Below are positions 1 to 64,000 of a stretch of 64,000 nucleotides of DNA, one piece after another. The translations under genes and the position numbers were made by a program. The notes under the pieces are model-generated. The model was not told the origin of the DNA. It saw only the letters and a list, made by a program, of their open reading frames with translations, and searched no databases. Numbering within the stretch: the first letter of the stretch is position 1; every line of letters starts with the position of its first letter. This DNA comes from Candidatus Krumholzibacteriota bacterium. Lineage in GTDB: Bacteria; Krumholzibacteriota; Krumholzibacteriia; JAJRXK01. The stretch spans positions 62,001-126,000 of the forward strand of contig JAJDAC010000002.1 of NCBI GenBank assembly GCA_029262065.1, read 5' to 3'.

Positions 1-2
1 GT

Positions 3-149
3 CTCGCCGTGGGCGATCATCTGCACTATGAGGTACTGGTGCAGGGCTATCCCACGAATCCACTGCAGTGGTGGGACGGCCGTTGGATGCGGGATCACCT
101 GGATGGACCACTCGTCGACGCGAACTCCACGTACCGCGTGGCGGATTGA
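3..149 (+). CDS. M23-family metallopeptidase, C-terminal end (partial)
   Basis: The gene begins before the window; only the last 48 codons are present. The readable tail contains G-D-H-L-H-Y-E-V-L-V-Q-G, followed by N-P-L-Q-W-W-D. This matches the end of LytM/M23 zinc endopeptidases, where the HLHYEV segment carries the last catalytic/metal-binding histidine. Family members cut peptidoglycan cross-links in the periplasm. The stop is two bases before the ATG of the next gene, so the two are probably co-transcribed. The identification rests on this short motif only. Confidence 0.75.
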   Translation, partial: LAVGDHLHYEVLVQGYPTNPLQWWDGRWMRDHLDGPLVDANSTYRVAD

Positions 150-151
150 TC

Positions 152-1111
152 ATGAGGTTTCACAGCCAGCGATGTTGTTTCATTTCCAGTCTGCTGCTCG
201 CGATTCTCGTTGGGTGCGATGAGGACGGTGCGCCGCTCGACGACGGCACTCCCGAAACATGCGAGCCGGCGTTCGAAACCATCACGCCACTGGGACGCGT
301 GGCCGTTCCCTATTCGTTCACACTGGACCCGGGCTGCGACTGTCCCGCCGCCACCATTGTCTTGTCGGCCGGCGAGCTCCCGCCCGGCCTGGACTTCGAC
401 GGCACCATGATCGCCGGCACGCCGGAAGCGGCCGGCTTCTACGACGCGTCGTTCGTCTACAACGCGCCGTGTGACGCGGTAAGCGACGCCACCCTCGACC
501 TTCAGTTCGATGTACTGGGTCCGGTGGCGTGTGAAGAGCTCGAACTGGTCGAATCGCTGCCCCGAGGCCTGGTAGGGTCAGCGTACACGGTGAATCTGTT
601 CCAGGACATCGGCGGCGGACCCCGCGACGGTGAAGGAATGACGACCCTTGCCCTGACCGGCGATCTCCCCGATGGGCTCGTCTTCGATGCTTCGGCCGGC
701 ACCATTTCTGGTACGCCCACCGCCGTCGATAGCGCGCAACTGACCCTGGATGCGAGTGACGAGTGCCCGCCGCTTCGAAATGGTCCGCAAACCCAGCAGC
801 GGATCTACACCCTCGAAGTGGTCGATACCTGTCCGGCCATGGAGTTCAACACCGCGCGGCGATTACCGCAGGGCGCGGCCTCGCAATTCTACGGGCCCGT
901 GGATCTGGTGATCGAAGGCACGCCGCCGTACGCAGTGACCCTCGTCACGGGCACGTTGCCGCAGGGCATCGGCCTGAATTCCATGCTGGCGCGACTGAGC
1001 GGGACCCCGTCGACCCCGGGCACCAGCGTTTTCACCCTGGAAATCCGCGACTCGTGTCCCGTGCCTGTGGTCCTCCAACGCGAGTACACGCTGCAGGTCA
1101 ATCCGTTCTGA
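152..1111 (+). CDS. Lipoprotein with three putative-Ig (He_PIG-like) repeats
   Basis: A 319-residue protein with an N-terminal hydrophobic stretch and a lipobox ending L-V-G-C at Cys22, so it is probably a lipid-anchored envelope protein. Three repeats each contain 'LP-G(L/I)-(F/L)...(I/L)-GTP', the hallmark of the putative immunoglobulin (He_PIG) fold. They fall roughly at residues 60-110, 180-220 and 275-315. Paired cysteines occur between repeats. The ATG at 152 was chosen because it opens directly into the signal peptide; an upstream in-frame start inside the M23 gene would give an unlikely N-terminus. The role is probably structural or adhesive; no enzymatic motif is visible. Confidence 0.75.
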   Translation: MRFHSQRCCFISSLLLAILVGCDEDGAPLDDGTPETCEPAFETITPLGRVAVPYSFTLDPGCDCPAATIVLSAGELPPGLDFDGTMIAGTPEAAGFYDASFVYNAPCDAVSDATLDLQFDVLGPVACEELELVESLPRGLVGSAYTVNLFQDIGGGPRDGEGMTTLALTGDLPDGLVFDASAGTISGTPTAVDSAQLTLDASDECPPLRNGPQTQQRIYTLEVVDTCPAMEFNTARRLPQGAASQFYGPVDLVIEGTPPYAVTLVTGTLPQGIGLNSMLARLSGTPSTPGTSVFTLEIRDSCPVPVVLQREYTLQVNPF

Positions 1112-1124
1112 AAAGGGAACCGCC

Positions 1125-1838
1125 ATGCGAATCGCAATCCATCCGTTGAGGTCCAGACTCCGAGCGAACACGATGCTGGTACTTCTGACCGCTACCCTGG
1201 CTTCGGTGGGTTGCTCCAAGACCGATCAGCCGCGCGAGGAATCGTCCGCTTCGGAAAAGCAAGCAACTGAGACACCGAGCACATCTGACTCCTCGACCTC
1301 GGTGCTGGCGCGCCTGCGCAAGGGCGGCCTGATCCTGGCGTTTCGTCACTTTCAGACCGACCAAAGCCAAACCGACACGTACGATCGAGGAACCCACACG
1401 GGAACCTGGGACGACTGCGATCAGCAACGCAACCTATCGGCCGAGGGCCGCGCCACCGCCACGAAGGTGGGAGAAACAATACGTGGCCTGGAAATCCCCA
1501 TTGCCAGTGTGATTACCAGCCCCATGTGCCGCACGCGTGAATCAGCGAACCTGGCCTTCGGCAACGCAACAATTTCCGAGGACCTCGTGGGACGGGGTGC
1601 AGCCAAGGAGCAGGCATTGGTCAGCCTCATGACGCCCGCGCGCACCGGCGAGGAACACGCCGGGAACCGGGTGTTGATGACCCACGGTGATAACCTGATC
1701 GCCATAACCGACCTGACCAAGAAACAAGTCGTGGAAGGATGTGCGCTGGTCATCGAACCGGGCGACGGTGAATTCAAGGTGGTAGCCGTGGTACGCCCGG
1801 AGGACTGGGCGCCCATGGCCAAGCGAACGACGCGCTAG
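1125..1838 (+). CDS. Histidine phosphatase superfamily lipoprotein
   Basis: 237 residues with a lipobox ending A-S-V-G-C at Cys30, so it is likely membrane-anchored outside the cytoplasm. The catalytic histidine-phosphatase features are visible: R74-H75 in F-R-H-F (family consensus RHG), the S-P-M-C-R-T-R-E-S-A segment typical of SixA/PGM-like enzymes, and a second catalytic H187 in L-M-T-H-G-D-N. The first glycine of the RHG motif is replaced by Phe, which is common in exported members. The substrate cannot be told from sequence. It lies 13 nt after the Ig-repeat lipoprotein, probably in the same operon, and ends 17 nt from the convergent sulfatase gene. Confidence 0.8.
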   Translation: MRIAIHPLRSRLRANTMLVLLTATLASVGCSKTDQPREESSASEKQATETPSTSDSSTSVLARLRKGGLILAFRHFQTDQSQTDTYDRGTHTGTWDDCDQQRNLSAEGRATATKVGETIRGLEIPIASVITSPMCRTRESANLAFGNATISEDLVGRGAAKEQALVSLMTPARTGEEHAGNRVLMTHGDNLIAITDLTKKQVVEGCALVIEPGDGEFKVVAVVRPEDWAPMAKRTTR

Positions 1839-1855
1839 CACTTTTCCGCCAGCGG

Positions 1856-4108
1856 TCAATCGATGTAGCCAAGCGAACGCAGGCGATCGCGCAACTCGGG
1901 GTCCACCTCGAATATCCCGGCGCCAGTACCCTCGACCAATGCCGTATCGATCATGACCTGCATGCGGGCCACACGGTCGCGGTCTCGGGTCGCCAGGTTG
2001 TCCTTCTCGTGTGGATCCCGTTCACGGTCGAACAGCTCCGCGGGGCGATCACGATTCCAGATGTACTTCCAACGCCCGTCCACGACCATGCGAGCTGGGC
2101 CGAACTGAGGCTTGTCCCACAGCATCCCACGCGACCCGTAGGAGATCGCGAAGACGGGTCGTGGAGACAGCGCTCCGTGACGCGCCGCCATGAGATCGCG
2201 ACCCAGAAACTCGTTCGACGCGGGCAGACCCAGCGCCGCGGTAACGGTAGGAGCTACGTCCAGTAGCGACACCGCCGCTTTCTCGCGGCGTCCAATGAAC
2301 GCCGGCCCCGGCGGGCGCAAGAGGAAAGGCACGCGCACGATTTCGTCGTACAGCGTGTTCTTGTGCTGAAGCGAACCGTGATCGAGAAACTCCTCACCGT
2401 GGTCGGCCACGATCATGACGGTGGTGTTCGACCGCTCGCGAACCAGATCGACAATGTCGAGCAGGCGGCCCACCCACGCATCCAGAAACCGGATCTCGCC
2501 GTCGTACAGGTCCGACAACACCTCAACCGCATTGGAGTCGATGGGACCTCGTCGCGATTCATGCAACAAAGGCAGCACATCGCCGCGGCCGATATCGCCG
2601 CGGGATATTGCACGCGCTTGCGGTTCATGTACGTAGCGACGCGTATCGGGAGCCGGCGCCTGGTAGGGATCGTGCGGGTCGAAGAAATGCACATAGAGGA
2701 ACCCCGGCTCCCCCGTGTGCCGCCGCAACCATTGCTCGGCCCGCGCCACGACCTCGGGCGCGCGGGAATCGCGGTCGGCGTCGACCGCGCCCTCGTCGAA
2801 AACATGCATTCCGCGGGCAAAACCGTCGCGCGCCGTAACAATACGATTTCCGCTTATGACGCCCGTGGCCATACCCGCCTCGGTCAGACGATGGGCGAGC
2901 GTTCGCACGCCGGTATAGAACGGGCGGTCTTCGGTGTCGTTCGCACCCAGGCCATGCTGGGGCGGCAGGAATCCGGTAAGCATGGTTGCCGTGCTGGGAT
3001 GCGTCCAGGTGCCGGTGGCAAACGCCGATTCGAAGACCACTGATTCCCGCGCCAACGCATCGAGACGCGGGCTGACGTCGCGCGGATAGCCGTACAAGCC
3101 CAAACGGTCGGCGCGCGTCGTGTCGAGAGTAACCAGGACCACGAGCGGGGCGCTGGCGTTGGCGCCGACCAGTCGGGGCTCGGCCAGCGCAACTCCGGTG
3201 GCAACGAACGTCGCGGTCGTGTCCGCCGTCTCGCGCGCATGGCGTAGCCGAAGATCGATCGTTTGGCCCGCCCACTCCCGCAGGTCCACTTCGGCATGCA
3301 GCCAATCGCCCGCCGTCGCCGGAGCGCGTGAATCCAACGACGCGCGCCACCGTTCCTCGTGGCTTTCTCCCACCTCCAACACGACGTCGCCACCCAACTG
3401 TCGGTGAGGCCGATGGGAATCGCGCAGGCCATAAGAGAACCGTAGGACTCCGGCCGCGGGAATCGGCAGGGTCCACTGCACCGCGGCGCCAGGCGCCAGA
3501 ACCAAGGACTCGCGGCGTTGTTGCGCCAGATCCACGCTGCCCCGGGCGGCCACGCCGCCTCGGTGCAACCGGACACGCGTCACACTGAATGGTTGGCTTT
3601 CAAGGTCGGGTGGACGCAATTCCAGGCGATGCAACCGGGCCGTCGCAGCCACGTGCTCGCGAAGGTCGAAACGACAACGCTCCCAGCCAGATTCGGCGCC
3701 CTGGCTACCACTGACCGCCACGGGGATGGCGAAGCTTCGCTGGTCGTTTCCCTCGCGCACCACACAAACCAGAGTCAGGAACCCGGGGAACAAAGCGCGG
3801 TAGTCGACCTCGACGAAGTCGAGCTGATCCTTGCGGCCGCCCTTGGCCCGGTACTGTAGAAACGACGCTCCCGGCCGCGTGGCCACACCCACCAGCGTAT
3901 CGGTCAGGGAAACTATCTCAAGACCGGCCTTGGCCTCGAGCTCGGCGACCAACGGCCGAGCCTCGCGCGTCCACTCTGCGTCGCATTCGCGGGAAACGAT
4001 CTGGAAGGGAGCCGTCAGCAAATCGACGCGGGCCGAAAACGCGGTCGACACAGACGAACCCAGACCCGCAAGCATCGCCGCGCCGGCGGCCAGGTCCCGA
4101 AACTGCAT
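1856..4108 (-). CDS. Sulfatase-like alkaline-phosphatase-superfamily hydrolase with atypical nucleophile
   Basis: 750 residues. The first ~320 form a non-catalytic region with beta-rich character. The rest is a sulfatase/AP-superfamily domain, with L-D-T-T-R-A-D (D329), F-D-P-H-D-P-Y, A-D-H-G-E-E-F and H-K-N-T-L-Y-D-E. In sulfatases the nucleophile motif is C/S-x-P-S-R; here the equivalent is T369-H-P-S-T373 within T-W-T-H-P-S-T. It therefore lacks the Cys/Ser that is converted to formylglycine, and also the Arg. A threonine nucleophile, as in phosphoethanolamine transferases and some phosphodiesterases, is plausible. The start ATG overlaps the upstream YkvA stop by one base (TGATG), so the pair is translationally coupled. 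True substrate unknown. Confidence 0.8.
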   Translation of the reverse strand: MQFRDLAAGAAMLAGLGSSVSTAFSARVDLLTAPFQIVSRECDAEWTREARPLVAELEAKAGLEIVSLTDTLVGVATRPGASFLQYRAKGGRKDQLDFVEVDYRALFPGFLTLVCVVREGNDQRSFAIPVAVSGSQGAESGWERCRFDLREHVAATARLHRLELRPPDLESQPFSVTRVRLHRGGVAARGSVDLAQQRRESLVLAPGAAVQWTLPIPAAGVLRFSYGLRDSHRPHRQLGGDVVLEVGESHEERWRASLDSRAPATAGDWLHAEVDLREWAGQTIDLRLRHARETADTTATFVATGVALAEPRLVGANASAPLVVLVTLDTTRADRLGLYGYPRDVSPRLDALARESVVFESAFATGTWTHPSTATMLTGFLPPQHGLGANDTEDRPFYTGVRTLAHRLTEAGMATGVISGNRIVTARDGFARGMHVFDEGAVDADRDSRAPEVVARAEQWLRRHTGEPGFLYVHFFDPHDPYQAPAPDTRRYVHEPQARAISRGDIGRGDVLPLLHESRRGPIDSNAVEVLSDLYDGEIRFLDAWVGRLLDIVDLVRERSNTTVMIVADHGEEFLDHGSLQHKNTLYDEIVRVPFLLRPPGPAFIGRREKAAVSLLDVAPTVTAALGLPASNEFLGRDLMAARHGALSPRPVFAISYGSRGMLWDKPQFGPARMVVDGRWKYIWNRDRPAELFDRERDPHEKDNLATRDRDRVARMQVMIDTALVEGTGAGIFEVDPELRDRLRSLGYID

Positions 4109-4584
4109 CAGGCCAGTAGCTTGCGAATTCGTCGCATGAGACCCGATCCGACTTTCTCATCGGCCGTCTTCACAAGCCGCTGCACGACCGTCAGGACGTC
4201 TTCTTCCCCGGCCCAGTGCTCACGCATGATCGCCACGTCGACCACGTCGAACAGGTTCTTCAACACGGCGGCCGTCAGCGCGACATCGTCCAGAAAGCCG
4301 ATGGGCCCAAACATGGCTTCGGGCAACAGATCCATGGGGGAGATGAAATACACCGCCACGAATGCCAACTTGGTCTTCGCGCCCGCCGGCACGCGAGCAT
4401 CCACCAGGAGCTTGCAAAGGAGGTGAAACAGATCGGGCGCGGCCAGGACGAACTCGAAACCGCGTTTGGTCATCGGGTCGTTCTGTTCGCTCCAGGTCCG
4501 CACTTGTTGGCGCAACTTCTGGTAGAAGTCTTCGCGTTCTTCCGCCGATGGGTTTTCGGCCGAGGACCAAGAGGCACTTTTCAT
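4108..4584 (-). CDS. YkvA family (DUF1232) protein
   Basis: 158 residues. The central segment, about residues 65-105, reads K-T-K-L-A-F-V-A-V-Y-F-I-S-P-M-D-L-L-P and continues into F-L-D-D-V-A. This is the DUF1232/YkvA signature of a short membrane-associated hairpin, with the SP-DL-P and LDD elements. Biochemical function of the family is not established. It is the first gene of a two-gene minus-strand unit with the sulfatase-like gene, sharing the TGATG junction. No signal peptide is visible. The long acidic/basic N-terminal part is family-typical. Confidence 0.8.
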   Translation of the reverse strand: MKSASWSSAENPSAEEREDFYQKLRQQVRTWSEQNDPMTKRGFEFVLAAPDLFHLLCKLLVDARVPAGAKTKLAFVAVYFISPMDLLPEAMFGPIGFLDDVALTAAVLKNLFDVVDVAIMREHWAGEEDVLTVVQRLVKTADEKVGSGLMRRIRKLLA

Positions 4585-4647
4585 GATGGGTACCTTCCCA
4601 TTTGGGGTCGGCGGGCTCTTCCTACACTATAGCTCGAATGTGGCAAT

Positions 4648-5436
4648 TCAGCGCGCCGGGAGGTACGCCACGCGCGGATAGCCCCCTACCACACCACCGT
4701 CGACGGCCACGACAATGACCTCTCCCGCCGGATTCACCTGCATCACACCGGGCCAAGTGGGAACGCTCTCGAACCTCCAGTCAGGCCGCAGCTCCAGGCG
4801 CGGACCATCCAGACGAAGACCGACGCGATCGCTCCGCGGCGAAATGCTCCACTCCGACTGGCGTAGCAGGACCTTGGAATCCGGCGTCAGCGCGTCCCAT
4901 TCGGGGCCGTCCTGGAACCGCAAACGAGCCGGCGTGGCCGAAGGAAACAATACCGTGGGTCCTTCGGCGTCGACCTGGACCACCGGCGGGCCGAACTGAA
5001 GGATCCGCCCCGCCTCGAGCCGCCCATGCACATGCGTGTGCATCGATACCGAGCCCAGCTCAGGAAGCGCCACGAGCTCTCCCGCCACCGCCAGGTACCC
5101 GCGCTGTCCGTGGCGCCCGTACGCCCCATCCAGAACCGAGCCGGACACTACTTCGAGTGGCTCATTGATCGGCGCGGCGTTTCCATCCAGTGCCCATTGC
5201 ATGTCCGCGCCTACCAAAGCGATCACCGCGGAATCGAGGAAACGGAGTCGCGCGGGGCGAAGATTGAATTCGATGACCGGTGCGCCCGTTCTGTTGCCGA
5301 CCAGCCGGTTGCCCGCGCGTGCGACACGAGGATCCATCGGGCCAGATGCAGGCACCGCGAAGTACGCGTAGCCAAACCGTCCGGCGTCCTGCACGCACGA
5401 AAAAACCCCCGGCTGTTCCACCTCCAGGCGCGTCAT
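4648..5436 (-). CDS. pxpC: 5-oxoprolinase subunit C (biotin-dependent carboxyltransferase/allophanate-hydrolase subunit 2 fold)
   Basis: 262 residues beginning M-T-R-L-E-V-E-Q-P-G-V-F-S-C-V-Q-D-A-G-R, with A-S-G-P-M-D shortly after. This is the classical start of the PxpC/KipA/AHS2 family. Together with PxpA and PxpB it forms the bacterial ATP-dependent 5-oxoprolinase, which reopens pyroglutamate to glutamate. The frame stays open upstream to 5772, but that extension lies inside pxpB and has no family similarity. The ATG at 5436 was chosen because it sits in an ATGA overlap with the pxpB stop. The protein is slightly shorter than many relatives (~300 residues), mainly at the C-terminus. Confidence 0.9.
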   Translation of the reverse strand: MTRLEVEQPGVFSCVQDAGRFGYAYFAVPASGPMDPRVARAGNRLVGNRTGAPVIEFNLRPARLRFLDSAVIALVGADMQWALDGNAAPINEPLEVVSGSVLDGAYGRHGQRGYLAVAGELVALPELGSVSMHTHVHGRLEAGRILQFGPPVVQVDAEGPTVLFPSATPARLRFQDGPEWDALTPDSKVLLRQSEWSISPRSDRVGLRLDGPRLELRPDWRFESVPTWPGVMQVNPAGEVIVVAVDGGVVGGYPRVAYLPAR

Positions 5437-6122
5437 GGGGAACGCTCTGGTTCGAGAAGAGTTCGCGCCGGTTCGCTCGCCGCGAACTCGCGGGAATCGA
5501 TGCGCTGAATGGTAAGTACGTCGCCTACGTCCAGGACCAACGGGGGTAACTGTTGCATGGAGAACAGACGACTGGGCGTGCGGCCCACACCGTGCCACCC
5601 GCCCGGACTGGGCAGGCTGTACACGCCCAGGTAGTCGCCACCCAACGCAACCGTGCCGGACTCGACGCGCGTGGCCGGGGTTTCCTTGCGCGGACACCTT
5701 AGCGCCTCGGGCAACCCCACCAGGTAGGCAAACCCGGGAAGGAACCCCAACATGCCCAGCGTGAACGAACATTGCAGCAGGCGGTCGATGAATTCATCGC
5801 GCCGCACACCGGTGTGTTGCTGAACAAACTCCCAGTCACCGCCTTCGTCGAACCACACCGGCAACCGGAATCGGCGTGGCGCGGGAAACTGGAAGTCCAT
5901 GAGGCCTTCACGCACCTGACCCAGCAACACGTCCACGTCCACGCGGGTGGTGCGAATCAGGATTTCGACATCACTGGCCACAACCTCCGAAACGCCGCGA
6001 ACTGTTGCATTGGACGCCAGTGCAATGTCCCAGATAGCGCGCCCCAATCGCGGCAATGCGAGTGGTTCGCCGATTCCCTCAGCGTGCCTGACCAGGTAAC
6101 CCACGCCATGCAACGTGCGCAC
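5433..6122 (-). CDS. pxpB: 5-oxoprolinase subunit B (KipI/AHS1 family)
   Basis: About 229 residues. The diagnostic AHS1/KipI motifs are G-F-L-P-G-F-A-Y-L and S-P-G-G-W-H-x-x-G-R-T-P near the C-terminal half. It partners PxpC and PxpA in 5-oxoproline cleavage. Start choice: the frame is open to a GTG at 6203 deep inside pxpA, but a GTG at 6122, preceded by GAGG at 11 nt, puts the N-terminus where the family's first strand (here T-L-H-G-V-G-Y-L-V) begins. That start lies 13 nt after the pxpA stop. Confidence in the family is high; confidence in the exact start is moderate. Confidence 0.88.
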   Translation of the reverse strand: MRTLHGVGYLVRHAEGIGEPLALPRLGRAIWDIALASNATVRGVSEVVASDVEILIRTTRVDVDVLLGQVREGLMDFQFPAPRRFRLPVWFDEGGDWEFVQQHTGVRRDEFIDRLLQCSFTLGMLGFLPGFAYLVGLPEALRCPRKETPATRVESGTVALGGDYLGVYSLPSPGGWHGVGRTPSRLFSMQQLPPLVLDVGDVLTIQRIDSREFAASEPARTLLEPERSP

Positions 6123-6135
6123 CCTCAGGTCGACC

Positions 6136-6858
6136 TCACACCACCGGACCAAGCGCGACACCGCAGCCCTCCAGGTGAAGACGAATAGCCGACGCCAACT
6201 CACGCGCGCCGGGGGTATCGCCGTGGATGCAGATTGTTTCGACGTTCCAATCGAGCAGGCGATCGATCTGCCGCAACACCTGGCCGGTTTCCGTGAGGAC
6301 CGCGCCCTTCACCGAGCGTGGCACCAGCTTGGCCGGGGCCTCGTAGCGTCGATCGGCAAACGCTTCGCGAATCCATCGCACACCGATGCTACGCGCCACG
6401 ACTTCCCCCGGAGCATCGGACATGCCTACGAGTGGTAGGCCAAATTCGGCGACCAGTGCCGACACCCGCTCGGTAATGCCACCGCCCTGGGCAACATCGT
6501 GATAGAGAGCGCCGTGCGGCTTCACGTAGCGCAGCCGTCCGCCGTGCTTGTCCGCCACTTCGGAAAGCCACGTGATTTGATCTCGGAGAGACCGCCGTAG
6601 CGCGTCCTCCGAAATACTTCCAGCCCCAATCATCGACACGCGACCGAATCCCTCGCGATCGGGATACGAAGGGTGCGCGCCCAAAGCGACGCCCTGCCGT
6701 AAGGCTGACCGGACCGTGGCCGCGATGGATTCCGGCGTGCCCGCGTGCGCGCCGCAGCTTACGTTGACCGAGGTAACGAACCGGAGCACCTGCGTGTCGG
6801 CTTCGGCCAACTCGTCGTCGGTTTCACCCAGGTCTGCGTTCAGATCAATCGTGCGCAT
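6136..6858 (-). CDS. pxpA: 5-oxoprolinase subunit A (LamB/YcsF family)
   Basis: 240 residues, full family length. The N-terminus R-T-I-D-L-N-A-D-L-G-E is the LamB/YcsF signature and carries metal-binding carboxylates. It is followed by S-V-N-V-S-C-G-A-H-A-G and A-L-G-A-H-P-S-Y-P-D-R, which hold the conserved active-site histidines. The protein acts with PxpB and PxpC to hydrolyse 5-oxo-L-proline using ATP in the cytoplasm. Gene order Nramp-A-B-C on the minus strand with a 10 nt gap from the Nramp gene suggests one transcript. Confidence 0.93.
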   Translation of the reverse strand: MRTIDLNADLGETDDELAEADTQVLRFVTSVNVSCGAHAGTPESIAATVRSALRQGVALGAHPSYPDREGFGRVSMIGAGSISEDALRRSLRDQITWLSEVADKHGGRLRYVKPHGALYHDVAQGGGITERVSALVAEFGLPLVGMSDAPGEVVARSIGVRWIREAFADRRYEAPAKLVPRSVKGAVLTETGQVLRQIDRLLDWNVETICIHGDTPGARELASAIRLHLEGCGVALGPVV

Positions 6859-6868
6859 GGCGTTGACC

Positions 6869-8068
6869 CTACCAGATTCCCAGTACGCCGTTCAGTCCCC
6901 GCACCGACAGAATCAGGGTAACCGCTATGACAGCGACGGCCGCCGCGTTCTGCCAGGCTCGATTGCAATGATCGCCCATGACCGATGGTCGATTGGCCAG
7001 CACCAACAGAAACACGGCCACGACCGGCAGAACGATAGCGTTGGCAACCTGGGCAAACTGGATCAGGAGAACCGGTCGCAACCCCAAGGATGCAAACAGT
7101 ACCCCGGTGGCCAGAACCATCATCCAAACGGCCCGGAACTTCGCGTCGCGCCAATCGTCTGGCCACCCGAACAACCCGCGCGCCGCGTAGGCCGCCGCCA
7201 GCGGAGCCGTAATGGCCGAGCTGATCCCCGCCGCGAACAATCCAAACGCCAGGAGCAAGCGGGCGTGCTTTCCCAACAGGGGTTCAAGCTGCACCGCCAT
7301 GTCGCGGGCCGAGGTGATCGTCGCGCCACGCCCATGAAACGCCGCCGCTGCCGTCACCACGATACCCATGGAAATGATACCACCCAGGAGAATGGCGAAT
7401 GCCGTCTCCCAACGCACGTGCGACAGCCGCGCGCCCGGACCCCACTTTTCACTGACCGACGCCGAATGCAGGAACAGATTGTAGGGAACCACCGTGGTTC
7501 CCACCAACGCCACCGCGGTAAGCCAGGAGTCGGCCGGAGGCGCAATGGGCACCAGGCCCCGAACCAGCTCACTCCATTGCGGGCGCGCCAGAACCGCGGT
7601 AGCCAGAAAGCACAGACTCATGATCACGACCAGGCCAACGAGGGCCTTCTCGAGCAGCGCGTAGCGCCCCAGAAACAGAGCCGCGAAGGCCATGAGACCC
7701 AACCCCGCCGGCCAAGCGCGGCTGGCGCCGAAGGTGTCCTCCACCCCCAACACCGCGCCACCGATGTTGCCGGCTTCGTAGGCGGCGTTGCCCACCAGGA
7801 TGGCGGCAAGAACCACGGCCATGAACACGTACCGGGAAAAGCCCGCGGGACTCTCGCTCCGGATGGCGGCTCCCAATCCACTTTGACTCACCCAGCCCAG
7901 CCGGGCGGCCATTTCCTGCAGAACCAACGTTGCCACTATGGAGAACACCAGTGTCCACAACAGTGCGTACCCGAATCGTGCGCCCGCCAGCGTGCATACG
8001 GTAACGGTACCCGGACCCAAGAAGGCGGCGGCCACCAACGTACCCGGACCAAACCAGCGGTTGGTCAT
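6869..8068 (-). CDS. Nramp-family transporter associated with pxp genes
   Basis: 399 residues with about eleven hydrophobic segments. Nramp landmarks are recognisable but altered. The TM1 unwound motif (canonical D-P-G-N) reads G-P-G-T in F-L-G-P-G-T-V. The TM6 motif (canonical M-P-H-N) reads V-P-Y-N in T-T-V-V-P-Y-N-L-F-L-H. Such TM6 variants occur in Nramp-related proteins that are not classical Mn/Fe importers, including Mg2+-type transporters and the pxpABC-associated clade. The ATG overlaps the stop of the DUF2891 gene (ATGA), and the stop is 10 nt before pxpA. Transport substrate is unproven; its linkage to 5-oxoproline metabolism is contextual. Confidence 0.85.
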   Translation of the reverse strand: MTNRWFGPGTLVAAAFLGPGTVTVCTLAGARFGYALLWTLVFSIVATLVLQEMAARLGWVSQSGLGAAIRSESPAGFSRYVFMAVVLAAILVGNAAYEAGNIGGAVLGVEDTFGASRAWPAGLGLMAFAALFLGRYALLEKALVGLVVIMSLCFLATAVLARPQWSELVRGLVPIAPPADSWLTAVALVGTTVVPYNLFLHSASVSEKWGPGARLSHVRWETAFAILLGGIISMGIVVTAAAAFHGRGATITSARDMAVQLEPLLGKHARLLLAFGLFAAGISSAITAPLAAAYAARGLFGWPDDWRDAKFRAVWMMVLATGVLFASLGLRPVLLIQFAQVANAIVLPVVAVFLLVLANRPSVMGDHCNRAWQNAAAVAVIAVTLILSVRGLNGVLGIW

Positions 8069-9144
8069 CGATCCGTGGCCTGCTCGCGCGCCTGCATGGC
8101 GTAGAGAGCGAACGATCCCAACCAATGCTGACCGCTGTAGTCGCCATCGACCATCTTCCCCAGGGAATGACGCACGTGGGTGTCGGCAAGTTCGAGCATG
8201 CGGGGGTTCGAGGACGCCATGGGGTACAGACACCACGCGCGGGAGAAATTGAGTCCGTCGAGGTGAACCAGCTTGCCGTCGCTGCGATCGCGAACCTCAG
8301 CCGGTACCAGATCGATGCCGTCGGTGAGAACTCCCGGTAGAAATGCTTCGGCCCAGGCATCGAACTCGGCGGGCGGTAGGACCTTGCGCATGAGATCCAG
8401 TTCCTGCAGACACGGAGACAGGAAGTCGTACCCGCTTGGCTCCCAGCTCAGCGGACAGGATGTGTCGGACGAATAGAATTCACGCGCGCGTTGCTCGATC
8501 AACGTTACCAACGGCTCGTGGCCGGCGTGCCGCGCGTAGTCCAACGCGAAGCTCAAGCCGAACGCGGTGTTGGTGTGTTCGCCCACGCGAATCGGATAGA
8601 CCAGCTTGGGGAGGTATTCCAGATACTTCTCACACACCAGTTCAACCAGGGGCGCCAGATTGGCCGCCCAGGTGCGCGCCTGCTCGTCGTCCCAGGTTTC
8701 CAGTGCCCGCGCCAACATCAACAACCAGGCCCAACCGTACGTGCGCTCGAACGTCTCGCTCTGCTTGTTCATGGAAAAATAGGCGACTTCCACCGCCACG
8801 TTCTCGGCCGTGAGGTTGGCGTTTATGGCCGCTCGAATGGCCGCCGCCTGATCCAACTGTGGGAACCGGCGCAGCAGTTCGACCAGACTCCAATGCCCAT
8901 GCACGGCCGAGTGCCAGTCAAAACAACCGTAGAACGCGGGGTGGTGTATTTGCGGCAGGGCCAGATCTTCGGGCTTGGCGATGACCAGGTGTGACTTGTA
9001 GGGAAATGGCTGTCCGATGCAATCCAGCGGCAGCGCGGCCAGTCGATTGGCCTGTTCCAGATCCAGCATGACGTCCTCGCCGGCCGACCCGGGCCGGGCC
9101 GCCAGAACCAGCCCCAGCGCAATCAGGAAGACGCGGGCTTGCAT
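8065..9144 (-). CDS. DUF2891 family exported protein
   Basis: 359 residues. The hallmark H-P-A-F-Y-G-C-F-D-W-H-S-A-V-H-G-H-W near residue 70 identifies DUF2891, a family of unknown activity with an alpha/alpha-toroid look and conserved His/Asp residues. The N-terminus (Q-A-R-V-F-L-I-A-L-G-L-V-L-A-A-R...S-A-G) looks like a signal peptide, so it is probably periplasmic. The ATG at 9144 was preferred because it is preceded by GGAGG at about 6 nt. It heads the minus-strand run DUF2891-Nramp-pxpA-pxpB-pxpC, with a 4-nt ATGA overlap to the transporter. Confidence 0.88.
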   Translation of the reverse strand: MQARVFLIALGLVLAARPGSAGEDVMLDLEQANRLAALPLDCIGQPFPYKSHLVIAKPEDLALPQIHHPAFYGCFDWHSAVHGHWSLVELLRRFPQLDQAAAIRAAINANLTAENVAVEVAYFSMNKQSETFERTYGWAWLLMLARALETWDDEQARTWAANLAPLVELVCEKYLEYLPKLVYPIRVGEHTNTAFGLSFALDYARHAGHEPLVTLIEQRAREFYSSDTSCPLSWEPSGYDFLSPCLQELDLMRKVLPPAEFDAWAEAFLPGVLTDGIDLVPAEVRDRSDGKLVHLDGLNFSRAWCLYPMASSNPRMLELADTHVRHSLGKMVDGDYSGQHWLGSFALYAMQAREQATDR

Positions 9145-9233
9145 GGGCAACCTCCACTCGGGGAAAAAGGGCTCTCAGCCGATGATGCTAGCACAGCCGG
9201 GCCCCCGACCCAGCCCTTCAACTCCGAACCAAT

Positions 9234-9305
9234 CAACAAGATAGGCCCAATGTGAAAAAAATACTTGCTTGGTAGCTTCTTTTTGCCATACATTGGGTTT
9301 GTTGA
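9234..9305. repeat. Imperfect long inverted repeat in AT-rich island
   Basis: CAACAA...CCCAATGT on the left is mirrored by ACATTGGG..TTTGTTG on the right. A-rich and T-rich tracts sit opposite each other in the inner part. The arms could pair over roughly 25-30 positions with bulges. No transposase or target-site duplication is visible. It may be a structured 5' region of the DUF2891 transcript or a small non-autonomous element remnant. Confidence 0.4.
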
Positions 9306-9553
9306 CGGTCACCACCAATCTGGTTCGACGCTTCAGGAATGTTGTCGACCCACGGTTGGCCCCGGCTGACCGGGCCGCCGTCCCCGATCGGTTCCTTGTC
9401 ACCCCTCGTAGACAAGGAAGGCCAGTCGGAGCGCGGACCTGTCTGGTTGGATGCCGTCGGTGGGAAGAGATTCCCTGCCAGCAAGTGGATTTGGTTTCGT
9501 TCCGCAAATGGGAGCCGGAGGCGAAGCTGGATTCACCAAAGCAGGCGGGACAC

Positions 9554-9590
9554 GAAGCCCCGCCCCTTTCTGGGGGTGGGGCTTTCGTTT
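9554..9590 (+). terminator. Rho-independent-type hairpin
   Basis: GAAGCCCCGCCCC pairs with GGGGTGGGGCTTTC across a short TTTCT loop. CG-TTTT follows directly on the plus strand. It has the form of an intrinsic terminator, although no plus-strand gene lies immediately upstream. It directly abuts the -35 element proposed for the aminotransferase gene, so it may insulate that promoter. Confidence 0.6.
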
Positions 9591-9617
9591 TGCCACCCAC
9601 TGGCGCTCACCTACAAT
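9590..9617 (+). promoter_or_regulatory. Probable sigma-70 promoter for the class IV aminotransferase
   Basis: TTGCCA (5 of 6 to consensus) is separated by 16 bases from TACAAT (5 of 6). The start codon of the aminotransferase lies 35 bases beyond. Confidence 0.45.
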
Positions 9618-9652
9618 GACAGCATCCATTCCATCTTCAACGGCGGGCACCC

Positions 9653-10531
9653 GTGAGCGCAGCTCCCATCGTCTACCACAACGGCAAGTTCGTGACCCAG
9701 GCCGAAGCCACGCTTCCGCTTGAAGACCGCGGCGTGTTGTTCGGCCAGAGTGCCTACGAGGTCGTGCGTTTCTACGACGGCCAGGCCTTCGCCCTGACCG
9801 AGCACCTCGAACGATTCGAACACAGTCTGAGCGTCGTGGGGATTCCACGCGTGAACGAACTGGATGAACTTGGCGCCCTGAGTACGCAGCTCCTGGAAAG
9901 AAATCAACTGGCAAACGCCACGGTCTACTGGCACGTGACGCGCGGCGCCGCGCCGCGAAGCCTCGCGCTGGCTGCGGCAGCGTCACCAACGCCCAACGTG
10001 TTTGCCATGGCGTATCCACAGCCAAAGCTGGACCCCATGGTTTCGCCCGCGAGCATGCGCATGATGACCATCGAGGACTTGCGCTGGGGACGTTGCGACG
10101 CAAAATCCACCATGCTGCTCCCCGCCGTCCTGGCCCGCGAGGAAGCCGAAGCCAACGGATTCGCCGGTGCCATTCTCTGGCGGCACGACAAAGCGGGCCG
10201 GGTCGTGACCGAATCCACCCAGGCCAACGTTCTGTTCTGGCTCGATGACGCTCTTCGCAGCCACCCCAGGAACGAACACATCCTGGCCGGTGTTTCGCTC
10301 ACCCTTCTATTGGAGCTGGCGAAACGACGCGGCTTGCCCGTGGTCGAGCAAGCGGTCGCGGTGTCGGATCTGCCACGCGCTGCGGAGATCATGCTCAGCG
10401 GAACCAGCACGCACGTCGCGGCGGTAGTCGAAGTGGATGGCCGGGCGGTGGGAAACGGGACCGTCGGGCCAATCACCGAGGCCTTGCACGCCGACCTGCT
10501 GGGCGAAATCCGTCGTCGCTGCGCTCACTGA
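9653..10531 (+). CDS. Class IV (fold-type IV) PLP aminotransferase
   Basis: 292 residues. The start P-I-V-Y-H-N-G-K-F-V, followed by L-P-L-E-D-R-G-V-L-F-G-Q-S-A-Y-E-V-V-R, is typical of the BCAT/D-amino-acid transaminase/ADC lyase family. The PLP lysine is K151 in R-C-D-A-K-S-T; the phosphate-binding T-E-S-T-Q-A-N-V-L-F follows. D-K-S rather than the branched-chain signature suggests closeness to D-amino-acid transaminases, but substrate cannot be fixed. Translation starts at GTG 9653; the ribosome site is weak. The 3' end overlaps by 7 nt the end of the convergent lipoprotein gene. Confidence 0.85.
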   Translation: MSAAPIVYHNGKFVTQAEATLPLEDRGVLFGQSAYEVVRFYDGQAFALTEHLERFEHSLSVVGIPRVNELDELGALSTQLLERNQLANATVYWHVTRGAAPRSLALAAAASPTPNVFAMAYPQPKLDPMVSPASMRMMTIEDLRWGRCDAKSTMLLPAVLAREEAEANGFAGAILWRHDKAGRVVTESTQANVLFWLDDALRSHPRNEHILAGVSLTLLLELAKRRGLPVVEQAVAVSDLPRAAEIMLSGTSTHVAAVVEVDGRAVGNGTVGPITEALHADLLGEIRRRCAH

Positions 10532-12828
10532 CGCAACGAAAGCTCCCAACGGCTCTCCAGAATCCAGTGGATTGCGTCGCGCACCTCGTCGATCTCAAAG
10601 GCAAACGGATGAAAGCCCCAGAGAAAGTCTTCGGTGCCCGCAAGCTGCTTGTCTTCGGCGTAGACCGAACTGGCCAACGCCACGACCGTGCCGTCCAGTG
10701 CCGATCGCGGCAACTCGCCGCGGGGACACGAGAGCACATCGTCGATGTATGGTGCTCCGTCTGAGTCCGCCTCGTCGCGACGGGCGCGGTGACGGAACAT
10801 GGGAACCTGGCAACGACGCAGATTGAGCGTGCCGCTGAACGGGGTCACGTTTGCGTTGTAGAACTCTTCCTGCGGAAGATCGTAGTCGGGCCCGTACGCC
10901 ACGCGTACCGCGGTGGGCTCCAGGTTACGCACGTTGCCCGCGGCGTCGGGATAGCGAGCCATGAACTCGTCGGCCGCGATGGCGCGAATCATGCCGTCGC
11001 AGATTCCGTTGCGAACCAACTGGCCCGGTGCCTCGCCGAAGATCTGACCGGTCGGCGGATCGACGTACGAGCTTGCTTCCATGCACCAGGCGGAATAGGG
11101 CCAGCGGGTGATGCCGGTGTTGAATTTCGTGCCGTCGGGCCGTTCGGTCTCGCCGAAGTCCTTGCGCGAATCGTAGATGATCGGGTACCGATTGCCGATG
11201 GGCGACAGCCGGTTTCTCTCCACGCTGTTGTACATGGCGCCCGGTCCCATATACAACAGGTTGCCGCAGCGCGCCTGGTACACCTCGAGCCAATTGAACT
11301 GCGGTTCGTCGACGCTCAGCGGCGCCAGGTTCACCTGGAAGTAACTGCTATCGGAAGGCCGGGCGAACCAGACCACCGACTTGTACTCGTTCACCAATTC
11401 GAAGCTCAACCGCGCGGGGTTGGCGGCTACATCCAGAACGTCCGACGGTTGGAACCCCTCGACGACACCCTCGAGAATGCTGTCCCACTTGCGGCGCCAA
11501 TCACCCGCCAGGGCGCGGCCGGCATCCGAATCACCGTTGTCCCAGTCGTCCACGAACAACATGGATCGCTGAAGCGCGCGGGGAATCTTCTGGATGACCT
11601 GGAACTGAACGATGACCCGGCTCACGGTGCCCGAGTTGTCGCGACACTGCAGTACGAAGTTGGGCGACCCCTGGGTGAACGTGCGCTGAGGAGCCTCACG
11701 CCACGCGGGCCCATTTCCCCACGGCACAGCCCAGCCCGGATCACCCGGATCATCGGGGTCCACCACGTTCCACCCATAGCGACACGCGTCGATGATTCCC
11801 GCGTAGGCCGCGGCGGTGGGCTGCCAATCGAACTCGATCGGCTGGCCGCTCACGATCTTGTACCGCTCGAACCCGTTCGCGCCCACGTAGTTGTCGCAGC
11901 CCAGAAACGTCTCGCACAGCGACATGACGGGATACTTGCCGTCACTGGTTTGTACGTGCCGTACGTTCTCGTTCCATTTGAACGTGGGGGTCACGGCACC
12001 AGCAATATCACGCGCCTGCACCGCGAACAAAAACCGTTCCTGGGCGTTCTGGCGTGGCAACGTAACCCGACGCCCCGCATCTTCGGGCGCGTCGTAGGGA
12101 ATCCAATCGCTCCACAGCGGGTCGTCGGCGGTGATGGGACTGGTGTTCTCGAACTGGAGTTGGGTAAGACAACGCCCGTTGTCGGTTTCGTAGGGCTTGA
12201 GCAGATACCTGACGGCAGCCGGACCGTCGCCTTCGAAACGATCGGGATCTACGCTGGTCCAGCCGAACGTAAGGACCTTTGCACCTTCGGTGCACGAGAT
12301 GTCGGCGGTGGGCGAGGGCAGATCGATGGTAACGCGGGGCGCAAGAGTCGTGGCCGTGAAGCTCACCTCGGCCGGCGTTGGGTCGCTGGCTCCCCGATCG
12401 TCGACGGCGCGTATGAAGAACGTGTGGGTTTGCCAGAACCGGTACTGTGCAGCACCCTGGTTCGAGTCGGCTACGTCGACGGCGAAGGAATCGATATCGG
12501 CCGACACCTCGAACAACGAGTCAGTGGCCGTCGTGAAATTCCAGGGCAGGTTGGCGGTCAGGGTATCGGTGGGGCCGATGATGTTGTCCGGCCCATTGTT
12601 GCTGATGCGCCACTCGAAGCCGGCGATTTCGCCATCGAGGTCAGAACCCGTCCAGAAGAACTCCACCCGAAACCCCGCCTGCGATCGAACCGGCGGCGTG
12701 GCCGTGACCTCGGTACTGGGAGGGGAGTTGAGGACTCGCTCGCCGATCAGCGAGTCATCTCCGCCACATGCCGCGGCGGCGATGAGAATCGCCCACAGGA
12801 AAATGTGACGTGTCATGGAACGAAGCAT
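10525..12828 (-). CDS. Large lipoprotein of unknown function
   Basis: About 767 residues. The N-terminus M-L-R-S-M-T-R-H-I-F-L-W-A-I-L-I-A-A-A-A-C forms a lipoprotein signal with Cys21; a second ATG at 12816 would work equally well. The first ~200 residues contain Ig/fibronectin-like strands (V-E-F-F-W-T-G-S-D-L-D-G-E-I-A-G-F-E-W-R-I is a typical FN3-like edge). The remainder is rich in Trp, Asp and Pro, with no enzymatic motif that I recognise. Probably a surface or periplasmic protein. It is divergent from the spermidine-synthase fusion gene across a 189-nt region and convergent with the aminotransferase. Confidence 0.75.
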   Translation of the reverse strand: MLRSMTRHIFLWAILIAAAACGGDDSLIGERVLNSPPSTEVTATPPVRSQAGFRVEFFWTGSDLDGEIAGFEWRISNNGPDNIIGPTDTLTANLPWNFTTATDSLFEVSADIDSFAVDVADSNQGAAQYRFWQTHTFFIRAVDDRGASDPTPAEVSFTATTLAPRVTIDLPSPTADISCTEGAKVLTFGWTSVDPDRFEGDGPAAVRYLLKPYETDNGRCLTQLQFENTSPITADDPLWSDWIPYDAPEDAGRRVTLPRQNAQERFLFAVQARDIAGAVTPTFKWNENVRHVQTSDGKYPVMSLCETFLGCDNYVGANGFERYKIVSGQPIEFDWQPTAAAYAGIIDACRYGWNVVDPDDPGDPGWAVPWGNGPAWREAPQRTFTQGSPNFVLQCRDNSGTVSRVIVQFQVIQKIPRALQRSMLFVDDWDNGDSDAGRALAGDWRRKWDSILEGVVEGFQPSDVLDVAANPARLSFELVNEYKSVVWFARPSDSSYFQVNLAPLSVDEPQFNWLEVYQARCGNLLYMGPGAMYNSVERNRLSPIGNRYPIIYDSRKDFGETERPDGTKFNTGITRWPYSAWCMEASSYVDPPTGQIFGEAPGQLVRNGICDGMIRAIAADEFMARYPDAAGNVRNLEPTAVRVAYGPDYDLPQEEFYNANVTPFSGTLNLRRCQVPMFRHRARRDEADSDGAPYIDDVLSCPRGELPRSALDGTVVALASSVYAEDKQLAGTEDFLWGFHPFAFEIDEVRDAIHWILESRWELSLRQ

Positions 12829-13017
12829 GGCCGCATGGTGGTTCTGGGGTTGGATCGGTGACCTGCCCGGGCACGCCGGGGACCTGAAGGGGGTGCGTCG
12901 ACACCAATATAAAGGACTCCGATCGTTCGCGACAGCCCACACCTACTGCCCTCCTGGACGGTGTGGTATCGTTCCTCCCTCGCAAGAACCCCAGAACGTC
13001 CTCCTTCCCCGAGATCC

Positions 13018-15900
13018 ATGTCTTCTACCCCCCGCACGGCATTTCCCCTCGCGGCCAGCTTGTTCTTTCTGTCCGGCGCGCTGGGTCTGGGCTACGAGCT
13101 CATATGGATTCGCAAGGCCGCGTTGGTGGTGGGTGCCAGCCAGATCGCCATGTCCACGGTGCTCACCGCGTTCTTCCTGGGCCTGGGCTTGGGGAGTCTG
13201 TTCGTGGGACGATCACGGCGGGCTCAGCGCCGTTCGCCGCTGTTCACGTACGGGCTGTTCGAAATCGCCATTGGCGTATTCGCGTTGGCTTTCCCTTGGC
13301 TCTTCACAGTGCTCGAGGCCATCTATGGCGCGGCCTACCCCATTGTCGGTCAGTCCGCCCCCGCCCTGTTCGCCCTGCGCTTTCTGCTGTTGTTCTCGTT
13401 GTGTCTGGTTCCAACGTTTTTCATGGGGGGCACGCTGCCTCTGTTGCTCGACGGCCTGGTGCGTCAAGACGCCGCCGTCGGGGCCCGCACCAGCATGTTG
13501 TACGGAATCAACATTCTGGGCGCCGTGGTGGGCGTTCTGCTGACCGCATACTGGGCCATACCCCATCTGGGGATGAACGGCACCAGCATGGCGGGAGGGC
13601 TGGGCAACCTGGCCATTGGTCTGGTCGCCCTGTTGGCGTTCGGCCGAGGCCGGGTAGGCGCCGAGCACGAAGAACCGGGACCGGGCGCCACGCGGTTGTT
13701 CCGAAACCTGGCCTTCGCCTCGGGACTGGTGGCCATCGCGTATCAGATCGCCTGGGCGCGCTACTTCTCACTGTTCCACGAGTTCACCGTGTTCATCACG
13801 GCCATGCTGTTGGCGGTCTACCTCCTGGCGCTCGCGGTGGGCAGCATGGCGCTTGCCCCGATGCTAAGGCGCCGTTTCTCACCCATGACCATCCTGGCCA
13901 CCGTATGGGGTGTGCTGCCGCTGGCCAGCTTGTTCGGCCTGGAAGGTTGGCGCGCCGCCGACTACCGCGTTGCACTGTACCGCGGTACGTACGAAGTGAA
14001 CCCAGACCATGATCGGTATTGGCAGTTCTGGAGTGAATCGGCCGACGCCACGTTCTTCCTGCCCCTATTCCAGATCGCGTTGACCATCTTCATCCCGGTC
14101 GTGCTGTTGGGCGTCGCGCTACCGGCGGTGATCGCGGCGGCGACCGAACGAGCCAGCGACCTACGGCGAACCGCCGGACAGCTGGTGTTCTGGAACACGC
14201 TGGGCTCGAGTCTTGGTGGCTTCCTGGCGGGCTACGCGTTCCTGCCCGCGCTCGGCCTGCATCGCACGCTGCTGGGACTGGGCGCCGCGTCGGTAGCCTT
14301 GGCCGTGGTGGCGCTGCGAACCCAGCCCAACCGCCGATGGGTTCCACAGGGCGCAATCGCAGTCGGCGCATTGGCCGTTGTGGCCTTTGCTATCACCCGC
14401 GAAGACGTTACCCGGCACACCATCCGAAACTACGGCTACGGGCGCGAGGGAGTCGCCGCCAACATGGACCTGGTGGAGGTGGAAGAAGGACCGTTCACGT
14501 CTTCGTTCGTCTTCGAGAGCGATGACAGTGTGCAGATGGGGTCGGGTCATGTGTGTCTGGCGGTGGCCTACAAGAACACGTTCTCGACGCAGGCGTTCCA
14601 GGGGCACATTCCCGCGCTGTTCTATCCCAACGGAGAACAGCCCCGCGATGCCCTGGGTATCTGCCTGGGTTCGGGACAGTCGTTTGGTGCGCTTCTACTG
14701 CACGGCATCGAAACCGTGGATGTCGTCGACATCTCGAGCGAAATCAAGGAGCTGTCGCTTCGCCATTTCGCTCCATTCAACCACGGCCTGGGCGAAGATC
14801 CTCGCGTCCGCTTCCATCTGGACGACGGACGCCATTTCGTGGAGCGCGCGCCGGCCGCGAGCTACGACGTCATTTCAATGGAGCCACCACCCCCTACCGC
14901 CGACGGCGTCTATAGCCTGTACTCGGTGGAATTCTACGAGCAGATCGCCCGCGTACTGAGGCCCGGCGGGGTATTCATGCAGTGGCTGCCGCTGTATCGC
15001 ATAACTCCCCTCGATACCAAGGGCATCATTGCCAGTCAGGCCGCGGTGTTTCCCCACACGTTCGTGGTGCGCGTGGGCGCCGATGATTTCATGGTCCTCA
15101 GCTACCCCCGGTCACCCCGTTTCGATTTGGCCCAGTTGGAACGACGGGCCGCGATTCTCGATCTGGAGTGGCAACGCAAGAAATGGGATCGACACCGCTG
15201 GGCCCCTCGCGCGCAGCACGACATGAGTTCTCCTACCGGCGTGCTGGCGTTGCTCACAACGGGTCCGTCGGACATGCCGGTCGTCGCGGCCAACGCCATG
15301 GAGTACTTCGACGACACCCAGAAATTGGGCTATGACAGCGGCGACCGCTGGTTGCTTCGTCGTTACGAAGGCAACGAACTGGCCAAGCTCAGCTTCACGG
15401 CGTTACCGCTGACCAGCTTCGAAAAATTGGCCCAGTACTTCGATCCACCGCTCCAGGCCGCCGAGATAAGAACGCTGAACGAGGAGCGAGCCCGCAGCCT
15501 GGAACTGTACGGCGTGCCGGACCCAGCCACGCTTGAGCAGATGCAGATCGCTTTTCAGGCCGCCACCACCGGCGACGAACGATTCGCGCCGGCGTTTCAA
15601 CTGGCCTTGCAATGGAACGCCGCGCTCGACAAGGATCGCGCGTTCGACTGGCTCGGGCGCGCCATCGCCGCTCGGCCGCAGCACGACGGACCCCGCGCGC
15701 AACAGGCCGCGCAACAGTTTGTGCGACATTGGCTGGCGGTGTTCCCAGAAGTCACCCGTGAACACGTGGCCCGACTGCGCCAAGATCACCCCGGCGCCCC
15801 GCTGGTGACGGTGCTCGAACGTGAATTGGCCTCCTACGACCAACGGCAAGCCGCGTTCAGCGACGGATTCCTGTTTCCGGGGTCGAACTCCCGGCCATAG
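13018..15900 (+). CDS. Polytopic membrane protein fused to spermidine-synthase-like domain
   Basis: 960 residues. The first ~460 contain about a dozen hydrophobic helices, beginning A-A-S-L-F-F-L-S-G-A-L-G-L-G-Y-E-L-I-W. This is the membrane part of 'fused spermidine synthase' proteins. A methyltransferase-like Rossmann domain follows at about residues 546-680: L-G-S-G-Q-S-F-G nucleotide-binding loop, V-D-V-V-D-I-S-S-E-I, D-D-G-R-H-F. The canonical catalytic D-x-x-D-P region is replaced by S-M-E-P-P-P-P-T-A-D-G, so true aminopropyltransferase activity is doubtful. The last ~200 residues are helical and unassigned. The ATG at 13018 was chosen over an upstream in-frame GTG because it leads straight into the first membrane helix. 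Confidence 0.85.
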   Translation: MSSTPRTAFPLAASLFFLSGALGLGYELIWIRKAALVVGASQIAMSTVLTAFFLGLGLGSLFVGRSRRAQRRSPLFTYGLFEIAIGVFALAFPWLFTVLEAIYGAAYPIVGQSAPALFALRFLLLFSLCLVPTFFMGGTLPLLLDGLVRQDAAVGARTSMLYGINILGAVVGVLLTAYWAIPHLGMNGTSMAGGLGNLAIGLVALLAFGRGRVGAEHEEPGPGATRLFRNLAFASGLVAIAYQIAWARYFSLFHEFTVFITAMLLAVYLLALAVGSMALAPMLRRRFSPMTILATVWGVLPLASLFGLEGWRAADYRVALYRGTYEVNPDHDRYWQFWSESADATFFLPLFQIALTIFIPVVLLGVALPAVIAAATERASDLRRTAGQLVFWNTLGSSLGGFLAGYAFLPALGLHRTLLGLGAASVALAVVALRTQPNRRWVPQGAIAVGALAVVAFAITREDVTRHTIRNYGYGREGVAANMDLVEVEEGPFTSSFVFESDDSVQMGSGHVCLAVAYKNTFSTQAFQGHIPALFYPNGEQPRDALGICLGSGQSFGALLLHGIETVDVVDISSEIKELSLRHFAPFNHGLGEDPRVRFHLDDGRHFVERAPAASYDVISMEPPPPTADGVYSLYSVEFYEQIARVLRPGGVFMQWLPLYRITPLDTKGIIASQAAVFPHTFVVRVGADDFMVLSYPRSPRFDLAQLERRAAILDLEWQRKKWDRHRWAPRAQHDMSSPTGVLALLTTGPSDMPVVAANAMEYFDDTQKLGYDSGDRWLLRRYEGNELAKLSFTALPLTSFEKLAQYFDPPLQAAEIRTLNEERARSLELYGVPDPATLEQMQIAFQAATTGDERFAPAFQLALQWNAALDKDRAFDWLGRAIAARPQHDGPRAQQAAQQFVRHWLAVFPEVTREHVARLRQDHPGAPLVTVLERELASYDQRQAAFSDGFLFPGSNSRP

Positions 15901-16051
15901 ATCGGCCGTGGGGGCATTCCCGACAAGGCTTGGATTTTCCGGCAGGATTCACGTTGAGTTTGCGATCGGTTGGGTGCAACCGGGAGCCGCAGAACGTACA
16001 ATTTCCAGGAGCCCATCCCCCCGCCATCGATTTCACCAAAGAAAGCGAACC

Positions 16052-17224
16052 ATGCGCAACGTACTCACCGTACTGCTGGCGATCGCCATCGGCCTGACGG
16101 CCGTACCTACGAACGCGCTCGCCGGCACCCTGGCCGACGCCCAAGCCCGAGCCAACGAGCGCGGTGTTCCGCTGGTCGTGGACTTCTACACCGACTGGTG
16201 TTCGTGGTGCAAAGTGTTCGACAAGGATCGCGAAACCAACGCCGATCTCCAAGCATCGCTGTCCCAGGTCGAGTTCGTGCAGATCGACGCCGAACGGGGC
16301 GAGGGCATCGAGTTGGCCAAGCAATACCAGGTGCGTGGTTTCCCGAACTACGTAGCCATGGACGCCGCTGGCGACGTCATTCACCACTGGATAGGCTACG
16401 CCGGCCCCGAGCATTTCATGGACAACGTGCAGGACGCGGTGGACGACCCCGCGCCGTTCGCCAAGAAAGTCGAGCGATTCGAAACGAGCCCTACCTTCGC
16501 GGACGCGATCCGCATCTCAGAGGTGTACGCCACGCGGGGTCAACTGGTCGACGCGGTTGACCACTTGCGCAAGGGCCAGGAACTTGGACCAGACGGCACC
16601 GATCATTCGGTCGCCATCCTCGACCTCATGGCGCAGGGCCTCCGCACCGAAGAATTCACCGTCAACCAGGTATCCGCGCAGGCGGATGCGGTCGTAGCCC
16701 GGACGGGCGCGACGCCCGAAGACCTGGCCTCGGTGGCCTCGACCGCTCGCTACCTGAGCAAGGCCGCCGGTGACAAGGACATCTACGTGAAGTATCTGAA
16801 GCCCGCGGTGGCCGCGCTCGAAACGAACGAAGCGCTGCGCGCCAAGCACAAGGGCCTAATGATCGACCACGCGCTGTTGGTGGAGAAGAACGGGGGCAAG
16901 GCGGTCAAGCTGAAGTATGCGTCGATGCCCGAAGGATGGCAGGAGGACTCGGCCCGGCTGAACTCCTACGCGTGGTGGTGCTTCGAGAACGGTCTGGACC
17001 TGGAACGCGCGGAGTCGCTGGCTCGTAAGGGTGCCGAGGTGGCTGAAAGCGGCAGTGAACGCGCCATGGTGCTCGATACGGCCGCTGAAATCTGCAACGC
17101 GCTGGGGAACTGCAACGACGCGGTCACCCTGATCCAACGCGCGATCGAAGAGAACCCGGAAGAGAAGTACTACCAGGAGCAGCTCGCTCGCTTCGAGAAA
17201 CTGCTACAAAGCAGCGGGCGCTGA
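16052..17224 (+). CDS. Exported thioredoxin-fold protein with helical C-terminus
   Basis: 390 residues. A clear signal peptide (M-R-N-V-L-T-V-L-L-A-I-A-I-G...A-L-A) precedes a thioredoxin_7-type domain. This contains V-D-F-Y-T-D-W-C-S-W-C-K (redox cysteines C50 and C53) and the cis-Pro region V-R-G-F-P-N-Y-V. Residues ~150-390 are alanine-rich helices consistent with TPR-like repeats. The likely role is periplasmic disulfide reduction or exchange. ATG 16052 follows a GAAAG purine run. A strong terminator follows at 17254. Confidence 0.85.
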   Translation: MRNVLTVLLAIAIGLTAVPTNALAGTLADAQARANERGVPLVVDFYTDWCSWCKVFDKDRETNADLQASLSQVEFVQIDAERGEGIELAKQYQVRGFPNYVAMDAAGDVIHHWIGYAGPEHFMDNVQDAVDDPAPFAKKVERFETSPTFADAIRISEVYATRGQLVDAVDHLRKGQELGPDGTDHSVAILDLMAQGLRTEEFTVNQVSAQADAVVARTGATPEDLASVASTARYLSKAAGDKDIYVKYLKPAVAALETNEALRAKHKGLMIDHALLVEKNGGKAVKLKYASMPEGWQEDSARLNSYAWWCFENGLDLERAESLARKGAEVAESGSERAMVLDTAAEICNALGNCNDAVTLIQRAIEENPEEKYYQEQLARFEKLLQSSGR

Positions 17225-17253
17225 TTCAAACACGTTTCCAGCGTAGCCCTTGA

Positions 17254-17290
17254 AAACGGGTCGTCCCCTCGGGACGGCCCGTTTCTCTTT
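17254..17290 (+). terminator. Rho-independent terminator after the thioredoxin-like gene
   Basis: A 14-bp stem (AAACGGGTCGTCCC with GGGACGGCCCGTTT, one G-U pair) closes a CTC loop and is followed by CTCTTT. It begins 29 nt after the stop codon of the plus-strand gene. Confidence 0.88.
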
Positions 17291-17351
17291 GCATCAGACT
17301 CACGTCGGGACCGCATGAAGTTGCCATCTGCGGCGAACGGGAGTTACCAGC

Positions 17352-17584
17352 GTGGCCAAAAGCACCCATGGCCGCGGGCCTTCCAGGTTGCCCCACCAGA
17401 ACCCGGAGCTTGCTTGGGTCACCATGCCCGACGGCAAGGAATACCCTCGGAGCATAGGCCATCGAAGGTTGGACCGAGGTAGCGAGCGCCACCGTTGGAC
17501 ATCACCAGCTACGGCGACCCCCGCGATCGCGTGAAGTTCCGCACACCTGGGCAAAAAATGCACGGTTGGTACGAGCCCTGCTAA
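17352..17584 (+). pseudogene. Possible short frameshifted gene remnant
   Basis: A GTG-started frame at 17352 reads V-A-K-S-T-H-G-R... P-D-G-K-E-Y-P-R-S-I. Near 17495 the protein-like reading moves to another frame: D-I-T-S-Y-G-D-P-R-D-R-V-K-F-R-T-P-G, ending W-Y-E-P-C at TAA 17584. Both parts have the high GC3 of local genes, but no family is recognised and no ribosome site is evident. This could be chance. Confidence 0.2.
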
Positions 17585-17607
17585 CTACCCATATCGTGAG
17601 ACGGCTT

Positions 17608-17636
17608 GGCTCTTCCGAGGCGAGGACGGAAGAGCC
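17608..17636. terminator. Hairpin beyond the end of the peptidase gene
   Basis: A perfect 10-bp inverted repeat, GGCTCTTCCG and CGGAAGAGCC, with a 9-nt loop. It lies 48 nt past the end of the minus-strand peptidase gene. A second inverted repeat (17641-17685) overlaps that gene's stop codon. Neither has a T-run, so the assignment as a terminator is tentative. Confidence 0.45.
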
Positions 17637-17683
17637 TACTGAGTGGTCGCCGGGGATGACCTACCTCTCCCCCTGGTGACCAC

Positions 17684-19291
17684 TCACTCTTTCTCTTCCG
17701 CGGTCTCTTCTACCGGGTCGGCCCACCGAATCACGTCAAAAGCTCCTGCATCCACACCGTCGGGCCAAACACTCCGGTCCAGACGAAAATGTACTGCTTG
17801 CTCTTCTTCGTTGAAGTAGCCCTCGCGCGCATCGAGGTTGACGGCGAACTTGGCCTGCAACATGTCGAGCGCGAAGTCGTAGAACCCCACCTCGTTGGCG
17901 TCGAACAGAATGACGTGCCGCGTGCGGGGGAACGGTTGATCGTGAAGCTCGGCGAACAGACGACTCGACCGCGGGGAATCGTCCGACGAAAACAATAGCG
18001 CTCCGTTTGGCGGTGCGTCCGCCCCACGCACGGTGAACACGATCGCGCTATCGGTTTCCTCCACCGCAACCGTCAAACCATGCGACGTGCGACCCAGCGT
18101 GGAAGGATTCGCGACGCCGGGGCCGAGCCCCGAATCGGGTAGCTCGCCCAGGTAGACCAGGAAACCGGTCTCCAGCTGCCCCCAGGTCTGACCGGTCACT
18201 TCCTCGATACGAATCTGGATGCTGCGCTCGTCGAGGGACTCCAGGTATTCCAGGCTGCCCGACAACTTTCGATATATGCCCAGAAAACCGTCCGCCCCGG
18301 CCACATGCAGCAGATAGCCGGATACGAGGCCGCTGACCGGATAGCCCAGGCCGGCCGGGCGAGATCGAAAACCGTCCATCGTGAATAGCTCGCCAAAGGA
18401 AACGAATCCGGTGTTCACCAGATAGCGACCCAGGTCCTGCATGACCGCCGGTGACTTCCCCCAGCGGCCGCCCAGGTGCACGGCCACGCCCTCTTGCAGA
18501 ACTGGCAACGAGAACACTCCCGGAGTGTCCTGAACCACGTTCATGAGCACGTGCACCAACTCATGTCGATGGCTGCGATGCTTCGAGAGCACGCCGTCGA
18601 ATTGCAGATTCGCAACGCCCTCGGTCGGTACACCCACGACTTCTTCGATCAGCTCGTCGCTACAGAGTACGTAGTCGACCTTGGCGCCACGAACACGGTC
18701 GAGTCGGTCGAGTGCATCAAAGCGCCGCAGGATCTCGTGTGCGGTGGTGTCGAGGTCGCGCAAGGCGGCCGGCGGAAATTCCACATCCGCGCCTACGAAC
18801 ACCCGCACCAACTCGCCCTCGATCACGCGTTTTCCCCTCGCCGCCCGACGCACCGGAGACTGGAGACGCCAGTGGCCGCCTTCACGTTGCAGGTGGTAGC
18901 GGCGTGGTGGCAATGCCGTCGTCTCGACCAACGTCACATCGAGGATCGCCTCGTCCGGACCGGTAGTCGGCCCCGGCTCCACGCCCAACCTGAGCTGCCC
19001 GGAGGCAATAGCCGATCGAAACAGGTGCACGGGGGAGCCCGAGTCACACTTCAGCTCCGTGAGCTCGATGCCCAGGCGCTGGGAGGCAACCACATCGGCG
19101 GAATTCCAGAAGGTGGCCGCGCGAGTGAAATCACCCTCGAGCACGGCGTCCACGTAGCGGGAGAAGAACGCCTCGGGGGTCTCCTGCGCGTGGCCCGTCG
19201 CGGGCGGCAACAAGACGAGAATGGACGCCCCCGCCATGACGAATCGCGTCACGAAAACTGATTGCCAAAGTAGCTTTGCCAAGCCCCTCAT
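17684..19291 (-). CDS. Exported gluzincin-type peptidase (peptidase MA-like)
   Basis: 535 residues. The N-terminal segment (L-L-W-Q-S-V-F-V-T-R-F-V-M-A-G-A-S-I-L-V) ends in T-G-H-A-Q, a likely signal peptide. The zinc motif H243-E-L-V-H247 is followed about 20 residues later by V-L-Q-E-G-V-A-V-H, giving the downstream Glu ligand expected of peptidase-MA-like/gluzincin enzymes. The C-terminal ~150 residues form a separate beta-rich domain. ATG 19291 is preferred over a TTG at 19324 because GGAG precedes it by 7 nt. It is divergent from the Rrf2-suf operon, sharing a 150-nt control region. Confidence 0.8.
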   Translation of the reverse strand: MRGLAKLLWQSVFVTRFVMAGASILVLLPPATGHAQETPEAFFSRYVDAVLEGDFTRAATFWNSADVVASQRLGIELTELKCDSGSPVHLFRSAIASGQLRLGVEPGPTTGPDEAILDVTLVETTALPPRRYHLQREGGHWRLQSPVRRAARGKRVIEGELVRVFVGADVEFPPAALRDLDTTAHEILRRFDALDRLDRVRGAKVDYVLCSDELIEEVVGVPTEGVANLQFDGVLSKHRSHRHELVHVLMNVVQDTPGVFSLPVLQEGVAVHLGGRWGKSPAVMQDLGRYLVNTGFVSFGELFTMDGFRSRPAGLGYPVSGLVSGYLLHVAGADGFLGIYRKLSGSLEYLESLDERSIQIRIEEVTGQTWGQLETGFLVYLGELPDSGLGPGVANPSTLGRTSHGLTVAVEETDSAIVFTVRGADAPPNGALLFSSDDSPRSSRLFAELHDQPFPRTRHVILFDANEVGFYDFALDMLQAKFAVNLDAREGYFNEEEQAVHFRLDRSVWPDGVDAGAFDVIRWADPVEETAEEKE

Positions 19292-19331
19292 CGTCCCGCT
19301 CCAGCCCGTGGATATGCTACTCAACTCGTTG

Positions 19332-19350
19332 CGGGGAAGAAAGTTCCCCG
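19332..19350. other. Small hairpin in the divergent control region
   Basis: CGGGGAA and TTCCCCG are separated by a 5-nt loop. It lies between the peptidase start and the palindrome upstream of the Rrf2 gene. It could be part of a leader of the minus-strand gene. No function can be assigned. Confidence 0.4.
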
Positions 19351-19361
19351 GATCGACGATT

Positions 19362-19385
19362 AATCCCTACTGATCAGTAGCGATT
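19362..19385. promoter_or_regulatory. Palindromic operator candidate upstream of the Rrf2-suf operon
   Basis: The core CTACTGATCAGTAG (19367-19380) is a perfect 14-bp palindrome. Symmetry continues outward with AATC and GATT after one mismatched pair, making 24 bp. It lies 57 bp before the regulator's start codon. Rrf2 regulators such as IscR/SufR bind dyad sites and often control their own suf operon, so this is the best candidate site. Confidence 0.6.
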
Positions 19386-19441
19386 CAACCGGAATCAGCT
19401 ACACTTGTGGGCGAAGACGCCTCTTGTTGCGAGGGAAACGC

Positions 19442-19939
19442 ATGATCCTGACCGCCCAAGAAGAATACGGAATCCGCTGCGCGGTCACCCTGGCCCGGGC
19501 CCAGCGCGAGGGCCAGGACTATCTGACCCTGAACCAGATCGCCGAGGCCGAGGGACTGACCAACCCCTACGCGGGTAAGGTCGTGCGACTACTCGTCCAG
19601 GCCAATTTGGTAGCGAGCACGCGCGGTCGACTGGGGGGGTACTGCCTGGCCCGTCCGGCGGGCGAGGTGAGCGTAGCCGAAACGCTGCGCGCCCTGGGGA
19701 CGAAATTCTACGACGGCGAGATCTGCCAGCGACCCACCAGCGAATACAGCTTGTGTGTGCACAACAGCGACTGCTCCCTGCGGGCGTTCTGGGGCGGGCT
19801 ACAACGCCTGATCGATGACTACCTCAACCGCACGACCCTGGGCGAGCTTCTGGGCGGCGAAGCCGCCATGCGCGATTCGCTGGCCGAGGTGCGCCAGGCG
19901 GTAGCCGCGATTCCCACGACCGAAGACTCCCGGAGCTGA
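19442..19939 (+). CDS. Rrf2-family Fe-S regulator of the suf operon (SufR/IscR-like)
   Basis: 165 residues. The N-terminal winged helix M-I-L-T-A-Q-E-E-Y-G-I-R-C-A-V opens as in Rrf2 proteins; the wing S-T-R-G-R-L-G-G-Y-C-L-A is characteristic. Three cysteines, C95, C105 and C111 (ending C-S-L-R-A-F-W), match the Fe-S ligand region of IscR/SufR, so it likely senses cluster status. ATG 19442 has GAGGG 7 nt upstream. The gene is first of the Rrf2-sufBCDSUT operon, 9 nt before sufB, and probably autoregulated through the palindrome at 19362. Confidence 0.88.
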   Translation: MILTAQEEYGIRCAVTLARAQREGQDYLTLNQIAEAEGLTNPYAGKVVRLLVQANLVASTRGRLGGYCLARPAGEVSVAETLRALGTKFYDGEICQRPTSEYSLCVHNSDCSLRAFWGGLQRLIDDYLNRTTLGELLGGEAAMRDSLAEVRQAVAAIPTTEDSRS

Positions 19940-19948
19940 GGAGCTGCC

Positions 19949-21406
19949 ATGGCCGAGCCCACGAAACCCATTGATCCCTCCATCGAAGAACTGGCCAGTC
20001 GCGAGTACCAGTACGGGTTCGTCACCGACATCGAGTCCGATACGGTACCTCCGGGTCTGTCTGAAAAAATCATCCGGCACATCTCGGCCATGAAGAACGA
20101 GCCCGAATGGCTGCTCGAGTTCCGATTGAAATCGCTACGGCATTTTCTGACCATGACCGAGCCCACGTGGCCACACGTGACCTATGAGCCCGTGGATCTA
20201 CAATCCATCTCCTACTATTCGGCGCCCAAACAGAAGAAGCAGCTCGATAGTCTGGACGAAGTGGATCCCAAGCTGCGCGAGACCTTCGACAAACTGGGCA
20301 TCTCGATGGATGAACAGAAACGCCTGACCGGCGTGGCCATGGACATCGTATTCGACAGCGTATCGGTGGCCACCACGTTCAAGGACAAGCTGGACGACCT
20401 GGGCATCATCTTCAGTTCGTTCTCCGAGGCGGTGAAGAACCATCCGGAGCTGGTGCGCAAGTACCTGGGCTCGGTGGTACCGCCCACCGACAACTTCTAC
20501 GCAGCCCTGAATTCAGCCGTCTTCACCGACGGATCGTTCGCCTACATCCCCAAGGGCGTGCGGTGCCCGGTGGAGCTGTCTACGTACTTCCGTATCAACT
20601 CGGCCGGCACGGGACAGTTCGAGCGCACGCTGTTGGTGGCCGACGAGTCTTCCTACGTGAGCTACCTCGAAGGCTGCACGGCGCCCATGCGCGACGAAAA
20701 CCAGTTGCATGCCGCCGTGGTCGAACTGGTGGCCCTGGAAGACGCCGAGATCAAGTACTCCACCGTGCAGAACTGGTATCCCGGTGACGCCGAGGGCAAG
20801 GGCGGCATCTACAACTTCGTAACCAAGCGCGGCGCCTGCCGCGGTGACCGCTCCAAGATCTCCTGGACCCAGGTGGAAACGGGATCGGCCATCACCTGGA
20901 AGTACCCAAGCTGCATTCTCCAGGGTGACGACTCGGTGGGTGAGTTCTACTCGGTGGCTCTCACCAACAACTACCAGCAGGCCGACACCGGTACCAAGAT
21001 GGTGCACCTGGGGAAGAACACCCGCAGTACGATCATCTCCAAGGGGATCTCGGCTGGTCACGGTCAGAATTCGTACCGCGGTCTGGTGAAGATCGCCAAG
21101 GGCGCCACCGGTGCCCGCAACTATTCCCAATGCGACAGTCTACTGTTGGGTGACAAGTGCGGGGCACACACCTTTCCGTATATCGAATCGAAGAACGCCA
21201 GCGCCCAGGTCGAACACGAGGCAACCACCTCGAAGATCAGCGACGACCAGATGTTCTACTGCCGCCAACGCGGCATCGGCGAAGAAGACGCGGTGTCGAT
21301 GATCGTGAACGGCTTCTGCAAAGAAGTATTCCGCGAATTGCCCATGGAGTTTGCCGTGGAAGCACAGAACCTGTTGAGCGTGAGCCTGGAAGGAAGCGTG
21401 GGATGA
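19949..21406 (+). CDS. sufB: Fe-S cluster assembly scaffold SufB
   Basis: 485 residues, standard SufB length. Characteristic stretches include [26 protein letters not shown] and C-D-S-L-L-L-G, with the C-terminal F-S-beta-helix core [14 protein letters not shown]. SufB forms the SufBC2D scaffold on which Fe-S clusters are assembled in the cytoplasm. The stop overlaps the sufC start by 4 nt. Confidence 0.96.
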
Positions 21407-22161
21407 CGATGTTGAAGATCGAGGGCCTGCACGCCAGCGTGGCGGGCAATGAAATCCTCAAGGGCGTGGACCTGACGGTCAACGCCGGCGAAATACATGC
21501 GATCATGGGTCCAAATGGGTCGGGCAAGAGTACGTTGGCGCATGTCCTATGCGGACGCGACGGCTACGAAGTCACCCAGGGAAGCGTGACCTATCTCGAC
21601 GAAGACATCCTTGAGATGTCACCCGAAGATCGTGCGTGCCGCGGCATATTCCTGGGCTTTCAGTACCCGGTCGAGATTCCCGGCGTAAGCAACACCTATT
21701 TCCTGAAAGCCGCGCTCAACGCGCTACGTACGTACCGTGGCGAAGAAGAACTCGACGCCGTCGACTTCCTGGGGCTGGTGAAAGCCAAGGCCAAACTGCT
21801 GCAGTTGGACAATGACCTGCTGAGCCGCGGGGTGAACGTGGGTTTCTCGGGCGGAGAAAAGAAGCGCAACGAGATATTCCAGATGGCGGTACTCGAACCG
21901 CGGCTGGCCGTCTTGGACGAGACCGACTCGGGTCTGGACATCGACGCGCTCAAGGTCGTGGCCAACGGTGTAAACAAGCTTCGTGCCCCCGACCGTTCAA
22001 CCATCATAGTGACGCACTACCAACGACTGCTGGACTACATCGTGCCCGATTTCGTGCACGTGCTCCAGGACGGGCGCATCGTGAAGTCCGGCGACAAGAA
22101 CCTGGCGCACGAACTCGAAGCCAAGGGATACAGCTGGGTAGCCACGGCGGGCAACTCATGA
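21403..22161 (+). CDS. sufC: Fe-S assembly ATPase SufC
   Basis: 252 residues, ABC-type ATPase. Walker [10 protein letters not shown], the SufC-specific signature [10 protein letters not shown], Walker [13 protein letters not shown] and the H-loop T-H-Y-Q-R are all present. It powers the SufBCD scaffold. ATG 21403 shares ATGA with the sufB stop; a second ATG two codons later is possible. The stop overlaps the sufD start by 4 nt. Confidence 0.96.
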
Positions 22162-23513
22162 ACCGTTCGGCCACCAACGGGTCGGCGGTAGCCGCGCTGG
22201 ATCGATTCGCCGACGTTGTGAACTCGTTGGGCGAGGCACGATGGACGCTTCCGGCCCGGGAAGCGGCGCGCGATCACGTCATGAACAAGGGCCTCCCCAC
22301 ACCCCGCGACGAAGCCTGGCGTTTCGCGAACATCCGAAGCCTCGACCCGAACGCATTCACCACGCCCACCGCCGTACAACTCGATCGGGGTCGAGTAGAC
22401 GAACTGGCACCGCGCGAGCTGCACGCACATCAGTTGGTGTTCGTGGACGGCCGGTTCCAGCCAGAGCTATCGGCGTCCGCGGCCGTTCTCGCCCCCGCCA
22501 TCGTCGGCTCGTTGCGACAGGCCTGGCAAGACCACCGCGAACTGGTGGAACCCTACTTCGATAGAATTCTCAACTATCATGACAATGCGTATGCCGCGCT
22601 GAACACTTCGCTGGTGGAAGACGGACTGTTCGTCTACGTGCCCCGTGGCGTGGTTTTGGATCGCCCCCTGCACGCAATGTTCATTGGTGGAGCCAGCGGC
22701 GAAACCATGTCGCTGCCGCGCATCCTCGTGGTCATGGAAGAGAGCTCGCAAGCCACCCTGCTCGAAGACTACGTAGGTTGGGGAGAACACCGCTACTTCA
22801 CCAACGCGGTCACCGAAGTTCAACTGCGCGCCAACGCAAACCTGCGGCACGTTCGCTGGAGCCACGAAAGCGAAGGCGCGTTCCATTTGGGGTCACTGGC
22901 TTGCCGTCAGGATCGCGACAGTCACTACGCCGCCCACTCCTTCGCGGTACGGGGCGGCCTCACGCGTAACGACGCGGTGGCCGAACTCGCGGGGACCGGA
23001 GCCGAGTGCCAACTAAGCGGGTTGGTGGTGGCCGGCGAGAATCAACTGGTCGACAACCACACCGAAATACGACATCTGGTTTCCCATACCAATAGCCAAC
23101 AGCATTATCGCTACATTCTGGACGGTCGCGCCCGGGGCGTGTTTGCCGGCATGGTTCACGTAGCCCCCGATGCGCAAAAAATCGACGCGCAGCAAAACAA
23201 CGAGAACCTGTTGTTGTCGGACGGTGCCACCATGAACACCATTCCCCAGCTCGAGATCTACGCCGACGATGTAAAGTGCAGTCACGGAGCTACCCTGGGA
23301 CAACTCGACTCCGCTCAGTTGTTCTACATGCGCAGCCGTGGTATCGACGAGAAAACGGCGCGAAACCTCCTGACCTATGCTTTCGCCAGTGAAATCATGG
23401 AGGCCGTGCCCGTACTGGCGGCGCGGGCGGCCATCGCCAGCATGGTATTCGATCAACTTCCCCTCGATGCCCTGGAGACCGATCTGGTTCGGGAGGGGGT
23501 CGGTCATGCCTAG
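22158..23513 (+). CDS. sufD: Fe-S assembly protein SufD
   Basis: 451 residues. The N-terminal helical part contains P-T-P-R-D-E-A-W-R-F. The beta-helix part has D-G-L-F-V-Y-V-P-R-G-V and H-T-S-type Q-Q-H-Y-R-Y-I-L-D-G-R-A-R-G-V-F, and ends K-C-S-H-G-A-T-L-G-Q-L-D, the SufD signature. It pairs with SufB in the SufBC2D complex. Coupled to sufC by ATGA and to sufS by an 8-nt overlap. Confidence 0.95.
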   Translation: MNRSATNGSAVAALDRFADVVNSLGEARWTLPAREAARDHVMNKGLPTPRDEAWRFANIRSLDPNAFTTPTAVQLDRGRVDELAPRELHAHQLVFVDGRFQPELSASAAVLAPAIVGSLRQAWQDHRELVEPYFDRILNYHDNAYAALNTSLVEDGLFVYVPRGVVLDRPLHAMFIGGASGETMSLPRILVVMEESSQATLLEDYVGWGEHRYFTNAVTEVQLRANANLRHVRWSHESEGAFHLGSLACRQDRDSHYAAHSFAVRGGLTRNDAVAELAGTGAECQLSGLVVAGENQLVDNHTEIRHLVSHTNSQQHYRYILDGRARGVFAGMVHVAPDAQKIDAQQNNENLLLSDGATMNTIPQLEIYADDVKCSHGATLGQLDSAQLFYMRSRGIDEKTARNLLTYAFASEIMEAVPVLAARAAIASMVFDQLPLDALETDLVREGVGHA

Positions 23514-24744
23514 CGTCAAGCCCGAGTCGTACCCCATTACGCGCGTGCGCGCGGACTTTCCGGCTTTGCACCAGGAAGTGCACGGTAAGCCGCTGGTCTA
23601 CCTGGACAGCGCGGCCACCAGCCACAAACCGCAATCGGTGATCGATGCGGTCGCCCACTTCTACGAACACGACAATTCCAACGTGCATCGCGGCGTGCAC
23701 TCGCTGAGCGAACGCGCCACGGAATCCTTCGAAGCTGCACGCGGCAAGGTAAGCAGGTTGCTGGGCAACAAGGATCCGCGCGAGATCGTGTTCGTACAAG
23801 GCACGACCGATGCGGTCAATCTGGTTGCGCATTCCTTCGTTCGCCCACGGCTGTCCGCCGGCGATGAGATCTTGATAACCGGGGCCGAACACCACTCCAA
23901 TATCGTGCCGTGGCAAATGTTGTGTGAAGCCACCGGCGCCGTACTGAAAGTAGCGCGCCTCAATGATCGCGGTGAGGTTCCGCTTCAGTCGTACGAATCC
24001 CTACTCAGCAACCGCACGAAATTCGTGAGCATGGTCCATGTCTCCAATGCCCTGGGCACCATAAACCCGGTGGCCCAGATGGTGAGCCTGGCCCACGAAC
24101 GCGGCGTTCCGGTGATGGTGGATGGAGCCCAGGCCGTGTCCCGCATTCCCGTCGACGTATTGGCCCTGGATTGCGACTTCTACGCATTCTCTGGCCACAA
24201 GATGTGCGGCCCCACGGGCATCGGCGCGCTGTACGGGCGTCGCGAACTGCTCGAGAAAATGGGTCCCTACCGCGGTGGCGGCGACATGATCGAGACCGTC
24301 ACCTTCGAGAAGTCGACCTACGCCCAGGTACCGCATCGATTCGAGGCCGGCACGCCCAACATAGCCGGGGTCATCGGCATGGGCGCGGCCATCGACTACC
24401 TCATGGATATTGGTGTGGGTGCCATCGGTCAGCACGAACACGAACTACTGATGTACGGGGCGGCGCGCTTGGCCGAAATACCCGAAATCCGCCCGATTGG
24501 CACCGCGGCCATGAAGAGCGGCGTGCTTTCGTTCGTGTTCGAGGGCGTTCACGCGCACGACGTGGGCACCGTTCTCGACGCCGAAGGCATCGCGGTACGC
24601 GTTGGCCACCACTGCGCGCAACCGGTCATGGACTTCTTCGGCGTGCCCGCTACGGTGCGGGCTTCGCTCGCGCTCTACAACGACCGCTCGGACCTGGACG
24701 CATTGGTGCGGGGACTGCAGCGGGTAAAGGAGATCTTCGGCTGA
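23506..24744 (+). CDS. sufS: Cysteine desulfurase SufS
   Basis: 412 residues, a class V PLP enzyme. L-D-S-A-A-T-S and N-V-H-R-G-V-H-S-L are near the start. H-H-S-N-I-V-P-W-Q binds PLP, K232 in F-S-G-H-K-M-C-G-P forms the aldimine, and C370 in R-V-G-H-H-C-A-Q-P is the persulfide cysteine of group II desulfurases. It supplies sulfur to SufU. An upstream extension of the frame to 23377 lies inside sufD and was discarded. Confidence 0.96.
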   Translation: MPSVKPESYPITRVRADFPALHQEVHGKPLVYLDSAATSHKPQSVIDAVAHFYEHDNSNVHRGVHSLSERATESFEAARGKVSRLLGNKDPREIVFVQGTTDAVNLVAHSFVRPRLSAGDEILITGAEHHSNIVPWQMLCEATGAVLKVARLNDRGEVPLQSYESLLSNRTKFVSMVHVSNALGTINPVAQMVSLAHERGVPVMVDGAQAVSRIPVDVLALDCDFYAFSGHKMCGPTGIGALYGRRELLEKMGPYRGGGDMIETVTFEKSTYAQVPHRFEAGTPNIAGVIGMGAAIDYLMDIGVGAIGQHEHELLMYGAARLAEIPEIRPIGTAAMKSGVLSFVFEGVHAHDVGTVLDAEGIAVRVGHHCAQPVMDFFGVPATVRASLALYNDRSDLDALVRGLQRVKEIFG

Positions 24745-25196
24745 TGTCCGACCTGCGCGAGCTCTACCAGGAAGTGATCGTCGATCACAATCGCAAACCC
24801 CGAAACTTCAAGAGTATCGAAGGTGCCGATTACGAGTTGCAGGGGTACAACCCGCTGTGCGGCGACAAGGTCACGCTGTTCCTGAAATTCCAGGACGATC
24901 ACGTAACCGACGTGGGGTTCCAGGGCTCGGGGTGCGCCATCTCTACATCTTCGGCCTCGCTGCTCACCGAGGCACTCAAGGGCAAGAACCTGGCGCAGAT
25001 CGAAGATCTCTACGGCAAGTTCCACAGCATGGTCACGGGAGACATGACCGACGAGCCGTCGTTCGACGAACTTGGCAAGCTGGCCGTACTGGGCGGCGTG
25101 AGAGAATTCCCGTCCAGAGTGAAGTGCGCCACGCTCGTGTGGCACACGCTCATGAAGGCACTACACGACAAACCCGACGTCGCCACCACGGAGTGA
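24744..25196 (+). CDS. sufU: SufU zinc-dependent sulfur-transfer protein
   Basis: 150 residues. The three cysteine segments N-P-L-C-G-D-K, G-S-G-C-A-I-S-T-S-S and V-K-C-A-T-L-V-W, with the SufU-specific insertion between the second and third, distinguish it from IscU. In SufU a Zn-bound cysteine accepts persulfide from SufS. Its ATG shares one base with the sufS stop (TGATG). There is no SufE in the operon, consistent with the SufS-SufU pair. Confidence 0.94.
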   Translation: MSDLRELYQEVIVDHNRKPRNFKSIEGADYELQGYNPLCGDKVTLFLKFQDDHVTDVGFQGSGCAISTSSASLLTEALKGKNLAQIEDLYGKFHSMVTGDMTDEPSFDELGKLAVLGGVREFPSRVKCATLVWHTLMKALHDKPDVATTE

Positions 25197-25197
25197 C

Positions 25198-25740
25198 ATG
25201 CGATCCAACGAACGCGTGGTGTTCACGCGAGATTCCCTGGCCATCGCCGTGCCCGACGGCAATGAGGTCACCATCCACGAGGGCACCGACGCCCGCATCA
25301 CCCAGGCCCTGGGCACCAGCTTCACGGTGGTCACCGGGTACGGTCAGATGTTCCGCATCGATGCCCGCGACGCCGACGCGCTGGGCAAAACGGCCGAAGA
25401 CCTCGAGACGGCCGATGCCGGCGACGGCACCTTGGAAGACCGGATCTGGAATATCCTGGGGACTTGCTATGATCCCGAGATCCCCATCAACATCGTCGAG
25501 CTGGGGCTGGTCTACCACTGTGAGATACTCCCCGACGGACACGGCAAACAACGTGTCGAGGTCAAGATGACCCTCACCGCGCCGGGCTGTGGCATGGGTG
25601 ACGTCCTGAAACGGGAGGTCGAAGAAAAGGCCTCAGCCCTGCCCGAGGTGTCGGAAGTAGAAGTAGAGATCGTATTCGAGCCTCAATGGACCCAGGCCAT
25701 GATGAGCGAGGCGGCGCGCCTCCAGCTGGGTTTCATGTAG
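25198..25740 (+). CDS. sufT: SufT (MIP18/DUF59-domain Fe-S maturation factor)
   Basis: 180 residues. The C-terminal ~100 form a DUF59/MIP18 domain with C-Y-D-P-E-I-P-I-N-I-V-E-L-G-L-V-Y and the T-A-P-G-C-G-M-G cysteine motif. An N-terminal ~70-residue extension is typical of SufT. It is involved in maturation of Fe-S proteins downstream of SufBCD. It starts one base after the sufU stop and is the last suf gene. Confidence 0.93.
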   Translation: MRSNERVVFTRDSLAIAVPDGNEVTIHEGTDARITQALGTSFTVVTGYGQMFRIDARDADALGKTAEDLETADAGDGTLEDRIWNILGTCYDPEIPINIVELGLVYHCEILPDGHGKQRVEVKMTLTAPGCGMGDVLKREVEEKASALPEVSEVEVEIVFEPQWTQAMMSEAARLQLGFM

Positions 25741-25746
25741 AATTCA

Positions 25747-25760
25747 GTGACGGAAGTCAC
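25747..25760. other. Short inverted repeat between sufT and the polyphosphate kinase gene
   Basis: GTGAC and GTCAC are separated by GGAA, 7 nt after the sufT stop and 55 nt before the ppk start. It is too short for a terminator; a protein-binding dyad is possible. Confidence 0.35.
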
Positions 25761-25814
25761 CTAGTGGCACGAGTTTGGCTTTCCGTAGGCTCCCACCCCA
25801 CGACTGACCAGGAC

Positions 25815-28178
25815 ATGCCAGACAAAGAACTACAGAAAATAAGCGGAATCGGATCGGCTACCGCCCGGCGTTTGTCCCGTCACGGTATCGCGTCGCTGGT
25901 TGATCTAGCCGCGGCCCCCCTGGAACAGATCATGTCTGCCACCGGAATGCCCCGGTCGCGGGCGAAGGTGCTTCAGACCCTGGCCAACCGATCGCTGGGA
26001 AAGCCGCCGGCACCCGCCGACCCGGCCCCAAGAAGCACCCCTGTCGTCCTGTCCGGAAACGGTACCAAGTCGGACAATGCGGCCCGGTTCTTCGATCGCG
26101 AACTCAGCTGGCTTGCATTCGCACGCCGCGTGCTCGAGCAGGTGCGTCGAGAAGACCTTCCGCTGCTCGAGCGTGTGAAATTCGCGGGGATCATGGGCAT
26201 GCTCCACGACGAGTTCACCATGAAGCGGGTAAGCGGGCTCAAGCGACTTATGGCCAAAGGCAAAGATCGACCTCTTATGGCCGGGCTCACGGTCTCGGAG
26301 ATTCTCGAGCGATGTCGCACCGAGTTGTTGCTCCAGAGCGAATTGTTACACGAGGTGATCCTCCAACAACTCATGCCGGCACTCGCTCACGCGGGCATTG
26401 CCATCCACACCTACGACGAATTGCCCGCGAAGCAGAAAAAGAAGCTGCGACGGTTCTTCCGCGACACCATCATGCCGGTGCTGACGCCGCTGGCCGTGGA
26501 CGCCGAGCATCCGTTTCCATTCATCAGCAATCTTGGCTTGAACCTGGGTGTACTGGTTCCCCAGCGCGACGGCGGCAAGCATTTCGTCCGTATCAAGGTG
26601 CCCGGCAACCGCACCCGTTGGGTGCCGGTAGACGATGGCGGCTTCGTTCCGCTGGAACAAGTGATCGCCGCGAATCTCGATCTGTTGTTTCCCAGCGCGC
26701 CCTCGAAGGTTCAACAATTTCGCGTGACCCGGGCCGCCGATGGTGATCCCGTAAATAGCGAACTCACCGTGGAAGAAGCGTTGCGCGAGCCCGGCAGTAT
26801 CGTGCGACAGGTATCCGGAGAGCTGAAGGCACGCCGGTTCGCGGGCGTGGTACGCCTCGAAGTAGACGATTCGATGCCCGCCAAACGCGTCAAGTGGTTG
26901 GGCAAGCAGCTGGGAATCGAGGCCTCCGACATCTACCCCACGCCAGGGCTGTTGGGTTTGAACGACCTCATGTCCTTCGATGTGGAGGGACACGATGTTC
27001 TACGACTACCGAAACACCGCCCGGTTGTGAATCCTCGGCTGCGTGATCTGGACCGGCGCGATCCCGGCGCGATCTTCGACGCCATTCGCTCCGGCGACAT
27101 CCTGGTGCACCATCCCTATCACAGCTTCGATTCCTCGGTGCTGCGGTTCCTGGAATCAGCCGCCGAGGACCCCCACGTTCTGGCCATCAAACTCACGATC
27201 TATCGCACCAGTCAGGACTCACCCATCATCCAGGCGTTGGCCGAAGCCGCTCGCAGAGGCAAACAGGTGGCGGTGTTGGTTGAGATCACCGCGCGTTTCG
27301 ACGAAGCGCCCAACATTGCCTGGGGTCAGTACCTCGAACGCGAAGGAGCGCACGTGGCCTACGGCGTCGAGAGCCTGAAGACGCATGTGAAGCTGGCCCT
27401 GGTCGTTCGCGAAGAGAAGCACGGGCTACAGCAATACCTGCACGTGGGCACCGGCAACTACCACAGCGGGACCGCGCGCATCTACGAAGACATTGGCCTG
27501 TTCACCTGCGACCCAGATCTCACGACCGACGCGGGAATCGTGTTCAACGCGCTCACGGGTTCGATGCCCCTGGACGAGTGCGAACACATCCTCGTAGCGC
27601 CTTCGACCATGCGAAAACGCTTCGTGGAACTGATTCGGCGCGAGGCCAAACACGCTCGCGCGGGCCGCACTAGCGGCATTCGCGCCAAGATGAACCAGCT
27701 TCAAGACCCGGAGTTGATCGAGGAACTCTACGAAGCCAGCCAGGCCGGCGTTCCCATCTCGTTGAACATTCGTGGCGTGTGCATTCTACGGCCGGGTGTG
27801 CCCGGCCTGTCCGACAACATCAAGGTGTTCAGCGTCGTGGGACGGTTCCTTGAACACAGTCGACTCTACCGCTTCGAGAACGACGGCGACGCCCGGTACT
27901 TCCTGGGCTCCGCCGACTGGATGAAGCGAAATCTGGATCGCCGGATCGAGACCATCGCGCCGGTCCGGGCCGAATCCACGCGGGCGGCCATCGACCTGAT
28001 CTTCGAAACCTACGATCGGGACAATACCTCGGCTTGGGATTGCCAGGCCGACGGCTCCTACGTCCGTCGCCAACCCACGGGTGACGAGGTACGGGCGGCG
28101 CAGGATGTCTTCCGCCGCGCCGCCCTGCTCGACGGAACACCCAGCCTGAACCTGACCCCTGACGGCGACGGCGGCTGA
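25815..28178 (+). CDS. ppk1: Polyphosphate kinase 1 with N-terminal helix-hairpin-helix domain
   Basis: 787 residues. From about residue 93 on (R-F-F-D-R-E-L-S-W-L-A-F) it is a complete PPK1. The autophosphorylated histidine is H543 in Y-L-H-V-G-T-G-N-Y; the second essential histidine is H681 in F-L-E-H-S-R. It polymerises ATP gamma-phosphates into polyphosphate. Residues 4-62 are an extra module with K-I-S-G-I-G-S-A-T-A-R-R-L, a helix-hairpin-helix like those in DUF4332 proteins. A low-complexity Pro/Ala linker joins the two. ATG 25815 is the first plausible start; the frame is open further upstream inside sufT but without similarity. The HhH addition is unusual for PPK1. Confidence 0.93.
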   Translation: MPDKELQKISGIGSATARRLSRHGIASLVDLAAAPLEQIMSATGMPRSRAKVLQTLANRSLGKPPAPADPAPRSTPVVLSGNGTKSDNAARFFDRELSWLAFARRVLEQVRREDLPLLERVKFAGIMGMLHDEFTMKRVSGLKRLMAKGKDRPLMAGLTVSEILERCRTELLLQSELLHEVILQQLMPALAHAGIAIHTYDELPAKQKKKLRRFFRDTIMPVLTPLAVDAEHPFPFISNLGLNLGVLVPQRDGGKHFVRIKVPGNRTRWVPVDDGGFVPLEQVIAANLDLLFPSAPSKVQQFRVTRAADGDPVNSELTVEEALREPGSIVRQVSGELKARRFAGVVRLEVDDSMPAKRVKWLGKQLGIEASDIYPTPGLLGLNDLMSFDVEGHDVLRLPKHRPVVNPRLRDLDRRDPGAIFDAIRSGDILVHHPYHSFDSSVLRFLESAAEDPHVLAIKLTIYRTSQDSPIIQALAEAARRGKQVAVLVEITARFDEAPNIAWGQYLEREGAHVAYGVESLKTHVKLALVVREEKHGLQQYLHVGTGNYHSGTARIYEDIGLFTCDPDLTTDAGIVFNALTGSMPLDECEHILVAPSTMRKRFVELIRREAKHARAGRTSGIRAKMNQLQDPELIEELYEASQAGVPISLNIRGVCILRPGVPGLSDNIKVFSVVGRFLEHSRLYRFENDGDARYFLGSADWMKRNLDRRIETIAPVRAESTRAAIDLIFETYDRDNTSAWDCQADGSYVRRQPTGDEVRAAQDVFRRAALLDGTPSLNLTPDGDGG

Positions 28179-28182
28179 TCGT

Positions 28183-28222
28183 GACTCCCTGACGGAGTCG
28201 GAGGGCGACCCGTCGCTCTCCT
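28183..28222 (+). terminator. Double hairpin after ppk1
   Basis: GACTCC-CTGAC-GGAGTC is followed by GGAGGGCGA-CCCG-TCGCTCTCC and then TTCAT, starting 5 nt after the ppk1 stop. The hairpins are good but the T-run is short, so termination is plausible rather than certain. Confidence 0.5.
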
Positions 28223-28328
28223 TCATATCGAACAAAAGGTGAAAGTAAAATATCCTGTGCGGACGGCGTCCGCCGCGTGTCTTCCCTTATGAACACGCAA
28301 CATACACTCCTGAAACGGAGTCTGGGAT

Positions 28329-28973
28329 ATGATGATATCTGCCGCTTTGCCAATGCCGTCGGTACCTGAGGATCCGCGCATGCCCTCGCCTCGTCGCGAA
28401 ATGGATGACGAACCCACGGCTGTGCTCCTGGATGGGGCACAGCGAGGGGACCAGCGCTCCATGGAAGTGCTTCTGCAAAGGTACGCTCCTCGACTGCGCC
28501 GCTGGGCCTCGGGGCGACTGCCGCTTCGCGCCCGCGATGCGGAAGACACCGACGACCTGGTGCAGGAGGCGCTGATCCAATCGATCGGTCGCCTGGGCAA
28601 CCTGCGCAAACAGGAGGCGTTTCTGGGCTACCTCCGCACCGCGGTCATGAACCGAATTCGCAACCACGTACGCCACGCCGAAGTCCGTGAGCGGGGAAAC
28701 GACCACGTTCCCACACCGTCGGCCGAGGCATCGCCACTGGAGCGACTGATCGGCAACGACGCGCTGGATCGCTACGAAGCAGCGCTGGCCGCCATGACCG
28801 ACGCCGACCGGTCGCTCATCATGGCTCACGTGGAACTGGACCTATCCATGGCGGAACTGGCCGACCTGACCGGTCGCCCCACGGCCAACGCGGCCCGCAT
28901 GGCGCTGCAGCGCGCTTTGGTGCGTCTGGCCAAGGCCATGGGCGAAACGACAGGGAGGGATGCCAATGAGTAA
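28329..28973 (+). CDS. Sigma-70-family (ECF-like) RNA polymerase sigma factor
   Basis: 214 residues. Region 2 (about 30-110) shows L-L-Q-R-Y-A-P-R-L-R-R-W followed by D-A-E-D-T-D-D-L-V-Q-E-A-L-I-Q-S and the promoter-contact helix F-L-G-Y-L-R-T-A-V-M-N-R-I-R-N. Region 4 (about 145-200) shows M-T-D-A-D-R-S-L-I and M-A-E-L-A-D-L-T-G-R-P-T-A-N-A-A-R-M-A-L-Q-R-A-L. No anti-sigma gene is adjacent. Instead the stop overlaps a Ser/Thr kinase gene by 8 nt, as in sigma factors controlled by a kinase. ATG 28329 has GGAG 8 nt upstream; in-frame ATGs at 28380 and 28401 are alternatives. Confidence 0.85.
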   Translation: MMISAALPMPSVPEDPRMPSPRREMDDEPTAVLLDGAQRGDQRSMEVLLQRYAPRLRRWASGRLPLRARDAEDTDDLVQEALIQSIGRLGNLRKQEAFLGYLRTAVMNRIRNHVRHAEVRERGNDHVPTPSAEASPLERLIGNDALDRYEAALAAMTDADRSLIMAHVELDLSMAELADLTGRPTANAARMALQRALVRLAKAMGETTGRDANE

Positions 28974-30750
28974 GAGGGAACCCACCCAGAAACATCTGGA
29001 AGAACTGGCCCATCGCCTGACCGGAAACGAATCGGTCGACTGGCAACAAGAGGTATCCAGCTCGCAGGACCGGGCTGAAGAACAGTGGGTGCGCAACCTC
29101 GAGCTGGTGGAACGAGTTCGCGATGCCGCGCGCACGGAATGGGAAGAGCTGCAACCGCAGGCCGACGCCACCCAGTTCCTGGATATGACCCGAAACCACC
29201 CCTCGGCCGCGCCATCGACGGGGGCATCCACGCTGACACCGAACTCAACCCCCACGCTCCAGACCTGGGGTCATCTGAATCTGTTGGAGACTCTGGGCGA
29301 GGGCGGCTTCGGCGAAGTATACCGGGCCTGGGACACCCGCCTGAATCGGCCGGTCGCCCTGAAACTCTTGCGCGGTAGCGCCGAAGGCGACGATGCCAAG
29401 GATGCGATCTTGGCCGAGGCACGATTGTTGGCGCGGGTCGAACACCCCAATGTGGCCCGCGTATACGGCGTGGAGTGCCACAACGATCGCGTGGGCATCT
29501 GGATGGAACTGGTGGAGGGCACCGATCTTCGCAGCCTGATCAACGAGAGCGGTCCCATGGACCCCGCCGACGTGGCCACGATTGGCGTTCAGATCGCCAG
29601 CGCCCTGAACGCGGTGCACGCCGCCGGCGTGATTCATCGCGACGTGAAGCCACAGAACATCGTGCGCACGCCCGAGGGTCGCGCGGTACTCATGGATCTG
29701 GGAGCAGCCCAGTGGCGGCGAACCACCGAATCCGACGCGCCCGCGTTGTCCGGAACACCGCGTTACATGGCGCCCGAGCAACTGCTTTCGCAAGAGCCCG
29801 CCGGTCCGCGCACCGACGTGTACGGGTTGGGTGTTACCCTGTTCTATGCGCTGACCGGCGACCTGCCGGTATCGGGAACACTGCGGGAAATCTGCGCGGC
29901 CCACGCCAACCAACGACGTGCATCGCTCACGGAACTGCGGCCCGAGTTGGCCCAGGGAGCGGCCGCGTCGTTGGTGGACATCGTGGATTGGGCGATCCAT
30001 GTCCAACCCACCGAGCGTATCGCCACGGCCGAAGCCCTGCAGCAATCGTTGGCCGAGTGGCAGCGGAAGACAACCCCGGCCGCGCGCGTTGGCCGCGGCT
30101 GGATGGCCGCGGCGCTGCTGGCCACGGCCGCCGTGATCGCACTGCTGATCCTGAAGCCCGACGTTTCCAACAATGGGCTGCTTTCGGGTCAGGTGCAGAT
30201 GAGCAGTCTGCGGGAAGGTCGCTGGGTACCGTTGGCCCCCAACGAGGCGATTACCTCGACCGACGACGTTCAACTTTCATTGCAGCTCACCCGCAAGGCA
30301 CACGTATACGTGATCAATCGCGACGCGCGCGGTAGCGCGGTGGTGCTGTTCCCCATGGCGGGTGGCGGCCTGAAGAATCCTCTGGCGCCGGGCCGATCAC
30401 ACGTTCTACCGGGTCTCGTGGAAGGTAGTCGCAAGGCCTGGACCTTCAGCGCGACAAAGGGTCGCGAAGACTTCCTGGTAATCGCCAGTGCCGAACCGCT
30501 GAACGAATTCGAAGAGCAACTCAATCAGTACGCCACGGTCGACGTTGGCGGAGGGTTGAGTGTCCGTCCGATGGATGGCGCCCTCTGGAACACGGCATTG
30601 CTCCAGGATCTGCGAGGAGTCACGGGGCTGGTGGACGCGCAGGAGATGGATCCCGAAACAGATCTGTTCTCCCTGGCCCTGCAGTTGGCCGAAGAAGAAA
30701 ACCACGGACTGTGGACGCAGGTAGTGCAACTGCAGAATTCAGGACAATAG
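28966..30750 (+). CDS. Membrane Ser/Thr protein kinase with extracytoplasmic DUF4384-like domain
   Basis: 594 residues. Residues 1-100 are a hydrophilic helical region. The PknB-type kinase domain spans about 103-365: G111-E-G-G-F-G-E-V glycine loop, K133 (V-A-L-K), H224-R-D-V-K-P-Q-N, D244-L-G in place of DFG, and A-P-E-Q-L. All catalytic residues are present. One membrane helix lies near 380-397. The outer part (~400-594) resembles DUF4384: it runs L-Q-L-T-R-K-A-H-V-Y-V-I-N-R-D, then V-V-L-F-P, then N-P-L-A-P-G-R-S-H-V-L-P. ATG 28966 is set by GGAGG about 6 nt upstream and overlaps the sigma stop by 8 nt. The kinase probably phosphorylates the linked sigma factor. Confidence 0.88.
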   Translation: MSKREPTQKHLEELAHRLTGNESVDWQQEVSSSQDRAEEQWVRNLELVERVRDAARTEWEELQPQADATQFLDMTRNHPSAAPSTGASTLTPNSTPTLQTWGHLNLLETLGEGGFGEVYRAWDTRLNRPVALKLLRGSAEGDDAKDAILAEARLLARVEHPNVARVYGVECHNDRVGIWMELVEGTDLRSLINESGPMDPADVATIGVQIASALNAVHAAGVIHRDVKPQNIVRTPEGRAVLMDLGAAQWRRTTESDAPALSGTPRYMAPEQLLSQEPAGPRTDVYGLGVTLFYALTGDLPVSGTLREICAAHANQRRASLTELRPELAQGAAASLVDIVDWAIHVQPTERIATAEALQQSLAEWQRKTTPAARVGRGWMAAALLATAAVIALLILKPDVSNNGLLSGQVQMSSLREGRWVPLAPNEAITSTDDVQLSLQLTRKAHVYVINRDARGSAVVLFPMAGGGLKNPLAPGRSHVLPGLVEGSRKAWTFSATKGREDFLVIASAEPLNEFEEQLNQYATVDVGGGLSVRPMDGALWNTALLQDLRGVTGLVDAQEMDPETDLFSLALQLAEEENHGLWTQVVQLQNSGQ

Positions 30751-30783
30751 CCCAAGGAGGACGAAGGAATCAGGGCGGTATTG

Positions 30784-33726
30784 ATGATGGCCTTCATCGC
30801 GATGGCAGTCGCACAGCCGGCCGGGGCCGAGCAGCCGCTCGAGTTCAACAGTATCCGTACGCTTTGGGACGAGGGAAAAAACGAAGCGGCTGAAACAGCC
30901 ATCAACGAGATGTTCGAGATGTATCCAGACCTGCAAAACAACACGCACCCGCAGTCAGCCGAAGCCTGGCATCTGCATGCGTATATCCGGTACAGCCTGG
31001 ATGACCTGGCCACCGCCATCGCCTCGTTGCGAAAGGCCCGTGCCGCCGCCCAGGCGTTCCCGGGTGGCGAACCGCTTTCGGGTATCGAATACGAGTTGGG
31101 ATTCCTTCTGCTGTTCGAGGCCCGCGACGCCGCGGCCGCCATCGAACCGTATACGGCCGCGCTGGAATCCCTACAAGGAGAAGGCAACGACCCTCAAACC
31201 CACGCGACATGGCAATCGGAACTGGCCGAGGCCTATCGCGTGACCGGCAACTACGAGCAGTCTGAGTACCATCTGGAAGCAGCGCTGGCGTCATCTACCG
31301 ATAGCGGAGGTGAGTCGTTCGTCCATGCCGTGCTGCTGAACAACCTGGGCGCGTTGTACTGGGACCAGGGTCGACTGGCCGAGGCCGAACGCAAGTACCG
31401 CGACGCACTGGCGCTGAGTGAACGTCTGCTGGAGCTGAGCCGCGAGGACGAGGACGCCGTGCAGAATCTTTCGCGCCGCCTTACCACGGCCCACCAGAAC
31501 CTGGGCGTCATTCTGTATCACCAGCAGCGCCCAAGACTGGCGCGCATCGAATTGGAGCGGGCCAAAGAACTGGCCGACCTCCACCTGGACGCCGTCGACC
31601 CCCTTCGTATCTACAGCTACGGCGCACTGGCCAAGGTGTTGAGCGAACTATCCGAACTGGAACGGGCCGAAGAACTGTGGAACGAAGCCCTGACCAACGC
31701 CACGGCCGACAACCAGGAGACGTTCGTACAACGTGCGGAGATACTCCACGAGCGCGCCTTGGCCCGAATTGAACACGACGAGCACGACCTGGCCGCACAG
31801 GACCTGCGCGAAGCAATTCGCGTCTGGGAATCGGCGTTGGGCACCGATCACCCCATGGTCGGACGTTTACAATCGACCCTGGCGCGAGCATCGGTTCCCA
31901 AGGGAGATGCGCAGCAGCTCGTGCAACTGTGCGACCAGGCGGTCCTACGCCTGCAGGACAACCGGTTTGCTCCCGATGCCCTGGCCGAGGCATTGGCCCT
32001 GCGCGGACAGGCCCGCGATGAACTTGGCCAACGAGACGCCGCCATTGCAGACACCGAACGCGCGTTGCGCCTGGTGGAACAGTTACGCGGTGAGCGCGGA
32101 ACCAGCGATGCCACGCGCCTGGCCTTCATGCGTCGCTTCGCGTCCCGAGCCGAAGCACTGGTGGGTTGGTTGGTCGACCGCAACCAGGCGGGTCGGGCGG
32201 TAGCCACCGCCGAAAGACTCCGCGCACGATTGCTTCAAGACGAACTGCGCGCCGACCGGGTCGATCTGCGCCGCGGTATCGATCCCGAAATCCTGCGACC
32301 ACTCGAGCGCCGCGAGAAGGACGCTCGCGCCAAAATCGCCGATCGTCAACGTGAGCTACGCCAAACGCGGGTGGCCCACGATAGCGAGTCTGGCCAAGTG
32401 GCCATGGCCGCCTTGAAAGACGCGCTGCTGGAACTCGAGAGAGTCGAAGACGAGCTGCGCCTGCAGAGTCCGGTGTGGAGCAAGGCGCTGCGCGGGCAGT
32501 CCGACGATGATATCGTGGAACGCGTACAGCGTTCGCTGGGCGATGCCGCCGCTCTGTACTACTTCCTGGGCCGACATCGCTCGTTGGTGTTCTACGTGCC
32601 GCCCGCCCCCGCGGCCGTGGAGGCCTTCACGCTGGCCGCCGCCACCAACGCATTGCCCGCACTGGTAGCCGACGAATCGCAGATGGCCCGGACCATGGAG
32701 AATCCGAATCTTGAAAGTCTGACGCGCGGCGTCACCGGCATGCGCCCGGCCGGCGAGGGAGCTCGCCTCGATAGCGTGTCCGGCGCGCTCGCGCGTCAAC
32801 TGTACGAGGTGTTTGGCTGGCTCATGCCCGCCGAGCTCTGGACGAAACTCCAACAGCACCCGCAGGTCGTGGTCGTACCCGATGGTCCGCTGCACGCCAT
32901 GCCGTTTGAAGCATTGGTCACGAAGGCTCCCGCCAACGGCGACGTTCAGTACTGGCTCGACGCTGGCCCCACCTTACGCTACGCGCATAGCTTCGGCGTG
33001 TGGCAGGCATTGCGCGAACGTCCTTCGCGTCGCAAAGCCGAGGTTTCGGTGGTTTCGATCAGCAACCCGGCGTTCGACACCGACGACGACGCATCACCAT
33101 TCGGTCGCGCCCTGAAGCCGCTCCCCGGCACGGCGGTCGAAAGCGCGGCCGTCACCGCGGCGTTCGGAGCCGATGCGGTAGTGGTGCTGTCGGGGGCCGC
33201 CGCCACCGAACGGGCCAGCTGCGAATTGTTGCCGCGGGCGAAATACGTGCACCTGGCCACGCACGGCGTGATCGATCGTGACTCCGGCGGCCGCCTGTCG
33301 GCGTTGGCCTTCGCTCCTTCGGGCTCCGATACAGACCTGGGCGACGACGGCATGCTGCAACTATTCGAGATCTACGACCTGGACCTGGCCTGCGACCTGG
33401 CCGTGCTTTCGGCCTGCGAAACGAAGGCCGGCACCAACCTGGAAGGCGAGGGCGTGTACGCCATCTCACGCGGCTTCCACGTGGCCGGCTCCCGCCAGAC
33501 CGTGGCCAGCCTGTGGGCCGTGAATGACGATTCCACGGCCGAGCTCATGGGAAACCTGTTCCGCGGGCTCGCGTCCAACGAAGACCCGAACGAATCCCGG
33601 TCCGTGGCCGAGTTGCTGCGAACCGCCAAACAATCCATTCGCCAACAGAAGAAATGGTCCCACCCCGCCTACTGGGCTCCCTTCGTCCTGAGTGGGTCCG
33701 ACCAGCTCCCCGCAACCAAGGATTGA
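30784..33726 (+). CDS. TPR-repeat CHAT-domain (caspase-like) protein, probably exported
   Basis: About 980 residues. The N-terminus is a short hydrophobic stretch ending P-A-G-A-E, a likely signal peptide. Residues ~20-450 are TPR-like helices and ~450-600 a coiled-coil-rich linker. Residues ~640-975 form a CHAT protease domain, with H827 in L-A-T-H-G-V and C878 in L-S-A-C-E-T as the catalytic dyad. S-R-G-F-H-V-A-G-S and S-L-W-A-V-N-D are further hallmarks. The ATG at 30784 is conventional. However, the only good ribosome site (AAGGAGG at 30754) is 8 nt before an in-frame ATC at 30769. The frame is the same as the kinase's, separated by a TAG. The stop is 4 nt before the next gene. Confidence 0.9.
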   Translation: MMAFIAMAVAQPAGAEQPLEFNSIRTLWDEGKNEAAETAINEMFEMYPDLQNNTHPQSAEAWHLHAYIRYSLDDLATAIASLRKARAAAQAFPGGEPLSGIEYELGFLLLFEARDAAAAIEPYTAALESLQGEGNDPQTHATWQSELAEAYRVTGNYEQSEYHLEAALASSTDSGGESFVHAVLLNNLGALYWDQGRLAEAERKYRDALALSERLLELSREDEDAVQNLSRRLTTAHQNLGVILYHQQRPRLARIELERAKELADLHLDAVDPLRIYSYGALAKVLSELSELERAEELWNEALTNATADNQETFVQRAEILHERALARIEHDEHDLAAQDLREAIRVWESALGTDHPMVGRLQSTLARASVPKGDAQQLVQLCDQAVLRLQDNRFAPDALAEALALRGQARDELGQRDAAIADTERALRLVEQLRGERGTSDATRLAFMRRFASRAEALVGWLVDRNQAGRAVATAERLRARLLQDELRADRVDLRRGIDPEILRPLERREKDARAKIADRQRELRQTRVAHDSESGQVAMAALKDALLELERVEDELRLQSPVWSKALRGQSDDDIVERVQRSLGDAAALYYFLGRHRSLVFYVPPAPAAVEAFTLAAATNALPALVADESQMARTMENPNLESLTRGVTGMRPAGEGARLDSVSGALARQLYEVFGWLMPAELWTKLQQHPQVVVVPDGPLHAMPFEALVTKAPANGDVQYWLDAGPTLRYAHSFGVWQALRERPSRRKAEVSVVSISNPAFDTDDDASPFGRALKPLPGTAVESAAVTAAFGADAVVVLSGAAATERASCELLPRAKYVHLATHGVIDRDSGGRLSALAFAPSGSDTDLGDDGMLQLFEIYDLDLACDLAVLSACETKAGTNLEGEGVYAISRGFHVAGSRQTVASLWAVNDDSTAELMGNLFRGLASNEDPNESRSVAELLRTAKQSIRQQKKWSHPAYWAPFVLSGSDQLPATKD

Positions 33727-33730
33727 TTCC

Positions 33731-34762
33731 ATGCTGACTCGACTGCTTCTTTGCATTGCCATCGCCTCCACCGCCCTGATGACCGTGGCGCCTTCGCCCA
33801 CCAACGCGGCGCGGGCAAAGATCGGTGGCGGCGGGCCCTACGATCGGGCCACGTTCCATTTCAGCGAGTGGTGCTTCAACGAGTGGCCGCAAGCCAACTG
33901 CGGAACCGGGGTCGAGACGTTCGTAGCTGACGGCGCCGACGCGGTGGTTCGATTCACCGTACGCAATTACTGGCAGGGTTCCCCCATGGGCTTCGTCCTG
34001 GATCGCTTCGCGGTGGTTACCAAAGCGGCCTACGACGCGAATCTCATCGATGGCTCCGCGGCAGAGTCGAACTGCACATTGTTGGTACCTACCGTCAACC
34101 TCCTGGACCTCGCATCGATCGCGCCCGCCGACGTGGTGTATTCCACCGATTTCGACACGAGCCTGGGAGCCGAGTGGACGGTGGACGGAACGCAGGTTTC
34201 CTGGACTCCGTCGGGGGCACCGGACGATCCGTTCAACACTGGAAGCGGCAGCACCACCGGGGCAATGCTGATCGGCACCGGTAGCGGGCCCGAGTTCTTG
34301 ACGGTGGAAATCGTCGTGGCCGGCCTGACATCGGGTGTGGAGTACGCGCTGTCGCACTGGACCGCCTCGGCCCCTCGTGAGTTCTTCACCGAACCCGACA
34401 ACAACTGCAACGGCGGGCTGGCCGACGACGAATGGGAAGTCGAGATCTTCGGAGCCGACGCAACGGACGCTCCTTCGGTGAACGCGGCGGCTCGCTTGAA
34501 CCAGAACTTTCCCAACCCGTTCAATCCGCGCACGAGCATCCCGTTCTTTCTGAACCAGCCGGGCAACGTAACGCTGACCGTGTTCGATGCCCGTGGTCGC
34601 GAGGTGCGTACATTGGTGGATTCGTCGCTGGACGTAGGCTCACACGAACGATTCTGGGACGGTCGTGACGCAGAGAACCGCAATGCGCCCGCGGGGCTGT
34701 ACTACTACCGACTGACCACCGCAGAAGGATCGCTGACAAAACCAATGATACTTTTAAAGTAG
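33731..34762 (+). CDS. Exported protein with FlgD-Ig-like C-terminal domain, paralogue 1
   Basis: 343 residues. The signal peptide M-L-T-R-L-L-L-C-I-A...N-A-A precedes a conserved block beginning K-I-G-G-G-G-P-Y-D-R, with F-V-A-D-G and A-V-V-R-F-T-V-R-N. This block is shared with the next gene. The last ~85 residues (N-F-P-N-P-F-N-P-R-T-S-I ... G-L-Y-Y-Y-R-L) are a FlgD-Ig-like domain of the kind that serves as a C-terminal sorting/anchoring signal in FCB-type bacteria. No enzyme motif is seen. It starts 4 nt after the CHAT gene, so it is in the same operon, which suggests it is a substrate, partner or output of that system. Confidence 0.82.
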   Translation: MLTRLLLCIAIASTALMTVAPSPTNAARAKIGGGGPYDRATFHFSEWCFNEWPQANCGTGVETFVADGADAVVRFTVRNYWQGSPMGFVLDRFAVVTKAAYDANLIDGSAAESNCTLLVPTVNLLDLASIAPADVVYSTDFDTSLGAEWTVDGTQVSWTPSGAPDDPFNTGSGSTTGAMLIGTGSGPEFLTVEIVVAGLTSGVEYALSHWTASAPREFFTEPDNNCNGGLADDEWEVEIFGADATDAPSVNAAARLNQNFPNPFNPRTSIPFFLNQPGNVTLTVFDARGREVRTLVDSSLDVGSHERFWDGRDAENRNAPAGLYYYRLTTAEGSLTKPMILLK

Positions 34763-34904
34763 CCGAGCCAGCTCGATCACTGGGAACCTCGAAGCACCGG
34801 CGCAGGCTATTCTTGGTGCGGAGACCAACCGAGCCAGCTCGATCACTGGGAACCTCGAAGCACCACCCGAAGCACCGGCGCAGGCTACTCTTAGACGGAG
34901 ACCA
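34763..34904 (+). repeat. Tandem direct repeat between the two paralogues
   Basis: Copy 1 (34763-34827) begins immediately after the stop codon of paralogue 1. Copy 2 (34829-34904) ends directly before the purine-rich leader of paralogue 2. Both run from CCGAGCCAGCTCGATCACTG to GGAGACCA and are nearly identical. Copy 2 carries a 12-nt insertion that duplicates GAAGCACC. The arrangement fits an intergenic spacer duplicated together with the gene. Confidence 0.85.
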
Positions 34905-34908
34905 AAAA

Positions 34909-36342
34909 ATGAGAAGCTCCCTACTCCTGACCGCAGCCGCCCTACTCCTGGCAAGCTCCACGTACGCCGCCGGCACCCAACAGAAGAAGATCGGCGGCAG
35001 CGGCCCCTATGATCGCCCCACTGTGCACACCGGTACGTGGTGCTACGTCGAGTGGAGTCAGACCGCGGTCACGTGCGCAGCCGAACCCGACACGTTCGTG
35101 GCTGACGGCGATAGCGCGGTTGTACGTTTCACGGTCCGCAACTGGCGGCCGGCGGGCGCTAGTATACCAGCGTTCCAACTGGACAACGTCGCTGTCGTGT
35201 CGAAATCAATCTACGATTCGTACTTGTTGCCCGTGGGACTTCTGGTCGACGAATACGGATGCGAGCTCGATCCCGCCGCACCCATGCTCGACTTCGCGTC
35301 CATCGCGCCGCGCGACCTGCCCTATTTCACCAGCTTCGACGGAGGCTACGGACAGGAATGGTCTGGTGACCTGTCGCAGGTGAGCTGGGAAGACGGGTTG
35401 GATATCAACGACCTGCTTACCTTTGGGCCGATGTTCGATGACCCATTCAATCCCGTGTACGACGCTCAGCAAAATGCTTCGTCGAACACCGGCGCTATCC
35501 GCATCGGTCAGGGCACCGGACCCGAATTCGTCACCATCGATCTGCAACTCACCGACTTGGTGATCGGCGAAGAATACGTAGTGACGTACTGGTCCAGATC
35601 CACCAACGGTGGCAACACCTGCCAAATGGGCCCGCCCTACGACACCTGGGAAGTCGAGATCTTCGGCGAGACGCTCGAGTGCGCCCCCGACCCGCCGCAG
35701 ATCGAGATTCTCGAATTCCGCACACTGGCGTGGAATCCGGTCACGGACGTCTGGCGCTTCCAGGCCCGGGTAACCAACACCGGCCAGGGCGACGCCACCG
35801 GCGTGGGCATGACGCTGACCGACGCCACCGTGTGGATCCCCATCCTGGACAACTTCGGCGAAGTGGGAGCAGTACCGGTGGGTGGCGACGTGTGGACGGG
35901 TTCGTTCGAGGTGGACCTCACGAACTTCCCGCCGCTAGCCGGCGAGCCACTCATGGAATTCCACTTCAACTACCTGGACGACTGCGCCGACCGGGAATCG
36001 CAGGACCTTCTGTACCAGACCCTGGCCGTACCGGCCTACCCGACCGATGCGCCCAGCGTGAAACCGCCCGGGTCGTTGGCCCAGAACGTTCCCAATCCGT
36101 TCAACCCCCGTACCCGAATCGAGTTCACACTCCAGGATGCGGCTACGGTCCGACTGGACGTTTTGGACATTCGGGGACGAGTCGTACGGCGTTTGTTCGA
36201 GGGATCCATGCCGGGCGGAATGCATGCGACCACGTGGGACGGCACGGACGAAGACCATCGAGCGGTCGCGGCCGGCCCGTACTTCTACGCTTTGCAAACG
36301 CCCAGCGGAACGATCACGCGCAAGATGGTGCTACTTAAATAG
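34909..36342 (+). CDS. Exported protein with FlgD-Ig-like C-terminal domain, paralogue 2
   Basis: 477 residues. The signal peptide M-R-S-S-L-L-L-T-A-A-A-L-L...Y-A-A is followed by the same N-terminal block as paralogue 1 (K-I-G-G-S-G-P-Y-D-R, F-V-A-D-G, A-V-V-R-F-T-V-R-N). It has an added ~130-residue domain, I-L-E-F-R-T-L-A-W-N onward, resembling a CARDB/FN3 beta-sandwich. The C-terminus is N-V-P-N-P-F-N-P-R-T-R-I ... R-K-M-V-L-L-K. ATG 34909 follows GGAG at 34897-34900 by 8 nt. Its 3' end overlaps the convergent Nramp-like gene by 12 nt. Confidence 0.82.
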   Translation: MRSSLLLTAAALLLASSTYAAGTQQKKIGGSGPYDRPTVHTGTWCYVEWSQTAVTCAAEPDTFVADGDSAVVRFTVRNWRPAGASIPAFQLDNVAVVSKSIYDSYLLPVGLLVDEYGCELDPAAPMLDFASIAPRDLPYFTSFDGGYGQEWSGDLSQVSWEDGLDINDLLTFGPMFDDPFNPVYDAQQNASSNTGAIRIGQGTGPEFVTIDLQLTDLVIGEEYVVTYWSRSTNGGNTCQMGPPYDTWEVEIFGETLECAPDPPQIEILEFRTLAWNPVTDVWRFQARVTNTGQGDATGVGMTLTDATVWIPILDNFGEVGAVPVGGDVWTGSFEVDLTNFPPLAGEPLMEFHFNYLDDCADRESQDLLYQTLAVPAYPTDAPSVKPPGSLAQNVPNPFNPRTRIEFTLQDAATVRLDVLDIRGRVVRRLFEGSMPGGMHATTWDGTDEDHRAVAAGPYFYALQTPSGTITRKMVLLK

Positions 36343-37584
36343 CTGGTCCAGCACCTGCCGTCCGGTGATGACACCGAACAACAGCAGCGCCACGACCAGA
36401 GCCGTTGTCGCCAACCAGCGATTGCGCAGTCGACCCACGAACTTGTCGCGGCCGTTCAGCCACAGCAGGCTGGCGGCCAGGATTGGCATGAACAACCCAC
36501 TGGCAATGGTGTACGTGCGAATGACCCAGATCGGGCGATCGAACGCCAACAACACCATGGGCGGAAGGGCCAGGTACAGCAGGAAGCCGCGGTAGTTCCG
36601 TCCACGCACGTCGACTTTCGTATCGTACTTTCCGCGCATGGCGTCGATGTAGTCGGCGAACAGGTAGGGCACGCCCTGCCAGACTCCAAGGGTGCTGGTG
36701 AAGATGGCGCCCCATACGCCCACCAGGAATATCGTACGCGCGGTGCCCCCGGTACCCGCGCCCAGTCGCGTCGTGGCCGCCTCGCCAATCGCGTCGGCGC
36801 AAGCTACCAAGCCTGCGCTACCGCGCGGCAGACCACCGCCGTCCTGCAGAACCTCGGCCGCGAGCATGAGCATGGCCACACCAAACAAGCCGGTCAAGAC
36901 GTAGCCCACCGCAAGGTCGGTTCGCACCGCCGACAGTCGTTCGGGGCCATCCCACCCCTTCTCGGCAATCCAGTACCCGTAGGCCAACATGGTCACGCTA
37001 CCACCCACACCGCCCATCAGGCCGAGCAACGCTGCCGCCGATCCAACCGGCACGGCGGGGACCACCAGGCCGCGCAGAGCCGCCCCCAGATCGGGTCCGA
37101 TCAGCGCGACGCTGGCCAGCAGGGTTATGACCATGAGACCGATGAGCCACTTCATGAGCGATTCAAACAGGCCGTATCGACCCACCAGGACCAGGGCCAG
37201 GGCAACCAACGAGTGACCAATGCCGGCCGCTGCGATCGGCAGCCGCGGCACCAGAGCGTTGGCGGCCACACCGCAGGCACTCATGAGCCCGCCGGCCACG
37301 ATGAAGCCCCAGACCACCAGATATAGAAGGAAGTAGATGCGGAATGGTCGGCCCAGGTGGCGGCACCAGCCCTCCATGAGACTCGTGCCCGTAGCCAGCT
37401 GCCAGCGGGCCACGCCCTCATTCAGGGCCAGCTTAAGGGCGGCCCCCAGGACAATGGCCCAAAGGACCACCACGCCAAAATCGGCGCCCGCGACCATGGC
37501 GGCCAGCAGATCGCCGGCGCCCACGCCGGTGGCCGCGATGGCCAGGCCGGGCCCCAGAGACCTCAGGTTGCGGAAAAAACCCAT
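36331..37584 (-). CDS. Divergent Nramp-related membrane transporter
   Basis: 417 residues with about eleven hydrophobic helices starting L-G-P-G-L-A-I-A-A-T-G-V-G-A-G-D. The overall pattern, including the A-T-G-V-G-A-G-D loop in TM1 and the W-G-x-I-F-T-S-T-L-G-V-W-Q-G region, places it in the Nramp-related superfamily. The metal-binding D-P-G-N and M-P-H motifs are both absent (TM6 reads G-G-V-G-G-S-V-T-M-L). Transport of a divalent cation is therefore not assured. It is a single minus-strand gene, convergent with paralogue 2. It is distinct from the pxp-linked transporter at 6869. Confidence 0.8.
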   Translation of the reverse strand: MGFFRNLRSLGPGLAIAATGVGAGDLLAAMVAGADFGVVVLWAIVLGAALKLALNEGVARWQLATGTSLMEGWCRHLGRPFRIYFLLYLVVWGFIVAGGLMSACGVAANALVPRLPIAAAGIGHSLVALALVLVGRYGLFESLMKWLIGLMVITLLASVALIGPDLGAALRGLVVPAVPVGSAAALLGLMGGVGGSVTMLAYGYWIAEKGWDGPERLSAVRTDLAVGYVLTGLFGVAMLMLAAEVLQDGGGLPRGSAGLVACADAIGEAATTRLGAGTGGTARTIFLVGVWGAIFTSTLGVWQGVPYLFADYIDAMRGKYDTKVDVRGRNYRGFLLYLALPPMVLLAFDRPIWVIRTYTIASGLFMPILAASLLWLNGRDKFVGRLRNRWLATTALVVALLLFGVITGRQVLDQLFK

Positions 37585-37805
37585 GTGCCGATCATCTTCG
37601 GACGCTGCCCACAGGGCCAGCGCTGAAATGACCCGGATCGGAAGTAGCGCCTGGTATGGTTTTTCTTTCGTCCCCGGTCTATTCTACCCGGGTTGAATGT
37701 GACCTTTGGCCGGCCATTGCGGTCTGGAGAAGGAACACGAAATCGTCTTCGCTCCCGCTGCGCGCCGAGGTCCGGTGCACGAGCGGAATGAAAGGAACAC
37801 GCGCA

Positions 37806-38213
37806 ATGAGCTATCCCATCGATGAGATCGAAGGAATCGGTCCCTCCTTCGCAGAGAAGCTAAAGGGTGCTTCGATCGCAAACACCGACAACCTGCTGAA
37901 GTTTTGCTGCGATGCGGCCGGTCGCAAGAAAATCGCGAGCGACACCGGCATTTCCGAGAGCCAGCTCTTGAAGTGGGCCAACCTGGCCGACCTCATGCGC
38001 ATCAAGGGCGTGGGCAAACAGTTCGCGGAACTACTGGAGGCTGCCGGCGTAGACACCGTGAAGGAACTTCGCAACCGGAACGCGGCGAACCTGACCGAGG
38101 CCATGAACAAGCTCAACGGCGAAAAGAAGTTGACAAAGGGTCAGGCCCACGTGGATACAGTATCCGGATGGATCGACCAGGCCAAGGCAATGGACCCCAA
38201 GATTACGCACTAG
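37806..38213 (+). CDS. DUF4332 helix-hairpin-helix protein
   Basis: 135 residues. Two HhH-like repeats are visible: I-E-G-I-G-P-S-F-A-E-K-L near residue 8 and I-K-G-V-G-K-Q-F-A-E-L-L near residue 65. This is the DUF4332 pattern. Such small proteins are presumed nucleic-acid binding, but function is unproven. ATG 37806 is preferred over an in-frame ATG at 37788 because AAAGGA lies at suitable distance. Hairpins follow the stop. Confidence 0.85.
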   Translation: MSYPIDEIEGIGPSFAEKLKGASIANTDNLLKFCCDAAGRKKIASDTGISESQLLKWANLADLMRIKGVGKQFAELLEAAGVDTVKELRNRNAANLTEAMNKLNGEKKLTKGQAHVDTVSGWIDQAKAMDPKITH

Positions 38214-38256
38214 ACCCTGGCCACCCCTGAACGGTTTCTACCGGGTCGCTTGAGAG

Positions 38257-38284
38257 CCCCGGCCGCGCGCAAGCGGGGCCGGGG
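38257..38284 (+). terminator. GC-rich hairpin after the DUF4332 gene
   Basis: CCCCGGCC and GGCCGGGG are separated by a 12-nt spacer, 43 nt after the stop. There is no clear T-run, so this is a weak terminator call. Confidence 0.4.
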
Positions 38285-38320
38285 GAGCGTGCTTTCCCCG
38301 AGCAACGTTCCGACTCGGCT

Positions 38321-38346
38321 CCCCTTCTATTCCATAATAGAGGGGG
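38321..38346. other. Unassigned strong hairpin upstream of the VWA gene
   Basis: CCCCTTCTATT and AATAGAGGGGG form an 11-bp stem with one G-T pair around a CCAT loop, about 97 nt before the VWA start. Neither strand has a following T-run. A leader structure or a protein site is possible. Confidence 0.45.
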
Positions 38347-38442
38347 AAAGACACAACGCCCCGCCAAATCCGTGTCGCTAACCGCGAGAACGCATCCGGC
38401 GTTCTTTCAGTGCGCGCACACCAGTTCAGGCAGGTTGTTGGC

Positions 38443-39579
38443 ATGGCCCATCACGCTCGACGTTCATCTTTCCCGCTATTCACCTGGGCACCATTGGCGA
38501 TGGCGGCCCTTGCATTCGGCGCCCTTGCGTTCGCCGGCTGCGCCGCCGACGGCGAAGGCGACTTCCTGGATCCCGTCACTCCCGGAAGCAGCATCAGCAT
38601 TGAGATTCTTGGCGATCCCGAGTTGGAATATGATCCCCAGAAAGGCACCACGAACGTCGTAGTGCAGTTCATCGCACGCGACGGACAGGACAATCCGTTG
38701 AGCGCCACCGAGTTGGACGTGGACATGCGCCTCGATGGCAACACCATCGACACCGAGGCCATTCTGCGTGAAGACTCAGAAGAGCTCTCGGCCAACATCC
38801 ACCTGAGCCTGGTGCTCGATGCCAGCTACTCCATGGAGCAGCACGCGGTACCGGCCTTCGAGCCCATGTTGAGCGCGGCCAGGCGCACGGTTCAGCAGGG
38901 TCGCAATCTATATACATCGCGACCGGGCGTGTTCAACTGGAACCTCTATTGGTTCAACGATCTCATCTTCCAGCCCACCGGCACGTGGCCTGATTTCGTG
39001 ATCGAGAACATTCCCAGCCCCGACCCTGGATCGTTCACCAAGTTGTACGCGGCGGTGGACCTTGCCGTGGAAGAATCGCTTGAGGCCGCGCTGAGCGCGC
39101 CCACGGACGAGCGTCATCAGCACATCATGGTGGTGTTCTCCGATGGTGCGGACAACTACTCGTGGTTTGCCAACCCCGAGGTCCTTGGCACCTCCAACAT
39201 CACCAACGATTACGCCTACGACTACAACGGCTACCAAGCGGTGACCCAGGCCCAACTGCTCAACCGCGTGCGCGATCACGAAACCCTTCAACTTCACGTT
39301 ATCGGTCTGGGTTCGGCCGTGAACAACACGGCACTCAAGGAGCTGGCCCGCGTGGGACGGGGCCGCTACTTCAAGAATCTGTCGGCGAGCGAGATCCCTA
39401 CCCTGTTTGATCAGGTCATCCGCGAGTTCACAACCATCCAGACCACTGGTGTCACGCTGCCCGTGCCCCCCGGCGACTACACGTTCAAGATCAAGGTCAA
39501 GGACGCCGACGGTACAGCCAGCGCGAGTCACGAATTCCGCTTCCATGGCGGCGACGGGAACGTTCGCGTTATTCCCTGA
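38443..39579 (+). CDS. VWA-domain lipoprotein
   Basis: 378 residues. An N-terminal hydrophobic stretch ends in F-A-G-C at Cys33, a lipobox. A von Willebrand A domain follows at about residues 118-340, with an intact MIDAS motif D126-A-S128-Y-S130 and V-V-F-S-D-G-A-D-N. The last ~45 residues (V-T-L-P-V-P-P-G-D-Y-T-F-K-I-K-V-K-D) are a short beta-sandwich. It probably acts as an extracytoplasmic metal-dependent adhesion or scaffold. ATG 38443 was chosen; an upstream GTG at 38410 would add 11 residues. No neighbour gives a functional hint. Confidence 0.8.
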   Translation: MAHHARRSSFPLFTWAPLAMAALAFGALAFAGCAADGEGDFLDPVTPGSSISIEILGDPELEYDPQKGTTNVVVQFIARDGQDNPLSATELDVDMRLDGNTIDTEAILREDSEELSANIHLSLVLDASYSMEQHAVPAFEPMLSAARRTVQQGRNLYTSRPGVFNWNLYWFNDLIFQPTGTWPDFVIENIPSPDPGSFTKLYAAVDLAVEESLEAALSAPTDERHQHIMVVFSDGADNYSWFANPEVLGTSNITNDYAYDYNGYQAVTQAQLLNRVRDHETLQLHVIGLGSAVNNTALKELARVGRGRYFKNLSASEIPTLFDQVIREFTTIQTTGVTLPVPPGDYTFKIKVKDADGTASASHEFRFHGGDGNVRVIP

Positions 39580-39601
39580 TCTCACGCGTTCCGAACACTC
39601 C

Positions 39602-39628
39602 GGGAGGTCCCCCACAGGGGGGCCTCCC
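39602..39628 (+). terminator. Strong hairpin after the VWA gene
   Basis: GGGAGGTCCCCC pairs with GGGGGGCCTCCC (12 bp, one G-T) around an ACA loop, 22 nt after the stop. No T-run follows, but the stem is very stable. Confidence 0.6.
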
Positions 39629-39721
39629 AACGCCCTCCCCACGCCTCCCACCCTCCAGTCCAAGCGTTGACAACTCCTTGACGTCGCTCCTGCATGGCGG
39701 CGGAATTTTGGTGTATCTTTA

Positions 39722-39737
39722 GACCGACCCGCCGGTC
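39722..39737. promoter_or_regulatory. Dyad upstream of the RND operon (possible repressor site)
   Basis: GACCG and CGGTC are separated by ACCCGC, 42 nt before the adaptor start and just past a TATCTT hexamer. The ACCG/CGGT half-sites resemble TetR-type operators that control efflux operons. No regulator gene is adjacent, so this is speculative. Confidence 0.3.
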
Positions 39738-39779
39738 GTTCTACATCCATTTCCGTTCAGACCATTGGAGCCCCCCAAG

Positions 39780-40880
39780 ATGCGCCGATGCCGGCATCTG
39801 CCCCTGTCGCTTGCTCTCGTGCTTTTGCCTATCTCCCTGGCTTGCGGTAACAGCGAGCCCCAGGGCGGCGCCCGCCCCGCCAATGCGGGTCCCGGCGGTG
39901 AGCGCCCCGCCCAACCCCCGATTCCAGTAGCCATCCAGCCCGCCATCACCGGGCCCATCGCAGCCTACTACACGGCCACAGCCACGCTGGAGGCCCAGGC
40001 CGAAGCCGAGGTCCTGGCCCGCGTCAGCGGACTGGTGAGTTCGTTGAGCGTGGAAGAGGGCGACGCGGTAGGCGCGAACCAGACCCTGCTACGCGTGGGC
40101 AACGACGAATACCGCCTGCGCGTGGACCAGGCGGCGGCCAGCGTCGCGAACCTGCAGTCGAAGTACGACCGCATGGAGGAAATGGCGGCTCGCAAACTGG
40201 TGTCGGCCGAAGAATTCGACGCGGCCAAGAACGAGTTGGCCACGGCCAAGGCCAACGAGGGCCTGGCCCGCCTCGACCTCAGCTACACGCGCGTGCAAGC
40301 CCCGTTCGAGGGTATCGTGACCCAGCGCCTTGTGGATGCGGGAGAGAATGTCGCGGTCGGAACGCCGCTGTTCCGGATCGCCGACTTCACGCCTTTGCTG
40401 GCCCGGGTCCACGTGCCTTCAAAGGAATTCCGGCGCCTGGAACAGAACCAATCGGTTCGCCTGACGTTGGACAGCACGCAGCAGGAGTTGAGCGGCTCGA
40501 TAACCCTGGTAAGTCCCATCATCGACCCCACCAGCGGCACGATCAAACTCACCATCGAAATCCCCTCGTATCCGGCGGGAACCCGCCCCGGTGACTTCGC
40601 CGAGGTAAGCATCGTGACCGAACTGCGCGAGAACGTCACGCTGGTCCCCAGCGTAGCCGTGGTTACCGACAAGGGCGAAGACACCGTGTACGTCGTGCTC
40701 GACGACACGGCCGAACGTCGCGTGGTGGAGCTGGGATTCACCGACGGCCAACACTCGCAGGTACTCAGCGGCGTGGCCGTTGGCGATCAGGTCGTCGTCA
40801 AGGGCCAGCGTTCGTTGAAGAACGGGTCGCCGGTAAAGGTCCTGGAAGACGCCATCGCCAATACCGCCATGGGGCGCTGA
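39780..40880 (+). CDS. RND efflux periplasmic adaptor (membrane fusion lipoprotein)
   Basis: 366 residues. A lipobox ends S-L-A-C at Cys22. Biotinyl-lipoyl-like strands (A-E-V-L-A-R-V-S-G-L-V-S-S-L-S-V-E-E-G-D) flank a coiled-coil hairpin. T-R-V-Q-A-P-F-E-G-I-V follows, with the beta-barrel and membrane-proximal domains after it. This is the AcrA/MexA-type plan. It links inner-membrane RND pumps to an outer-membrane channel. The stop is 4 nt before the first permease gene. No TolC-like gene is visible in the window. Confidence 0.92.
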   Translation: MRRCRHLPLSLALVLLPISLACGNSEPQGGARPANAGPGGERPAQPPIPVAIQPAITGPIAAYYTATATLEAQAEAEVLARVSGLVSSLSVEEGDAVGANQTLLRVGNDEYRLRVDQAAASVANLQSKYDRMEEMAARKLVSAEEFDAAKNELATAKANEGLARLDLSYTRVQAPFEGIVTQRLVDAGENVAVGTPLFRIADFTPLLARVHVPSKEFRRLEQNQSVRLTLDSTQQELSGSITLVSPIIDPTSGTIKLTIEIPSYPAGTRPGDFAEVSIVTELRENVTLVPSVAVVTDKGEDTVYVVLDDTAERRVVELGFTDGQHSQVLSGVAVGDQVVVKGQRSLKNGSPVKVLEDAIANTAMGR

Positions 40881-40884
40881 TCCG

Positions 40885-43800
40885 ATGCGCGGATTCGTCG
40901 ACCTGGCGGTTCGCCGCCGCGTAAGCGTAATCATGGTCGCCTTGGCCGTGAGTGCATTCGGCTACGTGGGCTACCAACGTCTGTCCATCGAGCTGTTTCC
41001 GGACATATCCTACCCGGCCCTCACGGTACAGACCGACTTTCCTGACACGGCACCGCAGGAAGTAGAAAGCCTGGTCACGCGACCGGTGGAAGAAGCGGTG
41101 GGCGTCTTGCGCGGCCTGCAGACCATTCGGTCGGTATCACGTTCGGGAGTGTCAGAAGTAACCCTCGAGTTCGATTGGGATGCCGACATGGACTTGTTGT
41201 CCATGGAGGTACGAGAGAAACTCGATCGCATCATCCTGCCCGACGGATGCGATGACCCTATCGTGCTGCGCTTCGACCCCGCGCTCGACCCCATCGCCCG
41301 CCTGGCCCTGGCCGGCGACGATGAATTGGGGGACGTGCGCTACCTGGCCGAACACAAGATCAAGATCGACCTTGAGACCCTGCGCGGAATCGCCGCCGCC
41401 CAGATCCGTGGCGGCCTGGAAGAGGAAATCCACATCGACATCGACCAGGAACGCCTGGCCGCTCTGGGAATTCCGTTGGACCGCGTGCGGGCGGTGGTGG
41501 GTATCTCCAACATAAACCTGCCCGGTGGCTCCCTCCGTAGCACCGACAGCCAGTATCTCATTCGCACCATCAACGAATTCGACTCGTTGGAGGAGATCGG
41601 TAACCTCATCTTGCGGCAGGAAGAGTCGGCGGCCATTCGGCTATCCGACGTAGCCACCGTGCAATGGGGCGCGAAGGAACGCGAAGAGATCACCCGGGTC
41701 AACGGGCGGGAATCGGTCGAGATTTCGGTATACAAGGAAGGCGATGCCAACACCGTGCGCGCGGCCAGAGCGTTGCGTCAGGCCGTCACCACCTGGCAGG
41801 AGAAACTTCCGCCCGGGTACGAACTGACGGTGTTGTTCGACCAGAGCCGGTTCATCGAGCAGGCCGTGAAGGAAGTCCGCAACGCGGCCGTCATTGGCGG
41901 CGGGCTGGCCATTCTGGTGCTCCTGGTGTTCCTTCGCGATCTGCGCAGCACCATCATCATCGCCACCTCCATTCCGTTGTCGGTCATTGCCACGTTCATG
42001 CTCATGTACCGCATGGACATTTCGTTGAACATCATGTCGCTGGGCGGACTGACGCTGGGCATTGGCATGCTGGTCGACAATTCCATCGTGGTTCTCGAAT
42101 CCATTTTCCGACGACGTCGCGAAGGAGAACCGCTGGTGAGCGCCGCGGTCGAGGGGACCACCGAGGTGGGACCAGCGGTCATCGCCTCCACCCTTACCAC
42201 CGTGGCGGTGTTCCTACCCATCGTGTTCGTCGAGGGCATTGCCGGGCAGCTGTTCGCCGACCAGGCACTCACGGTCACGTTCAGTTTGCTGGCGTCGCTG
42301 GTGGTCGCCATTTCGCTCATTCCCATGCTGAGCGCGCTGGGCGCCAAGCAGCGCCTGGGCGTTCACGTAGCTTCGGGCGAAGCGCGACCTCAAATTGTGT
42401 CCCAGGCCGCGCAAACACTGGGCTCTTTTTCGCGAGGCTACGATCGCCTGCTACGCGGCGCCCTCCATCGACGCGCATTCACGCTCGCCGTGGCCTTTGG
42501 ATTGTTCGTGGCTTCGATCGCCGGCCTGCGCACGTTGGGAACCGAGTTGATACCCCAACTCACCGAAGGAGAATTCTTCTTCGAGGTAAGCCTGCCCGAG
42601 GGAGCCAGTCTGGCCGCCACCAACGACGTGATCGTTCGCATGGAAGACGCGGCCACCGAGAGCCCCGACGTCGAGCTTCACTACTCGACCGTGGGTAGCC
42701 GAATGGTGTCGGGAGGCATGTCCTTGAACACCAAGGCCGAGAATCTGGGACAATTGAACGTGGTCTTGACCAGCTCGGACGACGCGGTGGAAGAGCGCGT
42801 GGTTGGTTCGATGCGAGAGCGGTTCGCCGACATCCCAGACCTGGACATCAAGCTTGGACACCCGGCGTACTTCAGTCTGAAAACACCGGTCGAAGTGGTG
42901 ATCTTCGGTGAGGATCTGCAGGAGCTTCGCGACTACTCGTTGATTCTCGCCCAAGCGCTCGAGAACGTGAACGGACTCGTCGACGTTCGATCTTCACTCG
43001 AAGCCGGCAACCCCGAGGTCCAGGTGGTCTTCGACCGAACGCGCGTGGCTTCCATGGGTTTGGACATGGCCCAGCTATCGGCGACGCTGCGCAATCGGGT
43101 CATGGGTGTGGTGCCCACGCGCTTCAAGGAAACCGATCGTCAGATCGACATTCGCATTCGCAACCGCGAGGCGGACCGGCAGTCGCTGGAAGATGTGCGG
43201 CGACTCATGCTGTCGGGCCCGGATGGCTCACCTATCCGACTGCTATCGGTCGCCGACGTTTCATTCGCTCGCGGACCAGCCGAAATCCACCGCCAACAAC
43301 AGCAACGCGCCGCTATCATCAGCGCCAACCTGCAGGGGGGCAGCCTGGGTGGAGCCATGACGCAAGTAGAAAGCGCCCTGGGCCAGAATCCAACCCCCGC
43401 CGGTATTTCCACCGAGCTGGGCGGGCAGAACAAGGAAATGAAAGTGAGCTTCGCCAGCTTGCGCTTCGCACTGGGGCTGGCCGTCTTCCTGGTCTACCTG
43501 GTCATGGCGGCCACATTCGAATCGTTCCTGCATCCGCTGGTGGTGTTGTTCACGATTCCCTTGGCTTTGGTGGGAGTGGTGGCTGCCCTCATGGTTACCG
43601 GCACTACCATCAGCGTGATCGTGCTCATTGGTACCATCATGTTGGTGGGCATCGTCGTGAACAATGCGATCGTGCTGATCGACACCATCAATAGAATGCG
43701 TCGCAGCGGCATGGACAAGATGGACGCCATCGTCAGTGCCGGTCACACCCGCCTACGACCTATTCTCATGACCACGCTCACCACCATCCTGGGGCTCATG

Positions 43801-43959
43801 CCCATGGCCATTTCGTGGGGACAAGGCGCCGAACTCCGGGCCCCCCTGGCTATCACCGTTGCCGGCGGCTTGCTTCTTAGCACCGCCCTGACCCTGGTCG
43901 TCATTCCCGCCGCCTACTCACTGGTACCTTCCCGCGTGCAACAGGAGGACCCGTCATGA
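40885..43959 (+). CDS. RND efflux permease, first subunit
   Basis: 1024 residues, normal for AcrB-type HAE permeases. Twelve hydrophobic helices flank two large periplasmic loops. L-F-P-D-I-S-Y-P is the family start; the TM4 motif reads G-I-G-M-L-V-D398-N, so the first proton-relay aspartate is kept and the second (AcrB D408) is Asn. P-L-A-L-V-G-V-V in TM10-11 is intact. The 3' end shares ATGA with the second permease. Probable proton-driven export of hydrophobic compounds or drugs; substrate unknown. Confidence 0.93.
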   Translation: MRGFVDLAVRRRVSVIMVALAVSAFGYVGYQRLSIELFPDISYPALTVQTDFPDTAPQEVESLVTRPVEEAVGVLRGLQTIRSVSRSGVSEVTLEFDWDADMDLLSMEVREKLDRIILPDGCDDPIVLRFDPALDPIARLALAGDDELGDVRYLAEHKIKIDLETLRGIAAAQIRGGLEEEIHIDIDQERLAALGIPLDRVRAVVGISNINLPGGSLRSTDSQYLIRTINEFDSLEEIGNLILRQEESAAIRLSDVATVQWGAKEREEITRVNGRESVEISVYKEGDANTVRAARALRQAVTTWQEKLPPGYELTVLFDQSRFIEQAVKEVRNAAVIGGGLAILVLLVFLRDLRSTIIIATSIPLSVIATFMLMYRMDISLNIMSLGGLTLGIGMLVDNSIVVLESIFRRRREGEPLVSAAVEGTTEVGPAVIASTLTTVAVFLPIVFVEGIAGQLFADQALTVTFSLLASLVVAISLIPMLSALGAKQRLGVHVASGEARPQIVSQAAQTLGSFSRGYDRLLRGALHRRAFTLAVAFGLFVASIAGLRTLGTELIPQLTEGEFFFEVSLPEGASLAATNDVIVRMEDAATESPDVELHYSTVGSRMVSGGMSLNTKAENLGQLNVVLTSSDDAVEERVVGSMRERFADIPDLDIKLGHPAYFSLKTPVEVVIFGEDLQELRDYSLILAQALENVNGLVDVRSSLEAGNPEVQVVFDRTRVASMGLDMAQLSATLRNRVMGVVPTRFKETDRQIDIRIRNREADRQSLEDVRRLMLSGPDGSPIRLLSVADVSFARGPAEIHRQQQQRAAIISANLQGGSLGGAMTQVESALGQNPTPAGISTELGGQNKEMKVSFASLRFALGLAVFLVYLVMAATFESFLHPLVVLFTIPLALVGVVAALMVTGTTISVIVLIGTIMLVGIVVNNAIVLIDTINRMRRSGMDKMDAIVSAGHTRLRPILMTTLTTILGLMPMAISWGQGAELRAPLAITVAGGLLLSTALTLVVIPAAYSLVPSRVQQEDPS

Positions 43960-46900
43960 CCTTGCCCGAGCTGGCTATCAAGCGGCACGTCACCATGCTG
44001 ATGATCATCCTGAGCCTGGTGGTCTTGGGCATCGTCGCCATAACCCGGCTTCCGTTGGCATTCATGCCCGAGTTCGAAGAGCCGCAACTGTTCGTGCGGG
44101 TGCCCTACGATAGGGCCTCTCCGGACCAGGTTGAACGCACCGTCATTCGCCCGCTCGAGGACACCCTGGGTTCGCTCAAGGGGCTGAACTCCATGCGGTC
44201 GTGGTGCAACGAGGAAGGCGGCAACGTCCGGCTTGAGTTTGACTGGTCCACTGACATGAACGTGGCCAAGGTGGAAATCTGGGAGAAGGTCGACCGCATC
44301 CGGCGCGATCTGCCCACCGACATTGGCGATATCACCGTGTCGAACAGCTGGAGCGGACGCGAGGCCGATGAGCCCATTCTCGAAGGGCGTCTCAGCTCCA
44401 AATTGGATCTGAGCGAAAGCTACGACCTTCTCGATCGCAAGATCGTTCGACCGCTCGAGCGCGTGCCGGGCGTGGCGCAAGTGCGCCTGGACGGCGTGAA
44501 CCCCAAAGAGGTGCGCGTCAACCTACGCCTGGCCGATCTGGAGCTGCACGGCATTGACATACGCGAGGTGTCACGCGTTCTGCAGTCGACCAACTTCGAC
44601 CAGTCACTGGGGAAATTCTCCGAGGGTGACTCGCGCTACGCATTGCGCACGGTGGCCACGTTCAAGACCGTGGAAGAGATTCGCAACCTGTCCCTACGCG
44701 CCGACGGTCTACGACTGAGCGACGTGGCCGATGTGCTGTACGAACAGCCCCCGCTCGAGTACGGACGCCATTTGGACGGCGACTTTGCCATTGGCATTAC
44801 CGTGTCCGCCGAGTCGGGCGCCAACTCGGTAGAGGTATGCCGTGAACTCGAAGCGCGTATCGCCGCACTCGACGACGACCCCGAACTGGACGGCGTGAAC
44901 TTCCTGGTGTGGTTCAACCAGGGCGCCGAAATCCAGGAGACCCTGCGCGACCTCATGTTCACGGGAATATTCGGCGCGATCCTGGCGTCCATCGTGCTGT
45001 TTCTTTTCCTTCGCCGCGTGGGAATCACGCTGGTGTCGGTGGCCTGTATCCCGTTTTCCATCATCGTCACCTGCGGCATCATCTGGGCCCAGGGCCGCAG
45101 CATGAACACACTCACGCTGCTGGGGCTCATCGTGGGCATCGGCATGCTGGTGGACAACGCCGTGGTGGTCATGGAGAACATCTTCCGCCACCGCGAGCAG
45201 GGCGAGGACCAGAAGACCGCCGCGCGCGTCGGCGCCAGCGAGGTGTCGACCGCGGTAATCGCGGCCACACTCACTTCGGTCATCGTGTTTCTGCCCATGA
45301 TCTTCAACAAGCCCAACGAGATGAACATCCTGCTCAAGGAATTGGGCATTACGGTGTGCATCACGTTGCTGGCTTCCCTGTTCATCAGCCAGACCCTCAT
45401 TCCGCTGGCGACTTCCTGGTTCGTGCGCAGCGAGCCGCGACCACGCGGCCGCTGGATGGAATGGTTGGAACTCAAGTACGTGGGCGTCCTGGCCTTCAAC
45501 CTGCGCCACCGCTGGCTCACACCCATCATCGGCCTGGGCGTGCTGGCGTCTACCGTGTTTCCTTACCAGCGTGTGGATCAGAACTTCGACACGAACGAGA
45601 CCGAACTCTTCGTGTCGGTGGGCTACCACTTCAGTGAAGAACTGAGCCTCGACAAGAAAGAGGCCGTGGTCTCGCACGTGGAGAGCTTGCTCGAACCTCA
45701 CCGCGAAGACCTCATGGCGCGTTCTATCTACAGTTGGTGGAGTGATCGGTTCAGCATTACCCGGATCTACCTGGCCGAAGGCGACGCGAACCCAGAGAAC
45801 ATTGCCCTGGTGCGCGAACGCATCAAGGGTTACCTACCAGAAATTGCCGGGCTACGACTCGAAGTCATGCAAAACCGACAGTTCTGGCGTCAGGACCGCG
45901 GCAAGCGCGTCGCGTTCCAATTGGTAGGCGAGGATTCGCAGACCCTGGCCGAACTGGCTGAAGACGTCAAAGTCCAGCTCGAGACCATTCCCGGCATGCG
46001 CGACCCGTTCTCGAGCAACCAGGAGGGGCAACAGGAGCTGCACGTGGCCTTCGACCGCGACCTTGCTTCGCGCTACGACGTGTCGCCGCAGCAGCTGGCC
46101 GAAATCGTGGGCCTTACCTACCGAGGGCGTCGACTCCCGCGCTACCGGGACGGCGACGGTGAACGCGAGATGCGCCTGACGTTGGACGAACAGGAAATCG
46201 AGAGCCTGGCCCAGCTTTCGAACCTTCCGGTGTGGACCGAATCGGGCGAGAGGATTCCGCTGGCGTCACTGGCCAACTTCCAGAAAATACCCGGCGCCGA
46301 GCGCATCGAGCGGGATGAACGGCTCACCAGTGTATGGGTCGGCGCCGAATACGACGAAGGAACGCGCGAAGAGTACATGCCCTTGGTCAGTGCGTTCATG
46401 GCCGACTTCGACCTGCCGTACGGCTACTCGTGGACGTTCGGTCGTTGGCAGGACCGTCAGCAGGAGAAATCGCAGGAGTTCATGACCAGCCTGGCGTTGG
46501 CGCTCATGCTGATCTTCGCGCTGATGGCCGGTCTGTTCGAGTCGGTGCGGCAAGCCATTGGACTGATGGTCGCACTACCGTTCGCATTGGCCGGCGCCAT
46601 GTGGACGCTCTACGCCACCGGCACCGACTTCGATCAACCGGCGGCGGTCGGCTTGTTGTTGCTGATTGGTATCGTCGTCAACAACGGCATCGTCATGATC
46701 GAACACGTGAACGGTTACCGGCGCGGCGGCATGGACCGCACCGAAGCGTTGCTGCGCGGGGGACGCGAACGCCTGCGCCCCATTCTCATGACCGCCATGA
46801 CCACGCTCATTGGGCTGATCCCCATCGTGGTGCAGAAGCCATCGCTCGGAAACGTGTACTACTACTCCATGGCGCTGGTCATCATGGGCGGCCTGGCGGT

Positions 46901-47039
46901 ATCCACGTTTCTCACGTCGATTCTGCTACCGACGACGGTCACCCTGGTTGAGGACTTCTTCGGCCTGGCCCGCCACCTGAAGTGGCGCCGTAAATCCGCC
47001 AGAACTGGCTCCCTCGCCAGCCCTGGCGAGGTAAGGTAG
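43956..47039 (+). CDS. RND efflux permease, second subunit
   Basis: 1027 residues, also a complete RND permease. L-P-E-L-A-I-K-R-H-V-T-M opens the first helix; the TM4 region is G-I-G-M-L-V-D400-N-A-V-V-V. It is clearly diverged from the preceding permease, so the pair may form a hetero-trimer as in MdtBC. Alternatively they are two pumps sharing one adaptor. The extreme 3' end contains a 9-bp perfect inverted repeat (47012-47031) with a 2-nt loop. Confidence 0.93.
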   Translation: MTLPELAIKRHVTMLMIILSLVVLGIVAITRLPLAFMPEFEEPQLFVRVPYDRASPDQVERTVIRPLEDTLGSLKGLNSMRSWCNEEGGNVRLEFDWSTDMNVAKVEIWEKVDRIRRDLPTDIGDITVSNSWSGREADEPILEGRLSSKLDLSESYDLLDRKIVRPLERVPGVAQVRLDGVNPKEVRVNLRLADLELHGIDIREVSRVLQSTNFDQSLGKFSEGDSRYALRTVATFKTVEEIRNLSLRADGLRLSDVADVLYEQPPLEYGRHLDGDFAIGITVSAESGANSVEVCRELEARIAALDDDPELDGVNFLVWFNQGAEIQETLRDLMFTGIFGAILASIVLFLFLRRVGITLVSVACIPFSIIVTCGIIWAQGRSMNTLTLLGLIVGIGMLVDNAVVVMENIFRHREQGEDQKTAARVGASEVSTAVIAATLTSVIVFLPMIFNKPNEMNILLKELGITVCITLLASLFISQTLIPLATSWFVRSEPRPRGRWMEWLELKYVGVLAFNLRHRWLTPIIGLGVLASTVFPYQRVDQNFDTNETELFVSVGYHFSEELSLDKKEAVVSHVESLLEPHREDLMARSIYSWWSDRFSITRIYLAEGDANPENIALVRERIKGYLPEIAGLRLEVMQNRQFWRQDRGKRVAFQLVGEDSQTLAELAEDVKVQLETIPGMRDPFSSNQEGQQELHVAFDRDLASRYDVSPQQLAEIVGLTYRGRRLPRYRDGDGEREMRLTLDEQEIESLAQLSNLPVWTESGERIPLASLANFQKIPGAERIERDERLTSVWVGAEYDEGTREEYMPLVSAFMADFDLPYGYSWTFGRWQDRQQEKSQEFMTSLALALMLIFALMAGLFESVRQAIGLMVALPFALAGAMWTLYATGTDFDQPAAVGLLLLIGIVVNNGIVMIEHVNGYRRGGMDRTEALLRGGRERLRPILMTAMTTLIGLIPIVVQKPSLGNVYYYSMALVIMGGLAVSTFLTSILLPTTVTLVEDFFGLARHLKWRRKSARTGSLASPGEVR

Positions 47040-47359
47040 AGCCTAAGTCACGCAATTACAACATATTGCCTTGGCCGGTGTCATGGCCCGGTTCTGGCAA
47101 TAGCGATCCAGTGAGTGCAGCAGGAGCGTCCTACCGGTCTTGGACCTCGCACACGCTGCCGCACTTGCCTCGCCTGGCCCCCCTAGAGCGTTCCCACCTT
47201 GGGGCCAGCACCAACCTACCAACAAGCGAGACTCCCGGAGCCCTATGGGCTCCGGGGCGCTCTCGATTCGCCTTGCGAACTCGCGACAACTTCGCCCTCG
47301 CGGCTCCGTGTAACCTTTGCCGCGCTCATGCGGTCCAAGGGAAAAGCCAACGAATCGGC
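47040..47359. other. 320-nt intergenic region
   Basis: No gene supported. It holds the hairpin at 47234-47256 and otherwise nothing recognised. The open frame running through it in the sigma-factor frame has no protein-like character. Confidence 0.5.
47234..47256 (+). terminator. Hairpin downstream of the RND operon
   Basis: CCCGGAGCCC-TAT-GGGCTCCGGG, a perfect 10-bp stem, followed by GGCGCTCTC. The T-run is poor. It lies about 195 nt after the second permease and 104 nt before the sigma gene, so it could equally be in the leader of the latter. Confidence 0.5.
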
Positions 47360-47905
47360 GTGGATGTGACCGAAGTATCGGACAAGGAAATCCTACGGCG
47401 GGTAGCCGCGGGCGATGTAGAGCACCTGGAACCGCTCTACCGCCGCTGGAGTCCGCGCGTCCGGGCCCAATGCTACGGCATGGTGGGAAACACGCAGGAG
47501 GCTTCGGACCTTTGCCAAGAGGTGTTCTTGCGAGTCATACGGTACGCAAAGAGCTTCCGCGGCGACGCAAAGTTCGGCACCTGGCTCTACGCCATGACGC
47601 GCCGCGTTTGCCTGGACCACCTTGAAGCGCGGAGTCGCACGCGAGCCGCATTGACCGAGCTGAGCCAGGAGCTTCCAAGCGCCGACGACGCGAGTCCCAC
47701 CGTCGACCTCCTGCGTCGTGCGTTCGAGCGACTACCCGCCGACCAACGCGAGATCCTGGTATTGCACCGCTTCCACGGATGGAAGTTTCGCGAGATCGCC
47801 GAGAACACCGGATCGACGGAGGGCGCAATCAAGGTCCGGGCCCATCGAGCGCTGCGCGCGCTTCGCACAGAATATTTCCGCCTGGAGAACGAGAACAATG
47901 GATGA
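47360..47905 (+). CDS. ECF RNA polymerase sigma factor
   Basis: 181 residues. Region 2: L-Y-R-R-W-S-P-R-V-R-A-Q-C-Y, then E-A-S-D-L-C-Q-E-V-F-L-R-V, then F-G-T-W-L-Y-A-M-T-R-R-V-C-L-D-H. Region 4: L-P-A-D-Q-R-E-I-L-V-L-H-R-F-H-G-W-K-F-R-E-I-A-E and G-A-I-K-V-R-A-H-R-A-L-R. These are textbook RpoE-type features, with no C-terminal extension. The start is uncertain: GTG 47360 or GTG 47366, neither with a strong ribosome site. The stop overlaps the anti-sigma gene by 8 nt, so production is coupled. Confidence 0.88.
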   Translation: MDVTEVSDKEILRRVAAGDVEHLEPLYRRWSPRVRAQCYGMVGNTQEASDLCQEVFLRVIRYAKSFRGDAKFGTWLYAMTRRVCLDHLEARSRTRAALTELSQELPSADDASPTVDLLRRAFERLPADQREILVLHRFHGWKFREIAENTGSTEGAIKVRAHRALRALRTEYFRLENENNG

Positions 47906-48590
47906 ACGCGAACGCGAAGACCTGCTGTACGACGCAGTTTTCGATGAGTTGGATGAAGATGGTCACGCTCGCCTGGAAGCAACTCTGCGTGAAGACCCCC
48001 AACTGAGATCCGAACTGTCGGAATTGCGAGAGTTGTGGAACCGATTCGGCGACGTGATCGCCGATGATGGGTCGCAACCGCGGCCTGGCCAGGCACCCCG
48101 GCGGCGCTCGCTCTTCGCGGCGGTCACACCGGCCATTGCCGCCGCCGTCGTGTTCTTCGTCCTGGGCCATTGGTGGGCCGGTCGCTCCGCCGAGATGCCA
48201 ATCGAGCCGACATCACGTTTCGCGGTTCTGCTCTACGCCGGCGGCGGTGGCGGCAGCGGGCGACCCGCCGACGAAGGGTTCGTTCGCCGGGTCGTGCAGG
48301 AACACAAGGACTGGGCCGGCGAGCTGCGCAGCCAGGGTTCACACGTTCTTTCCGAGAAGCTCTCGACCGAACCGGGGGTGGATCTGGTCGTCACCAACGG
48401 GTCCATCGAGCAAAGAACGGAGACGGCCGACATTGACGGCAGGCGCCTGGGTGGAGTGTTCGTGATCCAAGCCGAAGATCTGGACCAAGCCACCCGGATC
48501 GCAAGAGGTTGCCCTCTACTGAACTACGGGGGCGTAGTACGGGTTCGGCCGATCGAGCCGGCACCCACTCCAGAAAGGGAAACTTCATGA
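47898..48590 (+). CDS. Anti-sigma factor fused through a membrane helix to a YCII/DGPF-like domain
   Basis: 230 residues. Residues 1-60 are acidic helices (D-E-R-E-R-E-D-L-L-Y-D-A-V-F-D-E-L) resembling the cytoplasmic sigma-binding part of anti-sigma factors, without a zinc HxxxCxxC motif. A membrane helix follows at about 72-90 (V-T-P-A-I-A-A-A-V-V-F-F-V-L-G). The outer part, ~103-222, resembles a YCII/DGPF domain: R-F-A-V-L-L-Y-A-G-G-G, then T-A-D-I-D-G-R-R-L-G-G-V-F-V-I-Q-A-E-D-L-D-Q-A, ending V-R-V-R-P-I. The ATG overlaps the sigma stop by 8 nt; the stop overlaps the VOC start (ATGA). The YCII call is by pattern only. Confidence 0.75.
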   Translation: MDEREREDLLYDAVFDELDEDGHARLEATLREDPQLRSELSELRELWNRFGDVIADDGSQPRPGQAPRRRSLFAAVTPAIAAAVVFFVLGHWWAGRSAEMPIEPTSRFAVLLYAGGGGGSGRPADEGFVRRVVQEHKDWAGELRSQGSHVLSEKLSTEPGVDLVVTNGSIEQRTETADIDGRRLGGVFVIQAEDLDQATRIARGCPLLNYGGVVRVRPIEPAPTPERETS

Positions 48591-49033
48591 TTCGTATGAC
48601 GGTCCTGGTGCTTCTTTCCTTCGCAACGATTTCGTGGGCCGACGACACGCGTCCGGGTTCCGATTTCCAACCGGCAGTTCTCGTTCAATTTGCCGTAGCC
48701 GATCTGGACCGTTCCATCGAGTTCTATCGCGATGTACTGGGACTGGAGTTCGAACTGCGAATCGACGAGCTGCAATGGGCCCGCTTCAAGACCGCCATCG
48801 ACGGCTTGACCCTGGGGCTCGGCGTCCAGGACGAGGTAACCGGAAGCGGCACGACCTCGTTGAACCTGGGCGTCGCGAACGTACCGACTGCACGAGCCCG
48901 ACTGGAGGAAGCCGGAGTCGAGTTCCTGGGGCCAACCCAGACCATTCCCGGCGTGGTCCAACTTGCCGACTTCCTCGACCCCGACGGAAACAAGATTCGG
49001 CTGGCTGGCCATCCAGATTCAACAGGCCCGTAG
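48587..49033 (+). CDS. Exported VOC-superfamily (glyoxalase-fold) protein
   Basis: 148 residues. A short signal peptide (M-I-R-M-T-V-L-V-L-L-S-F-A-T-I-S-W-A) precedes one VOC module: V-Q-F-A-V-A-D-L-D-R-S-I-E-F-Y-R-D-V-L-G-L and L-A-D-F-L-D-P-D-G-N-K-I-R-L. These two segments are the classic bleomycin-resistance/glyoxalase pattern. Most VOC proteins are cytoplasmic, so export is unusual. It is coupled by ATGA to the anti-sigma-YCII gene, implying a shared envelope-located task. Confidence 0.85.
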   Translation: MIRMTVLVLLSFATISWADDTRPGSDFQPAVLVQFAVADLDRSIEFYRDVLGLEFELRIDELQWARFKTAIDGLTLGLGVQDEVTGSGTTSLNLGVANVPTARARLEEAGVEFLGPTQTIPGVVQLADFLDPDGNKIRLAGHPDSTGP

Positions 49034-49152
49034 CGACAACTCCCGAGTCCGACTCCGCTGCTCGGTGCCATCGCCTGGACACCTAGGACGACGCTGTTCT
49101 ACAATGCGACTGCATACAAGAGTCTTCGGACGGTCCCAGGCTGTGTTTTCCC

Positions 49153-49170
49153 TGACATGCCCCCGTGTCA
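49153..49170. promoter_or_regulatory. TGACA-N8-TGTCA dyad upstream of the large exported gene
   Basis: The inverted repeat TGACA(TGCCCCCG)TGTCA lies about 98 nt before the start codon. It may be a regulator site; no consensus promoter was recognised near it. Confidence 0.3.
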
Positions 49171-49236
49171 TACGCCCCGATCCGAGCCAGCGGCACGAAC
49201 AATCTGACTGTCCTCGATCATCGCAACTCTCGTGCG

Positions 49237-49254
49237 CCATCATGCCCATGATGG
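49237..49254. promoter_or_regulatory. Palindrome abutting the ribosome site of the large exported gene
   Basis: CCATCATG-CC-CATGATGG overlaps the start of the GGAAGGGG ribosome-binding site (49253-49260). An RNA hairpin here could mask translation initiation. Confidence 0.4.
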
Positions 49255-49267
49255 AAGGGGACATGAC

Positions 49268-52200
49268 ATGCAGAAGTCACAGCATCGTGCTGGGATCCTA
49301 CTGATCCTGGCTGCGGGTATCGCAACCTCTACGGATGCAGGAATCGCCCTGGACACAGACCTGGATCCTAAGAACATGGCAAACGCGGACGCGTCGCAAG
49401 CGCTGACGAGCACAGGCGCTGGCGCGCACTTCAAGGCCGCAGCGGGCGCCGATACGTTCTGCCTGTACGGAGGACCGGGCAGCCTCGAGGGAAAGTTTCA
49501 GGACATCAACGGGATCGTTCCCGATGCCCAGGGTTGGTTCGGTGTCGATCTCACCGATCGACCGAATCTGTGGCAGCTCAGCACTTTCTGCGCTTCCAAC
49601 CTGAACGACGGGGGGCCCGGCAACACGGCAGTCTGGGCCGGCCAGTCCGCCTTGCAGGAACCAGGCTGGGCTACGCCCCCGGGTTACGGCAACAGTTGGA
49701 ACGAGTTCATCGAGTGGCGAGCGACCGTAAGCAACCCTTCCGTGGCCCAAACGGTACGCTTGGATTTCGACTTCAACCACGATACAGAACCCACATACGA
49801 CTTCTTCAACGTGGAGTACGACTCCAGCCAGACCACGATCAACGTGTATCAGATCGATGGGACGAACCACGCTGCCGGCTTGTTCCCGGTTGCTCCGGGC
49901 GTGCAATTTGACACCACCCTCCCCCCAGCCCCGGGCCTTGTTCACCAGATCGTATTCAGCGGCAACGACTATTCGGGACCAGGCAACGACGAGATCGTAA
50001 TCCGGCTCCTCGTCACGTCTGATGGCGGCTGGTCCGACGAAGACGGCATGTGGCCCACATTGTGTGGCGCCGTTCAGGCCGACAACATCAACGTGAACTA
50101 CAACGACGGGAGCAGCGCAGCTTCAACGTTCGACGACTTCGAATCCGGCTTTGGCAACTGGACCCCCAAGAAGGCGCCGTTCGTGGGCGACTTTTCCGCA
50201 GTGTACGCTCGTATCACCGACACCGATCCATGCCGCGAAAACAAGACGCCGGTCATCGGCTTCCTGGATACCGGACAGTGTCCCAAGAATCCTGACAACA
50301 ACTTCGGCAATCCACCATGCGATGTGGCGACGGTCGGCGGGACCACATCACCGAATGTGAACTACGGAGTACCTGGTTCGTTCGTCGTCAACTACAACGG
50401 TGGTCTCACCAACAACGTTCTCAGTCTCAGAAACCAGTTCTGGAGCCCAGAAATAGACTGGGACCTGCCTGGCACTGAAGACGATGGCATCGATGTCAGT
50501 GGAGCATTCATTCGCTTCAGCGTGTGGCGCGATCTGCCGCTCCGCAACGGAATGTTCTATCAGTGGCATGTACGCTCACAGGAACAAGGCACAGGCATCT
50601 GGACTTCCATGGTAGATCGGAACTTCGTCTACTTCGGTGGCGATACTGGCGAATGGCTGAACTCTCAGATCGATGTTTCCGACCTCCTGACCGTTCGCCC
50701 AGCAAAGGTGCAAATTGCGCTCACCGTCTTCGACAGTTCGGGCTTTCCGTTCGAGGTCCAGGACTCGACTCCGTCACCAGTGTACGACAACGCAAGCTTC
50801 TCCAAATTCCGCATAGGTGGCCCGGCCCTGGCCACCAGACAGATCGATCTATTCAACGACAGCTTCCCGCAATCCGGCGAAACCGACTTCCACACGTTGG
50901 CTGGGCGTCAGAATGCCGCCATCCGGGTCGACATGGCGCGTGATACCAGCACCGGTACCATCAACAGCCCCGGCGACTCGCTCATCTGCGATGTCGTCGC
51001 GGTGATCCCGGGTTCTTCGATCGTGCAAACCGGCATGAACGTGATCATCGACAAGAATCCCAAGTTCGACGACGTACGTGACGCCATAGCCGGCGCTACG
51101 ACCGTTGTGGGTGGTGCCACAAATGGCTGGGATCAATGCCAGTTCACCGTGCTCGGACAACCGTCGACCGCCGCGGGCCAGGTGGTCGAGAATCGATTCT
51201 TCTACGACATCCCCGATGGCGGCAAAAGCCAGATTCCTGTCCCGTCCGGGTCACGAACGTTCTTCCCCGGCGACGTGATGCGGTATTACCTATGGGCCAC
51301 CGATGATGGAGGACGTTCGACGACGCTGCCATCCAGTACCGTGGGTTTTGCCACCGGATCGGTCAGTAACAGTTCGTACAACCGAACGTTCGTCGTTCGC
51401 GGTCTGCCCAGCGTGGTGGACGACGGCGCCGGCGGTTGGACGCGGCCCTGGATCTTGTTCGTGAATGATTTCGGAAGGCGTGGCGGCGAAGACGAGTATC
51501 TCTGGGCATTCAGCCAGAACCATTGGCAGGAAGGCGTCGCCTATGACTCATACACGGTGCAGGGACCCAGCTCGAGTGTCTCGAACGGTATCGGATCGTC
51601 CGGGGCGCACGGAGCGACGGCCGATCAGCTGGCCGACTATGAAGTCATCATCTATGTCTCCGGCGATCTGACGAGTACCATCATGTCGGATGGGTCCAAC
51701 GATCAGGTCAACGACAAGGGCGATGACCTTGGTACGATCTCCGGTTGGTTCAACGGCACGGGCGACAAGGCTTTTGCCATCTTCGGCGACAACGCAGCCA
51801 GCGCCATGGAAATGGACAGTCCGGGCCCCGGCACCACGTTCGTCCAGACGATACTGGGGGTCGATGTCATTGACGCTGACGTGCGCGACGAAATCGGTGG
51901 CCAGCTCGCGCCTCTGGTCGCCTCGGCGGCACCGTGCTTCGACGCGGACTATGCCGTGTTCGGTGGCTGCCTGGGCCTGAATACCTTCGACAGCATCGAG
52001 GCCTTGCCGGGTGCAGTCAACGGACACTCGTTTCTCGATCCCAGTGGCACGCCCTACGGGACGCCCGGCCGAGCAGGGTCGGTGTATTGGGACCGCATGG
52101 TTGGGCCGGACCGCAAGCAGTCCCTGACGTTTCCGTACGGGTTGGTGTACGTTCGGAACCGTATCGAAGCCCCCCCATTTCCCGGCGTGCTGTCGGCCCG

Positions 52201-52567
52201 GTCAGCGCTTCTGCGCGAAATCATCGTTGATTGCTTCGACCATCCCACATCGACCGTCGGCCCGATAACAGACGCGGGAAGCACACCGAAACACTTCGCG
52301 CGAGCAGAGATCCATCCCAACCCATTCAACCCGAGCACGACGTTCAGACTCACGTTGGGCGTACGCGACGAAGCCACCGTACGGCTGTACAACCTCCGCG
52401 GCGAACTCGTGAAAACACTGCATGCCGGCGGAATGGACGCGGGAACGCACGAACTTGCGTGGAACGGAACTGACGATCGAGGGGCCGCGGTGGCCAGTGG
52501 TGTGTACGTGATGAAGGCCGTGACCAACGGATTCGAGGTCACGAAGAAAGCAGTCCTTCTAAAGTAG
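49268..52567 (+). CDS. Large exported protein with FlgD-Ig-like C-terminal domain
   Basis: 1099 residues. The signal peptide H-R-A-G-I-L-L-I-L-A-A-G-I-A is followed by a long beta-rich body with many Asn/Asp/Gly/Thr. Segments such as I-E-W-R-A-T-V-S-N-P and W-S-P-E-I-D-W-D-L suggest jelly-roll or MAM-like modules, though none is certain. The last ~85 residues (I-H-P-N-P-F-N-P-S-T-T-F ... V-T-K-K-A-V-L-L-K) match the FlgD-Ig-like sorting domain found on three other proteins here. ATG 49268 is set by GGAAGGGG 7 nt upstream; the frame is open further upstream. It is probably a surface or secreted protein of unknown role. Confidence 0.8.
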   Translation: MQKSQHRAGILLILAAGIATSTDAGIALDTDLDPKNMANADASQALTSTGAGAHFKAAAGADTFCLYGGPGSLEGKFQDINGIVPDAQGWFGVDLTDRPNLWQLSTFCASNLNDGGPGNTAVWAGQSALQEPGWATPPGYGNSWNEFIEWRATVSNPSVAQTVRLDFDFNHDTEPTYDFFNVEYDSSQTTINVYQIDGTNHAAGLFPVAPGVQFDTTLPPAPGLVHQIVFSGNDYSGPGNDEIVIRLLVTSDGGWSDEDGMWPTLCGAVQADNINVNYNDGSSAASTFDDFESGFGNWTPKKAPFVGDFSAVYARITDTDPCRENKTPVIGFLDTGQCPKNPDNNFGNPPCDVATVGGTTSPNVNYGVPGSFVVNYNGGLTNNVLSLRNQFWSPEIDWDLPGTEDDGIDVSGAFIRFSVWRDLPLRNGMFYQWHVRSQEQGTGIWTSMVDRNFVYFGGDTGEWLNSQIDVSDLLTVRPAKVQIALTVFDSSGFPFEVQDSTPSPVYDNASFSKFRIGGPALATRQIDLFNDSFPQSGETDFHTLAGRQNAAIRVDMARDTSTGTINSPGDSLICDVVAVIPGSSIVQTGMNVIIDKNPKFDDVRDAIAGATTVVGGATNGWDQCQFTVLGQPSTAAGQVVENRFFYDIPDGGKSQIPVPSGSRTFFPGDVMRYYLWATDDGGRSTTLPSSTVGFATGSVSNSSYNRTFVVRGLPSVVDDGAGGWTRPWILFVNDFGRRGGEDEYLWAFSQNHWQEGVAYDSYTVQGPSSSVSNGIGSSGAHGATADQLADYEVIIYVSGDLTSTIMSDGSNDQVNDKGDDLGTISGWFNGTGDKAFAIFGDNAASAMEMDSPGPGTTFVQTILGVDVIDADVRDEIGGQLAPLVASAAPCFDADYAVFGGCLGLNTFDSIEALPGAVNGHSFLDPSGTPYGTPGRAGSVYWDRMVGPDRKQSLTFPYGLVYVRNRIEAPPFPGVLSARSALLREIIVDCFDHPTSTVGPITDAGSTPKHFARAEIHPNPFNPSTTFRLTLGVRDEATVRLYNLRGELVKTLHAGGMDAGTHELAWNGTDDRGAAVASGVYVMKAVTNGFEVTKKAVLLK

Positions 52568-52600
52568 CCGAGCCCGCGCCGGCAACGAGGATGCGACACA

Positions 52601-52634
52601 AAAATGCCGGGGCGGCATCCGTTCCGCCCCGGCA
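52601..52634 (-). terminator. Rho-independent terminator of the minus-strand P-loop protein gene
   Basis: TGCCGGGGCGG and CCGCCCCGGCA (11-bp perfect stem, 8-nt loop). Read on the minus strand it is followed by TTTT, starting 28 nt past the stop of the gene at 52663. It also lies after the plus-strand gene ending at 52567, so it may serve both. Confidence 0.85.
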
Positions 52635-52662
52635 ACCAAACCCTCACGCACCAACATTCAGA

Positions 52663-53985
52663 TCAGGCACGAGCAAAGAGTTTCGCCTCGATCTGCTCGC
52701 GCAGTCCCTCGCGTCCCGCCGCACTCAGATCGTAGTGCACCCGCGTGTGGGGCTTATCGATCGTCACCACGCGCGAAAGATCGATCGGCGTACCAATGAC
52801 GACGCTATCGCACTCCACGTTCGCGATGGTCTCCTGCAGATCCTGACATTGCGCCGCGCCGTAGCCCATGGCTGGCAGCAGCGTGCCGATGCCCGGGTAG
52901 TTCTCGAATGTCTCCTTGAGCGTGCCCACCAACCATGGTCGCGGGTCGACCAGCTCGGCCGCCTCGTATTGCTTCGCCGCCAGCGTTCCCGCGCCGAGCG
53001 TCATGCCGCCGTGGGTCAACGTGGGGCCGTCCTCGACCACCAGCACCTTCTTGCCGCGAATACAGTCGGGGTTCTCGACCCGCAGCGGGCTGTCCGCGTA
53101 GATGCGCACGGCCTTGGGGTTGTAGCGTTCGGCGTTGGCCTGCACCTGTTTCACCCCGGCCGCCGGCGCGCTGTCCATCTTGTTGAACAACAACACATCG
53201 GCGCGTTCGAAATTCTCACGCCCGGGGTAGTAGCTTAGCTCGTGTCCCGCCCGGTGCGGATCGACCACCGTGATGTAGAGATCGGGCGCGAAGAACGGAA
53301 TATCGTTGTTGCCGCCGTCCCACAACACGACGTCGGCTTCCTTCTCGGCTTCGCGCAGAATCATCTCGTAGTCCACGCCGGCGTACACGACCATGCCGCG
53401 AGAGATGTACGGTTCGTATTCTTCCATTTCCTCGATCGTACACTCGTGCTTCTCCAGGTCTTCCAACGTGGCGAAGCGCTGGCACGCCTGCTTGGCCAGG
53501 TCGCCGTACGGCATGGGGTGACGCGCGGCCACCACCTTCTTGCCCATGGATGCCAGCATCTCTACAACGGCGCGGCTGGTTTGGCTCTTTCCGCAGCCCG
53601 TACGCACGGCACCCACCGCAATGACGGGCTTCGTTGACTTCAACATGGTTTCGTCCGTGGGCGCGGTTTCGAAGGTGGCGCCGGCCCCAACCACGCGCGC
53701 GCGATGTTGTTCAACCGTATCGTAGCTCACGTCGCTGTACGCGAACACCACGTGGTCCACCTTGCGAGCATCGATGATCTTCTCCAGATCATCTTCCGGC
53801 AATATTTCGATGCCCTTGGGGTACGACGGTCCGGCCAGTTCCGGCGGGTAACGACGGCCGTCGATGCCGGGGATCTGCGTGGCCGTGAAGGCTACCACGC
53901 GTTGGTTGGGATCGCCCCGATACACCGTATTGAACACGTGGAAGTCTTTGCCAGCTGCTCCCATGATGACGACGTTGCGAGCCAT
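52663..53985 (-). CDS. Cyclic 2,3-diphosphoglycerate synthetase-like P-loop protein
   Basis: 440 residues. The N-terminus M-A-R-N-V-V-I-M-G-A-A-G-K-D-F-H-V-F-N is a Rossmann-like start. A P-loop G-A-V-R-T-G-C-G-K133-S follows, with W-D-G-G-N-N-D (Walker-B-like) and L-L-F-N-K-M-D-S. This is the cPGS/'GTPase' family common in bacteria without proof of cyclic-DPG synthesis. ATG 53985 has GGGGAGG 5 nt upstream. It lies 70 nt after the 2-oxoacid oxidoreductase genes and probably belongs to the same transcript; a terminator follows. Confidence 0.85.
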   Translation of the reverse strand: MARNVVIMGAAGKDFHVFNTVYRGDPNQRVVAFTATQIPGIDGRRYPPELAGPSYPKGIEILPEDDLEKIIDARKVDHVVFAYSDVSYDTVEQHRARVVGAGATFETAPTDETMLKSTKPVIAVGAVRTGCGKSQTSRAVVEMLASMGKKVVAARHPMPYGDLAKQACQRFATLEDLEKHECTIEEMEEYEPYISRGMVVYAGVDYEMILREAEKEADVVLWDGGNNDIPFFAPDLYITVVDPHRAGHELSYYPGRENFERADVLLFNKMDSAPAAGVKQVQANAERYNPKAVRIYADSPLRVENPDCIRGKKVLVVEDGPTLTHGGMTLGAGTLAAKQYEAAELVDPRPWLVGTLKETFENYPGIGTLLPAMGYGAAQCQDLQETIANVECDSVVIGTPIDLSRVVTIDKPHTRVHYDLSAAGREGLREQIEAKLFARA

Positions 53986-54055
53986 GACCGCCTCCCCTTC
54001 TGAAGAGTCGTGGTGAAGAACGCGATTCGATTGTGATCCACTGCCTGTCCGATTG

Positions 54056-55492
54056 CTATCGTGCGGGGGCCGCGGCCGCTCGCGCCGCTTCCATGCCCCC
54101 TTTCAGCGCCAACCGGTTGGCTTCCAGCATCTTCTCGTCGCGACTGATAGATTGCAGAAGCGGATCGCGTTCGGACTGCGATGGGAATGCCAGCAGCTCC
54201 ATACACGCGCCCAGCATGACCACGTTGGCCACCTTGGCCGTGCCCAATTCGTCGGCGATCTTCGTGGCGGGAATGGCAATGGCCGTGAGGTCCGATCGCG
54301 TGGGACCCACGTCGATCAGACTGCTGTCGTAGATCACCACTCCGCCTGGTTGCATCATGGGCTCGAACCGCTCGAGGGACGGTCGGTTCAATGCCAACAA
54401 CAGATTGGGTTGGTCGACGATGGGATTGCCAACCGGAGTGTCGGAAATGACCACCGAACAATTCGCCGTGCCACCGCGCATCTCGGGTCCGTAGCTGGGC
54501 AGCCAGGTTACCGACAGACCTTCGGCCAGTCCGGCCTTGGCCAGCATCTCACCCAGCAGCAGAATGCCCTGGCCGCCGAAACCCGCCGCTCGAATGCCGA
54601 GGGGAAGCGTGACCGGTCGCACCGGCTCGTGCGCCTTACCCCGGCCGTTGGCCGAGGTGCCGGCGTGGATCACGCGATCGATCAGGGCTGGTTCGTAGTC
54701 GGCGGGATGCGGCGGCGTGGGCCTTTGGCGCGGCTCATCTTTGTAGGTACCCAGGGGAAACACCTTCAACATGTGCTCTTCAACCCAGTGCAGACTCTCG
54801 ACCGGGTCGACCTTCCAGCCCGTGGGGCACTGGCTCAGGATCTCGACCAGGCTGAAACCCTTGCCCTCCATCTGGTACTTGATGGCTTTCTTCAGCGCCT
54901 TCTTGGTCTTGATGATTTCACCGGCATTGATCAGCGCGTGACGGCTGGACAAGCTCACACCATCCAGCGGAGCCAAGAGCTCGGCCACGCGCATGGGGCT
55001 GCCATATTCTTCGAACTCGCGACCTTCGGGCGTGGTGGTTGTCTTCATGCCCAACGGAGAAGTGGGCGCGAGCTGTCCACCGGTCATGCCGTAGATGGCG
55101 TTGTTCACGAACACCACGGTCATGTTCTCGCCCCGGTTGGCGGCCTGCAGAATGTTGTTGCCGCCGATAGCCGCCAGGTCGCCGTCACCCTGGTAGCTGA
55201 TGACAATACTGTCGGGCCTTGCCCGCTTCACCCCAGTGGCCACCGCGGGTGCGCGGCCGTGCGCCGCCTGGATGTTGCCGGCATTGAAGTAGTAGTACGC
55301 AAACACCGAGCAACCCACCGGACTGATCAGAACCGTGCGCTCACCCACACCAAGCTCGTCGATCACTTCGCCCAGAAGTTTGTGGATGATGCCGTGACCG
55401 CAGCCCGGACAGTAGTGGGTAGCCTCGGGGTCCGCCCCGCCTTTGCGGGGGAAGGTGGAGTACAGCGCCTCGGGTCGGTGGAATTCCTTCAT
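54056..55492 (-). CDS. 2-oxoacid:ferredoxin oxidoreductase, fused beta and gamma subunits
   Basis: 478 residues. Residues 1-~260 are the TPP-binding beta subunit: Y-C-P-G-C-G-H-G, then [13 protein letters not shown], then [11 protein letters not shown]. Residues ~295-478 are the gamma subunit: [13 protein letters not shown] and [12 protein letters not shown]. Beta and gamma are usually separate genes (VorA/VorC or KorB/KorC). The enzyme oxidatively decarboxylates 2-oxoacids to acyl-CoA using ferredoxin. The start shares ATGA with the alpha-subunit stop. Branched-chain 2-oxoacids are the likeliest substrate by similarity to VorB, but this is not certain. Confidence 0.9.
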
Positions 55493-56664
55493 GACAACAC
55501 CTCCGCCTGGGCCAGTACCGACTCCATCTCCTCACCGATTTCCGTCACCGTGGGCAAGACGCCACCACAGCGGCCCAGGAAGTGAACGGGTATGGCCCCT
55601 CCCACCCCCAGCCGCACGTCTTCCACCATCTGGCCCGTGCTCAACTCCACGCACAACACGGCCTTGGCGTCGCGCGTGGCGTGGGCCAACGCCGCGGTGG
55701 GGAACGGCCACAGAGTCTGAGGCCTAAGAGCGGCGACCCTCATGCCCTTGGCCAAGGCTTCGTCCAGTGCGCCCCGCACGATGCGACTGACCACACCGTA
55801 GGAGACCAACACCAGCTCGGGGTCGGGATGACCCTCGAGTTCCCAGCGGGTTTCTTTGGCTTCGATCTCCATTTCCTTGTCGTGCAGGTGTCGCACGTGA
55901 TCTTCCAGAACCGGCGGATCCAGGAAGATGGAGCAGATCAGGTTTTCTCGCGTGGCCCCGTCACCGCGCACACTCCAGGGCTTGTCGGGAATTTCCCTTA
56001 CCGCGTCGGGCAACGACACCGGCTCTTTCATCTGACCGATGAGTCCGTCCGCCAGCACGACCACCGGCGTGCGGTAGCGATCGGCCAGCGTGAATGCGTC
56101 CACCGTGAAGTCGCACATCTCCTGTGCGCTCGCGGGAGCCAGCACCGGGAGCCGGTAGTTTCCGTGGCCACCGCCCTTGACCATCTGGAAATAATCGCTC
56201 TGCTCCGGCGCGATGTTGCCAAGTCCCGGGCCGCCCCGGGTAATGTCCACGATCACCATGGGGAGCTCACTACCCGCGGCGTAGCTGATGCCCTCCTGCT
56301 TCAGGCTGATACCGGGGCTACTACTGGCCGTCATGCAGCGCACCCCGGCCGACGACGCGCCGTACACCATCTGAATGGCCGCGATCTCACTCTCAGCCTG
56401 CAGAAACACGCCACCTACCTCGGGAAACAGCTCGGCTGCTGTGTGGGCGATTTCGCTGGCCGGCGTAATGGGGTAGCCGAAGAAACACCGACACCCCGCC
56501 AGGAGGGCGCCATGCACGACCGCTTCGTTGCCTTTCATGAACTGCGGTGCATGCGAACGCGACCTGGGCTCGGATCGGCTCGAAGTCGGCTGACTCATCG
56601 GATGGTAGGGATGAAAGACCTTGCGGAAGGGACCTCGGTGGGTGGGTGAGTCGACCTGCGACAT
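55489..56664 (-). CDS. 2-oxoacid:ferredoxin oxidoreductase, alpha subunit
   Basis: 391 residues. [16 protein letters not shown] and [10 protein letters not shown] are the POR alpha-subunit signature; A-S-S-S-P-G-I-S-L and G-G-P-G-L-G-N-I follow. The first ~40 residues are an extra proline/serine-rich extension ahead of the family start. ATG 56664 has GAAGGG 7 nt upstream; a longer frame to 56709 is open. Adjacent to the ferredoxin gene (13-nt gap) and the beta-gamma gene. Confidence 0.9.
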
Positions 56665-56677
56665 GTTGGTTCCCTTC

Positions 56678-56920
56678 TCAAGCGGACGTGGGCGAATGGG
56701 GTTCCACATCGATGCCCGACGGTTCAGGACAGGTGTGGAAGCAGATGCCGCATCCGGTGCAACCTTCGCCCACGTACTCGGCCGGATGGAAGCCGCGGCG
56801 ATTCAGTCGTTCGGACTGCACGAGGACGTGGTGCGGACACATGTGGACGCACAGCCCGCAGCCCTTACAAAGGTCTTCATGGAATTCGACGTTGAAGCGC
56901 CTGTGATGCGAGTTCGACAT
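56678..56920 (-). CDS. 4Fe-4S ferredoxin (delta) subunit of the 2-oxoacid oxidoreductase
   Basis: 80 residues. Two CxxCxxCxxxC-P clusters: C18, C21, C24, C28 and C54, C57, C60, C64. This is the standard 2[4Fe-4S] delta subunit that carries electrons from the TPP site to ferredoxin. It is first in the minus-strand operon delta-alpha-beta/gamma-cPGS-like. Confidence 0.92.
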
Positions 56921-57092
56921 CGGCGTCCTCCCAGCCGGTTATGTAGACTCCGCGAGTTGTGTATCTACAATCGGCCGCCCGTCGGCCCGCGCCAGCGCGA
57001 ACCTGTGACCCCCATGACCACTCTGCGGTTCGCCAACCGGCGCCGTGCGTGATATCTTCCAACTGCACTCCAGTCTTGAGGTTACAGACGCC

Positions 57093-58400
57093 ATGAAACT
57101 GCCCGTCCTATCCCCGCTCTATCGGGGCCGCCAGCCCTCGGCCATTCGGGTGGCCAGCATCCGTTTCGCCCAGCGCACCGACGACACGCGGGCGGTAAAC
57201 GTGGCCATAGGAAACGTGTCGCTGCCCATGCACCCCGCCATGGTCGCGCGCATGCGCGGTCTAGGAGATCCCGGGAGCCCCTTCGCGGAGGGCGTGGTTC
57301 GGTACACGCCCACGGTAGGAAACTCCGAAACCAACGACGCCTTCCTGCGCCTGATCGAAAGCAGCGGCGGCGTTCGCCAGGGTTTGCATTCGCTGATCAC
57401 CGACGGCGGCAGCCAGGGCATGGAACTGGTCATCGCCGGCGTGTGCGGCGACGCGGGCACCAACGAAAGCCCGTTGCTGATGATCGATGCGGCCTACACC
57501 AACTACATGGCGTTCGCCAACCGACTCGGGCGCCGCACGGTTTCGATCCGACGCCAGTTGCTGGACGACGGGCATTTCGCGCTGCCCGACTTTGATCGCA
57601 TCGAGCGCGTCATCGAAGCCGAACGCCCCGGCGCCCTGGTGGTCATTCCGTACGACAATCCCACCGGGCATTTCTATGACCAGGCCAGCCTGGTCCAGTT
57701 GGCGCAACTGTGCGTGAAACACAACCTGTGGATGATCAGCGACGAAGCCTACCGTGAGCTGTTCTATTCAAAGGAGTCCGCCAGCAGCATCTGGAAACTC
57801 ACCGAAAAGGACGTGCCGGGAATATCCGGCCGGCGTATCAGTTTGGAGACTGCCTCAAAGGTCTGGAACGCGTGTGGACTACGCGTGGGAGCCGTGGTAA
57901 CCGACAACGCCGAATTCCACCGCCAGTGCGAAGCCGAGTACACCGCGAACCTGTGCGCCAACGCCATCGGGCAGCACATCTTTGGCGCGCTGGCCCACGA
58001 AAGCACTGATGATCTGCACACATGGTACGACCAGCAACGGGGCTACTACTTCTCCATGCTCGAGCGTCTGACCCAGGAAACGCGCGAGCAGATTCCCGGC
58101 GCTATCGTCAGTCAACCCGCCGCGGCCCTGTACTCGGTGGTGGATCTCAGAAACGTAGTGGACGAGGGGTTCGAAGCCCTCGACTTCGTGTTGTTCTGTG
58201 CAACCGAGGGCAAAGTGACCCTGGAGGGCGAGCACTGGACACTGCTGGCCGCGCCCATGGGAGACTTCTACCACGGCGGGCCCGAGAACAACCCGGGCCG
58301 CACGCAGCTCAGAATCGCCTACGTGCAACCGCCCGACGAAATGGCGCGCGTACCCCGACTCCTGAGCGAGCTGCTCGGGCAGTACAGGAAACGCAAGTAG
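57093..58400 (+). CDS. Class I/II PLP-dependent aminotransferase
   Basis: 435 residues, fold-type I. P-Y-D-N-P-T-G-H (Asn/Pro loop), S-D-E-A-Y-R-E-L-F-Y and the Schiff-base K256 in E-T-A-S-K-V-W-N-A are visible. R-T-Q-L-R-I-A-Y near the end holds the carboxylate-binding arginine. The substrate is not predictable. ATG 57093 follows GAGG at about 12 nt. It is divergent from the ferredoxin-oxidoreductase operon, so a joint control of amino-acid/2-oxoacid exchange is possible. Confidence 0.85.
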   Translation: MKLPVLSPLYRGRQPSAIRVASIRFAQRTDDTRAVNVAIGNVSLPMHPAMVARMRGLGDPGSPFAEGVVRYTPTVGNSETNDAFLRLIESSGGVRQGLHSLITDGGSQGMELVIAGVCGDAGTNESPLLMIDAAYTNYMAFANRLGRRTVSIRRQLLDDGHFALPDFDRIERVIEAERPGALVVIPYDNPTGHFYDQASLVQLAQLCVKHNLWMISDEAYRELFYSKESASSIWKLTEKDVPGISGRRISLETASKVWNACGLRVGAVVTDNAEFHRQCEAEYTANLCANAIGQHIFGALAHESTDDLHTWYDQQRGYYFSMLERLTQETREQIPGAIVSQPAAALYSVVDLRNVVDEGFEALDFVLFCATEGKVTLEGEHWTLLAAPMGDFYHGGPENNPGRTQLRIAYVQPPDEMARVPRLLSELLGQYRKRK

Positions 58401-58407
58401 GCGCTGG

Positions 58408-60357
58408 CTATTCCAGGCGTACGATCTTGCGCACGAACCGGCGGCCGCCCGCGTCCAGGTGAACGAAGTAGAGCCCCGCGCTGGTCGCCAGCCCCGAGTC
58501 ATCGCGACCCGACCACACCACCCGGTGCGTTCCCGATTCCCTTGAGCCCGAAACCAGCCTGCGCACGCGTCGGCCGCGAACGTCGAGGATCGAAACCTCG
58601 ACCGGTGATGCCTCAGCCAACGTGAAACTCACTACCGTATCGCGCACGAATGGATTGGGATGCGCCGGCGCCAGTGAAACCGACACACTCGGAGCCGCGG
58701 CCACCGTCAGTGGTCCCTGCCGCTCGCCACTGGTTTCGCTTACGACCCAGTACTCCGTGGCCGCCTGCGGCGCCGCGGTATCCACCAGTGTGAAACGACC
58801 GGCAACCTCGCGTACGGAAGCATCGATCGGGTGGGATCCCCGCAGCACGCGCACATCGTCGGCGGCGCGGGCGTGGGACCACTGCCACCACACTTCCACC
58901 CCGTTGCCCACACGATGAGCTCCGGCGTCGACCAGGCCGGCAATGGCCACCACCGGCAACTTCCAACCGATGTCCTGATAGACGGCCAGGGTCATGTCCA
59001 CCTGGCCGGGGGTAATATCTGTGGTAATGAAGGGCTCCATCAACAGGTTGGGCCGGGCCGACGTGTCCCAGTGCGATACCGACGACCCGGGCGCCAGAAC
59101 CGACGGCGTGTAGATGAAAGGACGACCCTGCTCGTCGGCTCCCTCCTTCTGCGTGGGGTCGAGCGCCAGCGTGACGTTCACGGCGCCCTGGTCTATGGCC
59201 GCCTTCAGGTCGTTGGCCTGATTCAACCCGATCATGAGCGAGGGAATGACGATGCTCGAGTCTTCGCCGGGGGGACGCAGCGTACCCGGCAGGTTGCTGC
59301 CGATGACCACGCCGATCGCGCCCGCATCCTGCGCCCGTTTGACCTTGTCGGTGAACGCACAGCCGCCGCGGTCTACGAATGCAATATTTCCCGCCAGGGC
59401 CGCGCCGTTCACCGCGTCGGCGCAGGCGTCGGTCAACACTCCGTCGCCGTCGTCGAACAGTACCAACTGGCCGGTCACACCCTCACGGCTGAACGCGGGC
59501 CCGAACTCCGATGACGGTCCATTGATGATGCCGGCGACCGACGGCGGCGAATTCACGATCAACGAAGTGGGACCACCCAGGGTGGCCTCAGCGGCCAGGA
59601 TACCCTCGGGCCCCGTCCAGACCACCTTCAGATCGTTCACCGCCGAAGCGGCCCGTTCCGCGTTGGTCATTTCGTCCCAGTACTTCTGCTGGTCGTTGTC
59701 GAACAGGAATCGGTTGTAGATGTCGGGAATGTCGTCCAGAAACAACCCGGTCGAGGCCGAGGTAATGCTCGCGAAGCCCAACCCGTGACCGATTTCGTGG
59801 AGAGCAACGGTCAAGAGGCTGCGCTCGTCGTCGGGGGCCATGTCAAAACCGTAGTACCATTGAATCTGGGTCAGACAAGAGAAGCCCACACTCGAGTTGA
59901 ACGTCATGCCCAGGTCGTGGAGTTGGGGGCGTAGGTCGGTCTGACTCATCGCGTTGGCCAACGCCACCACATACCAGGTGTTGGGTACTTCGGCCCCGGG
60001 AAAGTCGGACACCACGGCAACGGCGCCCGCCTGGCCCAGAATTCCAGTGGTGGGTCCGCAGTCCAACGGGTCGAACGAAGCCCGGATGACAATCTCCACG
60101 TCGCTCTGCAGCAACTCTCCCCAAATGGTCGCGGCGCGTTGAATCACGTTGAACCGCTGCTGGCCCAGCGTGGTGCCCGAATTGCCGCCGACCGTGGTGC
60201 GCGGCCGTGGGTCGTTGAACCCCTCGTTCGCGCCGTCGATGTTCTCGACGGTGATGGTGGCCGCGGCCACCACGCCAGGGGCAATCGGAATAGCCCCAAG
60301 GCTCAGCAACATCACCGTCAGCAGAAACGACCTGGCGACGCGCGACGTCGCCTTCAC
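58408..60357 (-). CDS. Exported metalloprotease with inserted PA domain and FlgD-Ig-like C-terminus
   Basis: 649 residues. A signal peptide (S-F-L-L-T-V-M-L-L-S-L-G-A) is followed by a catalytic part with H187-E-I-G-H191-G-L-G-F. A protease-associated (PA) domain is inserted at about 300-400 (I-A-F-V-D-R-G-G-C-A-F-T-D-K-V). A Met-containing L-L-M-E-P-F-I and Y-Q-D-I-G-W region then completes the protease. The metzincin third histidine (HExxHxxGxxH) is absent; the last position is Ser. The last ~85 residues are the FlgD-Ig-like tail. GTG 60357 has GGAG 8 nt upstream and overlaps the preceding stop (GTGA). Confidence 0.82.
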   Translation of the reverse strand: MKATSRVARSFLLTVMLLSLGAIPIAPGVVAAATITVENIDGANEGFNDPRPRTTVGGNSGTTLGQQRFNVIQRAATIWGELLQSDVEIVIRASFDPLDCGPTTGILGQAGAVAVVSDFPGAEVPNTWYVVALANAMSQTDLRPQLHDLGMTFNSSVGFSCLTQIQWYYGFDMAPDDERSLLTVALHEIGHGLGFASITSASTGLFLDDIPDIYNRFLFDNDQQKYWDEMTNAERAASAVNDLKVVWTGPEGILAAEATLGGPTSLIVNSPPSVAGIINGPSSEFGPAFSREGVTGQLVLFDDGDGVLTDACADAVNGAALAGNIAFVDRGGCAFTDKVKRAQDAGAIGVVIGSNLPGTLRPPGEDSSIVIPSLMIGLNQANDLKAAIDQGAVNVTLALDPTQKEGADEQGRPFIYTPSVLAPGSSVSHWDTSARPNLLMEPFITTDITPGQVDMTLAVYQDIGWKLPVVAIAGLVDAGAHRVGNGVEVWWQWSHARAADDVRVLRGSHPIDASVREVAGRFTLVDTAAPQAATEYWVVSETSGERQGPLTVAAAPSVSVSLAPAHPNPFVRDTVVSFTLAEASPVEVSILDVRGRRVRRLVSGSRESGTHRVVWSGRDDSGLATSAGLYFVHLDAGGRRFVRKIVRLE

Positions 60358-60704
60358 TGGTCCGACTCCCCATCGTCGTGCACGTGCGCGTGAAGTTCCT
60401 CTGGCGATGACACGCACGTCTCGTGGATGTTGCCGTCCTCATCCACCCGCACGACCGTCATGGAGGTGTAGCCCTTCAGTTCGGCCGAACGCATGCCATT
60501 GGGATGGCGCTCCACGACCAGACTCTTCAGATCCACCAGGTCGTTCGTGGAGGCTTTCCACGGGGTGCCTTCGGGAGATTCCAGCAACCCGGCGCCTACG
60601 GCATGGGGCGAGGACGCGTTGGGCGCCAGCTCGCACCAGGAAACCAGCGAAAGCACGACCACCACGGGCCACACGCCCGCGGGAATGCGACGTAGCAAGA
60701 GCAT
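60354..60704 (-). CDS. Small secreted or membrane-tethered protein of unknown function
   Basis: 116 residues. The N-terminal ~25 residues are hydrophobic (P-V-V-V-V-L-S-L-V-S-W-C); the cysteine is preceded by Trp, so a lipobox is doubtful. The rest is acidic with a His/Asp-rich end (E-E-L-H-A-H-V-H-D-D-G), which could bind metal. A good ribosome site (GAGGAG, 8 nt) precedes ATG 60704. The stop overlaps the metalloprotease GTG (GTGA), so it may be an inhibitor, chaperone or metal donor for the protease. This is inference. Confidence 0.7.
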   Translation of the reverse strand: MLLLRRIPAGVWPVVVVLSLVSWCELAPNASSPHAVGAGLLESPEGTPWKASTNDLVDLKSLVVERHPNGMRSAELKGYTSMTVVRVDEDGNIHETCVSSPEELHAHVHDDGESDQ

Positions 60705-60790
60705 GAAGGAGACTCCTCGGGAATTCGAAGCCAGGGGTATGTCCTATAAAGGTGCACCGGAGCATAGGCTCGGCGCAAGGCCCGGGCATC

Positions 60791-61843
60791 TCAGCTCTCG
60801 GCGAACAATCCGTAGGAGTGGGACAGGCTGGGTGAGTTGCCCAGGGCAAACACCGAGTGCCAGGCCACATCGTCGACGCCCCGCGAAGGCAGCAGCAACA
60901 CGTCACCCGGCGTCAGGACGTAGGCGTGCCCGGCTTCCACCAGGGTAGCGGTAAACCGGGGGTCCGAATTCAGCCGTCGCCGTAGCGCGGCCGAGGGCTG
61001 ATCTAGCTGGCGCAGGGCCTCGCCCGCGCTCTGGCCGCGTTTGGCCACGAGATCCGACAAGGCGCGTTTGGGCAACGCAAGCCAGAGCGTACGGCCCGCA
61101 AGTTGGCCGTAGACTACACCGCGTTGATCCATCTCGGCATCGTGATGGAAAACCGCGCCGCCGCCCGGCGCATTCGAATACACGATTCTCTCCGACATGC
61201 GCATTCCCGACCCCACCAGCCGAGTCAGTAGTCGACGCAACGACCGATGCCCATCGAAGGCCGCGCATTCGGGAAACACCGCCGCGGCCAGACGGTCAGC
61301 CTCGCGCGCACGCTGGTCGTCGCCATACCAGTCGTCCAACCGCTCGGAACCGAACGAGAATCGCACGCGAAGGGATGAGTCGGTTTCGTCGTTCGAGACC
61401 CAGGACAACTTCGCGAACAGATCCTCGGCCGCCCGACTGTCCACGTGGACTTTTTCGATCTCGCGCTCGTCGCCCACGTCGACGCTCACACCAACCAGCT
61501 CGTAGCCTGCTTGTCCACCCAGGCGATGCCTCAACGTGGGCTCGAGTACACCACCACGTCGCACCCTTCTGAAGAAGTCCAGGGTATTACGAATCCCGCC
61601 ACGGACCGACTCCACGTCGAGAGCCGCGGAAAGCAAAACTGGCTCATCTCGCACCCACCGGGACTGGACATTTGCAACGGTCGGCATTTTGGACGACCGC
61701 CACAGGAACCCATGCTCCACTCCCCGCCGAACCAACCGCGATGCACCGCGCGGTGCATCCTGGGCCGTGGGGGCCCAACGCCACCGCGGTGCCTGGTGAT
61801 GCCAGATGGCTCCTCGTGGTTTCGTTTTCTCGCGCCCAGGCAT
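60791..61843 (-). CDS. JmjC/cupin-like putative Fe(II)-dependent oxygenase
   Basis: 350 residues. The likely metal site is H233-H-D235 in A-V-F-H-H-D-A-E-M-D-Q with distal H329 in V-A-W-H-S-V. The intervening strands (L-A-G-R-T-L-W-L-A-L, Y-V-L-T-P-G-D-V-L-L-L-P-S) read like the double-stranded beta-helix of cupin_4/JmjC proteins. ATG 61843 has GGAAGG at about 9 nt; the frame extends further upstream into the divergent lipoprotein gene and that part was rejected. An internal ATG at 61687 is an alternative. Substrate unknown; activity not proven. Confidence 0.65.
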   Translation of the reverse strand: MPGREKTKPRGAIWHHQAPRWRWAPTAQDAPRGASRLVRRGVEHGFLWRSSKMPTVANVQSRWVRDEPVLLSAALDVESVRGGIRNTLDFFRRVRRGGVLEPTLRHRLGGQAGYELVGVSVDVGDEREIEKVHVDSRAAEDLFAKLSWVSNDETDSSLRVRFSFGSERLDDWYGDDQRAREADRLAAAVFPECAAFDGHRSLRRLLTRLVGSGMRMSERIVYSNAPGGGAVFHHDAEMDQRGVVYGQLAGRTLWLALPKRALSDLVAKRGQSAGEALRQLDQPSAALRRRLNSDPRFTATLVEAGHAYVLTPGDVLLLPSRGVDDVAWHSVFALGNSPSLSHSYGLFAES

Positions 61844-61909
61844 GAGCTTTGCCCTTCCAAAGGTCGGACCGGATTTGGCGAGCGTTACCCCTGTTAGGGA
61901 GCCAGCCCG

Positions 61910-62530
61910 ATGAAAACTGCCATACTTGGCCACGCCGCCGTGGCCCTCACCGCCGTGGCCCTCGCTACGACTGGCTGCAATGTTACCGAACCTGACAATG
62001 CAGCAACACCGACGGTTACGTCGGAACAACGAATAGACACCCTGCAGGAGCTCGAAGAGTTCGCGCTTCGCAGTGGCCCCAGTGCGGTTTCCCAGCTACT
62101 CGTGGTGGAAATGACCGCGAGGACCTGCGCTGCCCTGAACGGGGGCGGGTTCGTCAACACCATCGTAGGCAACGATGGAGCACTCCAGGCCTCCTGGACC
62201 GACGAGAATCTCCTGCGAATGTGGTCGTTGAAGTGCTGGAATGGAAGCCCGATGTTTCCCGGCGGCGAAGAGCTGCCCATCTGCGGATTCGACCTGGCCA
62301 TGCCCCGCCCAATCGAGTGCCTCCAGATGATCGAGGCGGCCGTGACTGTTCTGCGGGGAATGCATAGCATCGACGGGTACACGTTCTTGTACCAGAACGT
62401 GAGTGCCATCGATCAGAACGAAGAGTTCGAAGTCTGGTTTGCCGATCCCGAAGGTCGCGTCATGTATTGGCGCTGGATCCAATCCGGGGCCGTCGACGTA
62501 CCCAACACTGGCGTTCCAGCCGCTGGCTAG
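61910..62530 (+). CDS. Lipoprotein of unknown function
   Basis: 206 residues. A lipobox ends A-T-T-G-C at Cys23. The mature part has several cysteines (T-C-A-A-L, K-C-W-N-G, I-C-G-F, E-C-L-Q-M) that may form disulfides, and a conserved-looking W-F-A-D-P-E-G-R-V-M-Y-W-R-W. No family recognised. AGGGAG precedes the ATG at about 9 nt. Divergent from the JmjC-like gene. Its TAG stop lies in CTAG, which is also the stop of the convergent DUF1579 gene. Confidence 0.75.
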   Translation: MKTAILGHAAVALTAVALATTGCNVTEPDNAATPTVTSEQRIDTLQELEEFALRSGPSAVSQLLVVEMTARTCAALNGGGFVNTIVGNDGALQASWTDENLLRMWSLKCWNGSPMFPGGEELPICGFDLAMPRPIECLQMIEAAVTVLRGMHSIDGYTFLYQNVSAIDQNEEFEVWFADPEGRVMYWRWIQSGAVDVPNTGVPAAG

Positions 62531-63123
62531 GAACCAGCGCGGGTGGCGATCACCTCGGCGACCGTGAATTCGTCACCCGTGCCCAGATAGTCAGTGAACG
62601 TGAACTGGATCCTGTAGGTGTCTGCATCCTGCTTATGGATAACCAGCACGTAATGGTGCACCTCGTCGGTGAGCGGGTCGGTTTCAGACCCCTCGAGCCG
62701 GAGGTCGCCGGTGGCTGCGTCGACCTGACCGCGTGACGCGGTGTACTTGGTGGTCATGGTGTCGAAGCCCACGTGGAAGTACTCCTGCGCCGTACGGTCG
62801 TAGCCCAACATGCCCAGCGAGTGCATGGCCAGTGGACCCTCCCCGCCCTCGGAGTCCAGGCTCAGGTAGCGACCGCCGAGTACCAGCTCGTTTACCGATC
62901 GACCCGACATGTGCAGAGGGTCGGCTCCCGGTGTCATCCATAGGCGCATTTCCTGGTCCCATTCCCCCACCAGGTTCGCCAACCAATCGTGCTCGGGGCC
63001 GGGCACGATCATGTCCATGACTCGACCGAGATCCTCGCCATCGCGTTGGGCGAACGCGGCTTCAAGCGCGCAGCCGCTCAAGGCCAGCATGAGTATGAAA
63101 AATCGCAACGTACGTGAAACCAA
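62527..63123 (-). CDS. DUF1579-family lipoprotein
   Basis: 198 residues. DUF1579 is recognised by H-D-W-L-A-N-L-V-G-E-W-D, then L-G-G-R-Y-L, L-G-M-L-G-Y-D and Y-F-H-V-G-F-D-T. Function of the family is unknown; a lipocalin-like barrel is likely. The N-terminus V-S-R-T-L-R-F-F-I-L-M-L-A-L-S-G-C gives a lipobox at Cys18 if translation starts at TTG 63123. That TTG is preceded by GGGAGG at 6 nt, which decides the start. An open extension further upstream overlaps the terminator of the next gene. Confidence 0.82.
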   Translation of the reverse strand: MVSRTLRFFILMLALSGCALEAAFAQRDGEDLGRVMDMIVPGPEHDWLANLVGEWDQEMRLWMTPGADPLHMSGRSVNELVLGGRYLSLDSEGGEGPLAMHSLGMLGYDRTAQEYFHVGFDTMTTKYTASRGQVDAATGDLRLEGSETDPLTDEVHHYVLVIHKQDADTYRIQFTFTDYLGTGDEFTVAEVIATRAGS

Positions 63124-63172
63124 GGTTTTCCTCCCGCGTCCGTGTCTCGCCAAGCGATCCCCTGTTACAACG

Positions 63173-63203
63173 AAAAAAGGCCCCGCGCGGTTGCGCGAGG
63201 CCT
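63173..63203 (-). terminator. Rho-independent terminator of the small exported protein gene
   Basis: Minus-strand stem AGGCCTCGCGC with GCGCGGGGCCT (one mismatch, GGTT-type loop) followed by T6. It begins 26 nt after the stop of the gene at 63229. Confidence 0.85.
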
Positions 63204-63228
63204 CTTCATTCATCCGACGCCAGGGTAC

Positions 63229-63747
63229 CTAGAAGTTGGCCTTCACAGTTCCAAAGCTGTCGAAACGAGTGCCTACGCTGGCCAGATCCCAGGCCGCGAG
63301 GTCCAACAGATCATTCAGGCAGCCCTCGGGCCAGCCAGTGTTTTCGATGCAGACCGTGAACACACCAGCGCCCAGCGGCACGATGTACTCAAGGAAGAAC
63401 GCATCGTCGTGTCCGGGCACCACACCAAAATTGGTGAGCTGGATGCCAGGATCAGAGAACGTGACAGGGCCCGCCGCGCTGAACGGGGGCAGTCCCACCT
63501 GCTGGCAGAGCATCGCCACGGCGATGGGCTCGGTCACGGTACCAAGAATGTCATTCACATTCACGTTGAGCACGAGCTTACCATTGGCGTCCACGCAGGG
63601 CGCCTGGAAGCCATTCTGCACTTCGTGATTCACGTAGTCAGGAAACAGATTCTCAAACTCGGGCAGGGTCACCACGGGCGATGCCACGGCGGCAGAAGCC
63701 ATGGCGACACTGGCCAACAGAATGCCAACCATGAGCATTCTTTTCAT
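63229..63747 (-). CDS. Small exported protein of unknown function
   Basis: 172 residues with a clear signal peptide (M-K-R-M-L-M-V-G-I-L-L-A-S-V-A-M-A-S-A). The mature part is beta-rich with three or four cysteines (A-P-C-V-D, M-L-C-Q-Q, F-T-V-C-I, E-G-C-L-N) and no lipobox or known motif. AGGAGG precedes ATG 63747 by 9 nt. It has its own consensus promoter, long leader and terminator, so it is a single-gene unit that is likely strongly expressed. Confidence 0.82.
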   Translation of the reverse strand: MKRMLMVGILLASVAMASAAVASPVVTLPEFENLFPDYVNHEVQNGFQAPCVDANGKLVLNVNVNDILGTVTEPIAVAMLCQQVGLPPFSAAGPVTFSDPGIQLTNFGVVPGHDDAFFLEYIVPLGAGVFTVCIENTGWPEGCLNDLLDLAAWDLASVGTRFDSFGTVKANF

Positions 63748-63832
63748 AACGAGAGACCTCCTGGTGCGGTCCAATGGGATTGAAATGCAAGTACGGAGAG
63801 ACGCATCCACTTGAGATCGTGAGAGATTAGCA

Positions 63833-63854
63833 CAGAGCGCGCAAAGACGCTCTG
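63833..63854. other. Hairpin in the leader of the small exported protein gene
   Basis: CAGAGCG and CGCTCTG with an 8-nt loop, within the ~130-nt untranslated leader. It could stabilise the mRNA. Confidence 0.4.
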
Positions 63855-63883
63855 AGCCTGCGGCCCCTCTCGAAGACCTGCGG

Positions 63884-63912
63884 ATCATAAAGGTACTTCC
63901 TAAGGGTGTCAA
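63884..63912 (-). promoter_or_regulatory. Consensus sigma-70 promoter
   Basis: On the minus strand, TTGACA (63912-63907) is followed by a 17-nt spacer and TATGAT (63889-63884). This is a near-perfect housekeeping promoter. It points to the small exported protein gene at 63747. Confidence 0.85.
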
Positions 63913-63926
63913 CTTTTCGAAACCCC

Positions 63927-63998
63927 CTATTGACCGGGCGTTCCGACCAGAGTCACCTCGACCACCGCCAACTGGGGCACCGGTGCCCAGGGATGGGA
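63927..63998 (-). CDS. C-terminal end of an unidentified gene (partial)
   Basis: The minus strand reads ...P-Q-L-A-V-V-E-V-T-L-V-G-T-P-G-Q and stops at TAG. The strand-like composition and high GC3 suggest a real coding end. With only 23 codons no family can be named. Confidence 0.4.
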   Translation of the reverse strand, partial: SHPWAPVPQLAVVEVTLVGTPGQ

Positions 63999-64000
63999 AA

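Follow-up and report, generated by a model that had tools for sequence, protein, structure and literature searches.

Recurrence of an ECF sigma factor, membrane kinase and exported TPR-CHAT protein cassette in Candidatus Eisenbacteria, and a proposed role of the CHAT protein in sigma control

Does a caspase-like CHAT protein that is encoded directly behind a sigma factor and a membrane kinase act downstream of this pair, or does it belong to the apparatus controlling it? CHAT proteins are usually regarded as cytoplasmic killers or RNA-guided proteases. The question arises from a locus in a 5.77 Mb genome of the phylum Candidatus Eisenbacteria, located in the window, i.e., the whole stretch of 64,000 nucleotides that was analyzed. 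The initial annotation had treated five genes of this locus as one cassette, in which an exported CHAT protease acts on two co-encoded surface proteins.

Genes and predicted products of the locus

Five open reading frames on the forward strand, in the order and with the domains that had been claimed, were recovered by ORF calling and Pfam searches, as were the 8-nt overlap between the sigma factor and kinase genes, the 4-nt gap between the CHAT gene and gene A, and the 146-nt gap between genes A and B. The features are as follows:

28329–28973, + strand: ECF-type sigma-70 factor, 214 aa (Pfam Sigma70_r2, 1.2e-9; sigma-70 r2/r4 domains)
28966–30750, + strand: membrane Ser/Thr kinase, 594 aa (Pfam Pkinase, 2.3e-49; DUF4384, 4.3e-10)
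30755–30784, + strand: AAGGAGG ribosome-binding site followed by the candidate CHAT starts ATC 30769, TTG 30781 and ATG 30784 (from the sequence)
30769–33726, + strand: exported TPR-CHAT caspase-like protein (predicted protease), approximately 980 aa (Pfam CHAT, 4.6e-55; TPR)
33731–34762, + strand: exported protein A, 343 aa, with a signal peptide, a "KIGxxGPYDR" domain and a FlgD_ig/T9SS-type tail (FlgD_ig, 4.3e-9)
34763–34908, + strand: intergenic region, 146 nt, with a 36-nt exact repeat (from the sequence; RNA-fold z = 0.39)
34909–36342, + strand: exported protein B, 477 aa, with a signal peptide, a "KIGxxGPYDR" domain and a FlgD_ig tail (FlgD_ig, 5e-10)

The kinase comprises an N-terminal segment that is conserved in sigma-linked kinases, the kinase domain, one transmembrane helix (residues ~375–395) and an outer DUF4384 region (residues ~412–590). 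Its catalytic residues, described previously as intact, include the G-loop, the VALK lysine and HRDVK, with the DFG motif present as DLG. In the sigma factor, region 2.2 carries the acidic motif DTDDLVQE (D73–E80); in an alignment of 40 sequences of the family, D76 is present in 40/40 and position 73 is D or E in 39/40, while Thr74, inside the motif, is invariant (40/40) and Ser135 in the linker is found in 34/40. Given the invariant Thr74, the sigma factor may be phosphorylated. A motif search upstream of the window sigma gene and its close paralogues (five in total) yielded nothing convincing as a shared ECF promoter, and the signal of a sigma-70 promoter scan was near noise level.

The start of the window CHAT gene is uncertain, as none of the ATG codons yields a signal peptide of normal form. 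The rare start codon ATC at 30769, right behind AAGGAGG (MRAVLMMAFIAMAVAQPAGA), is placed best; alternatively, the sequence may contain an error, or a short peptide may begin at 30784. The CHAT domain scores 187.5 bits against PF12770 (cut-off, 24), and the His827/Cys878 dyad, numbered from ATG 30784, was correctly assigned and is invariant among 18 aligned CHAT proteins. A signal peptide and an intact His/Cys dyad are found in the CHAT proteins of all cassettes detected, and the protein is predicted to be exported and to reside outside the inner membrane. The AF2 model of the CHAT protein (pLDDT 82) matches DdvA best among PDB folds (4e-13), followed by the TPR-CHAT protein Csx29 of Craspase, and also matches separase; the only significant match of the cassette CHAT profile among PDB sequences is the CHAT domain of DdvA (8rot, chain E; 2.5e-6), in which the His and Cys are aligned.

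Proteins A and B share 43% identity over 243 aa and 51% in the tail. Within the genome, their "KIGxxGPYDR" domain is confined to four proteins from three loci, i.e., A, B, L046 and, weakly, L040, all adjoining CHATs of one subclade, and is absent from every other genome among the 80 genomes of the phylum that were searched. The model of this domain is weak (pLDDT 60) and its matches point only to beta-sandwich folds. The C-terminal FlgD_ig/Por_Secre-like tails resemble those of T9SS type A cargo, a candidate export route, and a SprA_N homologue is encoded in the genome at C32 (6.7e-14, over the cut-off), although in the TIGR04183 sorting-tail model (cut-off, 23 bits) the tail of A scores 30.4 bits and that of B is slightly below the cut-off at 22.1 bits. 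The gap between the two genes contains a 36-nt exact repeat at 34763–34798 and 34829–34864 and a 25-nt near-repeat, with no further copy of the 36-nt repeat in the window or in the other loci retrieved. A structured RNA or riboswitch in this gap was considered and rejected, with no Rfam match there. Given this duplicated stretch of 36 nt, for which no RNA-fold signal was obtained, gene B at the end of the cassette may have a transcript of its own.

Recurrence of the triad and the outer region of the kinase

Among homologues of the sigma gene for which the sequence is long enough, almost all are paired with a Hanks-type membrane kinase gene. The genome has five close sigma paralogues with this kinase gene behind each of them; the TPR-CHAT gene is directly next in four of them, and in the fifth copy three FlgD-tailed genes lie between the kinase and the CHAT gene. 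The same triad is present in relatives, where gene-order conservation had been set beforehand as a refutation test and the order of the triad was found to be kept. In another genus of the same family (L071), the order sigma–kinase–FlgD–FlgD–CHAT corresponds to that of the fifth copy, and the two FlgD proteins are orthologous to those of that copy (44% over 920 aa and 45% over 466 aa). Because the triad recurs fivefold in the genome and again in relatives, the arrangement is not due to chance. The claim of one functional cassette is supported.

The outer region of the kinases was scored with an outer-region HMM and a transmembrane scan. Every CHAT-linked kinase has the outer DUF4384 region, and of 17 kinases with this region, 12 have a CHAT gene nearby, leaving five such loci with no nearby CHAT, versus 0 of 18 kinases without it (Fisher 7e-6), a link that is partly confounded by phylogeny, as kinases without the region are mostly from Acidobacteria, and by the shortness of some contigs. 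Furthermore, the distances among CHATs and among kinases are correlated (rho 0.52; Mantel p 0.003). DUF4384 is also reported in cyanobacterial orthocaspases (PMC7475262). In all cassettes found, the CHAT protein is a separate protein that is never fused to the kinase, and physical contact between the two is therefore assumed; an apparent kinase–CHAT fusion in L097 was a frame artefact of two genes in different frames.

The position of the CHAT protein relative to known systems and rival explanations

The closest parallel is DdvS/DdvA of Myxococcus xanthus (PDB 8rot, 8rw5), in which an ECF sigma factor is likewise under a membrane protein with a C-terminal CHAT domain, although DdvA, described as an anti-sigma factor, is a single polypeptide, whereas a kinase gate and a separate exported TPR-CHAT protein are encoded here. 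The suggestion that an extracytoplasmic CHAT would be a novelty is not supported, because the best fold match is this transmembrane anti-sigma factor, and approximately 22 of the 32 CHATs of the source genome look exported or lipid-anchored; the kinase version of such an arrangement appears to be undescribed. Csx29/Craspase and separase share the TPR-type solenoid, the CHAT/caspase-like fold and the His–Cys dyad but are cytoplasmic RNA-guided or cell-cycle proteases and are not known to have a signal peptide or ECF–kinase neighbors. In the ECF43-type pairs EcfP/PknT and EcfK/PknS, too, the ECF gene is directly followed by a kinase gene of the Hanks type, the product of which has one transmembrane helix, an outer domain and a segment ahead of the kinase domain. 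The outer region of PknS, however, consists of TPRs, and the window locus has DUF4384 in its place and an added CHAT gene. An EcfP/PknT-type mechanism, as initially invoked, is weakened because the window sigma family retains the acidic DxxDxxQE (DAED) motif of region 2.2, the loss of which defines ECF43 (PMC8999054, PMC13147305). For group ECF54, control by proteolysis has been proposed on account of nearby CHAT and subtilase genes (PMC8999054); the likeness lies in gene context, i.e., an ECF sigma factor with a CHAT in its neighborhood and a subtilase adjoining two of the cassettes in the source genome (L038, L035), and no kinase is described in that review.

The earlier reading places the kinase–sigma switch upstream and the exported CHAT protein downstream as an effector that cleaves the co-encoded FlgD-tailed surface proteins, maturing, releasing or activating them; we regard it as unlikely, although it deserves serious consideration. 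Genes A and B lie directly behind the CHAT gene, and exported CHATs are enriched for co-directional FlgD-tailed neighbors (7/23 versus 26/330 other genes; p 0.003). Moreover, the exclusive occurrence of the A/B domain at loci adjoining CHATs fits a substrate role equally well. Cleavage of both paralogues is nevertheless the weakest link of the initial annotation because FlgD tails are generic export tails throughout the genome (at least 150), only 5 of 12 cassette loci have such a neighbor, the partners are mostly unrelated outside the tail, and the CHAT tracks the outer region of the kinase. The exported partners carry a KIG domain, FG-GAP/ASPIC, GSDH or CARDB, or the FlgD protein is replaced by a lipoprotein and a subtilase, and the triad persists with no FlgD-tailed partner at L083, L091 and L097.

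A conflict or defence module, in which the ECF switch senses envelope attack by phage, predator or competitor and the CHAT protein, in the manner of other TPR-CHAT effectors, brings about death or damage, seems rather improbable. Such a role would suit the rank of Csx29/Craspase as second fold match, the multi-copy, patchy occurrence of the families, and the precedents of DdvS, the sigma partner of DdvA, which controls an antiphage island (PMC12288465), and the EcfK–PknS pair, which serves resistance to amoeba predation (PMC13147305). However, a PADLOC defence-system search of the cassette gave no match for the CHAT protein, A, B or the sigma factor and only generic kinase models for the kinase; neither a gasdermin-like protein nor a nuclease was seen among the partners, and an exported protease is ill-suited to cytoplasmic suicide. 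Chance placement of a sigma–kinase pair beside CHAT and FlgD genes, with no functional coupling, can be granted hardly any probability: the genome is rich in all of these (76 kinases, 32 CHATs and 50 sigma factors, besides the FlgD tails), and the sigma family occurs in only 11 of 80 genomes of the phylum, but the fivefold recurrence and the order kept across genera and families strongly disfavor it, as does the finding that a Sigma70_r2 gene lies no more than 6 kb away from 16 of 32 CHAT genes (null, 3.4), with 20 of 31 near a sigma factor in five relatives (null, 2.1).

A proposed control module and its meaning

Our first choice is to place the CHAT protein in the control arm rather than downstream as an effector; the sequence data fit membership in a module for sigma control no less well than an effector role. 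We tentatively propose, at slightly under even confidence, a cassette that comprises an ECF sigma switch, a membrane Ser/Thr kinase as its gate, the exported TPR-CHAT protease as extracytoplasmic partner, and FlgD-tailed surface proteins as a variable add-on. The proposal builds on what is read in the sequences: the recurring triad, the signals for export, the intact catalytic residues, and the association of the CHAT with the outer DUF4384 region; protease activity, phosphorylation and the direction of signalling are predicted. Briefly, upon arrival of an envelope signal, the TPR-CHAT protein would bind or cleave the outer region of the kinase outside the inner membrane and thereby set kinase output; the kinase would alter the activity of the sigma factor, with Thr74 or Ser135 of the linker as the probable site, and the sigma factor would drive its own operon and surface-protein genes. 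Proteins A and B may bind ligands or serve as scaffolds within the signal, or they may be targets.

At three further loci of the same genome (L040, L041 and L021), a CHAT gene lies beside an ECF-like sigma gene and a zf-HC2 protein that replaces the kinase and has a single transmembrane segment in L040 and L041. The data suggest that sigma-adjacent CHATs help control gene expression and do not only kill cells. A bolder generalization, which we consider doubtful, is that CHATs serve ECF sigma factors generally as regulatory proteases: at each ECF–CHAT locus of the phylum, the CHAT would switch the gatekeeper of the sigma factor, outside the membrane at kinase- or anti-sigma-gated loci and in the cytoplasm at others, and here an exported caspase-like protease would switch a receptor kinase via its DUF4384 outer region.

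The CHATs of Candidatus Eisenbacteria are tied to sigma factors far above chance, and approximately two-thirds of those in the source genome appear to be exported. Should they determine sigma activity, signalling gated by proteases would form a widespread layer outside the cytoplasm, and DUF4384 would gain a candidate role as a receptor region acted on by a caspase-like partner, an idea that the swap of kinase and anti-sigma factor around a constant CHAT makes directly testable.

The five-gene cassette and its CHAT protein

The feature at 28329-36342 comprises the five genes described in the initial annotation, all present in that order on the forward strand.

Genes of the cassette, assigned by Pfam/NCBIfam
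Gene 1, +: ECF-type sigma factor
Gene 2, +: Ser/Thr kinase with a single transmembrane helix and a DUF4384 outer region (also matched by the outer-region HMM)
Gene 3, +: TPR-CHAT protein
Genes 4 (A, 33731..34762) and 5 (B, 34909..36342), +: exported proteins with FlgD_ig/T9SS-type tails

A polyphosphate kinase gene is the upstream neighbour, none being seen beside the other cassette copies, and a convergent transporter-like gene lies downstream. Between A and B (34763-34908) are an exact 36-nt duplication and a 25-nt near-duplication, with no fold signal and no further copy in the window or the fetched loci. The kinase, described as catalytically intact, retains the catalytic lysine and HRD, but its DFG is replaced by DLG. 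The His827/Cys878 dyad of the CHAT protein is intact as claimed and invariant among 18 aligned CHATs, and the AF2 model is good (pLDDT 82, pTM 0.81). A candidate rare start, ATC 30769, lies approximately 8 nt past AAGGAGG; the protein read from it would have a standard signal peptide (MRAVLMMAFIAMAVAQPAGA), whereas reading from ATG 30784 yields a short signal peptide that lacks basic residues. Of these, ATC 30769 is the better placed relative to the ribosome-binding site and is a possible start codon, or it may be a sequence error. A signal-peptide-like segment, judged by eye and hydropathy with no dedicated predictor, opens the CHAT in all other eleven cassettes.

Recurrence of the triad and of CHAT–sigma loci

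The genome carrying the window (G000; 5.77 Mb, 59 contigs) encodes 32 CHAT genes, 76 Pkinase genes, 50 sigma-70-type factors, and at least 150 FlgD_ig-tailed proteins (150 scored of 300 first-look candidates). Five of its sigma factors group closely into a single family (next match, E 1e-7), and a DUF4384 kinase gene comes after each. The CHAT gene directly follows the kinase in the window and in copies L046, L038, and L035, and three FlgD-tailed genes intervene in L052. The phylum, as judged from named homologues, is Ca. Eisenbacteria. The sigma family was found in 11 of its 80 genomes, and the triad is present in relatives (loci L071, L073, L074, L083, and L097); L091 has its CHAT gene upstream, and in L080 that gene is convergent. 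Locus L071, which belongs to a different genus in the family of G000, has the gene order of L052 except for one extra FlgD gene in the latter, and their FlgD proteins share 44% (920 aa) and 45% (466 aa) identity. Absence of conserved order had been named as the refuting observation; since triad and order recur in relatives, the comparison favours the cassette, and the ECF–kinase–exported-CHAT triad is very probably a real conserved module. No description of it was found in the literature and databases, a coverage lying mostly outside subscription papers. Records from Acidobacteria, Lysobacterales, and Gemmatimonadota contain the sigma–kinase pair as well. In three Acidobacteria loci (L090, L092, and L104), the genes after homologous pairs encode a small protein and a 'VVGTGI' protein resembling a SAM methylase, which by eye are reminiscent of borosin-like peptide modification.

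Genome-wide, a Sigma70_r2 match lies within 6 kb of 16 of the 32 CHATs in G000 (random placement: mean 3.4, maximum 11 among 20,000 runs). In five relatives, 20 of 31 CHATs lie near a sigma factor (null mean 2.1, maximum 10 among 5,000 runs), a count somewhat favoured by the inclusion of genomes picked for carrying the sigma family. At least three kinds of locus are found in G000.

Kinds of CHAT–sigma locus in G000
Kind 1: DUF4384 kinase and exported CHAT; five loci
Kind 2: zf-HC2 anti-sigma-like protein and exported or lipid-anchored CHAT, often with a FlgD-tailed protein; L040, L041, L021
Kind 3: ECF sigma factor and cytoplasmic CHAT of ~920 aa; L023, L024, L026-L030

In the second kind, an ECF-like sigma gene adjoins the CHAT gene, and the zf-HC2 protein is single-TM in L040 and L041. 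In the third, a divergent ECF-type sigma gene precedes the CHAT gene, usually with one gene of ~150-250 aa between, and a lipoprotein-like gene of ~400 aa often follows or faces the CHAT gene. Another locus, L049, combines an ECF sigma gene with a radical SAM gene and one encoding a 220-aa single-TM protein.

Control, effector, and defence readings

The CHAT remains constant while the gatekeeper changes, a gene-order pattern that argues for counting the CHAT as part of the sigma control arm. A profile HMM built on the outer region of the five G000 kinases divided the kinase homologues: a CHAT is nearby in 12 of 17 with the region (three more loci stop at a contig edge) and in 0 of the 18 that lack it (Fisher 7e-6), a split that follows phylogeny in part. 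In genomes G003 and G004, a same-genome comparison, kinases without the region also lack a CHAT. The distance matrices of CHAT and kinase are correlated (rho 0.52, p 0.003), less strongly than those of kinase and sigma factor (rho 0.67), and CHAT and sigma factor are weakly related (0.21, p 0.09).

The initial annotation instead had the CHAT act on A and B, and such an effector role seems rather unlikely. In its favour, a 'KIGxxGPYDR' domain (~230 aa) is common to A, B, and the protein after the CHAT in L046, and matches weakly the L040 protein divergent from the CHAT; elsewhere in G000 there is one marginal match, and none in the other phylum genomes examined. The CHATs of the window, L046, and L040 form one subclade with that of L073, and this restricted distribution favours co-specificity of CHAT and partner. 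Against a fixed substrate, partners in other cassettes vary: GSDH, FG-GAP/ASPIC, or CARDB domains, a lipoprotein with a subtilase, or none seen. Exported CHATs have FlgD-tailed neighbours more often than other genes do (7/23 vs 26/330, p 0.003), and an SprA homologue in G000 points to a T9SS-like route for proteins with these tails. A defence role for the cassette appears improbable.

DdvA, named a transmembrane anti-sigma factor in its PDB entry, is the best PDB fold match of the window CHAT model (E 4e-13), followed by Csx29/Craspase and separase; whole-chain TM-scores are low (DdvA 0.25, Csx29 0.42), as expected for a flexible solenoid. Searched against PDB sequences, a CHAT-only profile matches DdvA alone (E 2.5e-6), and its His and Cys align; from the entry title and C-terminal position we infer that its CHAT domain lies outside the membrane. 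The sigma factor DdvS, which becomes active once DdvA is inactivated (PMC4374960), controls an antiphage island (PMC12288465). Furthermore, CHAT and subtilase genes adjoin ECF54 sigma genes, for which proteolytic control was proposed (PMC8999054). With these precedents, the claim of a wholly new arrangement was too strong. The proposed EcfP-type mechanism also does not hold as such: ECF43 factors, switched by phosphorylation, lack the acidic region 2.2 motif (PMC8999054, PMC13147305), whereas the window family retains it. Thr74 (40/40) and Ser135 (34/40) in the family alignment are candidate phosphorylation sites and a testable lead. The earlier interpretation is supported in part: the conserved cassette stands. 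Action of its CHAT in the control arm of the sigma factor is a plausible, still tentative, reading.
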